From the IMG/VR virus record IMGVR_UViG_3300045994_000321, positions 1 through 39,073 of that record: 39,073 nucleotides of DNA; one strand, 5' to 3'. Below the pieces are notes generated by a model. That model did no database searches. It was not told the origin of the DNA and saw only the letters and a list, made by a program, of their open reading frames with translations. Positions 1-39,073 of the stretch are shown here, in pieces. The DNA comes from a virus. Positions within the stretch are counted from its first letter, which is position 1. Every line of letters begins with the position of its first letter. The position numbers and the translations under genes are program-made.

Positions 1-131
1 GGCCAGTAAAAAATATGTCGTGCGCGATGGTTTCATCGTGTTCCTCTCCGTTATCAGCGCCAAGGGCGACAAGTCTGAGCGCACCTACACCGGCGGTGAG
101 GAAGTCACCCTGGACGATGCCGACGCTGCAG
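1..131. repeat. Left copy of the 131-bp terminal repeat
   Basis: Bases 1-131 repeat 38943-39073. The two copies are identical for 126 bases, differ at 127 (T) versus 39069 (C), and agree for the last four. The difference is silent (an alanine codon, GCT or GCC). This is what remains when a circular or circularly permuted genome is opened at an arbitrary point. A genuine short terminal redundancy is less likely because it would begin inside a start codon. Confidence 0.9.
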
Positions 132-322
132 ACCACATCCACAAGCTGGAGTTTGCAAACCAGAAAGACCGTGATGCTGCCTTGGCTGCCGAGAAGGCCG
201 CCAACATCACCAGCATGGCCGCCAGTGATCCGTCCGCCCTCGTGCAAGCCTTGGTGGCCGCATTGGCTCAGGCGCAAGGCCTGGTTCCCGCCGCGCCTGC
301 GGCAGCTGCAGCCGCTCAGTAA
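1..322 (+). CDS. Small capsid-proximal protein (lambda FI position), 5' end cut by the window
   Basis: The reading frame is already open at base 1. The repeated copy at the right end shows that the true ATG lies at 38941, after an AAGGAGCC ribosome binding site, so the whole protein is 107 residues. It starts MASKKYVVRDG and has a Gly-Glu-Glu...Leu-Asp-Asp segment, a helical middle rich in Ala, Glu and Lys, and an Ala/Pro-rich tail. It follows the capsid gene directly and precedes the head-tail joining genes, the place of lambda FI, but I see no convincing FI sequence match. Its N-terminus resembles the 55-residue protein at 1073-1240. Being a real, late-expressed gene is well supported; a head maturation or packaging accessory role comes only from position. 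Confidence 0.75.
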   Translation, partial: ASKKYVVRDGFIVFLSVISAKGDKSERTYTGGEEVTLDDADAADHIHKLEFANQKDRDAALAAEKAANITSMAASDPSALVQALVAALAQAQGLVPAAPAAAAAAQ

Positions 323-334
323 CCGCACTGCACC

Positions 335-646
335 ATGTTCGCATCTGACGCGCTGACCTTCCTGGCTGACTTTGGTGACGCTATGAGCTGGACCCCCAGC
401 ACAGGCGGCACCACGGTTAGCGGGCCAGTACTTTTTGACGAAGGTGATTCGGGTGCCGATGGCGGCAATCACATCAGTCGTGAGTACACCCTGACGTTGG
501 AAACAGCAGCCTGGGCAGGTCTCAAGCGCAGCGAGCAGGTGGTGGTTTTACGCAATGGCGTGTATGGCACCTACAAGTTGCGAACGGACCTGGTGCAGCA
601 GGACGATGCTGTGTTCAGCGCCGTCAAACTCACCAAGGTGTCGTAA
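335..646 (+). CDS. Probable head-tail joining protein (gpFII-like)
   Basis: 103 residues, predicted mostly beta strand, with no membrane segment. Size and place, between the capsid-proximal gene and the tail terminator, match lambda FII, which joins the finished head to the tail. Visible features are an acidic loop around Asp-Glu-Gly-Asp-Ser and a C-terminal strand segment ending in KLTKVS. The stop TAA overlaps the next start as TAATG, so translation is coupled to the tail terminator gene. No clear Shine-Dalgarno sequence precedes the ATG. The function comes from gene order and size rather than a recognised motif; a minor tail-completion protein is the main alternative. Confidence 0.5.
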   Translation: MFASDALTFLADFGDAMSWTPSTGGTTVSGPVLFDEGDSGADGGNHISREYTLTLETAAWAGLKRSEQVVVLRNGVYGTYKLRTDLVQQDDAVFSAVKLTKVS

Positions 647-1062
647 TGGCCACAGTCCTAGCCCAAGTGCTTGACCGCCTGGACGTGCTGCTCAAGGCCA
701 ATGTGCCTGTGGGCTGCAATGTCTTTCGTGAACGCACTGAAGCGGAGAGCCGCAGCGAGGCACCTTGCGTCAATGTCACCCCGCGTGAAATTGCCATTGA
801 GTCATTCAGCCGCGAAATGGATAAGCACCAGGTGTCAATCGAACTGCGCATCCATGTGCGTGTCGATCCGCCCACACCCGCTGCGGAAGTGATCCATGCG
901 TCGTTTCATGGTGCCTTGATTGATGACAGCACCCTGCAGGCCCTGGTGGAGAGCATTCGCATTGAAGCGGCTAGCTTGTCCGAGGTCGAAGCGGATGCCA
1001 CCGCACTGGACAAAAACAGTCGGTACCGGTTCACCTACCTGATTCCCAAAAACACACTGTAA
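646..1062 (+). CDS. Tail terminator protein (gpU-like)
   Basis: 138 residues. Tail terminator proteins cap the growing tail tube at the length set by the tape measure and form the surface that meets the head. The protein shows the usual alpha/beta pattern: an N-terminal helix (LAQVLDRLDVLLKA), a central strand region with Arg-Glu-Arg and Asn-Val-Thr-Pro, then QVSIELRIHVRV, and a helix before the C-terminal strand YRFTYLI. It lies between the FII-like gene and the tail tube gene, as lambda U lies between FII/Z and V. Its start overlaps the previous stop by one base. The Z gene expected near here is missing and lies at 28373-28963 instead. Confidence 0.7.
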   Translation: MATVLAQVLDRLDVLLKANVPVGCNVFRERTEAESRSEAPCVNVTPREIAIESFSREMDKHQVSIELRIHVRVDPPTPAAEVIHASFHGALIDDSTLQALVESIRIEAASLSEVEADATALDKNSRYRFTYLIPKNTL

Positions 1063-1072
1063 GGAGCCTTTT

Positions 1073-1240
1073 ATGGCCAAGTACATCATTCGCCCTGGTG
1101 CGAGCTTTCGCATGCCCGACGGCAGTCTGAAAAGCGCCGGCGATGAAATCGAACTGGACTCTGATGTGGTGCTCGCGCATCCCAACAGCGTTGACCCTGT
1201 GCCGGAAGTTGCTCCTGCAGCCGCCGACGTTCCCGCTTAA
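1073..1240 (+). CDS. 55-residue protein between tail terminator and tail tube genes
   Basis: The ATG at 1073 follows AAGGAG (1061-1066) at good spacing, and the frame runs to TAA at 1238-1240. The product starts MAKYIIRPG, contains GDEIELDSD, and ends in an Ala/Pro/Val-rich tail. Both the leader (AAGGAGCCTTnnATGGCC) and the N-terminal protein pattern (K-Y-[IV]-[IV]-R-x-G, later G-[GD]-E-[EI]-x-LD) resemble the gene that starts at 38941, so the two may be paralogues. No domain is recognised. Position in the late operon suggests a virion assembly accessory or minor structural role. Confidence 0.65.
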   Translation: MAKYIIRPGASFRMPDGSLKSAGDEIELDSDVVLAHPNSVDPVPEVAPAAADVPA

Positions 1241-1267
1241 CTGAACCCCATTTAAAGGACGTTCTCC

Positions 1268-2023
1268 ATGACCACGAAACAGAAATTCGGCGTTGGCGTT
1301 TTGATCGCCACCACCCGCACTGACGCCTCCGGTGTCGCCCTGGCCGTTCCCCAGTCGTACCGCATCGGTATCCTGCAGGACGTGTCCACAGACTTCAGCT
1401 TTGAAGCTAAACCCCTGTACGGAGCTAATCAGCTGCCCGTCGATCAGGGCCGAGGCAAAGCCAAGCTGACGTTTAGCGCCAAGACTGCGGACATCAACGC
1501 AACGGCATTGGCGGCGCTGCACTTTGGCATCACCCCCACGGTAGGTGTGAAGTTGCCCCAGCTTGACTTTGCAGCCTCTGTGCCGACCACACCGTTTCAA
1601 GTGACCCCGACTATTCCTGGTAGCGGCACGTTCCTGTCGGATTTGGGCGTGAGTGACACCTCTGGTAATAACTACACCCGTGTGGCCAGCGCACCCACAA
1701 CCGGTCAATACTCGGTCAGTGCAGGCGTCTACACCTTCGCAGCTGCGGACACCGGTAAGGCCCTGTTGATCAGCAGCGAGTACACCGCAGCCACAGGCGG
1801 CATCATTGTCCCGATGACCAACCAGCTGATGGGCTACAGCCCCAGCTTCTCGGCCATTTTGTACAACGATTCCAAGGGCAGCAAGCTCGGACTGAAGTTG
1901 AACAATTGCCAATCGGACAAGCTGGCCTTGCCCTTCAAGAATGAAGATTTCGTAATTGCCGACTTTGGCTTTATGGCCTTGGACGACGGCACGGGTTCTG
2001 CTGGCTATTGGTGCCAGACATGA
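1268..2023 (+). CDS. Major tail (tube) protein, gpV-like
   Basis: 251 residues, beta-rich with no membrane segment, with a ribosome binding site (AAAGGACG) before the ATG. Tail tube proteins stack as hexameric rings around the tape measure. The N-terminal portion (RIGILQDVSTDFSFEAKPLY, then AKLTFSAKTADI) and the C-terminal part, where DFVIADFGFMAL lies close to the end, fit the siphoviral tube fold. A Thr/Ser/Gly-rich middle (about residues 95-185) may be an inserted surface domain, as in lambda gpV. The stop overlaps the next ATG (ATGA). Length and position between the terminator and the G/GT chaperones support the call. Confidence 0.75.
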   Translation: MTTKQKFGVGVLIATTRTDASGVALAVPQSYRIGILQDVSTDFSFEAKPLYGANQLPVDQGRGKAKLTFSAKTADINATALAALHFGITPTVGVKLPQLDFAASVPTTPFQVTPTIPGSGTFLSDLGVSDTSGNNYTRVASAPTTGQYSVSAGVYTFAAADTGKALLISSEYTAATGGIIVPMTNQLMGYSPSFSAILYNDSKGSKLGLKLNNCQSDKLALPFKNEDFVIADFGFMALDDGTGSAGYWCQT

Positions 2024-2433
2024 TTGAGCGCCCCCTGATCCCCGGCGTTGAATACGACTTCGGGGGAGGGCGGGTGTACATGCTGCCGCCCTTGTCGCTT
2101 GGCGCTCTGGAAGTCTTGCAGGAGAAACTTTCTGCGTTGCCCACACTCGACTCCATGGATCCAGTTGCCATTCGAACCATGACAGATGCCACGCACATGG
2201 CTTTGCGTCGCAACTATCCGGACATCACACGGGAAGAAGTGGGCGAGTTGGTGGACATATCCATCATTGGCGACGTGTATGGATGCCTGCTAGATGCCGC
2301 GGGTGTGCGCCGCAAAGCCCAGGCGCTAGAGCGGGGAAACGCTCAAGCGAAGAGCCAGTTAGTTGGAACAGGCTCTTCGCTCGAATCTGCGCCAACACCG
2401 GTTGGACTTGGGACTACGTCCGCACCCATGTAG
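2020..2433 (+). CDS. Tail assembly chaperone gpG-like (unshifted product)
   Basis: 137 residues from the ATG at 2020, which overlaps the tail tube stop as ATGA; a TTG four codons earlier was set aside because it lies deeper in the upstream gene. In siphoviruses the G protein and its frameshifted form GT hold the tape measure soluble and recruit tube subunits. The N-terminal two thirds looks like a real folded protein (PGVEYDFGGGRVYMLPPLSL, then several helices). The last 30 residues after the slippery site look disordered. A GGGAAAC heptamer and hairpin at 2334-2381 and an open -1 frame with a convincing protein to 2708 identify the G/GT arrangement. Confidence 0.75.
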   Translation: MIERPLIPGVEYDFGGGRVYMLPPLSLGALEVLQEKLSALPTLDSMDPVAIRTMTDATHMALRRNYPDITREEVGELVDISIIGDVYGCLLDAAGVRRKAQALERGNAQAKSQLVGTGSSLESAPTPVGLGTTSAPM

Positions 2434-2708
2434 ACCTGCCCACGCTGCGGGCCATGGAGGAAGAGTGGCGCGAGCATCCACCGGTACACCACCTGGTGGC
2501 GGCACACCTTGACTACAAGCCTGCAGCCCCGCCCGAGGATGACACCCCTGACGACGACCTGAGCGGCCCGGCACCCAGTCGACCCGAGTGGATTGCAGGC
2601 ATGGGAAGAAACCTGCAGGCACCAGAAGGTATGGCCACTGCCGCATCCCCCGAAGAAGCCCTGGCCTCGCTGGAGCGAATGTTTTTTGGAGAAGTTCATG
2701 AGCTCTGA
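2020..2708 (+). CDS. Tail assembly chaperone gpGT-like, made by -1 frameshift at 2334-2340
   Basis: Ribosomes slipping back one base at G-GGA-AAC (2334-2340) leave the G frame after Asn107 and continue in the frame that ends at TGA 2706-2708, giving about 229 residues. The T part reads sensibly from the join: an aromatic segment (NTGWTWDYVR), RAMEEEWREHPPVHHLVAAH, an acidic Pro-rich linker, and a C-terminal helix (EEALASLERMF). This frame has no good start signal of its own near the join, and a separate start at 2283 would add nonsense-looking residues. The C-terminus overlaps the tape measure start. GT is expected to be the minor product that binds the tape measure. Confidence 0.75.
2334..2381 (+). 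promoter_or_regulatory. Programmed -1 ribosomal frameshift signal
   Basis: The slippery heptamer G-GGA-AAC (2334-2340) is in the correct register for the G frame. Five bases later comes a perfect 11-bp stem (AGCGAAGAGCC, 2346-2356, with its complement at 2371-2381) closing a 14-base loop. Lambda uses the related heptamer GGGAAAG at the same place in its G/T genes. The heptamer, spacer, hairpin and matching downstream frame together make this a strong call. Confidence 0.85.
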
Positions 2709-5127
2709 CGGCAAAGAATTCAAGACGGATATCACCGCCGACCCTTCAGCGTTTGAGGCTGGAATGAAAAAGGCGGCCAAGTCGGCTGCTGATGCCAGCA
2801 AAACGATTGACTCGGAGTTCAAGCGCATTGGCGAGACCTTTAGCTCGGTCACCAAGTACCTGGCAGGTTTCACTGCCGTGCTGGCTGGTGGCGGTGCGCT
2901 GAAAAAGTTCATTAGCGATGCCAATGATTGGAACAGCGAAGCGGGCAAGATGAGCAAGCAGCTGGGTATCACTACCCAGCAAGCCAGCGTTTTGAATGTG
3001 GCGCTGAATCATCTGGGCATTGATTCGTCCGTCGTCACCGATGCGGCGATGAGACTGAGCAAGAACATCCAGACGAATGGCCAGGCCTTTGATGTGTTGG
3101 GCGTCAAGGTGCGCGATACCACCGGCGCTTACCGCCCGGTTACCGAGGTCATGGGCGAGGTCAATGCAAAGCTGGCCGCAATCCACAACCCCATTGAGCA
3201 AAACATTGCAGGCATGCAGGTCTACGGCAAGGGCTGGGGGGAAGTGCGTGCCATGTTGAAGCTGACTACGGCCGTGATGTCGGATGCGGAGATCCGCGCA
3301 AAGCAATTGGGCTTGATCGTGGGGCCTGAAGGCGTGGCCATGAGCAAGCAGTACAGCATGCAGATGAAGGATCTGAATCTGGTTGGCAAGAGCCTGGAGA
3401 TTCAGTTCGGCAATCAGTTGCTGCCGGTGTTCACTCGCATGGGCAAGTTTATGAGTGAGGAAGGCCCGACCATGGGCAAGGTATTTGGTACCGTGTTGGA
3501 GGGTATTGGCTTTGCTGCAGCCTCAGTATGGCTGGCACTTAAAGATATGGGAGATGGCATTGGCGCACTAGCGGCTCAAGCTGCGGCACTTCTATCTGGT
3601 GACCTGGCGGGCTTCAGGGCGATCGGTAAGGCGCGTGATGAAGAAGCTGCAAAAAATGAGGCTGCCTATGAGCGGATGAAGGCCACTTTCGGCAAGCCAC
3701 TTCCGCCGCCCAAGGTGGAGCATGGCGACGACAAGCCAGAACCGAAATATCACTTCAAGGAAAAAGCGGTCAAGGTCCAGATGGAAAAGGAAGACCCTTC
3801 GCGCATGGGCGAGTGGGAAGCGCGCCTTGCGCAGGACAAAGTGGGCCTGGAGCGACAAGGAATGCTCGAAGGCCAATTCCGTGAGATGACCAAAGCGCAG
3901 GAAACAAAATACTGGGCAGAGCTCCTAGCCCGCAAGGACCTGAGCGATGCCGAGTGCATTGCCCTGACTCGCAAGGCTGCAGATGTCGAGATGGCCACGA
4001 TCAAGGACAAATTTGACATTGAGGTGGCGGTGCTGAATTCCAAGGCCGCTGCCTACAAAAACAACGCCGACCAGCGCATGCGTATCGAGCTTCAGATACA
4101 GGCCAAGTACCAACAAGGCACGAAGCAGTACGAAGATTCGGCCAAGCGCATCGTGGAAATTCAGCGCCAAGCGGCTGACCAGGAGCGCGCGATCCGGGCC
4201 AGTCGCGTCCAGGCAGAGCGCGATTCACGTCTGCAGTCCATCGGTCTTGAAGAGCAGGCAACGCAGACCGAGGCCCAGCTGGGTCTGCTGGACCAGGCGC
4301 AAGTCTTGGCTGCTCAGGCTGCATTTGAAAATCGCCGCAACGCGATCTCTCTTGAGGCCATCCTGGAGCGCGAGCAAATTGCGCTGCTGGACCCTGACAG
4401 AAACATTGTCGAGATTGAAAAAATCAATTCGGAAAAGGAAGCGCTGGAGCGCGCGCATCAATTGCGCATGGGGCAAATCCGAGAGCAGGCTGTGCTTGAG
4501 ACACAAAGAACCACGCTGGGTGTGATCACCTCAATGGGCTCAGGGTTCCAGAATGTATTTAACCAAGCCATGCAGGGCCAGCTGTCACTAAAGGGGGTGA
4601 TGCAAGGTCTTTGGCAGTCTATGACCCAGGCAGTATCGAGCGCCCTTGCGCAGATGGCGGCCAAATGGCTTATGACAAAGATGGCGCAAATGCTGCTTGG
4701 CAAGACTTCTGCGCTTTCCGAAATTTCTGGGAATGCTGGTGTGGCTGGCTCTGCTGCGGTTGCCAGTACTGCAGCGATTCCCATTGTTGGCCCTGCCATG
4801 GCTCCTGCTGCGGGTGCCGCTGCCTTTGCTGCAGCTATGGCATTTGCGCCCATGGCCAGTGCCGCCGGTGGCTTCGACATTCCCGGCAACGTGAACCCGA
4901 TTGTGCAGGCGCATGCACGCGAAATGATCTTGCCGGCAAAGCATGCCGACGTGATCCGCAGCATGGCTGATCAAGGGCAGGGCGTTGGTAGCGGTGGCGA
5001 TCAGTACCACATCAACATCCAGGCAGTGGATGCACCCAGCGTGCAGCGCTTGTTTATGGATAACGGGCACCACCTGGTTGCATCCATGCGCAGGCAGGCC
5101 CGCAACTACGCGCCGTCAAAAGCATGA
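2698..5127 (+). CDS. Tail tape measure protein (gpH-like)
   Basis: 809 residues from the ATG at 2698, which overlaps the end of the GT frame; an upstream in-frame start at 2593 lies inside the chaperone coding region and was rejected. Tape measure proteins fill the tail tube, fix its length and help DNA cross the host membrane. The protein opens with long helices (AFEAGMKKAAKSAADASKTID), has a hydrophobic segment near residues 260-280, a long Lys/Glu/Gln/Arg coiled-coil region (about 365-620), and an Ala/Gly/Pro-rich hydrophobic stretch (about 680-725) that could insert in membranes. It ends with a GFDIPGN...REMILPAKHADVIR block typical of lambda-family tape measures. At about 0.15 nm per residue the tail would be near 120 nm (inference). 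Confidence 0.9.
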   Translation: MSSDGKEFKTDITADPSAFEAGMKKAAKSAADASKTIDSEFKRIGETFSSVTKYLAGFTAVLAGGGALKKFISDANDWNSEAGKMSKQLGITTQQASVLNVALNHLGIDSSVVTDAAMRLSKNIQTNGQAFDVLGVKVRDTTGAYRPVTEVMGEVNAKLAAIHNPIEQNIAGMQVYGKGWGEVRAMLKLTTAVMSDAEIRAKQLGLIVGPEGVAMSKQYSMQMKDLNLVGKSLEIQFGNQLLPVFTRMGKFMSEEGPTMGKVFGTVLEGIGFAAASVWLALKDMGDGIGALAAQAAALLSGDLAGFRAIGKARDEEAAKNEAAYERMKATFGKPLPPPKVEHGDDKPEPKYHFKEKAVKVQMEKEDPSRMGEWEARLAQDKVGLERQGMLEGQFREMTKAQETKYWAELLARKDLSDAECIALTRKAADVEMATIKDKFDIEVAVLNSKAAAYKNNADQRMRIELQIQAKYQQGTKQYEDSAKRIVEIQRQAADQERAIRASRVQAERDSRLQSIGLEEQATQTEAQLGLLDQAQVLAAQAAFENRRNAISLEAILEREQIALLDPDRNIVEIEKINSEKEALERAHQLRMGQIREQAVLETQRTTLGVITSMGSGFQNVFNQAMQGQLSLKGVMQGLWQSMTQAVSSALAQMAAKWLMTKMAQMLLGKTSALSEISGNAGVAGSAAVASTAAIPIVGPAMAPAAGAAAFAAAMAFAPMASAAGGFDIPGNVNPIVQAHAREMILPAKHADVIRSMADQGQGVGSGGDQYHINIQAVDAPSVQRLFMDNGHHLVASMRRQARNYAPSKA

Positions 5128-5747
5128 GCAACGCTGTTTTTCCAATCGCCTTGCCAGGCCTCTCGGTTACCTCGCCCGTTGTTGCGCCTCGGTTTAACAC
5201 CAAGGCGCAGGGCGCCGTATCGGGCCGGGAGACGCGCGCAGCGTTCATGCAATACCCGCTGTGGGACATCACTGTGGGATACGAGTTCCTGCGCACCAGC
5301 GTGGTGTTGCCCGAGCTCAATACCCTGGTCGGATTTTTTGGCGCACGCAAGGGTTCGTGGGATTCGTTCCTGATCCTGCTGCCGGAAGACAACGCATGCA
5401 CCGATATGGCATTTGCCACCGGTGATGGGGTTACCAGGGTGTTTCAGCTTACGCGCTCGCGTGGGGCGGGGGGATTTGCATTTTCTGAGCCGGTTATGAA
5501 CGTTTTGGCCCTCACCAATATCAAGGCGGCTGGGTCGGTAGTTTCTGGTGCGACTTACAGCATTGGCAGCACAGGGCTGGTGACATTCATCACAGCACCA
5601 GCCAATGGCGCGTTACTTACCTGGACGGGCAGCTACTACTTTCGCTGCCGGTTTTTGCAGGACACGGTCGAGTTTGCCCGCTTCATGTCAAACCTGTGGG
5701 ATGCAAAGAAGGTGCAAATGGTCGGCGCGCCTGGTAACCGGGTTTAA
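5124..5747 (+). CDS. DUF2460 family distal-tail protein
   Basis: 207 residues; the ATG overlaps the tape measure stop (ATGA). The N-terminus (FPIALPGLSVTSPVVAPRF, then QYPLWDITVGYEFLR) and the ending (FRCRFLQDTVEFARF, then MSNLWDAKKVQMVG) match my recollection of DUF2460/TIGR02217 proteins. In Rhodobacter gene transfer agents the equivalent gene (g12) encodes the distal tail protein that closes the tube and carries the hub. The next genes, DUF2163, NlpC/P60 and a giant central protein, follow in the same order as GTA g13-g15. A Thr/Ser/Gly-rich segment at about 115-175 may be an inserted surface domain. Confidence 0.8.
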   Translation: MSNAVFPIALPGLSVTSPVVAPRFNTKAQGAVSGRETRAAFMQYPLWDITVGYEFLRTSVVLPELNTLVGFFGARKGSWDSFLILLPEDNACTDMAFATGDGVTRVFQLTRSRGAGGFAFSEPVMNVLALTNIKAAGSVVSGATYSIGSTGLVTFITAPANGALLTWTGSYYFRCRFLQDTVEFARFMSNLWDAKKVQMVGAPGNRV

Positions 5748-5749
5748 GC

Positions 5750-6607
5750 ATGAAAAACATCACAACCACTTTGCGCACACACCTGCAAGGCGGGGGCCCA
5801 TTCACGATGGCCGATCTGTACACGATCACGATGGCATCTGGCGCAGTCTTGCGCTGGACGGACTTCGATGTGGACATCGTGCATCCGACTTCTGGACAAA
5901 CGCACTCCAGCACAGGCCCCGTCCTAAAGCGTGGAAAAACCCGTGTTGTTATTGGTGTGGAGGTAGATACCCTAGATATAAATATTTACCCCACGACGAA
6001 CGACCTGATCAACGGCGTTTCATTGCTGTCTGCCGCGCAAGCTGGTGCATTCGACGGCGCCATGTTGACTTTAGAGCGCGCCTTTCTGTCGCCTTCTCCA
6101 ATCGCCTTGGGCGTGGTCCACCTGTTCTACGGGCGCTTCGCAGATTTGCAGCTCGGTCGCACCGCATTGCAATGCCGCATCAATTCCGGCACTGAATCTT
6201 TCATTGTTCAATTGCCGCGCAATGTGTACCAGCCTGGCTGTGTGCACACCCTGTTCGATTCAGGTTGCGGCCTGGCGCGCACCGCTTTCGCATCCACCAC
6301 ATCCGTTGCAAGCAGCAGCACTGCAGTTCTGCTCAATTGCAGTCTGGGCCAAGCCGCTGGTTACTTTGATCGCGGCTATGTGATGTTTGTGGGCGGTGTG
6401 CTGGATGGTGTTCGCCGCACGATCAAGAGTCATACCGCCGGAGTACTGAATCTATTTTCTCCACTGCCATCGGTGCCCACCGTTGGCGCGAGCTTCACGG
6501 CCTATCCGGGCTGCGACAAGTTGCAAGCCACATGCACAACCAAATTCAGCAACGTGATCAATTTCCGTGGCGCTCCATACATCCCTGCTCCGGAGACTGC
6601 GGCATGA
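5750..6607 (+). CDS. DUF2163 (BR0599-type) tail hub protein, likely iron-sulfur
   Basis: 285 residues. The N-terminus has the usual beta layout (YTITMASGAVLRWTDFDVDI); the centre has LTLERAFLSP and HLFYGRFADLQL; the C-terminus CTTKFSNVINFRGAPYIPAP is the signature end of the family. Cys164, Cys173, Cys255 and Cys262 are spaced like the ligands proposed to hold a [4Fe-4S] cluster in the GTA hub, a feature shared with lambda gpL. It begins two bases after the distal-tail stop, and its own stop overlaps the peptidase start (ATGA). It should connect the distal tail ring to the central fiber protein. Family recognition is confident; the cluster is inferred from Cys spacing. Confidence 0.8.
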   Translation: MKNITTTLRTHLQGGGPFTMADLYTITMASGAVLRWTDFDVDIVHPTSGQTHSSTGPVLKRGKTRVVIGVEVDTLDINIYPTTNDLINGVSLLSAAQAGAFDGAMLTLERAFLSPSPIALGVVHLFYGRFADLQLGRTALQCRINSGTESFIVQLPRNVYQPGCVHTLFDSGCGLARTAFASTTSVASSSTAVLLNCSLGQAAGYFDRGYVMFVGGVLDGVRRTIKSHTAGVLNLFSPLPSVPTVGASFTAYPGCDKLQATCTTKFSNVINFRGAPYIPAPETAA

Positions 6608-7038
6608 CCGAACGCCAAGCAATCGTCGCAGCAGCAAAGGAATGGCTGGGCACGCCGTTTCACCACGCCGCGCGCGTGAAAGGTGCTGGCGTGGACTGTG
6701 CCAATTTACTGGTCGCTGTATTTGCGGGTGTTGGGTTAGTGCCTGACGTGCTGCTGGACTACTACCCACCTGACTGGCACCTGCACCGCGAAGAGGGCCG
6801 GTTTCTGGCCATCCTCGGCCAGTACGCCGATCCGCTGCCGACAGACGACTCGCCACTGCCTGGTGACATCGCCATGTTCACCTATGGCAGGCAGGCCGCG
6901 CACGGAGCCATTATTGTTGGCTGGCCGGTGGTGTGCCATGCCTGGCGTGATGTGGGTAAGGTAGTGCTGACCGAGGCGGACACCGGGCCGCTGGGCGAGC
7001 GACTGGCAGGCTTCTACCGCGTGCGAGGTTTGACATGA
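6604..7038 (+). CDS. NlpC/P60-family tail-tip peptidoglycan hydrolase
   Basis: 144 residues from the ATG at 6604, which overlaps the previous stop (ATGA); a longer reading from 6532 lies inside the hub gene. Cys32 in GVDCANLL is the predicted nucleophile, His100 in QAAHGAIIVGW the general base, and His112 in VCHAW the third polar residue, matching the Cys-His-His pattern of NlpC/P60 cell-wall peptidases. Such enzymes (lambda gpK, GTA g14) are carried in the tail tip and cut peptide stems during DNA entry. It is nested between the hub and J genes with overlaps on both sides, so all are probably made in step. Confidence 0.85.
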   Translation: MTERQAIVAAAKEWLGTPFHHAARVKGAGVDCANLLVAVFAGVGLVPDVLLDYYPPDWHLHREEGRFLAILGQYADPLPTDDSPLPGDIAMFTYGRQAAHGAIIVGWPVVCHAWRDVGKVVLTEADTGPLGERLAGFYRVRGLT

Positions 7039-10000
7039 GCGGCCTGCTTGGAGGCGGCTCCAATACCAGCACCGCCGAAACTCCACTGGTAGGTCTGACT
7101 ATTCAGACCAGCGCGAATGGTGCGCCCATCCCCTTGGTATATGGCACCACGCGCGTGACGCCAAACATGCTTTGGTATGACGATTTCACGCCCATTGCGC
7201 ATACAACCACGCAGTCCTCTGGAGGCAAAGGGGGCGGAGCGTCGACGAGCAATACCACCTACACGTACACCGCAGCCTTTGTGCTTGGCTTGTGCGAAGG
7301 CCCGGTGGCCGGAATCACGAACGCGTACATCAACAAATCGGTTGTCGCGCCTTCCAGTTTGTTTTCACTATTCCTGGGCACCTACCCGCAAACGCCCTGG
7401 AGCTACCTCACGAGCTCACACGCAGCACAAGCCATTGGCTACCAGGGCATTGCCTATGTGGCTGCTGCCAGCTACGACCTGGGCAACAGTTCGGCATTAC
7501 CGAATCACTCCTTTGAGGTTGCGGGCAAGCTGATCTTGTCGGGCACCAGTGATGCGGATCCACGGGACGTGTTGAACGACTTGATGACCAGCCAAGTTTA
7601 TGGCGTACCCAATGCGCCCGTGCTCTCAGGTTTAACGCAGTACTCGAACTATTGCCGTGCCGCTGGCCTGCTGATTTCCCCGTGCTACGACACGCAAGTG
7701 GCAGCCGCGCAAATGGTCACCGAGCTGATGCAGATCACCAATACCGGGGTCTACTTCTCCGAGGGCGCGCTCAAACTGGTGCCGTATGGCGACGCAACCC
7801 TGACGGGCAACGGCGCGACCTATACGCCGGTGCTGACCGTTCAGGCGAACTTTGGCGATGACGACTTCCTCACCAACGGTGGTGCAGACCCCGTCATCGT
7901 GCGGCGTAATGCCGTTGCGGCAACCGTCAGCACGACGGCGGACGCCTTCAATCAGGTGACCATCGAATACCTGGACCGAGCGAACGCCTACAACCCGGCA
8001 ACCGTGGTGGTGCAGGACCAAGCAGCCATCGATGTCTATGGCCTGCGCGCCATGTCGGTCATTACCGCCCATCAAATCGCATCGGCTGCGGTTGCCAACA
8101 CCGTGGCCATGCTGATCCTGCAGCGTGCCGTGTATGTGCGCTCGCAGTATGAATTTCGTCTGGGCTGGCAGTGGTGCTTCCTGGAACCGACCGACTTGGT
8201 GACCATCACCGACGTGGGCTTGGGCCTCAATCTGTACCCGGTGCGCATCCTCTCGATTGAGGAAGATGAATCGGGCACCCTTACGGTGCTGGCTGAAGAT
8301 GCACCGCCTGGCGTGGGCTCGCATGTCACGGCCAATGTGCCAGTCAATGGCGGCTACAACGTCAACCAGGCAACAGTGCCCGGCGACACGAATACGCCAG
8401 TGATTTTCGAAGCACCCAATGCCCTGACAGCGCCCGACCTGCAACTGTGGGTTGCTGCCAGTGGTGGCGCGAACTGGGGCGGCTGTAACGTCTGGGCATC
8501 GAGCGACGGCAGCACCTATCGCCTGATCGGCACCATCAATGGTCCTGCGCGTCACGGGCTGCTGACCAATTTAGTGCCCGCAGGATCTGACCCAGACACC
8601 TCGCACACGCTGGCAGTGGATATGTCTGCATGCCGTGGACAGTTAATTGCTGGCACAAGTGCGGACGCCGATTCGGGCAACACCATGCTGTGGGTGGACG
8701 GCGAGCTCATTAGTTACAGTGCGGCCACACTCACATCTGCCTACCACTACAACCTGGGCACCTATCTGCGTCGTGGCCAGAAGGGCAGCGCAAATGCCAC
8801 GCACGCGATCGGCGCACAGTTCGCTCGGTTGGATGACGGAATTTTTAAGTACTCGGTGCCTACCGATCGCATCGGCTCGCCGATTTACCTGAAGTTCCCA
8901 TCCTTCAACATTTGGGGTGAGTCCACCCAGTCGCTCGCCAGCGTCGCAGCCTATAGCCACACGTTTACCGGCAACAAGCCATCGCCACTGACAAGCCTGT
9001 CAGCAGTGGGCGGCATGTTTGAAATCGTGGTGAACTGGACATTCACCGGCGGTCAGATCGATAGGGACTTCATTGAGGTATGGGGCAACACGACCAACGA
9101 CCGGTCTTCTGCCTTCCTGCTCTCCAGCGTGAAGAACCCTGCACAAAATTGGGCGCACCCTGGGCTTGTACCTGGTCAAACCTGGTACTACTGGGCGCGT
9201 GTGGTGGATACGTCCGGCAACGACAGCGATTTCTATCCGTTGGGTGCAACGGCCGGCATTGCAGCAGCGCCCAGCGCGGACCCAACGGCATTACTCACCC
9301 AGCTCAACAAAAGCTTGGGCCTTGGCCAGCTGGTGGCTGACCTCGCAGGACCGATCGCGGTAATGTCTGGCGCCACATCCAGCAACGCGATCGCATCACT
9401 GCAGTCCGCACTGTCCGACTACGACCTGACCAACCGCATGTTGTGGCAAGAGTCAGTGACCAATGCTACGGTGACGATTGACCCGGTGACCGGGAAAATC
9501 TCCCTGCTCGCAACGGCCAACGTCACCACCGACATTTCCAGCCGCCTGACTAACGTTGAAGTCCTGGCCAACGCTACCAACGCAACGCTCACCAGCACCG
9601 TTGCCACGCTGACAACGGTGCAGGGCAACCTGACCAGCACGCAGTCCGCTGTGACGATCCTGCAGGGGCAGATCACAACCACGGCCAGCACGGTCTATGT
9701 GGATAACTCGGTAGCCAATGCGACCGGCGCGATCACCACCACATCGGCCAACGCGTACACCAGCCTTGCCGCTGCAGAGCTTCAGTCGGCCATCGATGCA
9801 TTCACCACAGGGCAGGCGCAGCAATCGCTGACGGGCACCGTGGCGTTTGCGACAGCCAGCATCAAGACCAATGCGGATGCCCTCGCAGCGATGTCGACCA
9901 GCTTTAGCGCGCTGGTGTCGACGGTGGCGGGCGGCCTTGCTGCAATCACCACCGAGCAGACCACCAGGGCCACGGCGGATACAGCCCTGGCCAGCAGCAT

Positions 10001-11315
10001 CACGGCGCTGACGGCAACGGTCGGAACCAACCTGGCCACGCTGACCACCGAACAGACCACCAGGGCAAACGCCGACAGCGCGTTGTCGACCAGCATCAGC
10101 ACCGTGTCGGCTTCACTTGGCACGACCAACACCAATTTGGCGGCTGTGTCGACGACAGCCACCGCCAGCGCATCCGCAATCACCGGGCTGCAGGCACAGT
10201 ACACGCTGCAAGTGCAGACCTATACGGGCGGCGTGCTGCACGTGGCTGGAATGCAGCTTGCAAGCGGAAGTGGCGGAACTTCTGTGATCTTCCTGGCAGA
10301 CAAGTTCGCACTGGTTGCACCTGATGGGTCAGGCACGCCAAAGAACTTGATGTCCATTGGAAACATCAACGGAGTCAGCACTTTCGGCTTCAATGGCAAT
10401 GCCATCATCGACGGATCGATCCTTGCGCAATCCATTGACACTCGCGGCCTGACGATTAGAGACGCGACCACGGGCGTGGTGCTGTTTGGCGCCGGGACTT
10501 CGCTAGACCACAGCCTGATTACGCCAGATTCTGGATGGCTCAATAGCAATGTGAGTCTTGCCGGTCTTGGAGCCGGTCCCTTCGCAACGCTCTCAGCCAT
10601 CACAGCAGCGAACATCGGCACATATATCAATTCTGCTGCGATCGGTCTGGCGTACATCAATACGGCAAGCATTACGAACCTTGCCGCTTTGTCGGCAACG
10701 ATGGGCGCATTAACTATCGGCTTCGGCGGTCACATCGCGCAAGGTCAGAGCAACTACAACACAGGCACCGGGTTCTGGCTTGGCGACAATTCCGGCACAG
10801 CGATGATGAGCATCGGCGTAGCCGGCGGCAATTCGTTCACTTGGGACGGAACCACTCTCACTGTCGTTGGCAGCATCAACGGCACCGTTGTGGATAGTCG
10901 CAACTTCACAGCAGGCTCGGTGCCGATCTGCTCCGACCTCAGCGTTGGCCAACTGTTCAGCACAGGCAAGACGGCAAACACCTATTACATCGTCAAGAGT
11001 ATGTACACCCCAAAGGCTGGTGTGCTGACGATTTCATTTGACTACCAGCGCCCACAAGCTCTGGGACCCACGTTCCAGTGGAGCATTTTTGTAAACGGCA
11101 CTGCGGTTGGATCGGCACCAGCTCCTGCCAGCTCCACCGGATGGGTCAACCTGTCCCAGAACATCACAGTGACCGCAGGCGGCACGGTAGATGTTCGCGT
11201 CCAGATACAGACATCGATCACCAATGGTTATTACGGCTACGTGCGCCACTTTGTTGCCAAAAACGCATTCAGCACCATCAACCAACCGTCTGTGACGGTC
11301 GGCAGCTTCGACTAG
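7035..11315 (+). CDS. Central tail fiber / host specificity protein (J-like)
   Basis: 1426 residues, with the start overlapping the peptidase stop (ATGA). Residues 1-75 (GLLGGGSNTSTAETPL, then IQTSANGAPIPLVYGTTRV, with a Gly/Ser-rich strip) are typical of central proteins that form the tail spike base. The middle (about 130-560) holds the hub-like phage-tail domains. Fibronectin-like strands follow near 640-740. A coiled-coil zone (about 830-1055) has repeated TTEQTTRA[TN]AD units, and a DUF1983-type part (TYTGGVLHVAGMQLASG, then AIIDGSILAQSIDTRGL) lies at about 1060-1145. The final 270 residues are beta-rich with a lectin-like end and are the best candidate for receptor contact. It is the longest gene here and ends the tail-tip block. 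Confidence 0.85.
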   Translation: MSGLLGGGSNTSTAETPLVGLTIQTSANGAPIPLVYGTTRVTPNMLWYDDFTPIAHTTTQSSGGKGGGASTSNTTYTYTAAFVLGLCEGPVAGITNAYINKSVVAPSSLFSLFLGTYPQTPWSYLTSSHAAQAIGYQGIAYVAAASYDLGNSSALPNHSFEVAGKLILSGTSDADPRDVLNDLMTSQVYGVPNAPVLSGLTQYSNYCRAAGLLISPCYDTQVAAAQMVTELMQITNTGVYFSEGALKLVPYGDATLTGNGATYTPVLTVQANFGDDDFLTNGGADPVIVRRNAVAATVSTTADAFNQVTIEYLDRANAYNPATVVVQDQAAIDVYGLRAMSVITAHQIASAAVANTVAMLILQRAVYVRSQYEFRLGWQWCFLEPTDLVTITDVGLGLNLYPVRILSIEEDESGTLTVLAEDAPPGVGSHVTANVPVNGGYNVNQATVPGDTNTPVIFEAPNALTAPDLQLWVAASGGANWGGCNVWASSDGSTYRLIGTINGPARHGLLTNLVPAGSDPDTSHTLAVDMSACRGQLIAGTSADADSGNTMLWVDGELISYSAATLTSAYHYNLGTYLRRGQKGSANATHAIGAQFARLDDGIFKYSVPTDRIGSPIYLKFPSFNIWGESTQSLASVAAYSHTFTGNKPSPLTSLSAVGGMFEIVVNWTFTGGQIDRDFIEVWGNTTNDRSSAFLLSSVKNPAQNWAHPGLVPGQTWYYWARVVDTSGNDSDFYPLGATAGIAAAPSADPTALLTQLNKSLGLGQLVADLAGPIAVMSGATSSNAIASLQSALSDYDLTNRMLWQESVTNATVTIDPVTGKISLLATANVTTDISSRLTNVEVLANATNATLTSTVATLTTVQGNLTSTQSAVTILQGQITTTASTVYVDNSVANATGAITTTSANAYTSLAAAELQSAIDAFTTGQAQQSLTGTVAFATASIKTNADALAAMSTSFSALVSTVAGGLAAITTEQTTRATADTALASSITALTATVGTNLATLTTEQTTRANADSALSTSISTVSASLGTTNTNLAAVSTTATASASAITGLQAQYTLQVQTYTGGVLHVAGMQLASGSGGTSVIFLADKFALVAPDGSGTPKNLMSIGNINGVSTFGFNGNAIIDGSILAQSIDTRGLTIRDATTGVVLFGAGTSLDHSLITPDSGWLNSNVSLAGLGAGPFATLSAITAANIGTYINSAAIGLAYINTASITNLAALSATMGALTIGFGGHIAQGQSNYNTGTGFWLGDNSGTAMMSIGVAGGNSFTWDGTTLTVVGSINGTVVDSRNFTAGSVPICSDLSVGQLFSTGKTANTYYIVKSMYTPKAGVLTISFDYQRPQALGPTFQWSIFVNGTAVGSAPAPASSTGWVNLSQNITVTAGGTVDVRVQIQTSITNGYYGYVRHFVAKNAFSTINQPSVTVGSFD

Positions 11316-11335
11316 ATATTTAAGGAGAATCAGAT

Positions 11336-13063
11336 TTGAACTGGTACAAAACTGGCACCATCACCGTTACTAACGGTAGCCCAACAATCACCGGAGCTGG
11401 AACGCTGTGGGTGGACACTGGGACACTCTTTCCCGGCGATATTCTTTATGCGTCCGACGGCAAGCTGTATGAAATCCTGACGATCAACAGCAACACTGGC
11501 ATCACGCTGGCCAGCAACTACCTGGGCACCAGCTTGAGTGGTCAGGCCTACAGCATCATGCCGATCGGCTTGTTGCCGTCCACCTTAGCCCAGCAGGTCA
11601 AATCCACGCTTGCGACGGCCAACACGGCGCTGGCGTCTGCTGTGCGCTACGACATCAACAGCATGGGCCTTTCGCTCACGCAGCAACAGAATGCGCGCAC
11701 GAATATCGCGGCATTGTCCGCGCTGGACGTGGGCGCGGGGCGGTTGTCGAAGTCGGTCGCGGGCGGCGTTGATGTGACATTGACAGCGGCAGAGGCAAGC
11801 GCGCAGTTCATTGAACTGACCGGCACCATCACGGCGAATATAAATGTGATTGTTCCCGCAGCGGCGCGGTTGTTCTATGTCTACAACGGAACGTCGGGCG
11901 CGTTCACGGTCACGATCAAGACGCCGAGCGGCTCCGGGGTCATTGTTCCGAATTTGGGCCGCATGATGTTGGAGTGCGACGCGACGAATGTTGTAAATCC
12001 GCTGACAACATTCGCGGGGAATGTTAGCGCTGCGGGTTTCTTCGGCACAGGGTCAGCTATCACTTACCTAAGTGACCAGACCGGTGTTAACTATGTACGA
12101 ATTAACGGGTCGACTGCATCCCCTGCGAACACAGTCCAAATATATTCAAACAACGTTCTTGGCCTAACCCAAGACGCAGCGCAGAACATAGGCCTTGGGG
12201 TTTTTCCTAGTGCTTGGAGTACCGTTACCCCAGTAATTGAGTTAAAAAATGGTGTTCATTTTGCCTGCATCAACAGCACTACTCCGATTGCATACTTGGG
12301 CGCTAATGCTTACTACAACGGAACAAATTGGATTTATAAAAATACAGGATGGTTTTCGGCAAGGTATGAAATAAATAGTTCTGGCAACGGTTCACACGCT
12401 TGGTTCACCGCCCCCAACGGCACAGCAGGTAACCCGATAAGCGGTGCTAACGCATTCGTTCAGGTGATGACGCTGGATGCTATTGGTAATTTGCTGGTTG
12501 GGACTACCTCTGGAGGCTCTGGCAAGCTCGTTGTGCAAAGTAGCGATAACTTCCAAACTGCGTATTTCCCTAATACAAACACAACAGCTAGCGGGGCAGT
12601 TGGCGGCTTATATGTCAACTATACGGGAGCAACACCAAACAACTCTGTTTTTGACTTCTTTCGTGCGACAGACTCAACTTCCGTGCGTGTTAAGTTGCTA
12701 TCAAATGGCGGGCTTGCAAACTTCTCTGCTAACAACGTCAACCTATCAGACGTTCGCACCAAGAAAGATATTTTCGATTCTCCTAGCTACTTAGACCGTA
12801 TCTGTGCAATCCCTGTTCGCACGTTCCTCTATAAAGACCAAACGGACACACAGCTTAATCTTGGTGTCATAGCTCAAGAGGTTGAGGAGCATTGTCCTGA
12901 GTTGGTGAGCAATGACGGGTTTGGCGACATCCCTGAAGATGGCATCCCACTCAAGACCATCTATCAGACTGACTTGCAGTACGCATTGATGAAGTGCATC
13001 CAAGAACAGCAAGCCCTCATTGACTCCCACGAGGCCCGCTTAACTGCAGCAGGCATCGCATAA
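11336..13063 (+). CDS. Tail fiber with C-terminal peptidase S74 autochaperone
   Basis: 575 residues from a TTG at 11336, chosen because AAGGAG (11322-11327) sits eight bases upstream and no ATG lies nearby in frame. The N-terminal part (WYKTGTITVTNGSPTITGAG) looks like a virion-binding domain, followed by a short helical linker and a beta-rich shaft. From Ser471 the sequence S-D-V-R-T-K-K-D-I starts an intramolecular chaperone (peptidase S74) domain. It is expected to trimerise the fiber and cut itself off next to Ser471, with a nearby Lys (Lys476) completing the usual dyad. From about 12055 the DNA looks clearly more AT-rich than the first third, suggesting an exchanged receptor-binding part. 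Confidence 0.85.
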   Translation: MNWYKTGTITVTNGSPTITGAGTLWVDTGTLFPGDILYASDGKLYEILTINSNTGITLASNYLGTSLSGQAYSIMPIGLLPSTLAQQVKSTLATANTALASAVRYDINSMGLSLTQQQNARTNIAALSALDVGAGRLSKSVAGGVDVTLTAAEASAQFIELTGTITANINVIVPAAARLFYVYNGTSGAFTVTIKTPSGSGVIVPNLGRMMLECDATNVVNPLTTFAGNVSAAGFFGTGSAITYLSDQTGVNYVRINGSTASPANTVQIYSNNVLGLTQDAAQNIGLGVFPSAWSTVTPVIELKNGVHFACINSTTPIAYLGANAYYNGTNWIYKNTGWFSARYEINSSGNGSHAWFTAPNGTAGNPISGANAFVQVMTLDAIGNLLVGTTSGGSGKLVVQSSDNFQTAYFPNTNTTASGAVGGLYVNYTGATPNNSVFDFFRATDSTSVRVKLLSNGGLANFSANNVNLSDVRTKKDIFDSPSYLDRICAIPVRTFLYKDQTDTQLNLGVIAQEVEEHCPELVSNDGFGDIPEDGIPLKTIYQTDLQYALMKCIQEQQALIDSHEARLTAAGIA

Positions 13064-13082
13064 CTAACCCCGAAAGTATCAA

Positions 13083-13439
13083 ATGAAGCTCTCCAAAATT
13101 ATCGAAATGGCCCCGGCCCTGAACGCACTCGCACAATTGAAACTCCCAGCAAAAACGGGCTTTCGAATCGCCAAGGCGTTGAACCTTATCAAGCCAGAGC
13201 TTGAAGCCTACGAGGCCCAACGCATCAAGCTCGCCGAGTCGCTTGGTACGAAAACGGAAGACGGTTCGCAGTTCCTGTTTCAGGACGAAAACGCGAAGTC
13301 GTTTATCGAGCAAATGAACGCGCTCACCGACGAAGATATTTCGATCACGTTGCCGACCATCAAACCTGATGACCTGGGCGACGTGGCGATAGAGCCGTCA
13401 GCACTGATGGCGCTCGATGGCGTCTTTATCGTGGAGTAG
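13083..13439 (+). CDS. Conserved phage protein (possibly DUF1617-like)
   Basis: 118 residues, mainly helical in the first two thirds (KIIEMAPALNALAQLKLPAK, then FRIAKALNLIKPELEAYEAQ), with an acidic C-terminal end (TIKPDDLGDVAIEPSALMAL). There is no signal peptide or membrane segment. It is the first gene after the fiber and precedes the membrane-protein group. I recall similar proteins (DUF1617 type) at the tail-lysis boundary of other phages, but their function is not known to me. The ribosome binding site is weak (CGAAAG). Real gene, function open. Confidence 0.65.
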   Translation: MKLSKIIEMAPALNALAQLKLPAKTGFRIAKALNLIKPELEAYEAQRIKLAESLGTKTEDGSQFLFQDENAKSFIEQMNALTDEDISITLPTIKPDDLGDVAIEPSALMALDGVFIVE

Positions 13440-13442
13440 GGC

Positions 13443-13730
13443 ATGGACTACATCAACCCGCTCTATGTGCTGATAGTGCTCCAGGTGCTCGATCTGGTCA
13501 GCACGGTGATCGCGCTGAAGAGCGCCAACCTGGTTGAAGCCAATGGCCTGCTCAGCCCGTTGTTTGCCCGCTTTGGCACGCTGCCAGTGCTGGTGATCGT
13601 CAAGGGCTCCCTGATCGCCTTTCTCTGGTGGGGTCAGGCCTACATCGATCCGCGTGCTTTGTGGCTCGTATCGGCTGGTTATGCCTATGTCGTGTTCAAC
13701 AACTTCAAATTGATCAGGGAATCTAAATGA
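13443..13730 (+). CDS. Three-helix membrane protein, DUF5658-like
   Basis: 95 residues with three predicted membrane helices (about 6-24, 47-64, 72-86) and a conserved-looking LDLVSTVIALKS...VEANGLLSP segment, which resembles DUF5658 proteins. A GGAG ribosome binding site precedes the ATG, and the stop overlaps the next start (ATGA). It opens the chain of small membrane genes leading to the spanins, so a role in lysis timing (holin or antiholin) is possible. DUF5658 proteins also occur outside phages, so this is uncertain. Confidence 0.65.
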   Translation: MDYINPLYVLIVLQVLDLVSTVIALKSANLVEANGLLSPLFARFGTLPVLVIVKGSLIAFLWWGQAYIDPRALWLVSAGYAYVVFNNFKLIRESK

Positions 13731-14020
13731 GCGAATCTCAAACAGTCGAAGAACGACGCACCACCGACAAAGGCCTGGGTGGCCGGGTGGTCTCAATCGA
13801 GGATCGGCTGGACCGAGGCGACAAGCGCATGGGCAGCATTGAAAAGGACCTAGCCGACAACACCGCAGCGACCCGCGAAGTGCTGGAGATTGTCACCATG
13901 GGTCGATCATTCTTCAAAGTTGCTGGTCAAGTCGGGAATTTCATTAAGTGGTCACTCAGTGGCGTGGCTGCTCTAGGTGCTGCTTATGCAGCCTGGAAAC
14001 AAGGGGGAGGACGCCCATGA
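13727..14020 (+). CDS. Single-pass C-tail membrane protein, holin-like accessory
   Basis: 97 residues: a charged helical N-terminal two thirds (RRTTDKGLGGRVVSIEDRLD, then GSIEKDLADNTAATREVLEI), then one membrane helix at about 71-90 and a short basic tail. This layout resembles XhlA-type and other small phage membrane proteins that assist holins. Start and stop overlap both neighbours (ATGA at each end), so it is translated together with the DUF5675 gene. Assignment to lysis rests on topology and position. Confidence 0.6.
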   Translation: MSESQTVEERRTTDKGLGGRVVSIEDRLDRGDKRMGSIEKDLADNTAATREVLEIVTMGRSFFKVAGQVGNFIKWSLSGVAALGAAYAAWKQGGGRP

Positions 14021-14415
14021 AACTCGAAGTCATCCGCAACTGTGGTGCTGTATGCACGATCGGCGAACTGCTGATTGATGGCGTGCATGAGTGCTGGACG
14101 CTTGAAGACGTGGTGCGCCCAGTCGGTGAAAAAATCTTTGGTGAAACGGCAATCCCCTATGGAACATATCGCGTTGTGGTTACTCCTAGTGCTCGCTTTC
14201 AGTGTGATATGCCTCTTGTTTGCGATGTACCTGATTTCACCGGGATACGGATACACCCGGGAAATACAGCCGCTGACACCCATGGATGCCTACTTGTTGG
14301 AAGAGGCCGTACGGGAGGCTCTGTCACCGAGTCACGACTTGCCTTCGATGCCTTGTTCCCCAAAATACGGGATGCCATCGAGCGCGGCGAAGATGTCACG
14401 ATTGAATACAAATGA
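14017..14415 (+). CDS. DUF5675 family protein in the endolysin position
   Basis: 132 residues from the ATG at 14017 (ATGA overlap); a longer reading from 13948 lies within the previous gene. The core shows the DUF5675 pattern: WTLED, then ETAIPYGTYRV, then a motif I-H-x-G-N-T-x-x-D-T-x-G-C with His80, His89 and Cys91. The His...Gly-Cys arrangement resembles the catalytic end of L,D-transpeptidase (YkuD) domains, where a Cys attacks peptidoglycan stem peptides. No lysozyme, transglycosylase, amidase or other endolysin is seen in the lysis block, and this gene sits between holin-like and spanin genes. I infer, without proof, that it acts on peptidoglycan during lysis. Confidence 0.7.
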   Translation: MKLEVIRNCGAVCTIGELLIDGVHECWTLEDVVRPVGEKIFGETAIPYGTYRVVVTPSARFQCDMPLVCDVPDFTGIRIHPGNTAADTHGCLLVGRGRTGGSVTESRLAFDALFPKIRDAIERGEDVTIEYK

Positions 14416-14624
14416 ACGGCATCGACCTAAATGATGTTGACCCATTCCATCCGTCCCTTATCAAAAGCGAGAGCGTTGCGCTTGCTCTTGGTAAGGACAA
14501 GGTGGAGCGGTACATAGCCAAAGGCAGGCCACTCGAAGCGCAGGGCGCACGCTCTGTTGTGAGAATCATGTGGCAAGCCTTTATGGAGCATTCTGATATT
14601 GATACTGGCTGGGGTGAGCTATGA
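14412..14624 (+). CDS. 70-residue hypothetical protein in the lysis block
   Basis: 70 residues, soluble, with a helical segment (SLIKSESVALALGKDKVERY) and a C-terminal end MEHSDIDTGWGEL. It overlaps the DUF5675 stop and the following holin-like start (ATGA on both sides). No family is recognised. Complete coupling on both sides makes it a real gene; regulation of the neighbouring lysis proteins is one possibility. Confidence 0.55.
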   Translation: MNGIDLNDVDPFHPSLIKSESVALALGKDKVERYIAKGRPLEAQGARSVVRIMWQAFMEHSDIDTGWGEL

Positions 14625-14848
14625 AATGGTTTGTTGACATCGTGACCGGCAAGGATGGATTAACCCATGACTTGGGCCGCTGGTCCTGGTTGGTCAGCCT
14701 CGCTTCAGTCCTGGCCGCCGGGTTGCACACGGCTTGGCATGGCACCGTTGACCTGGTGGCCTTCGGCACGTCGATCGCTGCTGTCGTGGGCGCCCATGGC
14801 GTGGCGCTCGGTTTAAAGAAGGACACCGAACCAGGAGCAAAGCCATGA
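14621..14848 (+). CDS. Two-helix holin candidate
   Basis: 75 residues with two predicted membrane helices (about 22-40 and 44-65) joined by a short turn, and a charged tail KKDTEPGAKP. Size, topology and position immediately before the spanin genes are those of a class II holin, which would form inner-membrane lesions at a set time. The start overlaps the preceding stop and the stop overlaps the Rz start. Other small membrane proteins at 13443 and 13727 could be the true holin or its antagonist. Confidence 0.6.
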   Translation: MKWFVDIVTGKDGLTHDLGRWSWLVSLASVLAAGLHTAWHGTVDLVAFGTSIAAVVGAHGVALGLKKDTEPGAKP

Positions 14849-15318
14849 ACTTTCTAGGACCGTACAAATATGTGGTGGATTTTCTGATTATTGCCGCTCT
14901 GGTCGGTCTCGCCGCTCTGGGAATCCACAAGTACAACGCCTACCAGCAAGACATTGGAGAGGCCAGAGTGCAAGCCGCCTGGACCGCCGAAAGGTTAGCC
15001 CAGGCCGAAGCCAAGCGGGCCCGAGAGATTCAATTTCAAAAGGAGAAAGATGATGCCATTGCCCAAGCTGCAAAGAATGTCCAGGTGGCTACTGCTGCCG
15101 CTGCTGCTGCCACTCAGTCTAGCCGCGTGCTGGACGACACCCTTAAAGCCATCCTCGCCCGATCAGGAAGTGATTCCGTCGAAGCCAATCGCAAATACAC
15201 CGCAACCATCGCAGCCGTATTCGCAGACTGTAAAGACAAATATCGAGAGCTGGGACGCGAAGCTCAAGGCCATGCTGACGATTCCCTGATGCTCCAGAAC
15301 GCCTGGCCAGCCAAATAA
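14845..15318 (+). CDS. Rz-like inner-membrane spanin
   Basis: 157 residues with one N-terminal membrane anchor (about 10-28), followed by a long charged, Ala/Lys/Gln-rich coiled-coil region and a C-terminal segment with one Cys (VFADCKDKYREL). This is the layout of i-spanins (Rz, DUF2514-like). Together with an outer-membrane lipoprotein, Rz spans the periplasm and fuses the two membranes in the last step of lysis. The partner is encoded inside this gene in another frame (15050-15289). The start overlaps the holin candidate stop (ATGA). Confidence 0.8.
   Translation: MNFLGPYKYVVDFLIIAALVGLAALGIHKYNAYQQDIGEARVQAAWTAERLAQAEAKRAREIQFQKEKDDAIAQAAKNVQVATAAAAAATQSSRVLDDTLKAILARSGSDSVEANRKYTATIAAVFADCKDKYRELGREAQGHADDSLMLQNAWPAK
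15050..15289 (+). CDS. Rz1-like outer-membrane spanin lipoprotein nested in Rz
   Basis: 79 residues, entirely inside the Rz gene in a second frame. ATG at 15050 or 15053 follows AAAAGGAGAAAG (AGGAG at 15041-15045). The product has a basic start, a Leu-rich signal sequence and a lipobox LAAC with Cys27. The predicted mature lipoprotein is about 53 residues and rich in Pro and Ser (KPSSPDQ, SKPIANTPQPSQP), as in Rz1 proteins. The nested organisation is like lambda Rz/Rz1. Strength comes from the lipobox, the ribosome binding site and the location together. Confidence 0.85.
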   Translation: MMPLPKLQRMSRWLLLPLLLPLSLAACWTTPLKPSSPDQEVIPSKPIANTPQPSQPYSQTVKTNIESWDAKLKAMLTIP

Positions 15319-15381
15319 AGTTTTCCGGTTTCGTCACCTCGCCTCGATCAAGAAGGTGGCACACAAATTTGAAAGACCCTT

Positions 15382-15603
15382 ATGACAGTAGTACGCGCTA
15401 AATTCAAAGTCGAAGAAGTCACCCAGAGCACCCAAGGATACAGTGTGCGCCTTACGCCTGTTTCAGGTGGCAGCCCTGAGAACGAATCTTTTTTCAAGTG
15501 GACGCCATGGGGCGAAATCAAGATCGGGACAATCAATGTGGAAGCCGCAGCGAATTTCACTCCCGGCAAGCAGTTCTATGTGGATTTCTCGCCGGCTGAA
15601 TAG
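15382..15603 (+). CDS. Small conserved phage protein
   Basis: 73 residues, all-beta in appearance: RAKFKVEEVT, VRLTPVSGGSPENESFFKWT, then a C-terminal strand KQFYVDFSPAE. I recall near-identical small proteins across proteobacterial phages without a known function. It sits alone after the spanins, 63 bases downstream, with a weak ribosome binding site (GAAAG) and is followed by a terminator, so it is the last gene of the rightward late transcript. Confidence 0.65.
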   Translation: MTVVRAKFKVEEVTQSTQGYSVRLTPVSGGSPENESFFKWTPWGEIKIGTINVEAAANFTPGKQFYVDFSPAE

Positions 15604-15629
15604 CCATCATTACACCTGGTGTAAAGACT

Positions 15630-15660
15630 GCCCTCATCCCTCACGGGGTGGGGCTTTTTT
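15630..15660 (+). terminator. Late-operon terminator
   Basis: An imperfect hairpin (GCCCT-C-ATCCC at 15630-15640 pairing with GGGGTGGGGC at 15645-15654, one bulged C, two G-T pairs, loop TCAC) is followed directly by six T. It lies 27 bases after the last late gene and fits a rho-independent terminator for the head-tail-lysis transcript. Confidence 0.8.
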
Positions 15661-15770
15661 GCGTTTAAACTGTGGAAATACGGAGAAGCAAACCCATTGC
15701 CTGCGTTATTTTGAAACCTGCTTTTATTTCCGCAAAGTCATTCGAAACCCGCATGGATAGGGATTAGTCG

Positions 15771-15822
15771 CTATGGATTGTGATTCCTGTTGTCGTGGGT
15801 TCGAGCCCCATCAGCCACCCCA
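15771..15822 (+). other. attP core: 3' part of a tRNA-His gene
   Basis: The segment reads as the anticodon loop (TTGTGAT, anticodon GTG), variable loop, T stem-loop (GTGGGTTCGAGCCCCA) and acceptor strand with CCA of a bacterial tRNA-His, but no 5' half precedes it. The anticodon stem match breaks at about 15774, so identity with a host gene probably covers about 15775-15822. A partial tRNA end beside an integrase gene is the usual attP structure; integration would restore an intact tRNA gene. Confidence 0.85.
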
Positions 15823-15831
15823 ATAAACACT

Positions 15832-15871
15832 AGGCCTAGTGCTACAAAATATGTAGCGACTAGGCCTTTTT
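15832..15871 (+). terminator. Terminator downstream of the attP tRNA end
   Basis: A 15-bp stem with one bulged G (15832-15846 with 15852-15867, loop AAATA) is followed by TTTTT (15867-15871). It would stop rightward transcription entering the integrase gene from behind and, after integration, could serve as terminator of the host tRNA-His transcript. The opposite strand has no T run, so it seems one-directional. Confidence 0.75.
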
Positions 15872-15896
15872 ATTTCCATCATGGAAATACTCACCA

Positions 15897-16958
15897 TTAA
15901 AACGAGTCACGTCCGACCTCTTTATTGCGGTCATAAACGCGTGCCGTAGTCTCGGGATTGGCATGCAGATCGGGCAGGGCGCCACGGTCTTTCTTGTGCT
16001 TGGTGGCATAGAAGGCACGCAGGTCATGGAAGGTGAACCGGGTTTCCTTGGTCAGTACGCCTTGCTTGATGGCCTCGATGACGCACCGCTGCCATAGGGT
16101 TTTGAAGCCCTGATCGGTGTACTGGTTGTTGTCGCGCGTGGGGAACACATAGAGACACTCCCGATCCGGGCGCAGTGCTTCAAGCCTCAAGAGCAATGCA
16201 TCCAGTTCGTGGCCAATGGTGACCACCTCGACAATCTGTTCACGCTTTTTGCCGCGTTGTTTGGCTCGGATGGTTCTGATGACACCATTGGGGCGGTCGA
16301 TCTGGGGCCAAGTGAGCGGCAGGAACTCGCATTTACGGTTTCCAGCCAAGCTGGCGTACTCCGCAGCCATGCCAACTATCCGGCGTTGTGGCGTCTGCCT
16401 GGAGAGCCATTCCAAGAATTTAGCGAGTACATCACCATGCGGTGACGTTGTGCGGGACTCTACCTGGTGCGGTTCAACGCCGATTGTGGCGTTGATGGTA
16501 CACACGCCTAATTTAATTCCGTGCCCAAACAGGTTGGAAAGTAGCGCCTTTTCGGTATTTGCTCGCTTGGGACTGTCGGCGCGCTCGTCGTGGACATACC
16601 TAGCCACCATGGTCGAATCGATGTGGCTGGCCTGCATCTTGCCAAAGGTCTTGTCGATTTGCTTCCAGGCCTGCTGGTAGTCACTTCGTGAGCTGTTGGT
16701 GAGCTTTTTCCACCTGGGCGCAGGCTTTTCCTCGTCGGTGAACTTTTCCCAGACCCACTTTAGGGTGCCGTGGCCATCGGCGCTGCCAAGCAAGTCAAGC
16801 ACTTTGCGCATTGCTGCCACCTTGTCGGTGCCCAGCGCGACTGGTTTACCACCTACCGGCAGATAGCGATAGCTGACCTTCTTACCGTCTGACCACACCC
16901 GCGCCTGCATCCGTGGCAAGAGGCCCTGGCCAGCTTGGCTTGTGCGTGGTCTACCCAT
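15897..16958 (-). CDS. int: Tyrosine recombinase integrase
   Basis: 353 residues from the ATG at 16958, one base after the stop of the DUF4224 gene; a longer reading to 17033 would overlap that gene by 74 bases. The catalytic pattern is visible: Arg208 in AGNRKCEFLPLTW, Lys233 in the following beta hairpin, His311 and Arg314 in FTFHDLRAFYATKH, His332 in LHANPETTAR, and Tyr342 in ARVYDR. Residues 85-175 look like the SAM-like core-binding domain and the first 50 like an arm-binding region. It is the last gene of the leftward early operon and its 3' end borders attP, so it should integrate the phage at tRNA-His. Confidence 0.9.
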   Translation of the reverse strand: MGRPRTSQAGQGLLPRMQARVWSDGKKVSYRYLPVGGKPVALGTDKVAAMRKVLDLLGSADGHGTLKWVWEKFTDEEKPAPRWKKLTNSSRSDYQQAWKQIDKTFGKMQASHIDSTMVARYVHDERADSPKRANTEKALLSNLFGHGIKLGVCTINATIGVEPHQVESRTTSPHGDVLAKFLEWLSRQTPQRRIVGMAAEYASLAGNRKCEFLPLTWPQIDRPNGVIRTIRAKQRGKKREQIVEVVTIGHELDALLLRLEALRPDRECLYVFPTRDNNQYTDQGFKTLWQRCVIEAIKQGVLTKETRFTFHDLRAFYATKHKKDRGALPDLHANPETTARVYDRNKEVGRDSF

Positions 16959-16959
16959 A

Positions 16960-17175
16960 TCAATGAACTCCCCAAACTGGGCCGGCGGCCTTGTTGGACT
17001 TGGCGGCTTGATTGCCACCCATGGTCGCATCATAGTGCTGGCGATTCACCAGGGGGCGGCCATTGGGCTTGCGGCGCACGATCAGGCCCATGCGCTCAAG
17101 GTATTTGATCTTGGCGTGGTTTTGCACCAGACCATCACAGATGCTGTCGATTTCAGCGTCAGTCAGATCGGACAT
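16960..17175 (-). CDS. DUF4224 protein, integrase partner / possible excisionase
   Basis: 71 residues with the DUF4224 pattern: LTDAEIDSICDGLVQNHAKI, then YLERMGLIVRRKPNGRPLV and a C-terminal basic end. The pattern resembles the small helix-turn-helix proteins coded immediately before integrases. It overlaps the upstream gene by 13 bases and ends one base before the integrase ATG, so the two are translated together. Known members lie next to tyrosine integrases; an excisionase or directionality role is inferred from place and size. Confidence 0.75.
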   Translation of the reverse strand: MSDLTDAEIDSICDGLVQNHAKIKYLERMGLIVRRKPNGRPLVNRQHYDATMGGNQAAKSNKAAGPVWGVH

Positions 17176-17558
17176 TTCCCTCCCTCCAATGCTGCACGGG
17201 CAGCGTCACGTATCCTTACGTTGGCGCATTCGTTGAAGTCGTGACCGCAATCTACCCAGTTTTCAACCATAGGCATAACGCCAGCCAAGGCAGAGCGCAA
17301 GCGATCAATCTCCGCTTCTTGCTCAAGTAGCGTTGAATACATGCGACCATTGATACTGCCCTCGTCAACCATCTTTTTTAAGCGGTTGTGCATGTCTTTC
17401 AAGCATTCAATCTCTGCTGCCTGCTGATGTAGCATTGCTGCTGCTTCTTTGTGTTGATCTGGCATGTGACTCTTATGATTACCCAGCAACAAATTGTTGA
17501 ACTTTGAAAAGTTATCCATTGCCTCAGCTATCTGTTCGGCAGTTTGTGTGGTGGTCAT
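17163..17558 (-). CDS. Coiled-coil hypothetical protein
   Basis: 131 residues from the ATG at 17558, which overlaps the preceding stop (ATGA) and follows GAAAGGG. It is helical and charged, with a likely coiled coil from about 38 to 95 (HKEAAAMLHQQAAEIECLKD, then LLEQEAEIDRLRSALAG), and a Cys-containing C-terminal end (DCGHDFNECANVRIRDAARA). Early-operon phage proteins of this style are common but have no assigned function. No membrane segment. Confidence 0.6.
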   Translation of the reverse strand: MTTTQTAEQIAEAMDNFSKFNNLLLGNHKSHMPDQHKEAAAMLHQQAAEIECLKDMHNRLKKMVDEGSINGRMYSTLLEQEAEIDRLRSALAGVMPMVENWVDCGHDFNECANVRIRDAARAALEGGKCPI

Positions 17559-17764
17559 ATCAACCCTTTCTCGGTCGCCAGCCACACAGGAATGAAGATG
17601 CTGGTGACCTTCATTCCGATCAGGCCGCGCTCTTCCATGTAGTCAGAAATTTGGGACTTGGCAATCCAGACCTCGCGCACGCCGTCAAATACAAGCCAAG
17701 CCTTGTCGGTGTGCTTGCGGATCTCGCAGGCAATCTCGATGGTTTCGGTGGGGCTGTATCTCAT
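17555..17764 (-). CDS. 69-residue early phage protein
   Basis: 69 residues: an N-terminal strand region (TIEIACEIRKHTDKAWLVFD), a WIAKSQI segment, and a C-terminal strand (KVTSIFIPVWLATEKGLI). I recall similar small proteins in early operons of beta- and gammaproteobacterial phages, but no function. Start and stop overlap both neighbours by four bases (ATGA), so it is a fully coupled member of the leftward operon. Confidence 0.6.
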   Translation of the reverse strand: MRYSPTETIEIACEIRKHTDKAWLVFDGVREVWIAKSQISDYMEERGLIGMKVTSIFIPVWLATEKGLI

Positions 17765-18180
17765 GCTGCTTTATCCGGTTCTGCCAACGCTACTTCAAAC
17801 GCATTGAGAGCGTGCCCACGCTCTTCATTAGTCATCAATTCACGCAGAGCAATACGCGCATGGTTCGCCGCCACCTCGGGCTCATACAGCGGAATAGGCG
17901 CCATCGGCTCTGTGTTGATGTGCCAAAGGTGAGCATATGCAAGGGCAATTCCCTCTCGCTGCTTCGCCACCGTGGCGTGCATGGCCTCGATAAGCTCCAA
18001 GATGTTTTCGCCGCCATAAGTCGCGCGCAGCTCCGTAATGGTGGCCAGCTGCTGGCTGATAACCCGCTCACGCTCCCTCTTGGCCAACATGTTGTCGCAG
18101 GGTTTCACGTTGCCTTTTCCGACTCGATCGTCATCACCGCACCAGTTGAGGCAATCGCAAGGTTCTAACTTGGAGGCCAT
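17761..18180 (-). CDS. Cys-rich N-terminus early phage protein
   Basis: 139 residues from the ATG at 18180, which overlaps the stop of the 29-residue gene (TAATG) and lies six bases after AAGGGGG. A start at 18186 is directly against that ribosome binding site and was rejected. The N-terminus has C-D-C-L-N-W-C-G-D-D and a later Cys (KPCDNM), which could hold a metal. The rest is helical with a middle ELIEAMHATVAKQREGIALA. No family recognised. Confidence 0.6.
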   Translation of the reverse strand: MASKLEPCDCLNWCGDDDRVGKGNVKPCDNMLAKRERERVISQQLATITELRATYGGENILELIEAMHATVAKQREGIALAYAHLWHINTEPMAPIPLYEPEVAANHARIALRELMTNEERGHALNAFEVALAEPDKAA

Positions 18181-18269
18181 TACCATCCCCCTTGGTATGG
18201 GTTGTAAACCGCCAGGTACTTTTCGCACCAGGCATCCAGTTGCTGCCAAAGGGTGATTAGGCGGGCCAT
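18180..18269 (-). CDS. 29-residue coupled microprotein
   Basis: ATG at 18269 lies five bases after a perfect AGGAGG (18280-18275) and the frame ends in TAA that overlaps the next ATG as TAATG. The peptide has five aromatic residues besides Leu/Ile (MARLITLWQQLDAW, then CEKYLAVYNPYQGGW). Its start lies within the last codons of the upstream gene. The ribosome binding site and exact coupling argue for translation; it could be a small effector or simply keep ribosomes moving through the operon. Confidence 0.6.
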   Translation of the reverse strand: MARLITLWQQLDAWCEKYLAVYNPYQGGW

Positions 18270-18730
18270 GCTTCCCTCCTGATATTGACCATCTGTTCCA
18301 ACGACCAGCGTGCGGCCTTTACCGCAATGCCGTGCCGATCCATTTCGATCAGGCCATCCATGACCTGGGCAGCGGCACGGGCAATATTGATCTGCTCGCC
18401 GTTGAATCCCACACGGCCGGTCTTGCTGTACCGCTCGATCACTGCGTCATAGATGTTGATCTGGTCGGCAATGGCCTGTGCAGCCTCGTCGGTGAACTCC
18501 ACGCCATCAGCAGACAGCAGGCGCATGAATTGGCTATAAGTGAAGCCGGTTTCAATCCAATCCCACAGGACTGATCTGGTGGCTGTTCCGATCAGGATGC
18601 AATCGAACAAGTTCCAGTGGGTCATCTTGCAATCGAACTGCTGCTCTTCGTCCAGCTTTGGGCGCCAGAATTTAGGAAGCTGCTCTGGGTTGCGCTTGGC
18701 GCGTGAGGCAATGCGGTGGGCGGTTTTCAT
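18257..18730 (-). CDS. Conserved early phage protein
   Basis: 157 residues, helical, soluble. Visible blocks are ASRAKRNPEQLPKFWRPKLD, a Trp/Phe/Ile-rich centre (THWNLFDCILIGTATRSVLW), FTDEAAQAIADQINIYDAVI, and a C-terminal EQMVNIRREAWPA. Its stop overlaps the 29-residue gene and its start overlaps the previous stop (ATGA). I have seen proteins like this in Burkholderiales prophages but know no function. The C-terminal coding region carries the AGGAGG used by the microprotein. Confidence 0.6.
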   Translation of the reverse strand: MKTAHRIASRAKRNPEQLPKFWRPKLDEEQQFDCKMTHWNLFDCILIGTATRSVLWDWIETGFTYSQFMRLLSADGVEFTDEAAQAIADQINIYDAVIERYSKTGRVGFNGEQINIARAAAQVMDGLIEMDRHGIAVKAARWSLEQMVNIRREAWPA

Positions 18731-19002
18731 GCTGGAAGCCCCTCTGCAAATCTTTCATGGTCAGCCCAGTCCGCGTCCAAGGCCTTTTGCATTTCGGCAA
18801 TTTCCTCACGGGTGATGGTGATCATGACGAAGCTCTCACCAGGATGGCCACCGCTTTCGTCGCAGCGCACATCCAGTGGGCGCACGAGAAGAACCACGGC
18901 ATTGGTCATGCCGCCGTCGTGACTGTCCCACAGGGAAATGGACACCTGTGCAATTGCCTTGTCGACCAAACTGTCATCGTCGAGTGTTGGAGCGGTTCTC
19001 AC
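18727..19002 (-). CDS. 91-residue early phage protein with GTG start
   Basis: 91 residues from a GTG at 19002 that overlaps the ParB-like stop (GTGA). It has a beta-strand run (DKAIAQVSISLWDSH, then GMTNAVVLLVRPLDVRCDES) and a helical ITREEIAEMQKALDADWADH end. The placement makes it a downstream partner of the ParB-like protein in the same message. Function unknown. Confidence 0.55.
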   Translation of the reverse strand: MRTAPTLDDDSLVDKAIAQVSISLWDSHDGGMTNAVVLLVRPLDVRCDESGGHPGESFVMITITREEIAEMQKALDADWADHERFAEGLPA

Positions 19003-20729
19003 GCTTCCACCTCATCATCCTCTTCCTGCATCGCGGCAGCGATGCCTGACATTGCATCCTCTGCAGACAGCTTTGCCACAGACTTTTTGGCTTTGCCTGC
19101 AACACTCTTCGCTGGCCGCGCAGCGGGGGTTTTGACCACATCCAGCATTTGGCCCTGGACTTGGGCTTTGATGCGCCCCAAATCGATGCCGCAGCTCTCG
19201 GCCAGCGACTCAAGTGCATAGGCCTTATTCGCTTGCCAGCCTTTGTCTGCCCATGTTCTCAGGTTCTTGGATTGGGACAATGCCACCAATGTGCAGATGC
19301 GTGCACCTAGCTCCAGCTCGGGAATGCGCTCTACCATGTCATGGACGAACATATCTACGTCGCGATTGTCGTCATCCGTCAAATTCAACACTTGGACACA
19401 AATCTCGTAGTCGGTATCCTCGTGGAGTGCCAGGGCCGCTAAGATAAAACGCAGCACCGGCACCTCGAACTGATTGACGGCGCCTGCCTGGATGCGCGGC
19501 ACTACGGCTGCAGCTGCCGGAACACGCCAAGCCTTCTCGTATTCCAGCGATAGGCGCAGGCGCTTCTGGTCTTCGGACTCTGCGGGTGCCCGATATTCAG
19601 CTTGCTCCTTGCGCTCAGCCTTGGCCTCGCGTTTTTGTTGTGATTCTGCAGCGACTTCACGCGTCACGATGTGCTTGGTCTCGCCGGTGTGCGGATCAAC
19701 AAACAGCTTGATCTTGCCCTTGAATTCATCCTTGGTGGTCACGGAGCGCAGCGACACCTGCTTGCTTTCCTCGTCGTCCCACTCGGATGGCGCGTCCAGA
19801 TCCACGTGGCCACTGATGGGGCTGTGACGGCTGAACTTCAGTTCCAACGCCTCTTTACCCTCAATCACTTCCATGCCCTTCTTGCGCGCAGCCTCAACGA
19901 TCACAGCAGTGTGGGCAGCTTCCTTGCCGTGAAAGCATGCAGGGTCAATGCAGATGTCTGGACTGTCGGCATCGCTGAAAAGATCGGGGTTCGCACCCGT
20001 GCGCTTGGGGCAATCACCACAGGCACCGGCGCTCTTTACCAGGCTGGCGTCCGTGATCTTGAAGCGGGCGTCTGCCAGGCGCAGCATGACGTTTTGCTTT
20101 ATCCAGTCCTGAGCATCGCGAAAGCTCATACGTGCATCACCGCGGTGGTCTATTGCGGCGAATTCACCCAGTGCCTTGATCTGCAGCTTTTCATCAGGAA
20201 TGCGGGCGATCAGCAGGGCCTTGCTGGCATCAATGTCGCCCGCCCTGAACGCCTCGCGCGCTTGCTGGCACAGGTCCATCAGCTTCAGACGTGAATAAAC
20301 ATAGCTGCGGCTCTTGCCGATCTTGACGGCTACCTGGTCGGCATTGATGTCAGCGTGCTGCATCAGTGCGTCGTAACCTTCGGCCTCTTCGAGCTCCGTC
20401 AGATCGTCGCGCTGCAGGTTCTCCACAAGCTGGATTTCAAGCACCTGGTCATCGGTCAGTGGCCGGATCAGGGCGGGGATGGTGTCCAGTCCGGCCATGA
20501 TGCTGGCACGCCAGCGACGTTCACCGGCTACCAATTCATAGATCACATCGCGGTCAGTGTCTGGCGCGCGGCTGCCTGGCAGGAAACGCAACAGGATAGG
20601 CGTATGCACACCGCTGGGCTTGATGCTGTTGGCCAAGTCCTGCAAGCGCTCCTGGTTGAAGTACTTGCGTGGGTTGGTCAGGCTAGGGGTAATAAGGGAA
20701 AGCCCGATCTGGGCAAATTGTTCAGACAT
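18999..20729 (-). CDS. Orphan ParB/RepB/Spo0J-family protein
   Basis: 576 residues from the ATG at 20729, which follows AAAGGAG at seven bases; an in-frame start at 20783 was rejected. ParB signatures are clear: NPRKYF (19-24), GERRWRA (69-75, the CTP-binding box), ENLQR (103-107), then a helix-turn-helix (about 128-150, [20 protein letters not shown]). Near residues 235-265 a C-x2-C...C...C pattern ([17 protein letters not shown]) suggests a metal-bound module. The C-terminal half is helical and charged. No ParA lies anywhere in the window and no parS palindrome was noticed, so plasmid-style partition is unlikely. A role in early gene control or in DNA processing is inferred. Confidence 0.8.
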
Positions 20730-20958
20730 GGAGAGGCTCCTTTGGTCGGTGGATATAAGCGTTAAACCAGCGCCGCAACACATAACTGCGCACGATGCTG
20801 GCGACTGTGAAAATGAAAGTGATCTGCAGGTTTTGCGACAAGGTGACGTTGTGTCCGTATGCCGGCAGCACCACAGCAGTGAGCGCCACGCTGATCACAA
20901 AGCCAATGGCTGTGCCAAGCGTTGCTTCAAGGAAGCTGGAGAGGCGCGACTGGCTCAT
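20722..20958 (-). CDS. DUF7220 small membrane protein
   Basis: 78 residues from the ATG at 20958; longer readings start inside the upstream gene. The pattern S-Q-S-R-L-x(4)-E-A, a membrane helix (ATLGTAIGFVISVALTAVVL), a Gly/His loop, a second helix (QITFIFTVASIVRSYVLRRW) and an Arg-rich end is the DUF7220 family I recall from many proteobacterial phages. Its stop lies eight bases inside the ParB-like gene and its start overlaps the preceding stop. Function is not known to me; it may act at the host membrane during early infection. Confidence 0.7.
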   Translation of the reverse strand: MSQSRLSSFLEATLGTAIGFVISVALTAVVLPAYGHNVTLSQNLQITFIFTVASIVRSYVLRRWFNAYIHRPKEPLHV

Positions 20959-21161
20959 CGCCGCGCTTCCATATATGACCCAACGACCTCGGTCAGGCTC
21001 TTCGGCTTCTCCAGCCCGTAGTCCCTGCGGGTACGGGCGATGATGTCCAACGCTGCAGCCTGGGCAGGGCTGCACGGGTTGCCCGCAGCCGGTTTGAACT
21101 CGGTTTGAATTGCAACACCGCCCGTGGGCGTGTCAATCAAGGTAATGGTTACGCTTGGCAT
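20955..21161 (-). CDS. 68-residue early phage protein
   Basis: 68 residues from the ATG at 21161: an N-terminal strand TITLIDTPTGGVAIQTEF, then FKPAAGNPCSPAQAAALDII and a helical, charged end. Proteins with this Thr-Pro-Thr-Gly-Gly-Val...Pro-Cys-Ser-Pro-Ala-Gln pattern recur in phage early operons next to DUF7220 genes. The start lies inside the OB-like gene (13-base overlap) and the stop overlaps the DUF7220 start (ATGA). Confidence 0.6.
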   Translation of the reverse strand: MPSVTITLIDTPTGGVAIQTEFKPAAGNPCSPAQAAALDIIARTRRDYGLEKPKSLTEVVGSYMEARR

Positions 21162-21496
21162 TGCTGTGCATGCTCCTGGATGACGTGGATATGGGTGGCA
21201 TTGCGGGCAACCAGACGCATGCCTACCAACGGCGCCGTCACAGTTACGCGGGCACCTTCTTTGAGGCGGCGGGCTGCTGCTTGGCATTGGCTGAAATTGC
21301 CATCAGGAAAGGGCTGTTCGACGTGCAGCAGGTTGTGGGTGATGTTGTCCAGCTCGATGTCCAGACAAAGAACGGGCACAGATTTGCCTTGTTGATCAAG
21401 CAGGCCTGTACGCGCTTCGGCTGGGTGGATCAGCGTGCCGGTGTATTGGGCCTGTGGCCAGTTATCCGGTAAGGGCTTTAGTGCAGATGTGTGCAT
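21149..21496 (-). CDS. Possible OB-fold single-strand DNA-binding-like protein
   Basis: 115 residues from the ATG at 21496 that overlaps the previous stop (TGATG). A run of strands, QYTGTLIHPAEARTG, SVPVLCLDIELDN, AARRLKEGARVTVTAPLVG, then MRLVARNATHIHVI, has the spacing of a PriB/SSB-like OB fold, and ends in a short His/Gln tail. Proteins with this RNATHIHV type of ending occur in phage early regions. An interaction with single-stranded DNA during replication or recombination would fit but is inferred only from pattern. Confidence 0.5.
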   Translation of the reverse strand: MHTSALKPLPDNWPQAQYTGTLIHPAEARTGLLDQQGKSVPVLCLDIELDNITHNLLHVEQPFPDGNFSQCQAAARRLKEGARVTVTAPLVGMRLVARNATHIHVIQEHAQQCQA

Positions 21497-21756
21497 CACT
21501 TGACCCATCCCATCCAGAAAGCAAAGAGGCCTAAGCCCGCACAGATGACTGCCACTGTGCTGACAATCATGAATATCAGCAGCGCCCAAAAGAGGAGCAA
21601 TTCCCAACCGGAAAACGGTGCTATGTCTTCATCCAGGTGCAGCAATCCGCACGCGCCGATAAGGCATTTGGAATCGTCCAGGCTGGGTCCGAAGTAGCTC
21701 AGCAACACGATTAGTGCAAACGCCAGCGCCAGGTTTGTTAAGCGGTGGCGGCTCAT
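21496..21756 (-). CDS. Two-helix membrane protein
   Basis: 86 residues: N-terminal membrane helix (LTNLALAFALIVLLSYFG), a short loop with two Cys (KCLIGACG), then a second long hydrophobic segment (ELLLFWALLIFMIVSTVAVI) and an FAFWMGWVK end. It overlaps both neighbours. There is no family I can name. Early-expressed phage membrane proteins can block superinfection or alter the host envelope; here that is only a possibility. Confidence 0.55.
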   Translation of the reverse strand: MSRHRLTNLALAFALIVLLSYFGPSLDDSKCLIGACGLLHLDEDIAPFSGWELLLFWALLIFMIVSTVAVICAGLGLFAFWMGWVK

Positions 21757-21962
21757 GATCTGACGCCTTGCGCGCTAATGCGTGCCGTGGGCCCGAAGCG
21801 GTCCTGCGCGTCCAGGACGGCGTCAATGGTGCTGGGGAACAGGCTGGTGTAGATCGTGCCGTTGACCTTGACGCGGCACCGGATCAGCAATTGCTGCAGG
21901 GTGGCTGCGTTGGCAGCAGGCATGGCTGCGATGCGCTCGCTGACGGGGGTAACGGTCATCAT
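21753..21962 (-). CDS. 69-residue hypothetical early protein
   Basis: 69 residues (or 68 from the second ATG at 21959). It is helical at the N-terminus (PVSERIAAMPAANAATLQQL), then strand-like (CRVKVNGTIYTSLFPSTIDA) and a short Gly/Ser end. Overlap with the previous stop (ATGATGA) and the next start shows translational coupling. Nothing diagnostic is seen. Confidence 0.5.
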   Translation of the reverse strand: MMTVTPVSERIAAMPAANAATLQQLLIRCRVKVNGTIYTSLFPSTIDAVLDAQDRFGPTARISAQGVRS

Positions 21963-22219
21963 GGTGCACCACCTTGCAGCACAGTTGTGCCAGAAAATGC
22001 AAAGAGGATCTGACCACGATCACGGGCGATAGAAACGCACCGCAATACCTCTTGGCGCAATTGCCAGTAGCCATTCCACAGTGCCTGACTGGCTGGCGTG
22101 TTGTCCTTGCGTTTGTGGCGTAGCTGCAGCAGCACTTCGGCATCTTGCGCGGCCTGCAGTGCAATGTGGACATAGATCAGGCTGTTGCCTGACAGGTCCC
22201 TCTGATCATCGAATGGCAT
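21959..22219 (-). CDS. First gene of the leftward early operon, unknown function
   Basis: 86 residues from the ATG at 22219: a helical protein (SLIYVHIALQAAQDAEVLLQ, then LRHKRKDNTPASQALWNGYW) with a C-terminal strand QILFAFSGTTVLQGG. It lies about 45 bases downstream of the left operator-promoter, so it would be the first protein made leftward after infection, the slot of lambda N. It is not recognisably N-like (not short and Arg-rich). If leftward transcription requires antitermination, this gene would be the first to examine. Confidence 0.55.
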   Translation of the reverse strand: MPFDDQRDLSGNSLIYVHIALQAAQDAEVLLQLRHKRKDNTPASQALWNGYWQLRQEVLRCVSIARDRGQILFAFSGTTVLQGGAP

Positions 22220-22263
22220 TTAGCACTCCAAAACCACCCGAAATGGGCGGTATGGAGTGTATT

Positions 22264-22304
22264 ATTTACCCATTGGGTAATATATGTCAATACCCAATGG
22301 GCAT
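22264..22304 (-). promoter_or_regulatory. Left early promoter with two operators
   Basis: Operators at 22267-22279 (TACCCATTGGGTA) and 22291-22303 (TACCCAATGGGCA) have centres 24 bp apart. On the minus strand TTGACA (22290-22285) sits directly after one operator and five bases before the other, so the second fills the spacer, with an AATAAT-like -10 at 18 bp. This would let the repressor block transcription of the 15-gene leftward operon. Confidence 0.75.
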
Positions 22305-22829
22305 CTATTCACTCGTGAAGAGAGTTCTTTGAAATAGATCGGTGTAATCCGTGTTTTCTTTGTGTGCACAGAGCTTGTTCCATGTCGCTGCGGCTTCAGA
22401 GATTTCGGTCTTTCCGCGCGCGACGACTGCAATGCCACGAAGTCGTGCATTGAAGGAATTTGTAGCAGAGTATTCAATACAACTGGTGCCTTCTTTGGTT
22501 GCCATCGCCGAGTGAAGTTTGAATGAATCCGGGTCTTTAGCCGCCTTTTTGACGGTGAGCACAAGTGCAGCGGTGTTCAGTCGATCGGACTCTTCTAATT
22601 TTTGGGCCTCAGTGGGAGGTGGTGGGCTTGCTGCTGCAGAGGGTGTGGATGTTGGACCAGACCCCAGTGTGATTGCCCTCACAAAGCCAATACCCAAAAT
22701 GCCAACAATTGCCCAAGTGACAATGCCGGTTTTCTTTCTGGGCGAGGGAACGGGCGCTCCGCATTTGGTGCATGAAGTAGCTTTGTCGCTAACTTCGGTG
22801 CCGCATTCCTTGCACTTGATGAGTGCCAT
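22305..22829 (-). CDS. Zinc-ribbon, membrane-anchored lysogeny-module protein
   Basis: 174 residues with AAGGGAG before the ATG. Cys6/Cys9 and Cys20/Cys23 form a zinc ribbon (KCKECG...CTKCGAP). One membrane helix follows at about 35-55, then a Pro/Ser/Ala linker (GPTSTPSAAASPPPPTEAQK) and a C-terminal domain of about 95 residues (VKKAAKDPDSFKLHSA, TSCIEYSATNSFNA) that resembles small extracytoplasmic domains. It follows the repressor gene by 30 bases in the same direction and lies between the two operator regions, the place of rexAB in lambda. It is therefore likely made in lysogens and is a candidate for superinfection exclusion or envelope alteration. That role is inference. Confidence 0.7.
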   Translation of the reverse strand: MALIKCKECGTEVSDKATSCTKCGAPVPSPRKKTGIVTWAIVGILGIGFVRAITLGSGPTSTPSAAASPPPPTEAQKLEESDRLNTAALVLTVKKAAKDPDSFKLHSAMATKEGTSCIEYSATNSFNARLRGIAVVARGKTEISEAAATWNKLCAHKENTDYTDLFQRTLFTSE

Positions 22830-22859
22830 TCTGTACTCCCTTAAAAAAAGTTGTCATTG

Positions 22860-23252
22860 CTAGCCTTTGGTGCCAGTGGCTTCACGGGTGTGTTGCGTAA
22901 GAGCATCCAGTAGGCGCACCGCAGTCTGCCACTGATCAGGAGGCATGGCCTGCATCAACTGCATAACTTTGGTGCGCGGGTCCTCTTCTCCATGCAATTC
23001 TGCATAGCTGGGTGGGGTATCCATCCAGCCAAGGCCCAACGACAGCTTCTCTTCTATTTCTCGCGCCTGTGAGTCGCCCATCGCATATTCCTTGCCTGGG
23101 CGGTCGGTTCGCTTGTTCTTGTTTCGAATGCGTGCGAGCTGCGTATGGTTACGTTCGTAGCCAAGCGCTTCATTTAAATTCGCCAAGATCCCATCGTGCT
23201 TCCTAATGAGCATTTCCAGGCGCATGCGGCGAGTTTCATCAATAGTTTGCAC
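22860..23252 (-). CDS. Lysogeny repressor (CI-position, no peptidase domain)
   Basis: 130 residues from a GTG at 23252; the upstream ATG (23303) would put coding sequence through two operators, and a start at 23225 lacks a ribosome binding site. ETRRMRLEMLIRKHDGIL, then LNEALGYERNHTQLARIRNK and ARE-IEEKLSLGLGWMD have the layout of phage helix-turn-helix repressors that end in GWMD. Only about 50 residues follow, so there is no S24 LexA-like self-cleavage domain. It is read away from the right operator region and upstream of the zinc-ribbon gene, as cI is upstream of rex. It should bind the CCCAATGGG-type operators on both sides. Confidence 0.7.
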   Translation of the reverse strand: MQTIDETRRMRLEMLIRKHDGILANLNEALGYERNHTQLARIRNKNKRTDRPGKEYAMGDSQAREIEEKLSLGLGWMDTPPSYAELHGEEDPRTKVMQLMQAMPPDQWQTAVRLLDALTQHTREATGTKG

Positions 23253-23273
23253 GCCTTGATGTTGCTTGATTTG

Positions 23274-23333
23274 TCCCCAATGGGGATATTTTCCAATGGG
23301 CATTGACAAACAATACCCAAAGGGTAATAGAAT
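23274..23333 (+). promoter_or_regulatory. Right early promoter with three operators
   Basis: Three related sites lie at 23274-23286 (TCCCCAATGGGGA), 23290-23302 (TTTCCAATGGGCA) and 23314-23326 (TACCCAAAGGGTA). TTGACA (23303-23308) directly follows the second and precedes the third by five bases; a TAGAAT-like -10 is at 23328-23333. Spacing of the last two centres is 24 bp, the same as at the left promoter. The first gene starts within about 10 bases, so its message may be leaderless. The repressor gene starts divergently from this region. Confidence 0.75.
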
Positions 23334-23340
23334 GTGAGCT

Positions 23341-23577
23341 ATGCAACTCAATGCCTGGCTCGAATCTAAGTACGGTCGCGGAAAGCTATTGGCTGAATCC
23401 ATTGGCGTGCCTCAATCATTTGTGTCAAAGATGGCTAATGGTGAAAAGGCAATTCCGGCGGAGCATTGCAAGGCAATATTTCGTTTTACTGAAGGCCAGG
23501 TCACTCTGCAGGAGATGCGCCCAAACGACTGGCACAAATACTGGCCCGAGCTCGCCGAAGAAGGGCAGGGTGCTTGA
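23341..23577 (+). CDS. Cro-like (YdaS-type) regulator
   Basis: 78 residues: MQLNAWLESKYGRGKLLAES, then IGVPQSFVSKMANGEKAIPA (helix-turn-helix at about 14-36), EHCKAIFRFTEGQVTLQEMR and a PNDWHKYWPELAE end. The pattern is that of Cro/YdaS-like phage proteins coded divergently from repressors. It is the first rightward early gene, starting at or just after the predicted +1, and is followed without a gap by a microprotein gene (TGAATG). It should compete with the repressor for the shared operators. Confidence 0.8.
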   Translation: MQLNAWLESKYGRGKLLAESIGVPQSFVSKMANGEKAIPAEHCKAIFRFTEGQVTLQEMRPNDWHKYWPELAEEGQGA

Positions 23578-23682
23578 ATGGCTACTAAAGGTGATAACGG
23601 CGGTTTGCATGATGCAGATCGTCGTTTTTTTTGTCATGTAGAGCCACACAACAGCTCTCAACAAAGTTGCGAGGTCGTATGA
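23578..23682 (+). CDS. 34-residue microprotein between Cro-like and next regulator
   Basis: ATG at 23578 directly follows the Cro-like stop, with AGGG eight bases upstream, and the TGA overlaps the next start as ATGA. The peptide begins MATKGDNGGLHDADRRFFCH and ends in SCEVV; it has two Cys and three His. The frame fills the gap between two real genes exactly, which argues for translation. It could be a tiny regulator, or merely keep translation coupled. Confidence 0.5.
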   Translation: MATKGDNGGLHDADRRFFCHVEPHNSSQQSCEVV

Positions 23683-24050
23683 ACCAAGTTGCCATACCGG
23701 TGGAAATTCGTCCTGAAGAGGTTGCCCGCAAGCACAGCCTGGGAGATGCGATTCAGATGTGTGCGGAGTTGGCTGGCTTCTGCCTGGATAAGGAACTGCA
23801 GCAGATCATGGGTGTGGATAAGGCGCAGTTTAGTCGCTGGTCGTCAGGCACCGAGGGGATTGTGTGGCCTAAGTTCACCAGGCTGATGGATGCCTGTGGT
23901 AACGATGCGCCGCTCATGTGGATGATGCACCAGCGCGGCTATGACCTGCACAGCATACGCAAGCTGGAGAGCGAGACCGAGAAGGTCAACCGCCAGCTAC
24001 GTGAAGAGAATGCCGCGCTGCGTCGTGTCCTTATGGGCGGTGCATCATGA
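23679..24050 (+). CDS. DNA-binding early regulator (CII position)
   Basis: 123 residues from the ATG at 23679 (GAGG just upstream); a longer reading from 23631 lies within the microprotein. A helix-turn-helix is visible near 40-65 (LDKELQQIMGVDKAQFSRWS), followed by VWPKFTRLMDACGNDAPLMW and a Leu-zipper-like C-terminal helix (KLESETEKVNRQLREENAAL). The position, second regulatory gene after Cro, is that of lambda cII, and the coiled-coil tail suggests oligomers. No sequence relation to CII is claimed. Its stop overlaps the next start (ATGA). Confidence 0.6.
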   Translation: MNQVAIPVEIRPEEVARKHSLGDAIQMCAELAGFCLDKELQQIMGVDKAQFSRWSSGTEGIVWPKFTRLMDACGNDAPLMWMMHQRGYDLHSIRKLESETEKVNRQLREENAALRRVLMGGAS

Positions 24051-24442
24051 AAACCGAGATTTTCTCGGCATCATCGGATGCAGGGACGAACTCCCCCAAC
24101 AATATCAATGATGTCTGTGCGCAATCCGTTGGTCTGTCTGGTATCACACAGTGGAGTTCTGACGGTCGCCGTTGCGGCCGTCCACGCGGCGAGCTGCGAG
24201 AGATGCTGGACAGCTGGTCCCGCCAAAACCCCGAATTCACGATGGGGCAGATGTGCCGATCGCTAGGCATGCCAATGCAGGCGGCTAACAACACACTGCG
24301 GCGTGCCCTGGTGTCCGGTGACTTGCACGTGTCTGGATACACCAGAACGCCAGAGGCAAAGCGCCCAGTTGCAGTCTATGAACGCGCCACCAGCCAGTCT
24401 GGTGCTCTGAATCTTTCCAACCAAATGCGCGTCTGGTTATGA
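24047..24442 (+). CDS. Winged-helix-like protein before the primase-helicase
   Basis: 131 residues. The first 40 look disordered; residues 43-105 (GRPRGELREMLDSWSRQNPE, then FTMGQMCRSLGMPMQAANNT, LRRALVSGDLH) look like a winged helix-turn-helix. It overlaps both neighbours by four bases. Proteins in this place in other phages can load the replication helicase or bind the origin (like lambda O), which is a possibility here because an iteron array lies 2.7 kb downstream and the next gene is the replication protein. Confidence 0.55.
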   Translation: MKTEIFSASSDAGTNSPNNINDVCAQSVGLSGITQWSSDGRRCGRPRGELREMLDSWSRQNPEFTMGQMCRSLGMPMQAANNTLRRALVSGDLHVSGYTRTPEAKRPVAVYERATSQSGALNLSNQMRVWL

Positions 24443-24519
24443 AAAAACAAAATGTGGTGTGGTGCCACGATGCACAAATAGTGCGCTGGGGGGGGGCTTT
24501 TGGCACTTTCGATCGATGA
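24439..24519 (+). CDS. Short frame ending in the G9 tract region; possible true start of the replication gene
   Basis: An ATG at 24439 overlaps the previous stop (ATGA), just as at the neighbouring junctions. The frame runs 26 residues (MKKQNVVWCHDAQIVRW, then GGAFGTFDR) and crosses nine G (24488-24496) before stopping at TGA 24517-24519. With eight G it would join the replication gene in frame. It may be a leader peptide, a misread homopolymer or a slippage site. Confidence 0.35.
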   Translation: MKKQNVVWCHDAQIVRWGGAFGTFDR

Positions 24520-27007
24520 CGTCTTAACCCAGATCGAACAGCGCGGTATTGCGGTACCCGCCGATCTGGTCGCCGACGGCAAAAAAATCACCTGGGCTGG
24601 CAATGCGCGCAAGCCTAGAAAAAAGAACGCGTGGGCGGCTCTTCATGAATGGACAAGCCCCAAAACGGGCAAGGTCTACATTGTGGGCCGATACGGCATG
24701 GGCAGCGACTGGTGGGCAATCGAGCCCACGCAGATCGAATGGTCACCGGCAGAAAAGTCAGCCTATATCGAAAAGCAAAAGAAGATCGAGAAGGATGCAG
24801 AGGAAGACCGAAAGGCCCTGGCCACCGCTGCAGTTGAAAAGGCCACCAAGCTTTGGACGCGCGCACGAACTGATGGCGCAAGCGACTACCTGCAGCGCAA
24901 ACAAGTTGGTGCCTATGGCGTTCGCTATGCATTCGGGTCGGTGGTGGTTCCACTGGTGGATGTGGCCGGCAATCTTCACGGGTTGCAGTGGATCAACAAA
25001 GACGGCGACAAGGTGTTTGGCACTGGCACCGTCAAGGAATCACACTTCCACCTCCTGGGTGACCTGGCGCCAGATCTACCAGTGTGCTTTGCCGAAGGCT
25101 ATGCAACAGCCGCCAGTGCGCACATGGCCACCGGCTGGCCAACGGTCACATGTTTCGACGCGGGCAACATCATGCCGGTCATGGCTGCTTGGCGCAAACT
25201 TTACCCCGATACCAAGTTTGTCATTGCTGCCGACGACGATCGCCACCTGGTGCGTCGTCTGTGCGAGCGTCTCGAGACGCTAGGGGTAGGCGTCAAACAA
25301 TCAGAGTTTTCAAAGAGCGCCGGCGGCCTGCGCGACATGCACTGGGAGTTGCCTGATAAGCGTGTGGTTGATCTGAAGGCGCGCTGGGCCAAAGACAAAT
25401 GCGATGTCTATTTCATTGAAGGCTCAATTGCTGCCGATGGCGTAACGCAACTGCTTAAATTGGAGAACGCCGGGCGCGCCAAGGCGTTTGCTGCAGCCAA
25501 GCGGTATGAAGCACATGTGGTGCTTCCCGTATTCGCAACACGCGCTGAAAGCTCCACCGACTTCAATGATCTACATGTGCTTGAAGGCTTGCCGGTGGTG
25601 CGTGAGCAGCTTATGGCACCACCTCAGGATCGGAGCCAAAAAAAATCGAACGCCATGCCTCCCGGCGCAGGTGGTTCGAATGGCGGACCCAACGGACCGC
25701 CTTCTGGCCTGATCTTCCCGTACCTTACAGAAAAATGGGAAATCAAGGGCATACGCGAAAACGTCTATTACGCACTGCGTGAAGATCCGCAGTTGCGCGA
25801 GCTCGTGCGGTACAACGAGTTTTCCAACAAGATTGACAAATGCTTTGTACCGCCATGGGGCGGCAAGGCGGGCGAGTGGAAAGAGACACTGGACGATATA
25901 CGCCTGGCTGAGTACCTCGCCAATCGCTACCAACTGATCATCGGCAACCCTGTCACTATTGAACAGGCTGTGCTGATGTCAGCGCACGATAACGCCTATA
26001 ACCCTGTGCGCGACGACTTCGAATCAGTGGCATGGGATGGCATCGAACGCCGCTTTCATTGGATGTCTGATTGCCTTGGCGCTGTCGACTCGGAATATGT
26101 GCGCATGGTCAGCGAATACTTCCTTCTGAGCATGGTTGCGCGTGTGTTTGAACCTGGCTGCCAGATGGACTACATGCTTGTCTTTCAAGGCCTTCAAGGC
26201 GCGGGCAAGACCAGCACGTTGAACATATTGGGCGGCGACTATTACGGCGCTGGATCGTTCCGCATAGGCGATAAGGAATCGCTCCAGGCGCTGCAGGGCA
26301 GGTTGATATTCAATTTCAACGAACTGGATGCGCTGAGCAAATCGGAGTCCACCGCGATCAAGGGATTTATCACTGAGCGAACCGATCGTTTTCGGCCACC
26401 TTATGGCAAGAGTTTTCAGGCGTTCCCCCGTAGTTGCGTATTGACAGGTGACACCAACCAAAGTGAGTTCCTGCGCGACGCGACGGGCGATCGGCGCTTC
26501 TGGGTAGTGCATTGCGCGGAAGTCGATGTTGACCGCATGGCAAAGATGCGCACGCAGTTGATGGCTGAGGCAGTTCACTTCTACAAACTTGGCAACAGAC
26601 GTTATCCGACAAAAGAGGATGAGAAGCGGCTGTTCTTCCCTGAACAGGAGAAATGGAAATTTGTAGACGTTTGGGTAGATGCGATCGCCCGCTACGTGAA
26701 TTCCACTCAATTGGTCGAAGGGTTTGAAGGATGCATTACAGACTTAGGAACGCCGCTGAAGAACTGTGAGCGCACATTCTTTAGCACCTATGAATTGATG
26801 ACCAAGGCACTGTCGATCGACATCGGCAAGGTTGACAGAAATACGTCAATGCAGCGCTCGGTGAGCAATGCAATGAAGATGATTGAAGGATTTGAAAAGG
26901 ATAAATGGCCAAAAGGGTCAAGAGCGAACGGGTATCGGCGCAGCCTGGATGATCCTGCGAAAGTAGAATCCGCGCCGCGAAATGAAGAGGTTCCGGCATG
27001 GGACTGA
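24500..27007 (+). CDS. Toprim primase - VirE-type helicase replication protein
   Basis: 835 residues if the TTG at 24500 is used (see the G9 tract). The N-terminal half carries a Toprim-like primase part: CFAEGYATAASAH near residue 196 and KFVIAADDDRH near 240, after a zinc-free leader. The C-terminal half is a VirE/D5-like helicase: Walker A GLQGAGKT with Lys570, an acidic NELDAL segment near 600, a sensor-like TGDTN and an Arg-finger-like GDRRFW. Together these should open the origin, unwind DNA and prime it. The iteron-like array directly downstream (27087-27377) probably belongs to the same replication system. A hydrophilic Gly/Pro/Asn linker (about 385-405) separates the two halves. Confidence 0.85.
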   Translation: MALSIDDVLTQIEQRGIAVPADLVADGKKITWAGNARKPRKKNAWAALHEWTSPKTGKVYIVGRYGMGSDWWAIEPTQIEWSPAEKSAYIEKQKKIEKDAEEDRKALATAAVEKATKLWTRARTDGASDYLQRKQVGAYGVRYAFGSVVVPLVDVAGNLHGLQWINKDGDKVFGTGTVKESHFHLLGDLAPDLPVCFAEGYATAASAHMATGWPTVTCFDAGNIMPVMAAWRKLYPDTKFVIAADDDRHLVRRLCERLETLGVGVKQSEFSKSAGGLRDMHWELPDKRVVDLKARWAKDKCDVYFIEGSIAADGVTQLLKLENAGRAKAFAAAKRYEAHVVLPVFATRAESSTDFNDLHVLEGLPVVREQLMAPPQDRSQKKSNAMPPGAGGSNGGPNGPPSGLIFPYLTEKWEIKGIRENVYYALREDPQLRELVRYNEFSNKIDKCFVPPWGGKAGEWKETLDDIRLAEYLANRYQLIIGNPVTIEQAVLMSAHDNAYNPVRDDFESVAWDGIERRFHWMSDCLGAVDSEYVRMVSEYFLLSMVARVFEPGCQMDYMLVFQGLQGAGKTSTLNILGGDYYGAGSFRIGDKESLQALQGRLIFNFNELDALSKSESTAIKGFITERTDRFRPPYGKSFQAFPRSCVLTGDTNQSEFLRDATGDRRFWVVHCAEVDVDRMAKMRTQLMAEAVHFYKLGNRRYPTKEDEKRLFFPEQEKWKFVDVWVDAIARYVNSTQLVEGFEGCITDLGTPLKNCERTFFSTYELMTKALSIDIGKVDRNTSMQRSVSNAMKMIEGFEKDKWPKGSRANGYRRSLDDPAKVESAPRNEEVPAWD

Positions 27008-27086
27008 TCACACGCATGCAATGGGCAGTTATGGGAACCGTGGGGCCGATGGGGCGCCGTGGGCCTGCTCGATGCATATGTGTAAG

Positions 27087-27377
27087 CGTCCAGATGCCAT
27101 CACACGTCCAGCAAATAAAAATTGCTGGACGTGTTTGCTGGACGTTGCAAGTCGTTGATTTAGAACGGGTTTTTCGAATCCGTCCAGCACGTCTAGCAAA
27201 CCGCGCACATGCAGGTGTGCGCACATGCAGGCGGGTGCAGGCAGGCGGGCGCACCTGCGCGTACGTATGCGCGCGCGACGTGTTTTCTCTGGACATCTAG
27301 TCGAAGAGTAAATAAGTAAATGGAATCAACCACTTACGACGTCCAGCAAACACGTCCAGCATTTAATTTGCTGGACG
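27087..27377. repeat. Nine copies of ACGTCCAGCAAA-type repeats: iteron-like replication origin
   Basis: Forward copies are at 27087 (partial), 27104-27115, 27181-27189, 27189-27200 (one change), 27339-27350 and 27352-27361. Reverse copies are at 27122-27132, 27134-27145 and 27367-27377. Several pair as inverted repeats. A GC-rich, alternating purine-pyrimidine stretch (about 27201-27280) lies in the middle. The region 27008-27319 has no convincing gene. Position directly after the primase-helicase gene supports an origin; the right-hand copies overlap codons 7-20 of the next gene. Confidence 0.65.
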
Positions 27378-27652
27378 GATTGCCAATCCAGCCCACCAAC
27401 ATCAAGGAACAAATGCCATTGCTTGCCCAGCAATTGCAGTCTTTGGCTGCAAATGTGGGTCGCGAGTCGGTTCAGCGGATGCTGAAAGCCAGCATGGACC
27501 TCAGGGCCGCGTTTGATGCCAATGACTACAGAGCAGTCAATGAGGTATTCAAACGCGGCCATGGATGGGTTGCGGCTCAGGAAAACGGGTTTTGTGTGGG
27601 TGTTCCTGAAAATGCTATGCGTGATTTTGCCAAACGGCATCGGAGATCGTGA
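27320..27652 (+). CDS. Hypothetical protein whose start lies in the iteron array
   Basis: 110 residues from the ATG at 27320 (GAAGAG upstream). Codons 7-20 are made of origin repeats (DVQQTRPAFNLLDG), so the N-terminus is dictated partly by DNA signals. The rest is helical: QMPLLAQQLQSLAANVGRES, then VQRMLKASMDLRAAFDANDY, ending in AKRHRRS. No family is recognised. The stop overlaps the Q-like start (TGATG), so both are read from the same early message. Confidence 0.6.
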   Translation: MESTTYDVQQTRPAFNLLDGLPIQPTNIKEQMPLLAQQLQSLAANVGRESVQRMLKASMDLRAAFDANDYRAVNEVFKRGHGWVAAQENGFCVGVPENAMRDFAKRHRRS

Positions 27653-27993
27653 TGATTCATTGGGTAGACAATCGTTTTGCCTCTTGGGGGCGATGGCTGC
27701 AAATGGGACGTGGCCTGGGCAGTGCAGGGCTGTGCGCATCTTGGGGTGCAGTGGGACGAAGTAATGTCCGTACATCATTCGTGCCGCTCAAGAGCTTGGA
27801 GGACAGTCGTTGTGATGATTGGGTGCGTAGCCTGGAAGTCCAGGAGCAAGCCATCATGTTCGAGGTTTACTGCACGCCGCACACGGCCATTGAGCATTCC
27901 CGTATCTTGAAGATGTCGACGCGCACTTTGTACGCACGTCTGCACAGCCTTCAAGTGGCGTATACGCGACGCGATGAAAAAGCACCAAAATGA
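27652..27993 (+). CDS. Q-like late gene antiterminator / activator candidate
   Basis: 113 residues from the ATG at 27652 with GGAG six bases upstream (a GTG at 27649 is too close to it). The N-terminus (IHWVDNRFASWGRWLQMGRG) and the C-terminal helix-turn-helix (PHTAIEHSRILKMSTRTLYA, then RLHSLQVAYTRR) are like those of small phage late regulators with a sigma-region-4-like fold. It is the last rightward early gene, followed by about 90 bases, a strong terminator, and then the entire late block. That layout equals lambda Q-pR'-tR'. The antitermination role is inferred. Confidence 0.6.
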   Translation: MIHWVDNRFASWGRWLQMGRGLGSAGLCASWGAVGRSNVRTSFVPLKSLEDSRCDDWVRSLEVQEQAIMFEVYCTPHTAIEHSRILKMSTRTLYARLHSLQVAYTRRDEKAPK

Positions 27994-28084
27994 ATTTCGA
28001 ACAGTAAAACGTTTTTGGTAAATTCAGGCAACTGTGGAATTGCTGTAACAGGTGATTTCAGAGTGGTTTGACGACACTCCCGAT

Positions 28085-28129
28085 AGGCCTCAGCAGTCTC
28101 CCCACACCACCTGCTGAGGCCTCTTTTTT
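28085..28129 (+). terminator. Strong terminator between early and late genes (tR'-like)
   Basis: A perfect 12-bp stem (AGGCCTCAGCAG, 28085-28096, with its complement at 28111-28122) closes a 14-base loop and is followed by a C then CTTTTTT. It lies 90 bases downstream of the Q-like gene. It would stop early transcription and, in a lambda-like scheme, be overcome by the late regulator. Confidence 0.8.
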
Positions 28130-28372
28130 ACCCTCACACAAACCGATTGCACTATGCATGTTCAGCGCTTAGCCATAGCGTTGATCGGTCTGAACAGTCG
28201 GTTTGTGTGATGGTGGTAAAGCAAGCTGAAGGCATCGCGCATGGACGGACATCACTGGCATAGCCGTAGGCAAAACCCAGGCAATATCCAGCGTCTCTTC
28301 AAAACGGGCGTCATGCGGATTTAGCTGGTAAGCAACTCCCTGTCACCATCAACCCATCTATGGGGAAATCCC
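28130..28372. other. Non-coding stretch with a long inverted repeat, candidate cos/pac or control element
   Basis: No gene is seen here. TCACACAAACCGA (28134-28146) and its perfect complement (28198-28210) enclose 51 bases, which themselves contain GTTCAG...CTGAAC and CGCT...AGCG, a nested structure. The rest (28214-28372) is unremarkable. A packaging site, terminase-binding region or structured leader RNA would all fit ahead of the late genes. Confidence 0.45.
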
Positions 28373-28963
28373 ATGATCGACGTCCGCACCAATATTGCTG
28401 AAGTGCTAGCCTCCATGGAGCGCTACTCACGCGATGTAGTAGACAAAGCCATCCCTCGCGCACTCAACCGTACTGGTGAGATGGCACGCACAGAAGCATC
28501 AAGGCGCATGCGTGATGATGGCTACAACTACACAGCAGCAGAAATAAAGCAGGCAATGAGTTTGTTTAAAGCAACTCAAGGCCGTTTGGTTGCCAGCATC
28601 AAGGTCAAGCGTAAGGTCAAGAGCCTGATGCAGTTCAGCCCTCGAGAATCCAAGGCTGGCGTGACAGTCAAGGTGCATGGTCAAAAGAAGTTGATCAAGG
28701 GTGCATTCATAGGCCAGCTGCGTAACGGTAGGCAGGGCGTGTATGTAGAGGACAAGGCAGCAGGCAAGACAGTCGTGCGCCACTCCAAGCAATATAAGAA
28801 CGGCGGGCGCGGTGGGTGGCATGACTACCCCATCCGCAAGCTGTACGGCCCTAGCGTGGGCGGTGCGTACTCCACTGCACGCATACAAGAGATCATGGAG
28901 AAGATGATCAGAGATACCTTTGCTGATCGACTCGCACATGAAATTGCATATCTCAGCCGCTAA
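28373..28963 (+). CDS. Minor tail protein Z-like protein, displaced to before terminase
   Basis: 196 residues; GGGGAAAT precedes the ATG. The protein matches the minor tail protein Z layout: AIPRALNRTGEMARTEASRR, then MRDDGYNYTAAEIKQAMSLF, a strand region with SPRESKAGVTVKVHG, AFIGQLRNGRQGVYV, and a C-terminal helix (IQEIMEKMIRDTFADRLAHE). In lambda, Z lies between FII and U and helps complete the tail; here no such gene lies there (between 646 and 335) and this one stands before the terminase genes. It may have moved as part of late-region rearrangement. Confidence 0.7.
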   Translation: MIDVRTNIAEVLASMERYSRDVVDKAIPRALNRTGEMARTEASRRMRDDGYNYTAAEIKQAMSLFKATQGRLVASIKVKRKVKSLMQFSPRESKAGVTVKVHGQKKLIKGAFIGQLRNGRQGVYVEDKAAGKTVVRHSKQYKNGGRGGWHDYPIRKLYGPSVGGAYSTARIQEIMEKMIRDTFADRLAHEIAYLSR

Positions 28964-29003
28964 AAACCCCGGGTCCTTACTGGCTTGAGAAAACGCGCAG
29001 TCC

Positions 29004-29048
29004 ATGACCCCGAAATTCGCCTAGTTTTGAAACTTACTAGGGGGTCAT
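29004..29048. other. Nested palindromes immediately before the terminase small subunit gene
   Basis: ATGACCC (29004-29010) pairs with GGGTCAT (29042-29048), and inside CCTAGT (29020-29025) pairs with ACTAGG (29036-29041) around an 10-base loop. An CCCCGGGTCC box lies a little upstream (about 28973). Packaging sites usually lie beside terminase small subunit genes, so this is a candidate site for terminase binding. Nothing coding was found from 28964 to 29070. Confidence 0.4.
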
Positions 29049-29070
29049 AAAAATAGGTTCACAGAGCACA

Positions 29071-29643
29071 ATGCCCACCCAAAAAGCTATCGCTGAGCAT
29101 CTGTCCCTGGACCAGGGCGCCGTCAGTCGGCACATGGCCGAGATGGGAATCGACTGGAAGAAGGCGAGCATGGATTCCATCCGCGCTGCCTACATCCTGA
29201 AGCTTCGGTCAGCCGCTGCCGGTCACACATCAAGCGATGGCGAGATGGACCTGACGCGCGAACGTGCCCAGACCGAGCGCGTGGACCGTGAGCTAAAGAT
29301 GTTCATGCTGGCCGAGAAGAAAGGCCAGGTGGTTAGCCTGGCTCAGCTGGAGCCCATGCTCCAGCAGATGGTGGGCGCCTTCCGCACAGAGCTGACAAGC
29401 CTGGGCGACAAACTCAAAACCGAGATCGATGCTTTGTACGGCATCGACCTGGACGCCGCACTGGTAGAAGAACATATTCGTGACTCCCTTTCCCAACTTG
29501 CTCGATACGATCCCGAGCTGCGCGGCCCTGGTGCGCCGGTTGGTGAAGGCGCTCGCCCCGCAAGAGAAGCTGACGACCACCGACTGGGCACGCCAGCACC
29601 GGCGGATGTCCAGCAAGGCGTCGGCCAAGCCGGGGATTTATAA
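29071..29643 (+). CDS. Terminase small subunit (Nu1-like)
   Basis: 190 residues. The N-terminal helix-turn-helix (QKAIAEHLSLDQGAVSRHMA, then EMGIDWKKASMDSIRAAYIL) and the following KLRSAAAGH are typical of Nu1-type subunits that recognise the packaging site. The middle is helical (LAQLEPMLQQMVGAFRTEL). The last 50 residues lie within the large subunit gene in another frame and are Gly/Ala/Pro-rich (LRGPGAPVGEGARPAREADD), looking like overprinted sequence. The ATG has only a weak ribosome binding site. Overlap of 164 bases couples it to the large subunit. Confidence 0.75.
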   Translation: MPTQKAIAEHLSLDQGAVSRHMAEMGIDWKKASMDSIRAAYILKLRSAAAGHTSSDGEMDLTRERAQTERVDRELKMFMLAEKKGQVVSLAQLEPMLQQMVGAFRTELTSLGDKLKTEIDALYGIDLDAALVEEHIRDSLSQLARYDPELRGPGAPVGEGARPAREADDHRLGTPAPADVQQGVGQAGDL

Positions 29644-31654
29644 CCCGAACGTCACGCCCTGGGTGGCCGGCATCCATGAGGCGCTGGACGATCCCAAAGT
29701 CTTTAAGGTGGTCTGCCGCAAGTCGGCGCAGGTGGCTTGGACAGATGGCGTGCTGCTGAACTATGTTGGCCGGCGTGTTGACATCGATCCCACGCCGATG
29801 ATCATCATGTTCGCCAAGGACATGGCGGCCAAGCAGTTCAATGATGAAAAGTTAGGCCCCATGGTGGAGGTCACCCCCCGCCTGGCAAGCAAGATTCAGA
29901 TCCACAAGGCACGCGATCGCGACAACCGCTGGGACTTCAAGTCCTTTCCTGGCGGCTTCCTGAAACTGGTGGGCTCCAACAGTCCCAGCTCAGTGAAGTC
30001 CACACCCGCCCCGGTGGTGGCCGTGGAGGAGCCGGACGATTGCAACTCCAACGTGAAGGATCAGGGCGACACGATCACGTTGTTGGAAGAGCGCACGAAG
30101 TCCTACACCCGGCGCAAAGTGATCTTTGGTGGAACGCCTACGGTCGAAGGCTTCAGCCGGATCGACGCGGCGTACAAGTCGAGCGACCAGCGCCAGTTCT
30201 GGGTGCCTTGCCCCTCATGCGGCGAGACACAGGTGCTGGCCTGGGAGCATGTGCGCTGGTCGCACGATGCGAGCAAGTCTCATGAAGTCTTCGGCGATGC
30301 CGTGCCGGAGTCGGCGCGGTATTGCTGCCCTCACTGTGGCAGCCTGTGGACTGATGCGGAGAAGACCCGGGCAGTGCGCCTGGGGGAATGGAAGGCCTCG
30401 GCCGCGTTCCACGGCATTGCCGGCTTCTACATCAACGAGTTGTACAGCCCGTTTCCCGGCTCGCTGCTGGCCCGCCTGGTGGAGAAATACCTCACGGCAC
30501 ACCATGCCATGGCGCAGGGCGACGACACAAAGCTGCGCAGTTTTCGCAACAACACCGAAGGCCTGGCCTACGCTTACCAAAGCAATGTGCCGGATGCGGA
30601 AAAGCTGAGGGCCCGTGCCAAGGATTACAACGAACTCACCGTGCCTTGGGGCGGCGTAGTCCTCACCGCCGGAGTGGACGTGCAGCACGACCGCCTGGCT
30701 ATCGTGATCCGTGCCTGGGGCCGTGGCGAAGAAAGCTGGCTGGTGTGGTGGGGAGAGATCCCGGGCCGAACCATGATGGTCCATTGGGACGATGACGGCG
30801 GCTTGAACGCAACTCAGTCGGGTGCCTGGTGGGACTTGGATCAGCTTCTGGAAGGTGGCTTCCCCCATGCCAGTGGCGCGATGTTGCGCATCCGTGCTGT
30901 GAGCATTGACAGCTCAGACGGCCAGACGCAGGACGCGGTTTACAGCTATGTGCGCCGCCGCCTGAACCGCCAGTTTATGGCCGTCAAGGGCCGCTCGGTG
31001 GACACCGGCAAGGATGTGTTCAGCGCACCCAAGATCAGCGTGGATACCAATGGCAGGCATAAGCCGCACCCGTCTGGCATCCGGCCGTACATGGTGGGCA
31101 CCCAGACCGCCAAGGACTTGATCCTGGGCGTGGACGCGCAGGGCGGACGCATCAAGCTGGAGGGCAGTGGCCCCGGCCGCATGCACTGGATGCGCACGGT
31201 TCGCCCCGACTATTACGACCAGGTCACCGCTGAAGTGAAGGTGCCGCACAGGAGCGTGCGTAACCGCCTGGTGTGGCAATGCAAATCAGGCCGACGCAAT
31301 GAGGCGTTGGACTGCGAGGTCTATGCGCTGCATGCGGCGCGTAGTTTGAAGATCAATTTGTGGCGCGCTGAGCGATGGGAAGTGGAAGAAGAAGCCATCA
31401 ACCAGCCGGTACTTTTTGGCGACACCGTTGCGCGCGTGAAGCTGCCCGGCTCAGTTGCACAACCTGATGACGAGATACCCACCCGAGCGGCCGAGGCTGG
31501 AAACAGCCTGAATGAGGGAACGGACAACCCAGGGCCCGGCGAGCCCGAAACCGTTGTGCAAACGCCTGCACGCCCCCGACAAATCGTAAGGCCCTTAGCC
31601 AAGAAGCAGCCCGTACAGGACCGCATGACTGGCTGGAGCGCAAAAAACTGGTAA
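29480..31654 (+). CDS. Terminase large subunit (GpA family)
   Basis: 724 residues from a GTG at 29480. The N-terminal ATPase part has CRKSAQVAWT at residues 79-88, the family's adenine/Walker-A-like element, followed by PTPMIIMFAKDMAAKQFNDE and ERTKSYTRRKVIFGGTPT. Two Cys pairs near 244-290 (CPSCGE, CCPHCGSLW) match the zinc-binding part of GpA. The nuclease half follows with LTAGVDVQHDRLAIVIRAWG near 395 and SIDSSDGQTQDAVYSYVRRR near 475. The tail after about 640 is Pro/Thr-rich. It packages and cuts DNA with the small subunit and is followed by the gpW-like and portal genes as in lambda. Confidence 0.9.
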   Translation: MTPFPNLLDTIPSCAALVRRLVKALAPQEKLTTTDWARQHRRMSSKASAKPGIYNPNVTPWVAGIHEALDDPKVFKVVCRKSAQVAWTDGVLLNYVGRRVDIDPTPMIIMFAKDMAAKQFNDEKLGPMVEVTPRLASKIQIHKARDRDNRWDFKSFPGGFLKLVGSNSPSSVKSTPAPVVAVEEPDDCNSNVKDQGDTITLLEERTKSYTRRKVIFGGTPTVEGFSRIDAAYKSSDQRQFWVPCPSCGETQVLAWEHVRWSHDASKSHEVFGDAVPESARYCCPHCGSLWTDAEKTRAVRLGEWKASAAFHGIAGFYINELYSPFPGSLLARLVEKYLTAHHAMAQGDDTKLRSFRNNTEGLAYAYQSNVPDAEKLRARAKDYNELTVPWGGVVLTAGVDVQHDRLAIVIRAWGRGEESWLVWWGEIPGRTMMVHWDDDGGLNATQSGAWWDLDQLLEGGFPHASGAMLRIRAVSIDSSDGQTQDAVYSYVRRRLNRQFMAVKGRSVDTGKDVFSAPKISVDTNGRHKPHPSGIRPYMVGTQTAKDLILGVDAQGGRIKLEGSGPGRMHWMRTVRPDYYDQVTAEVKVPHRSVRNRLVWQCKSGRRNEALDCEVYALHAARSLKINLWRAERWEVEEEAINQPVLFGDTVARVKLPGSVAQPDDEIPTRAAEAGNSLNEGTDNPGPGEPETVVQTPARPRQIVRPLAKKQPVQDRMTGWSAKNW

Positions 31655-31657
31655 CCC

Positions 31658-32227
31658 ATGAACATCTTTGCAACCCTTCCCAGTGGTGACAGCGCCACCT
31701 GGCTGGATGACTCTGTCACCCTGCCCGACGGTCGCACGGCGGATGCGTCCACCTGGGTCATGACCTACTACCTGCGCGGCCCATCGTCCCTGGACATTGT
31801 GGCCACTGCATCCGGCAAGAGCTGGAGCACCACACTGACCAGCACCGCCAGTGCCGCGCTGGGTGCGGGCGCCTATGCCTGGACGGCAATCATTACCAGC
31901 GGCCTGGAGCGCATCACAGTCGGCTCCGGTCAGTTCGTGCTGACGCCCGACATCACCCAGCAGGGCGGTGCATTTGATCCGCGCAGTGTGGCGCAGCGCG
32001 CGCTGGAAGCCTGCGAAGGTGCCATGGCGACGTTCAACGCTACCGGCGGCAAGGTCAAGAAATATGAAATCGCCGGCCGCACGATGGAGTTCCAGACCAT
32101 CGGCGACCTCATGACTCTGCACAGTTTTTGGAAAGCCAAGGTCATGAGTGAGCAGTCCGCTCAGTCTGTGGCCAATGGGCTTGGCAATCCCCGCAACCTC
32201 TTCACCAGATTCCAGGGGGTTCAATGA
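31658..32227 (+). CDS. gpW-like head-tail connector with an N-terminal beta domain
   Basis: 189 residues, three bases after the terminase stop and overlapping the portal start (ATGA). It has a beta-rich N-terminal part of about 100 residues (MNIFATLPSGDSATWLDDS, TTLTSTASAALGAGAYAW) and a helical C-terminal part (SVAQRALEACEGAMATFNAT, then KKYEIAGRTMEFQTIGDLMT). The C-terminal part has the helix-strand-strand-helix look of lambda gpW, which seals the portal vertex. The place between terminase and portal equals lambda W. The N-terminal domain is additional and may decorate the connector. The assignment rests on gene order and pattern. Confidence 0.55.
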   Translation: MNIFATLPSGDSATWLDDSVTLPDGRTADASTWVMTYYLRGPSSLDIVATASGKSWSTTLTSTASAALGAGAYAWTAIITSGLERITVGSGQFVLTPDITQQGGAFDPRSVAQRALEACEGAMATFNATGGKVKKYEIAGRTMEFQTIGDLMTLHSFWKAKVMSEQSAQSVANGLGNPRNLFTRFQGVQ

Positions 32228-33903
32228 GCAACACACGTTCATGGGAGACCGCCTTGCGCGTCGCGTTGCCCACGGGCAGTGTGGTGCCTGACCTATCCGT
32301 CAAACGCAGCCAGGTGTTGACAGCCTGGAATGCACAGCGCAGCGCCGCCCGCGGCGCGGCCACTCAGCGTGAACGCCTCGCAGCGCAAGAGCGTTCCTAC
32401 GCGGGCGCCGCAGTCAACCGGTTGACCGGCGACTGGTCGGCGATGAACACCAGCGCTGACAGCGAGATATTGACCAGTCTGCGCATCCTGCGAGCTCGCA
32501 GTCGCCAGTTGGTGCGTGACAACGAGTACGCCAAGAATGCCGTGCGCCTGATCATGAACAACGTAGTGGGCAACGGCATTGGCATGCAGGCGCAGGTTAT
32601 GAGCGCAGGCGGCAAGCTGCAGGCCAAGATCAACGATTCGATCGAGGGCACGTATGCAGAGTGGTCTAAGAAAAAGACCTGCCATGTGGCCGGGATGCTG
32701 AGCTTCTCCGAGATCGAACGTCTATGTATGGTGCAGCTGGTCACATCCGGCGAAGCCATCGTGCGTAAGATTCGCCGCCCCTTCGGTGGTGGCAATATCC
32801 CGCTAGCCCTTGAGGTAATGGAAGCCGATCAGTTGCTTGACAACTGGCAGACGGCCCGGGCCCCCAACGGCAATGCCATCCGAATGGGTGTCGAGATCGA
32901 TGAATGGCACCGCCCAGTAGCCTACTGGTTTAGCCCCAAGCACCCAGGCGACTACCAGTTCACTACCTTCGAGCCCTCGCGCTTTGTGCGCGTGCCAGCC
33001 GAAGATATCATCCACCTGTACATCGTGGAGCGTTGGCCACAGTCGCGTGGTGAGCCCTGGTTCCACGCGGCTCTGAAGACCCTGCACAACGTGGGTGGCT
33101 ACGAAGATGCGGAAATCGTCAAGGCCCGGGCCAGTGCGAACATCGTGGGCTTCATCCGCTCCCCTGAGCCGCTGGCATCCGACGGTACGGTCAACGGCCG
33201 CAAGGTGCTGGACACCGAGCCGGGCACCTGGCAGACGCTGCTACCTGGTGAAGATGTGGCGGGCTTTGCGCCCAACACCCCCAATCCTGCAGTCGATCCT
33301 TTCCTGCGCTACATGCTGCGCAAGATGGCGGCTGGCATTGGCGTCAGTTATGAAAGCATGAGTCGCGACTACAGCCAGAGCAACTACAGCAGTTCTCGCC
33401 TGGCGCTGCTGGATGACCGGGACCTGTACCGCATGGTGCAGGGCTTCATCTGTCGCAACCTTCGTGAAGACATCCACCGCGAGTTTCTGGATGCTGCAGT
33501 CCTGGTGGGTGCGGTCAAGGTCGGCAACGACTACTTCAGCAACTCGGCCAAGTACCAAGCAGTGCGCTACAAGCCGCGCGGCTGGAGCTGGATCGACCCG
33601 GCCAAGGAAGTTGCAGCTTACAAGATGGCGGTGCGTTCTGGCTTCATGACGGTGGGCGATGTGATTGCCCAGACCTCGCCTGACTCGGATGTGGAAGACA
33701 CCTTCAAGCGTCGTGAAGAAGAGCTGGACATGAGCGAAGAAATGGGCCTCGTGTTTGACACTAACCCGTCTCAAGTCAACGACAAAGGAATGGAACAACC
33801 TGCCCCTGTTCCTGCTGATGGCACTGAGCCACCCGAGCCGCCCGCTGATGGCGATGCTCCTGCAGACGACGCACCCGAACCCAAAACCCCAACTGAGGAT
33901 TAA
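32224..33903 (+). CDS. Portal protein (lambda gpB family)
   Basis: 559 residues; the start overlaps the preceding stop (ATGA). Family blocks seen are RILRARSRQLVRDNEYAKNA, LIMNNVVGNGIGMQAQV, EVMEADQLLDNW, GVEIDEWHRPVAYWF, EDIIHLYIVERWPQSRGEPW, and YMLRKMAAGIGVSYESMSRD, followed by the YSQSNYSSSRLALL element typical of lambda-type portals. The last 60 residues are acidic and Pro-rich (ADGTEPPEPPADGDAPADDA), a disordered tail. It forms the dodecameric ring through which DNA enters. Confidence 0.9.
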   Translation: MSNTRSWETALRVALPTGSVVPDLSVKRSQVLTAWNAQRSAARGAATQRERLAAQERSYAGAAVNRLTGDWSAMNTSADSEILTSLRILRARSRQLVRDNEYAKNAVRLIMNNVVGNGIGMQAQVMSAGGKLQAKINDSIEGTYAEWSKKKTCHVAGMLSFSEIERLCMVQLVTSGEAIVRKIRRPFGGGNIPLALEVMEADQLLDNWQTARAPNGNAIRMGVEIDEWHRPVAYWFSPKHPGDYQFTTFEPSRFVRVPAEDIIHLYIVERWPQSRGEPWFHAALKTLHNVGGYEDAEIVKARASANIVGFIRSPEPLASDGTVNGRKVLDTEPGTWQTLLPGEDVAGFAPNTPNPAVDPFLRYMLRKMAAGIGVSYESMSRDYSQSNYSSSRLALLDDRDLYRMVQGFICRNLREDIHREFLDAAVLVGAVKVGNDYFSNSAKYQAVRYKPRGWSWIDPAKEVAAYKMAVRSGFMTVGDVIAQTSPDSDVEDTFKRREEELDMSEEMGLVFDTNPSQVNDKGMEQPAPVPADGTEPPEPPADGDAPADDAPEPKTPTED

Positions 33904-33905
33904 CC

Positions 33906-34544
33906 ATGCTTTTCACTTCCTACCTGGCCAACAAGATCGCTGACTGGCTGCTGCGCGGCCAAGCCTACACACCGGCCACCGCCAACTTGTCTGTGGGCCT
34001 GCTCACCAGCACCAAAGGTCCGCGTGGCAACAGCACGGTGTATGCCCTGAACGACACCATTAGCCTGACGGCCAACGACGGTAAGACACACCTCTATAAG
34101 TGCAGCACAGCAGGCACCAGCGCTGCAGCCCAGGCTTCGCTGTACCCCGGCGTTAACAGTGAGGTGATCACTGATGGCACTGCCGCCTTTACCGAGCAGG
34201 CCGTCGCCCTGCGCGCAGGCACTGCGGTGGAAGCCTCTTACACCGGGTATGCCCGATCGAACTCGGCGGCCTCACTGGCTAACTGGTCCGGCACTCAAGG
34301 CGCCACCACTACGGTGGCATCCACCGGCACCGGCGTGCCCAGCGTCAGCAACAACACCACACTGACCTTTGGAGCCACCAACACCGGCACCATTGCCTAC
34401 GTGTGGGCAGCCGCATTTTTTGACGCCACAACGGCCGGCAACATGCTGATCATTGAACCGCTCACTACGGTCAAAACGATCAACCCAGCCGACCCGGCGC
34501 CGACCTTTGCTGTATCCGCAGTTTCCGCCACCATTGACAGCTAA
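33906..34544 (+). CDS. Beta-rich structural protein, possible capsid decoration
   Basis: 212 residues, preceded by GAGGA. It starts LFTSYLANKIADWLLRGQAY and contains a segment VALRAGTAVEASYTGYARSN, then many Thr/Ser/Gly-rich beta strands (SGTQGATTTVASTGTG), giving the look of phage surface proteins. Position between portal and the protease-capsid gene suggests a head surface or neck role. There is no signal sequence or membrane helix. Function is inferred from place and composition. Confidence 0.55.
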   Translation: MLFTSYLANKIADWLLRGQAYTPATANLSVGLLTSTKGPRGNSTVYALNDTISLTANDGKTHLYKCSTAGTSAAAQASLYPGVNSEVITDGTAAFTEQAVALRAGTAVEASYTGYARSNSAASLANWSGTQGATTTVASTGTGVPSVSNNTTLTFGATNTGTIAYVWAAAFFDATTAGNMLIIEPLTTVKTINPADPAPTFAVSAVSATIDS

Positions 34545-34550
34545 GCCGTC

Positions 34551-35348
34551 ATGACCATCACCACCCTCGACGGCTATATTGCTGCGCCATCGCAGCGAGT
34601 CAGCATCAACAAGACCGCCAGCATTACGGCTACGGCGTTGATGAATACACAAGTACTACAGGCCGCTGGAAATCCTGGTGCTGGCGTTCTGGCTGGCACG
34701 TCCACTGCTGCGGGTGTTGTTCCTGTTGGCGGTACGGACGCTGGCTTTCCAGTCATCAATAGCCTGGGTGCTGGAAGCTACTACATCGGCGGTATATCTT
34801 TTGGCAACACTGTGCCATGCCGCATGGGTTTGTACGACTGCCTTTTCAAGGCGGGTGCATTCGCATTTAATGCCGCCGTCACGCTTGCTGCACAGCCCAG
34901 CTACTCAGGCCGAGTACTTGGTGGAACCGACTTCACCAACACTGAAATATGGATTGAAGCCGTAACGGCATTCACTGGAAATCAGTCGATTGCTGTGACC
35001 TACACCAACCAGTCAGGCGCTACGGCGCACACCACTGGTGTTATCGCTACCGGCGTAGCGCCAGGCATTGCCCGCATGTTGCAGTTGCCGTTGGCCGCAG
35101 GCGATACGGGCGTGCAAAAGATCGAATCAGTCACGTCTACCGTTTCCACAGTGGGCACCTTCAATGTTCTGGTGCTGCGCCGTTTATGGACTGGTCGCGT
35201 GATCTACGCCAATATGGGCGATACGCATGACTTTCTGAAAACGGGCATGCCGCAGATATTCCAAACGTCTGCACTCATGGCGCTGGTGCAGCCCGACTCC
35301 ACAGCAACCGGACTCTTTGAACTTCAGCTTGAAGTCGTGAACGGGTAA
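34551..35348 (+). CDS. Beta-rich structural protein 2
   Basis: 265 residues, strands dominate (MTITTLDGYIAAPSQRVSIN, then MGLYDCLFKAGAFAFNAAVT, NTEIWIEAVTAFTGNQSIAV). It ends in LMALVQPDSTATGLFELQLE. Related proteins between portal and capsid genes are annotated as hypothetical or structural in other phages I recall. The start has no clear Shine-Dalgarno sequence, six bases after the previous stop. A decoration or head fiber role is inference. Confidence 0.55.
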   Translation: MTITTLDGYIAAPSQRVSINKTASITATALMNTQVLQAAGNPGAGVLAGTSTAAGVVPVGGTDAGFPVINSLGAGSYYIGGISFGNTVPCRMGLYDCLFKAGAFAFNAAVTLAAQPSYSGRVLGGTDFTNTEIWIEAVTAFTGNQSIAVTYTNQSGATAHTTGVIATGVAPGIARMLQLPLAAGDTGVQKIESVTSTVSTVGTFNVLVLRRLWTGRVIYANMGDTHDFLKTGMPQIFQTSALMALVQPDSTATGLFELQLEVVNG

Positions 35349-35351
35349 GCC

Positions 35352-36491
35352 ATGGCTTCAAACATCTGGCGACGTAGACCGTCAGGCCGGATAAGCTATT
35401 CCGACCTGATTAAAAAGTCGGGCTCCAACGGTGGCGGCACTGCAGCGGTTGCCGTTGCTGCCACATTTTTTGAAGCTGCGGCCAGTGGCGCTGCACTGGC
35501 GGCCAGCGCCAGTGCCACTACCAGCGCATCAGCATCCCTGTCTACTGCCATCAGGCTGACAGCAAATGCCGCGGCGCTCACCGGGTCCAGTGCCAACCTT
35601 TCGGCCGGTGCCGCGCCCGCCGCGCTGTCGGCTAGTAATGCGGCCGCTACGAGTGGCGCTGCAGCCTTGAGTACTGCCATTGCGTTGACGGCCACGGCCA
35701 GCACTGTGACGGCATCCGGATCTGCGCTCACCACCAAGATTGCGCTGTTGGCCAGCGCTGCTGCCGTTCCAGGTGCCAGTGCCATATTGGTTACCAGCAT
35801 CCCATTGCAGGCAACGGCAGCGGCGGTCACTGCGGGCAGTGCGAATTTGTCGGCTGGCGTGGCTGGTGCCGTCCTGGTGGCCAGTAATGCTGCGGGAACC
35901 GGTGGTGTGGCAACTCTGAGCAGCACGGTTGCGCTGATTGCAAGTAACAGCGCAGCCACAGCAGGGAACCCAGCGCTTACAACCAAAATTGCGCTCACTG
36001 CCGCTGCAGCGGCCGCCACTGCAGGCAGTGCGAATTTGTCGGCCGGTGTGGCTGGTGCTGCCCTGGTGGCTAGCAATGCTGCGGGAACCGGCGGTGCGGC
36101 CGCTTTGGGCAGCACGATTGCGTTGGCCGCGGTGGCCACCGCGACGACCGGTACGACTGCGCAGTTGCTTACAGCCATTCGACTGTCAGCCGGCAATGCA
36201 GCGGGCACCGGTGCAAGCGCAAGTTTGACGGCTGGTTCGGCTCCCTGGGCCGCCAGCAATGCAGCGGTGACGGCCACTGCTGCGGCGCTGACAACTCAGA
36301 TATTGATGAATGCGCAGGCATCAGCAAAAACGGCATCTGTCGCTTTCCTGACCACGGGCATTTATGTATTCGTGCCAACCGCACGCACCTACACGGTCAA
36401 GGCGGAGAGCAGAAGTCTTGTGATTCCAGCGGAGTCGCGCACCTACGCAATCACCGCCGAAAGTCGTCGCCTGACGGTATCGGCTGAATGA
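35352..36491 (+). CDS. Alanine-rich repeat protein (candidate head fiber)
   Basis: 379 residues. After a basic start (MASNIWRRRPSGRISYSDLI) almost the entire chain is about 15 degenerate repeats of 20-22 residues with the pattern I-x-L-x-A-x-A-A-A-x-T-A-G-x-A-x-L-x-A, e.g. KIALTAAAAAATAGSANLS. Longer duplication is seen at 63 residues (see the repeat entry). It lacks Cys, Trp is rare, and charged residues are nearly missing until the C-terminal end, where AESRSLVIP, AESRTYAIT, AESRRLTVS repeat. Such regular sequences form solenoids or fibrous trimers. Its place among head genes suggests a head-bound fiber or decoration protein. The family is not one I can name. Confidence 0.6.
   Translation: MASNIWRRRPSGRISYSDLIKKSGSNGGGTAAVAVAATFFEAAASGAALAASASATTSASASLSTAIRLTANAAALTGSSANLSAGAAPAALSASNAAATSGAAALSTAIALTATASTVTASGSALTTKIALLASAAAVPGASAILVTSIPLQATAAAVTAGSANLSAGVAGAVLVASNAAGTGGVATLSSTVALIASNSAATAGNPALTTKIALTAAAAAATAGSANLSAGVAGAALVASNAAGTGGAAALGSTIALAAVATATTGTTAQLLTAIRLSAGNAAGTGASASLTAGSAPWAASNAAVTATAAALTTQILMNAQASAKTASVAFLTTGIYVFVPTARTYTVKAESRSLVIPAESRTYAITAESRRLTVSAE
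35827..36138 (+). repeat. 189-bp (63-residue) internal duplication
   Basis: A segment of about 110 bases starting at 35827 recurs at 36016 (the anchor GCGAATTTGTCGG is at 35841 and 36030) with a handful of differences, mostly in third codon positions. The offset of 189 bp is exactly three 21-residue repeats, so the array grew by copying larger blocks. Conservation at the protein level (AGSANLSAGVAGA, ASNAAGTGG) is stronger than at the DNA level. Confidence 0.7.
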
Positions 36492-36501
36492 AAAGAACAC
36501 C

Positions 36502-36786
36502 ATGCAGCAACCCTTGCCTTTCAGTCATGACGCCAGCCTCAACATCGATTGGGATTGGACCGCCTGGCTTGGCGTCGCAACGATAGCCAGCGCAACCATC
36601 ACCGCACCCACGGGCGTTGTTCTGAGCAATCAGAGCCAGATTGGTGGTGTCGTGAGCGTGTGGCCGTCGCTTTCTCGCAAGCCGGCGGTCGGCACGCTGC
36701 TGCCCATTGAGTGTCACATCACCACCAACGAAACGCCACCCCGCACCGACACCCGAACCATCACCCTGCAGGTCACTGCTCGCTGA
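36502..36786 (+). CDS. Small beta protein, fiber adaptor-like
   Basis: 94 residues: SHDASLNIDWDWTAWLGVAT, then IASATITAPTGVVLSNQSQI, and a C-terminal block of strands (GTLLPIECHITTNETPPRTD, then RTITLQVTAR). This is the layout of small single-domain proteins I recall directly after AESRTY-type repeat genes in other phages, annotated as hypothetical or fiber adaptor. It lies ten bases after the repeat protein stop and 15 bases before the capsid gene. The pair probably works together. Confidence 0.55.
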   Translation: MQQPLPFSHDASLNIDWDWTAWLGVATIASATITAPTGVVLSNQSQIGGVVSVWPSLSRKPAVGTLLPIECHITTNETPPRTDTRTITLQVTAR

Positions 36787-36801
36787 TCCACAAAGGACCC
36801 T

Positions 36802-38859
36802 ATGACAAAGAAAACCCTGCCTGACACTCTGGTGCCGCAGATCCGCACCAGCACCATTCGCCTGCAGACTGCAGCAGATGGTCAGCGCGCCGCCAAAATT
36901 GATGACATCACCCGGTCCACCTCGCTGGCCTTCAGCTCCGAAGAGCCGGTCAGCATGTGGTACGGCACCGAGATACTGAGCCACGCGCCTGGTGCTATGC
37001 GCACAGGCGTGCGTCAGCAGACCATGCCCATGCTTTTCAACCACCGCATGGACGACTTGCTTGGCAAGGTGGAATCCATTGAATGCAGCGATGGCGTGGG
37101 CCGCGCGAATGTGCGCTTTGGCAAAGACGAGCGCGGCACCTGGGCGCTTAACCAGGTGGACGACGGCATCCTGGTCAACGTGTCCTTTGCATATCGCGTC
37201 TACAAATGGCTGGAAGACGTAGAGGCCGACACCATCACCGCAGTGGATTGGGAGCCTCTTGAAATTTCGCTGGTCACCGTACCAGCAGACCCCACCGTTG
37301 GAGTTGGCCGCAATGCCAGCGCCGACGTTGCAAACGGCGTGCAACTCCAACGAGAAGCAACCGACTCTCCCGCGCCTGTGGCGCAACTCACCCCCCCAGT
37401 TCATCAACCCCAGGAGCAATCTATGAACAAACGCAAACAACGCCTGCTTGAGCAGGTCAAGGGCGATGCCGCCCCTTCCGGCACCGGTAGCACCGGTGGT
37501 ACGACTCTGGAAGTCACCAACGTCTCTAACGGAGAAGCCGCCCGCTCTGCTGAACTGCAGCGCGGCGCCGAAGCCGAACGAGCCCGCATGACCGAGATCG
37601 ATGCGCTCTCGCGTAAGTACGACCTCAGCCCTGAACTGCGCATGGGCCTGATCCAGCGCGGCGCAACCATCGAACAGGCTCGCTTGACCGCTGCCGACGT
37701 GGTGCTGGAGCGCGCGCAAAAGGCCGGCAAGCCCGTGGTGGAATTCGGCGAAGGCAACAACCCAGACCTGACCACTAAGGAAAAAGCCCGCTACAGCATG
37801 ATTCGTGCGGTCAATGCCGCTATGACTGGCAAGTGGGATGGCGCAGGCTTCGAGCTGGAGTGCTCCAACGAAATCGCTAAGCGCACCGGGCGCGCACCGT
37901 CTGACGGCAAGGCATTCTTTGTGCCGACCAACCTGCGTGCGGCTTATACCGTGGGCACGGCAGGTGCAGGCACATCTGGCGGCACCTTGGTTGCCACCAA
38001 CCTGTTGGCCGGCAGCTTCATTGAAGTGCTGCGCAACAAGGCCCGCGTCATGCAGTTGGGCGCCACGGTGCTCTCCGGCCTGGTGGGCAATGTGGACATC
38101 CCGCGTCAAACCGGCCAGACCTCCACCTTCTGGGTGGCTGAAGGCGTGGACACCACAGAAGCGGAAGCTACCTTCGACAAGGTTAGCCTGTCCATGAAGA
38201 GCATCGGCACCTACAGCCTGATCACCCGCAACATGCTGATGCAGGCCACGCCTGACATTGACATGATCGCGCGTGCTGACATGCTGGCGGCCATGGCCCT
38301 GGGCATTGACCTGGCAGCACTGTCCGGCATCGGTACCGGCGCCACACCGCGCGGTATTGCCAACGTGTCGGGCATTGGCTCGGTGGTGGGCGGTACCAAC
38401 GGACTGGCAGTGACCATCGACAACTACATTGATCTGGAAACACAGGTCACTGCCGCCAATGCGCCCGAAAGCAATCTGGCTTATCTGACCAATGCCAAGG
38501 TGGTCGGCTCCACCAAGAAACTCAAGTCCACCACTGGCCAGTACCTGTGGACGGGTTCGGCAGTGGGCGCACAGTCGGGCACTCCTGGTGAGATCAACGG
38601 CTATCCCGTGGCCCGCTCTAACCAAGCCCGTTCCACCCTGACTAAGGGCACAAGCTCCGGTGTGTGTTCTGAAATCTTCTTCGGCGCCTGGAGCGAGCTG
38701 CTGATCGGCGAGTGGGGCGTGCTGGAAATTGTGCCTAACCCGTACGCTGCTGAAGCCTACAAGAGTGGCGGCGTGCTGCTGCGTGCCCTGCAGTCCATCG
38801 ACATCGGTGTGCGCCACGCTGCATCGTTCTCGACGATGTCTGACGCGCTGACGCCTTAA
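36802..38859 (+). CDS. Prohead protease - major capsid protein fusion (HK97 type)
   Basis: 685 residues with AAAGGA before the ATG. Residues 20-170 are an HK97-type prohead protease: His81 in FNHRMDDLLGKV, Ser128 in VNVSFAY and Glu154 in EPLEISLVTVPADP are the predicted active-site region. A linker (175-207) leads to an internal ATG (Met208) with its own ribosome binding site. Then come a helical delta/scaffold-like part (about 240-320) and the capsid fold: ATVLSGLVGNVDIPRQTGQT, MLMQATPDIDMIARADMLAA, LAYLTNAKVVGSTKKLKSTT, and the end LRALQSIDIGVRHAASFSTM. The protease should cut at the delta-capsid junction to release mature shell subunits. Confidence 0.9.
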   Translation: MTKKTLPDTLVPQIRTSTIRLQTAADGQRAAKIDDITRSTSLAFSSEEPVSMWYGTEILSHAPGAMRTGVRQQTMPMLFNHRMDDLLGKVESIECSDGVGRANVRFGKDERGTWALNQVDDGILVNVSFAYRVYKWLEDVEADTITAVDWEPLEISLVTVPADPTVGVGRNASADVANGVQLQREATDSPAPVAQLTPPVHQPQEQSMNKRKQRLLEQVKGDAAPSGTGSTGGTTLEVTNVSNGEAARSAELQRGAEAERARMTEIDALSRKYDLSPELRMGLIQRGATIEQARLTAADVVLERAQKAGKPVVEFGEGNNPDLTTKEKARYSMIRAVNAAMTGKWDGAGFELECSNEIAKRTGRAPSDGKAFFVPTNLRAAYTVGTAGAGTSGGTLVATNLLAGSFIEVLRNKARVMQLGATVLSGLVGNVDIPRQTGQTSTFWVAEGVDTTEAEATFDKVSLSMKSIGTYSLITRNMLMQATPDIDMIARADMLAAMALGIDLAALSGIGTGATPRGIANVSGIGSVVGGTNGLAVTIDNYIDLETQVTAANAPESNLAYLTNAKVVGSTKKLKSTTGQYLWTGSAVGAQSGTPGEINGYPVARSNQARSTLTKGTSSGVCSEIFFGAWSELLIGEWGVLEIVPNPYAAEAYKSGGVLLRALQSIDIGVRHAASFSTMSDALTP
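37412..38859 (+). CDS. Internal start producing the capsid part alone (AGGAG 37412-37416, ATG 37423)
   Basis: Within the fused gene and in frame, AGGAG (37412-37416) lies six bases before ATG 37423, a near-ideal initiation site. It starts MNKRKQRLLEQVKGDAAPSG and would give a 478-residue delta-capsid precursor without protease. This allows many capsid subunits per protease, which the fusion alone would not. Such nested starts are known for lambda C/Nu3; here it is inferred from the sequence signal. The coordinates given begin at the ribosome binding site. Confidence 0.65.
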
Positions 38860-38879
38860 TCCGCGCCGTAGTGCCCCTT

Positions 38880-38906
38880 GCCCCTGCGCCATTCTGGCGC
38901 GGGGGC
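38880..38906 (+). other. Stable hairpin after the capsid gene, no T run
   Basis: GCCCCTGCGCC (38880-38890) pairs with GGCGCGGGGGC (38896-38906), with one T-G pair, around ATTCT. The following bases TTCCCCCAATC have no proper T run. It could slow transcription, protect the capsid message from 3' exonucleases or act as a weak terminator that lowers the amount of downstream message relative to capsid. Confidence 0.6.
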
Positions 38907-38940
38907 TTCCCCCAATCGCTTTTCTTTTAAGGAGCCTTCC

Positions 38941-39073
38941 ATGGCCAGTAAAAAATATGTCGTGCGCGATGGTTTCATCGTGTTCCTCTCCGTTATCAGC
39001 GCCAAGGGCGACAAGTCTGAGCGCACCTACACCGGCGGTGAGGAAGTCACCCTGGACGATGCCGACGCCGCAG
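38941..39073 (+). CDS. 5' part of the small capsid-proximal gene (continues at base 1)
   Basis: ATG at 38941, after TAAGGAGCC (38928-38936), gives the true start of the gene that fills 1-322. The frame runs off the window at residue 44. Joining the two at the repeat gives a 107-residue product. Everything said for the entry at 1-322 applies. Confidence 0.75.
   Translation, partial: MASKKYVVRDGFIVFLSVISAKGDKSERTYTGGEEVTLDDADAA
38943..39073. repeat. Right copy of the 131-bp terminal repeat
   Basis: Identical to 1-131 except 39069 (C) versus 127 (T). Shows that the unit length of the genome is about 38942 bp and that the ends meet within one gene. Confidence 0.9.

What the first reader, a model, noticed from the sequence alone, without database searches (positions are those of the whole stretch)
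22305..22829. Zinc-ribbon membrane protein in the rexAB position
The only other gene between the two operator regions, co-directional with the repressor and 30 bases behind it, encodes a zinc ribbon, one membrane helix and an external domain. Genes expressed from the prophage at this spot often protect the lysogen from other phages. This architecture (cytoplasmic ribbon sensing inside, folded domain outside) is unlike Rex and could be an undescribed exclusion or envelope-modification factor.
Basis: inference. Interest (0 to 1): 0.6.

Follow-up and report, generated by a model that had tools for sequence, protein, structure and literature searches.

The report
Prophage membrane protein excluding rival phages
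A temperate phage carries, directly behind its repressor gene, a gene for a membrane-anchored protein from an unnamed family that many unrelated phages keep in that spot and whose distant relative in phage 186 is recorded as blocking infection, so it probably shields the host cell from other phages.

Summary
A 174-aa protein (zinc ribbon, one membrane helix, exported domain) lies 30 bases behind the repressor. It and the repressor are the only genes between two operator clusters (2 + 3 sites), and a PL-like promoter lies in the left cluster. Purifying selection is clear against a 63%-identical homologue in a related prophage.

The exported domain (residues ~75-174) is in no Pfam family but belongs to an unnamed family. 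Of 25 distinct relatives found by sequence alone, 18 sit directly, or about one gene, behind a phage repressor. Those repressors are of several kinds (S24/CI, short HTH, others). Three more converge on a repressor, and one lies farther down a repressor operon. The anchor varies, so the ribbon is dispensable; the domain with two invariant cysteines is the constant part.

The superfamily reaches Orf97 of coliphage 186, whose record says 'expression from plasmid blocks 186 infection'. Other relatives are single-gene insertions beside tape-measure genes, where HK97 carries its exclusion gene gp15.

Best reading: a lysogen-expressed, inner-membrane-anchored superinfection-exclusion factor, probably blocking DNA entry. 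Unlike Rex; not a gp15 homologue. The function of this protein itself is untested.

The parts
22305..22829 (-). Zinc-ribbon / single-helix / exported-domain protein, 174 aa; subject of the finding
22749..22829 (-). CxxC...CxxC zinc ribbon (residues 1-27), predicted cytoplasmic; absent in 9 of 25 F-branch family members
22665..22727 (-). Transmembrane helix (residues ~35-55), N-in/C-out by charge
22308..22607 (-). Exported C-terminal domain (residues 75-174), KDPxSF...CxEY..TNSFNA...WNxxC, invariant C117 and C154; cystatin/NTF2-like predicted fold; no Pfam family
22860..23252 (-). Repressor, 130 aa, short type (PHROG 12107 'transcriptional repressor', E=6e-10), co-directional and 30 bp upstream of the finding; probable GTG start
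22267..22303 (.). Left operator cluster, two TACCCATTGGGTA-type palindromes (22267-22279, 22291-22303), right behind the gene's stop codon
22261..22290 (-). PL-like promoter TTGACA-18-AATAAT in the left operator cluster, reading into the leftward operon
23274..23326 (.). Right operator cluster, three palindromes (23274-23286, 23290-23302, 23314-23326)
23341..23577 (+). Cro-like protein of the YdaS family, divergent from the repressor
   Evidence: PF15943, E=8e-13
15897..17033 (-). Integrase downstream in the leftward direction, supporting a temperate phage
   Evidence: PF00589, E=1.5e-9

Best explanation
The gene is a lysogeny-module superinfection-exclusion gene. In the lysogen it is transcribed with the repressor from the repressor's own promoter (inferred from orientation, spacing and the operators). 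The protein inserts with its zinc ribbon inside and its folded, probably disulphide-bearing domain on the outer face of the inner membrane (predicted). There the domain most likely binds part of an incoming phage's injection machinery (tape-measure or other ejected protein) or the host inner-membrane partner it needs, and stops that phage's DNA entering (inferred by analogy with HK97 gp15, Ltp and SieA, and from the 186 Orf97 record). The ribbon and helix are an exchangeable anchor; the C-terminal domain is the active part. Shown here: the anatomy, the family, the recurrent position behind repressors, and the distant homology to Orf97. Inferred: expression in the lysogen, anti-phage activity of this member, and the entry block as the step.
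For: 1) Position: 18 of 25 distinct F-branch relatives, found by protein similarity only, lie co-directionally 0-1 gene behind a phage repressor. If a random gene had a 4-10% chance of this, P is about 1e-20 to 1e-13, an estimate that ignores shared ancestry. The repressors are of different types: S24/CI in L009, L017, L018, L020, L040, L055; short HTH in L033, L049; no Pfam family in window, L023, L048. Best pairwise identity among the 18 members is about 62% or less. 2) The gene is enclosed by operator-like words on both sides in the window, L002, L009, L017, L023 and L055, with different words in each. 3) Homology to 186 Orf97 ('expression from plasmid blocks 186 infection'): F-branch profile to L062 E=1e-10 and to LPM4 (L015) E=6e-6; L062 to Orf97 39% identity, E=9e-12; profile-profile 98% with intermediates, 86% without. 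4) Other relatives sit beside the tape-measure gene: Klebsiella HK97-like phages (L064, L065; profile-profile 96.6%) and, on the opposite strand, Gordonia phages. HK97 gp15 occupies the same position and is a known injection-blocking exclusion protein (PMC10883804). 5) Anchors vary but all are predicted to place the domain outside, including a probable lipoprotein (LAAGC) form in L021; two cysteines are invariant. 6) Rare in genomes: 1-4 hits per ~370-400 genomes, as expected of mobile cargo.
Against: No expression or plaque data exist for this protein. The Orf97 phenotype is a one-line record note, for overexpression against 186 itself; Orf97 lies in an SOS-induced operon, not in the repressor operon, and is directly only marginally similar (hmmsearch E=0.08). 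Some relatives are not in an immunity region (L051, L058) or are unresolved (L027, L045). L021, L022, L056 and G210 are convergent to the repressor and need their own promoter. The fold match is weak (Z 6.5) and shows no function. Shared operator words were not found in L020, L024, L025, L043.
Confidence: 0.62

Rival explanations
1. Lysogenic-conversion protein with a host-fitness or envelope role (stress, adhesion, chaperone-like) rather than an anti-phage role.
For: Expression position and exported domain fit any conversion gene. Zinc-ribbon/helix proteins with other exported domains exist outside clear prophages (L003, L004).
Against: Members infect or reside in many unrelated hosts yet mostly keep to immunity regions or tape-measure-adjacent spots; a relative is recorded as blocking infection.
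Confidence: 0.2
2. A regulator of the lysogeny switch: a membrane zinc/redox sensor that modulates the repressor or triggers induction.
For: Probable co-transcription with the repressor; a relative (Orf97) shares an operon with the anti-repressor Tum; zinc ribbon and invariant cysteines could sense.
Against: Repressors beside it are of unrelated families, so no common partner; the ribbon is missing in 9 of 25 F-branch members; the conserved domain is predicted outside the cytoplasm.
Confidence: 0.1
3. A Rex-like abortive-infection effector that depolarises or damages the membrane when a second phage infects.
For: Same genetic position as rexAB; membrane protein.
Against: One gene, one helix, no RexA/RexB family match; most mass is an exported folded domain.
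Confidence: 0.08

Closest known systems
Coliphage 186 Orf97 (NC_001317:29604-30335)
   Same: Membrane-anchored protein whose C-terminal ~75 residues share the KxxMxDxxSY/F ... F/YRGTN(A/S)(Y/F)(G/N) core; recorded as blocking 186 infection.
   Different: No zinc ribbon, extra middle region, SOS operon instead of repressor operon, lacks the two cysteines in the core; similarity to this protein only through intermediates.
HK97 gp15 superinfection-exclusion protein
   Same: Small inner-membrane moron protein; family relatives occupy the same gene position before the tape-measure gene. Works at DNA injection (PMC10883804).
   Different: 62 aa without any exported domain; no sequence alignment with this protein. 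Analogue at most.
Phage lambda RexA/RexB
   Same: Gene position: behind the repressor, between the two operator regions.
   Different: Rex is a DNA-binding protein plus a polytopic membrane protein; here one gene, one helix, exported domain.
Ltp (S. thermophilus phage TP-J34) and Sie2009
   Same: Prophage-expressed membrane-anchored proteins that block DNA injection (PMC10883804).
   Different: Gram-positive hosts; homology not tested; no zinc ribbon known to me.
PHROG 38187, 14275, 16400, 2320, 3403
   Same: Existing sequence clusters that match parts of this protein or its relatives.
   Different: All labelled 'unknown function'; none covers the family as one unit or notes its position.

Membership tests
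F-branch of the unnamed exported domain (this report) | K(D/N)Px(S/T)F ... CxxY(R)(A/G)xNSF(N/G)A ... WNxxC with invariant Pro, two Cys, Tyr, Asn-Ser-Phe, Trp | tested here: met
   hmmsearch E=2e-29 (L001 copy of the window; the window is itself in the profile)
F-branch of the unnamed exported domain (this report) | N-terminal membrane anchor placing the domain outside | tested here: met
   hydropathy and K/R asymmetry 4:0; model helix 36-54; prediction only
186 Orf97-containing superfamily | Homologous C-terminal core | tested here: met
   profile-profile 98% with intermediates, 86% against Orf97-type only; chain of significant hits; both models share several viral fold matches
Zn_Ribbon_1 (PF13240) | Score above curated cut-off | tested here: met
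   31.6 bits against 25
RexAB exclusion system | Two genes, DNA-binding RexA and polytopic RexB | tested here: not met
   single gene with one helix between the operators; no Rex family hit
RexAB exclusion system | Gene position between repressor and left operator, co-directional with repressor | tested here: met
HK97 gp15 family | Sequence homology to gp15 | tested here: not met
   no local alignment at E<=100
Superinfection-exclusion proteins (functional class) | Expressed from the prophage | not testable with these tools
   needs RNA-seq; position only supports it
Superinfection-exclusion proteins (functional class) | Reduces infection by other phages when expressed alone | not testable with these tools
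   only a distant relative has such a record
Cystatin/NTF2-like fold | Helix packed on a curved antiparallel sheet, clear structural match | tested here: inconclusive
   best Z 6.5 to 4ebg (DUF4467), 81 residues, 3.2 A; Y-branch model Z up to 6.2 to NTF2/cystatin folds; below Z 8

The most novel reading that the evidence does not exclude
A widespread, unnamed superfamily of membrane-tethered extracytoplasmic domains (three sequence branches, exchangeable anchors: zinc ribbon+helix, plain helix, lipoprotein) that temperate phages of Gram-negative and some Gram-positive hosts keep in two preferred slots, behind the repressor and beside the tape-measure gene, as a general DNA-entry exclusion module. 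Phage 186 Orf97 would be its only member with a recorded phenotype.
Probability: 0.5. Interest if true: 0.72.

Novelty: new variant of a known kind. Interest (0 to 1): 0.6.

Why it matters
Membrane proteins that let a prophage shut out other phages are known, but as scattered single cases without a common domain. If this reading holds, a family with a recognisable signature and a predictable gene position exists across many temperate phages. It would give a search key for exclusion genes now labelled 'hypothetical', link them to an overlooked note on phage 186, and allow a direct test of which tail protein each exported domain recognises.

Tried and rejected
Pfam, NCBIfam and PADLOC give nothing for the C-terminal domain. 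Profile search of PDB sequences: nothing. Foldseek against PDB: no match with E<=0.001; top rows are unrelated proteins with low TM-scores. A known defence system was looked for and not found. I considered that the domain might be a chromosomal housekeeping family; sampled genomes did not show this, but more divergent branches were not exhaustively searched. HK97 gp15 was tested as a possible homologue and rejected. Weak hits judged chance or unreliable: L030 (E=0.009, transposase context) and the CcmE match in NCBIfam (E=0.12). Literature: no held paper contains both 'zinc ribbon' and 'superinfection exclusion'; the original 186 Orf97 paper is not held, and the only held paper found that names orf97 of 186 groups it with tum as an anti-repressor system. 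Shared operator words on both sides were not found for several loci (L020, L024, L025, L043, L049).

Full report
OBSERVATION. The ORF at 22305-22829 (-) is real. It starts MALIKCKECGTEVSDKATSCTKCGAP, a zinc ribbon above Pfam's cut-off. One hydrophobic helix follows (~35-54) with four positive residues before it and none after, so the ribbon should be inside and the rest outside. AlphaFold, given 22 family sequences, predicts the C-terminal domain with pLDDT 92-97: a long helix, three strands, then two helices. The gene begins 30 bases behind the repressor stop with a good ribosome-binding site. Five operator-like palindromes form two clusters, two just behind this gene and three in front of the repressor, with a PL-like promoter in the left cluster. 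This is the lambda OL/OR layout, with the repressor and this gene alone between them. The phage is temperate: an integrase lies downstream in the leftward direction, and it has a lambda-type portal and gpA terminase.

CODING AND CLOSE RELATIVE. A Sterolibacterium MAG contig (L002) holds a 63%-identical full-length homologue. Its order is the same: YdaS-type Cro, divergent repressor (65% identical to the window's from the GTG at 23252), this gene, then operator-like repeats of different sequence. Substitutions are concentrated at third codon positions (45/30/108) and dS is saturated with dN 0.26. The C-terminal domain is 73% identical, the helix/linker only 28%.

THE FAMILY. Profile searches of IMG/VR contigs, genomes and plasmids gave 25 distinct members of what I call the F branch. 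All share K(D/N)Px(S/T)F...CxxY(R)xxNSF(N/G)A...WNxxC, with small departures. Two cysteines are invariant. No Pfam family covers this domain, not even in 186 Orf97. Anchors differ: sixteen have the ribbon; nine do not, and these include plain-helix forms (L009, L022, L024, L049, L051, L055), a three-helix form (L020), a degenerate ribbon (L056) and a probable lipoprotein (L021, LAAGC). The ribbon is therefore not essential, and the exported domain is the common part.

POSITION. I read the neighbours of each member. Eighteen of 25 lie co-directionally behind a phage repressor with no or about one gene between: window, L002, L009, L017, L018, L019, L020, L023, L024, L025, L026, L033, L034, L040, L043, L048, L049, L055. 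L031 lies farther down a repressor operon. L021, L022 and L056 face a repressor tail to tail. L027 and L045 are unresolved; L051 is in a late region. Repressors checked by Pfam are of different kinds. In six loci (window, L002, L009, L017, L023, L055) the gene is bracketed by shared words upstream of the repressor and behind the gene, seldom or never reached in shuffles (up to 4%), with a different word in each. With a 4-10% chance per gene the count is far beyond chance, though shared ancestry makes that figure rough. In genomes the family is rare (1 of 369 and 4 of 399 with the larger profile). The further hits in G210 and G074 are also next to phage repressors: convergent in G210, and 10 bases behind an HTH repressor in G074.

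WIDER SUPERFAMILY AND A RECORDED PHENOTYPE. A second (Y) branch was reached through L062 and LPM4. The F profile finds L062 at E=1e-10 and LPM4 at E=6e-6 among 2759 ORFs, with 186 Orf97 the best sequence below the inclusion threshold (E=0.08). L062 finds Orf97 at E=9e-12, and Orf97 finds LPM4 at E=3e-12. Profile-profile comparison gives 98% with intermediates and 86% for Orf97-type proteins alone. Some intermediates were retrieved by a shared motif, so the 86% and the LPM4 value are the unbiased figures. The record of phage 186 annotates Orf97 'expression from plasmid blocks 186 infection'. A third (V) branch (96.6%) includes genes inserted directly before the tape-measure gene in Klebsiella HK97-like phages, between tail chaperone and tape-measure gene on the opposite strand in Gordonia phages, and near integrase in PAJU2 and SEN5. 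HK97 itself has its exclusion gene gp15 in that tape-measure spot, but gp15 is a 62-aa protein with no detectable similarity.

FOLD. Best solved matches are weak: DUF4467 of S. aureus, Z 6.5 over 81 residues, for the window protein, and NTF2/cystatin-like proteins at Z up to 6.2 for the Y-branch model. Several viral models are hit by both, which agrees with one fold. No function follows from this.

MECHANISM. Known prophage exclusion proteins that sit in the membrane (SieA, HK97 gp15, and the Gram-positive Ltp and Sie2009) block DNA injection, and escape from several of them maps to tape-measure or ejection proteins (PMC10883804). The present protein has the matching anatomy, position and a relative with an infection block. 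I therefore take an entry block by the exported domain as most likely (0.62 for a lysogen-expressed exclusion factor overall; the entry step alone would be lower). Expression, activity and target are inferred.

NOVELTY. Exclusion by a prophage membrane protein is a known kind. The domain family, its exchangeable anchors and its two preferred gene positions do not appear in the family libraries or papers I could search, hence 'new variant of a known kind'.

Noticed in passing
L008:2294-2488: A 63-aa protein made only of the same zinc ribbon plus a helix, directly behind an S24 repressor in an IMG/VR contig; the chassis without the exported domain.
   Followed up: partly
L013:4001-4654; L004:6001-6678: The same zinc-ribbon/helix start carries a second, unrelated exported domain; in Pseudomonas Detrevirus D14O it is the third gene behind cI.
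   Followed up: partly
L075:2911-3216: About 60 Gordonia phage records carry a V-branch domain gene (annotated lipoprotein in one); in the one whose neighbours were read it lies on the opposite strand between tail chaperone and tape-measure genes.
   Followed up: partly
L018:3367-3666; L019:3138-3551: Other small exported or zinc-ribbon proteins lie between the repressor and the family gene, so these repressor operons may hold several conversion genes.
   Followed up: no
window 23341-23577: The Cro-position protein belongs to Pfam 'Bacterial toxin YdaS'; its place beside OR suggests it is a Cro-type regulator, so the toxin label is misleading here.
   Followed up: no
window 18999-20783: A ParB-like protein is encoded in the leftward early operon of an otherwise lambda-like phage with an integrase.
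   Followed up: no
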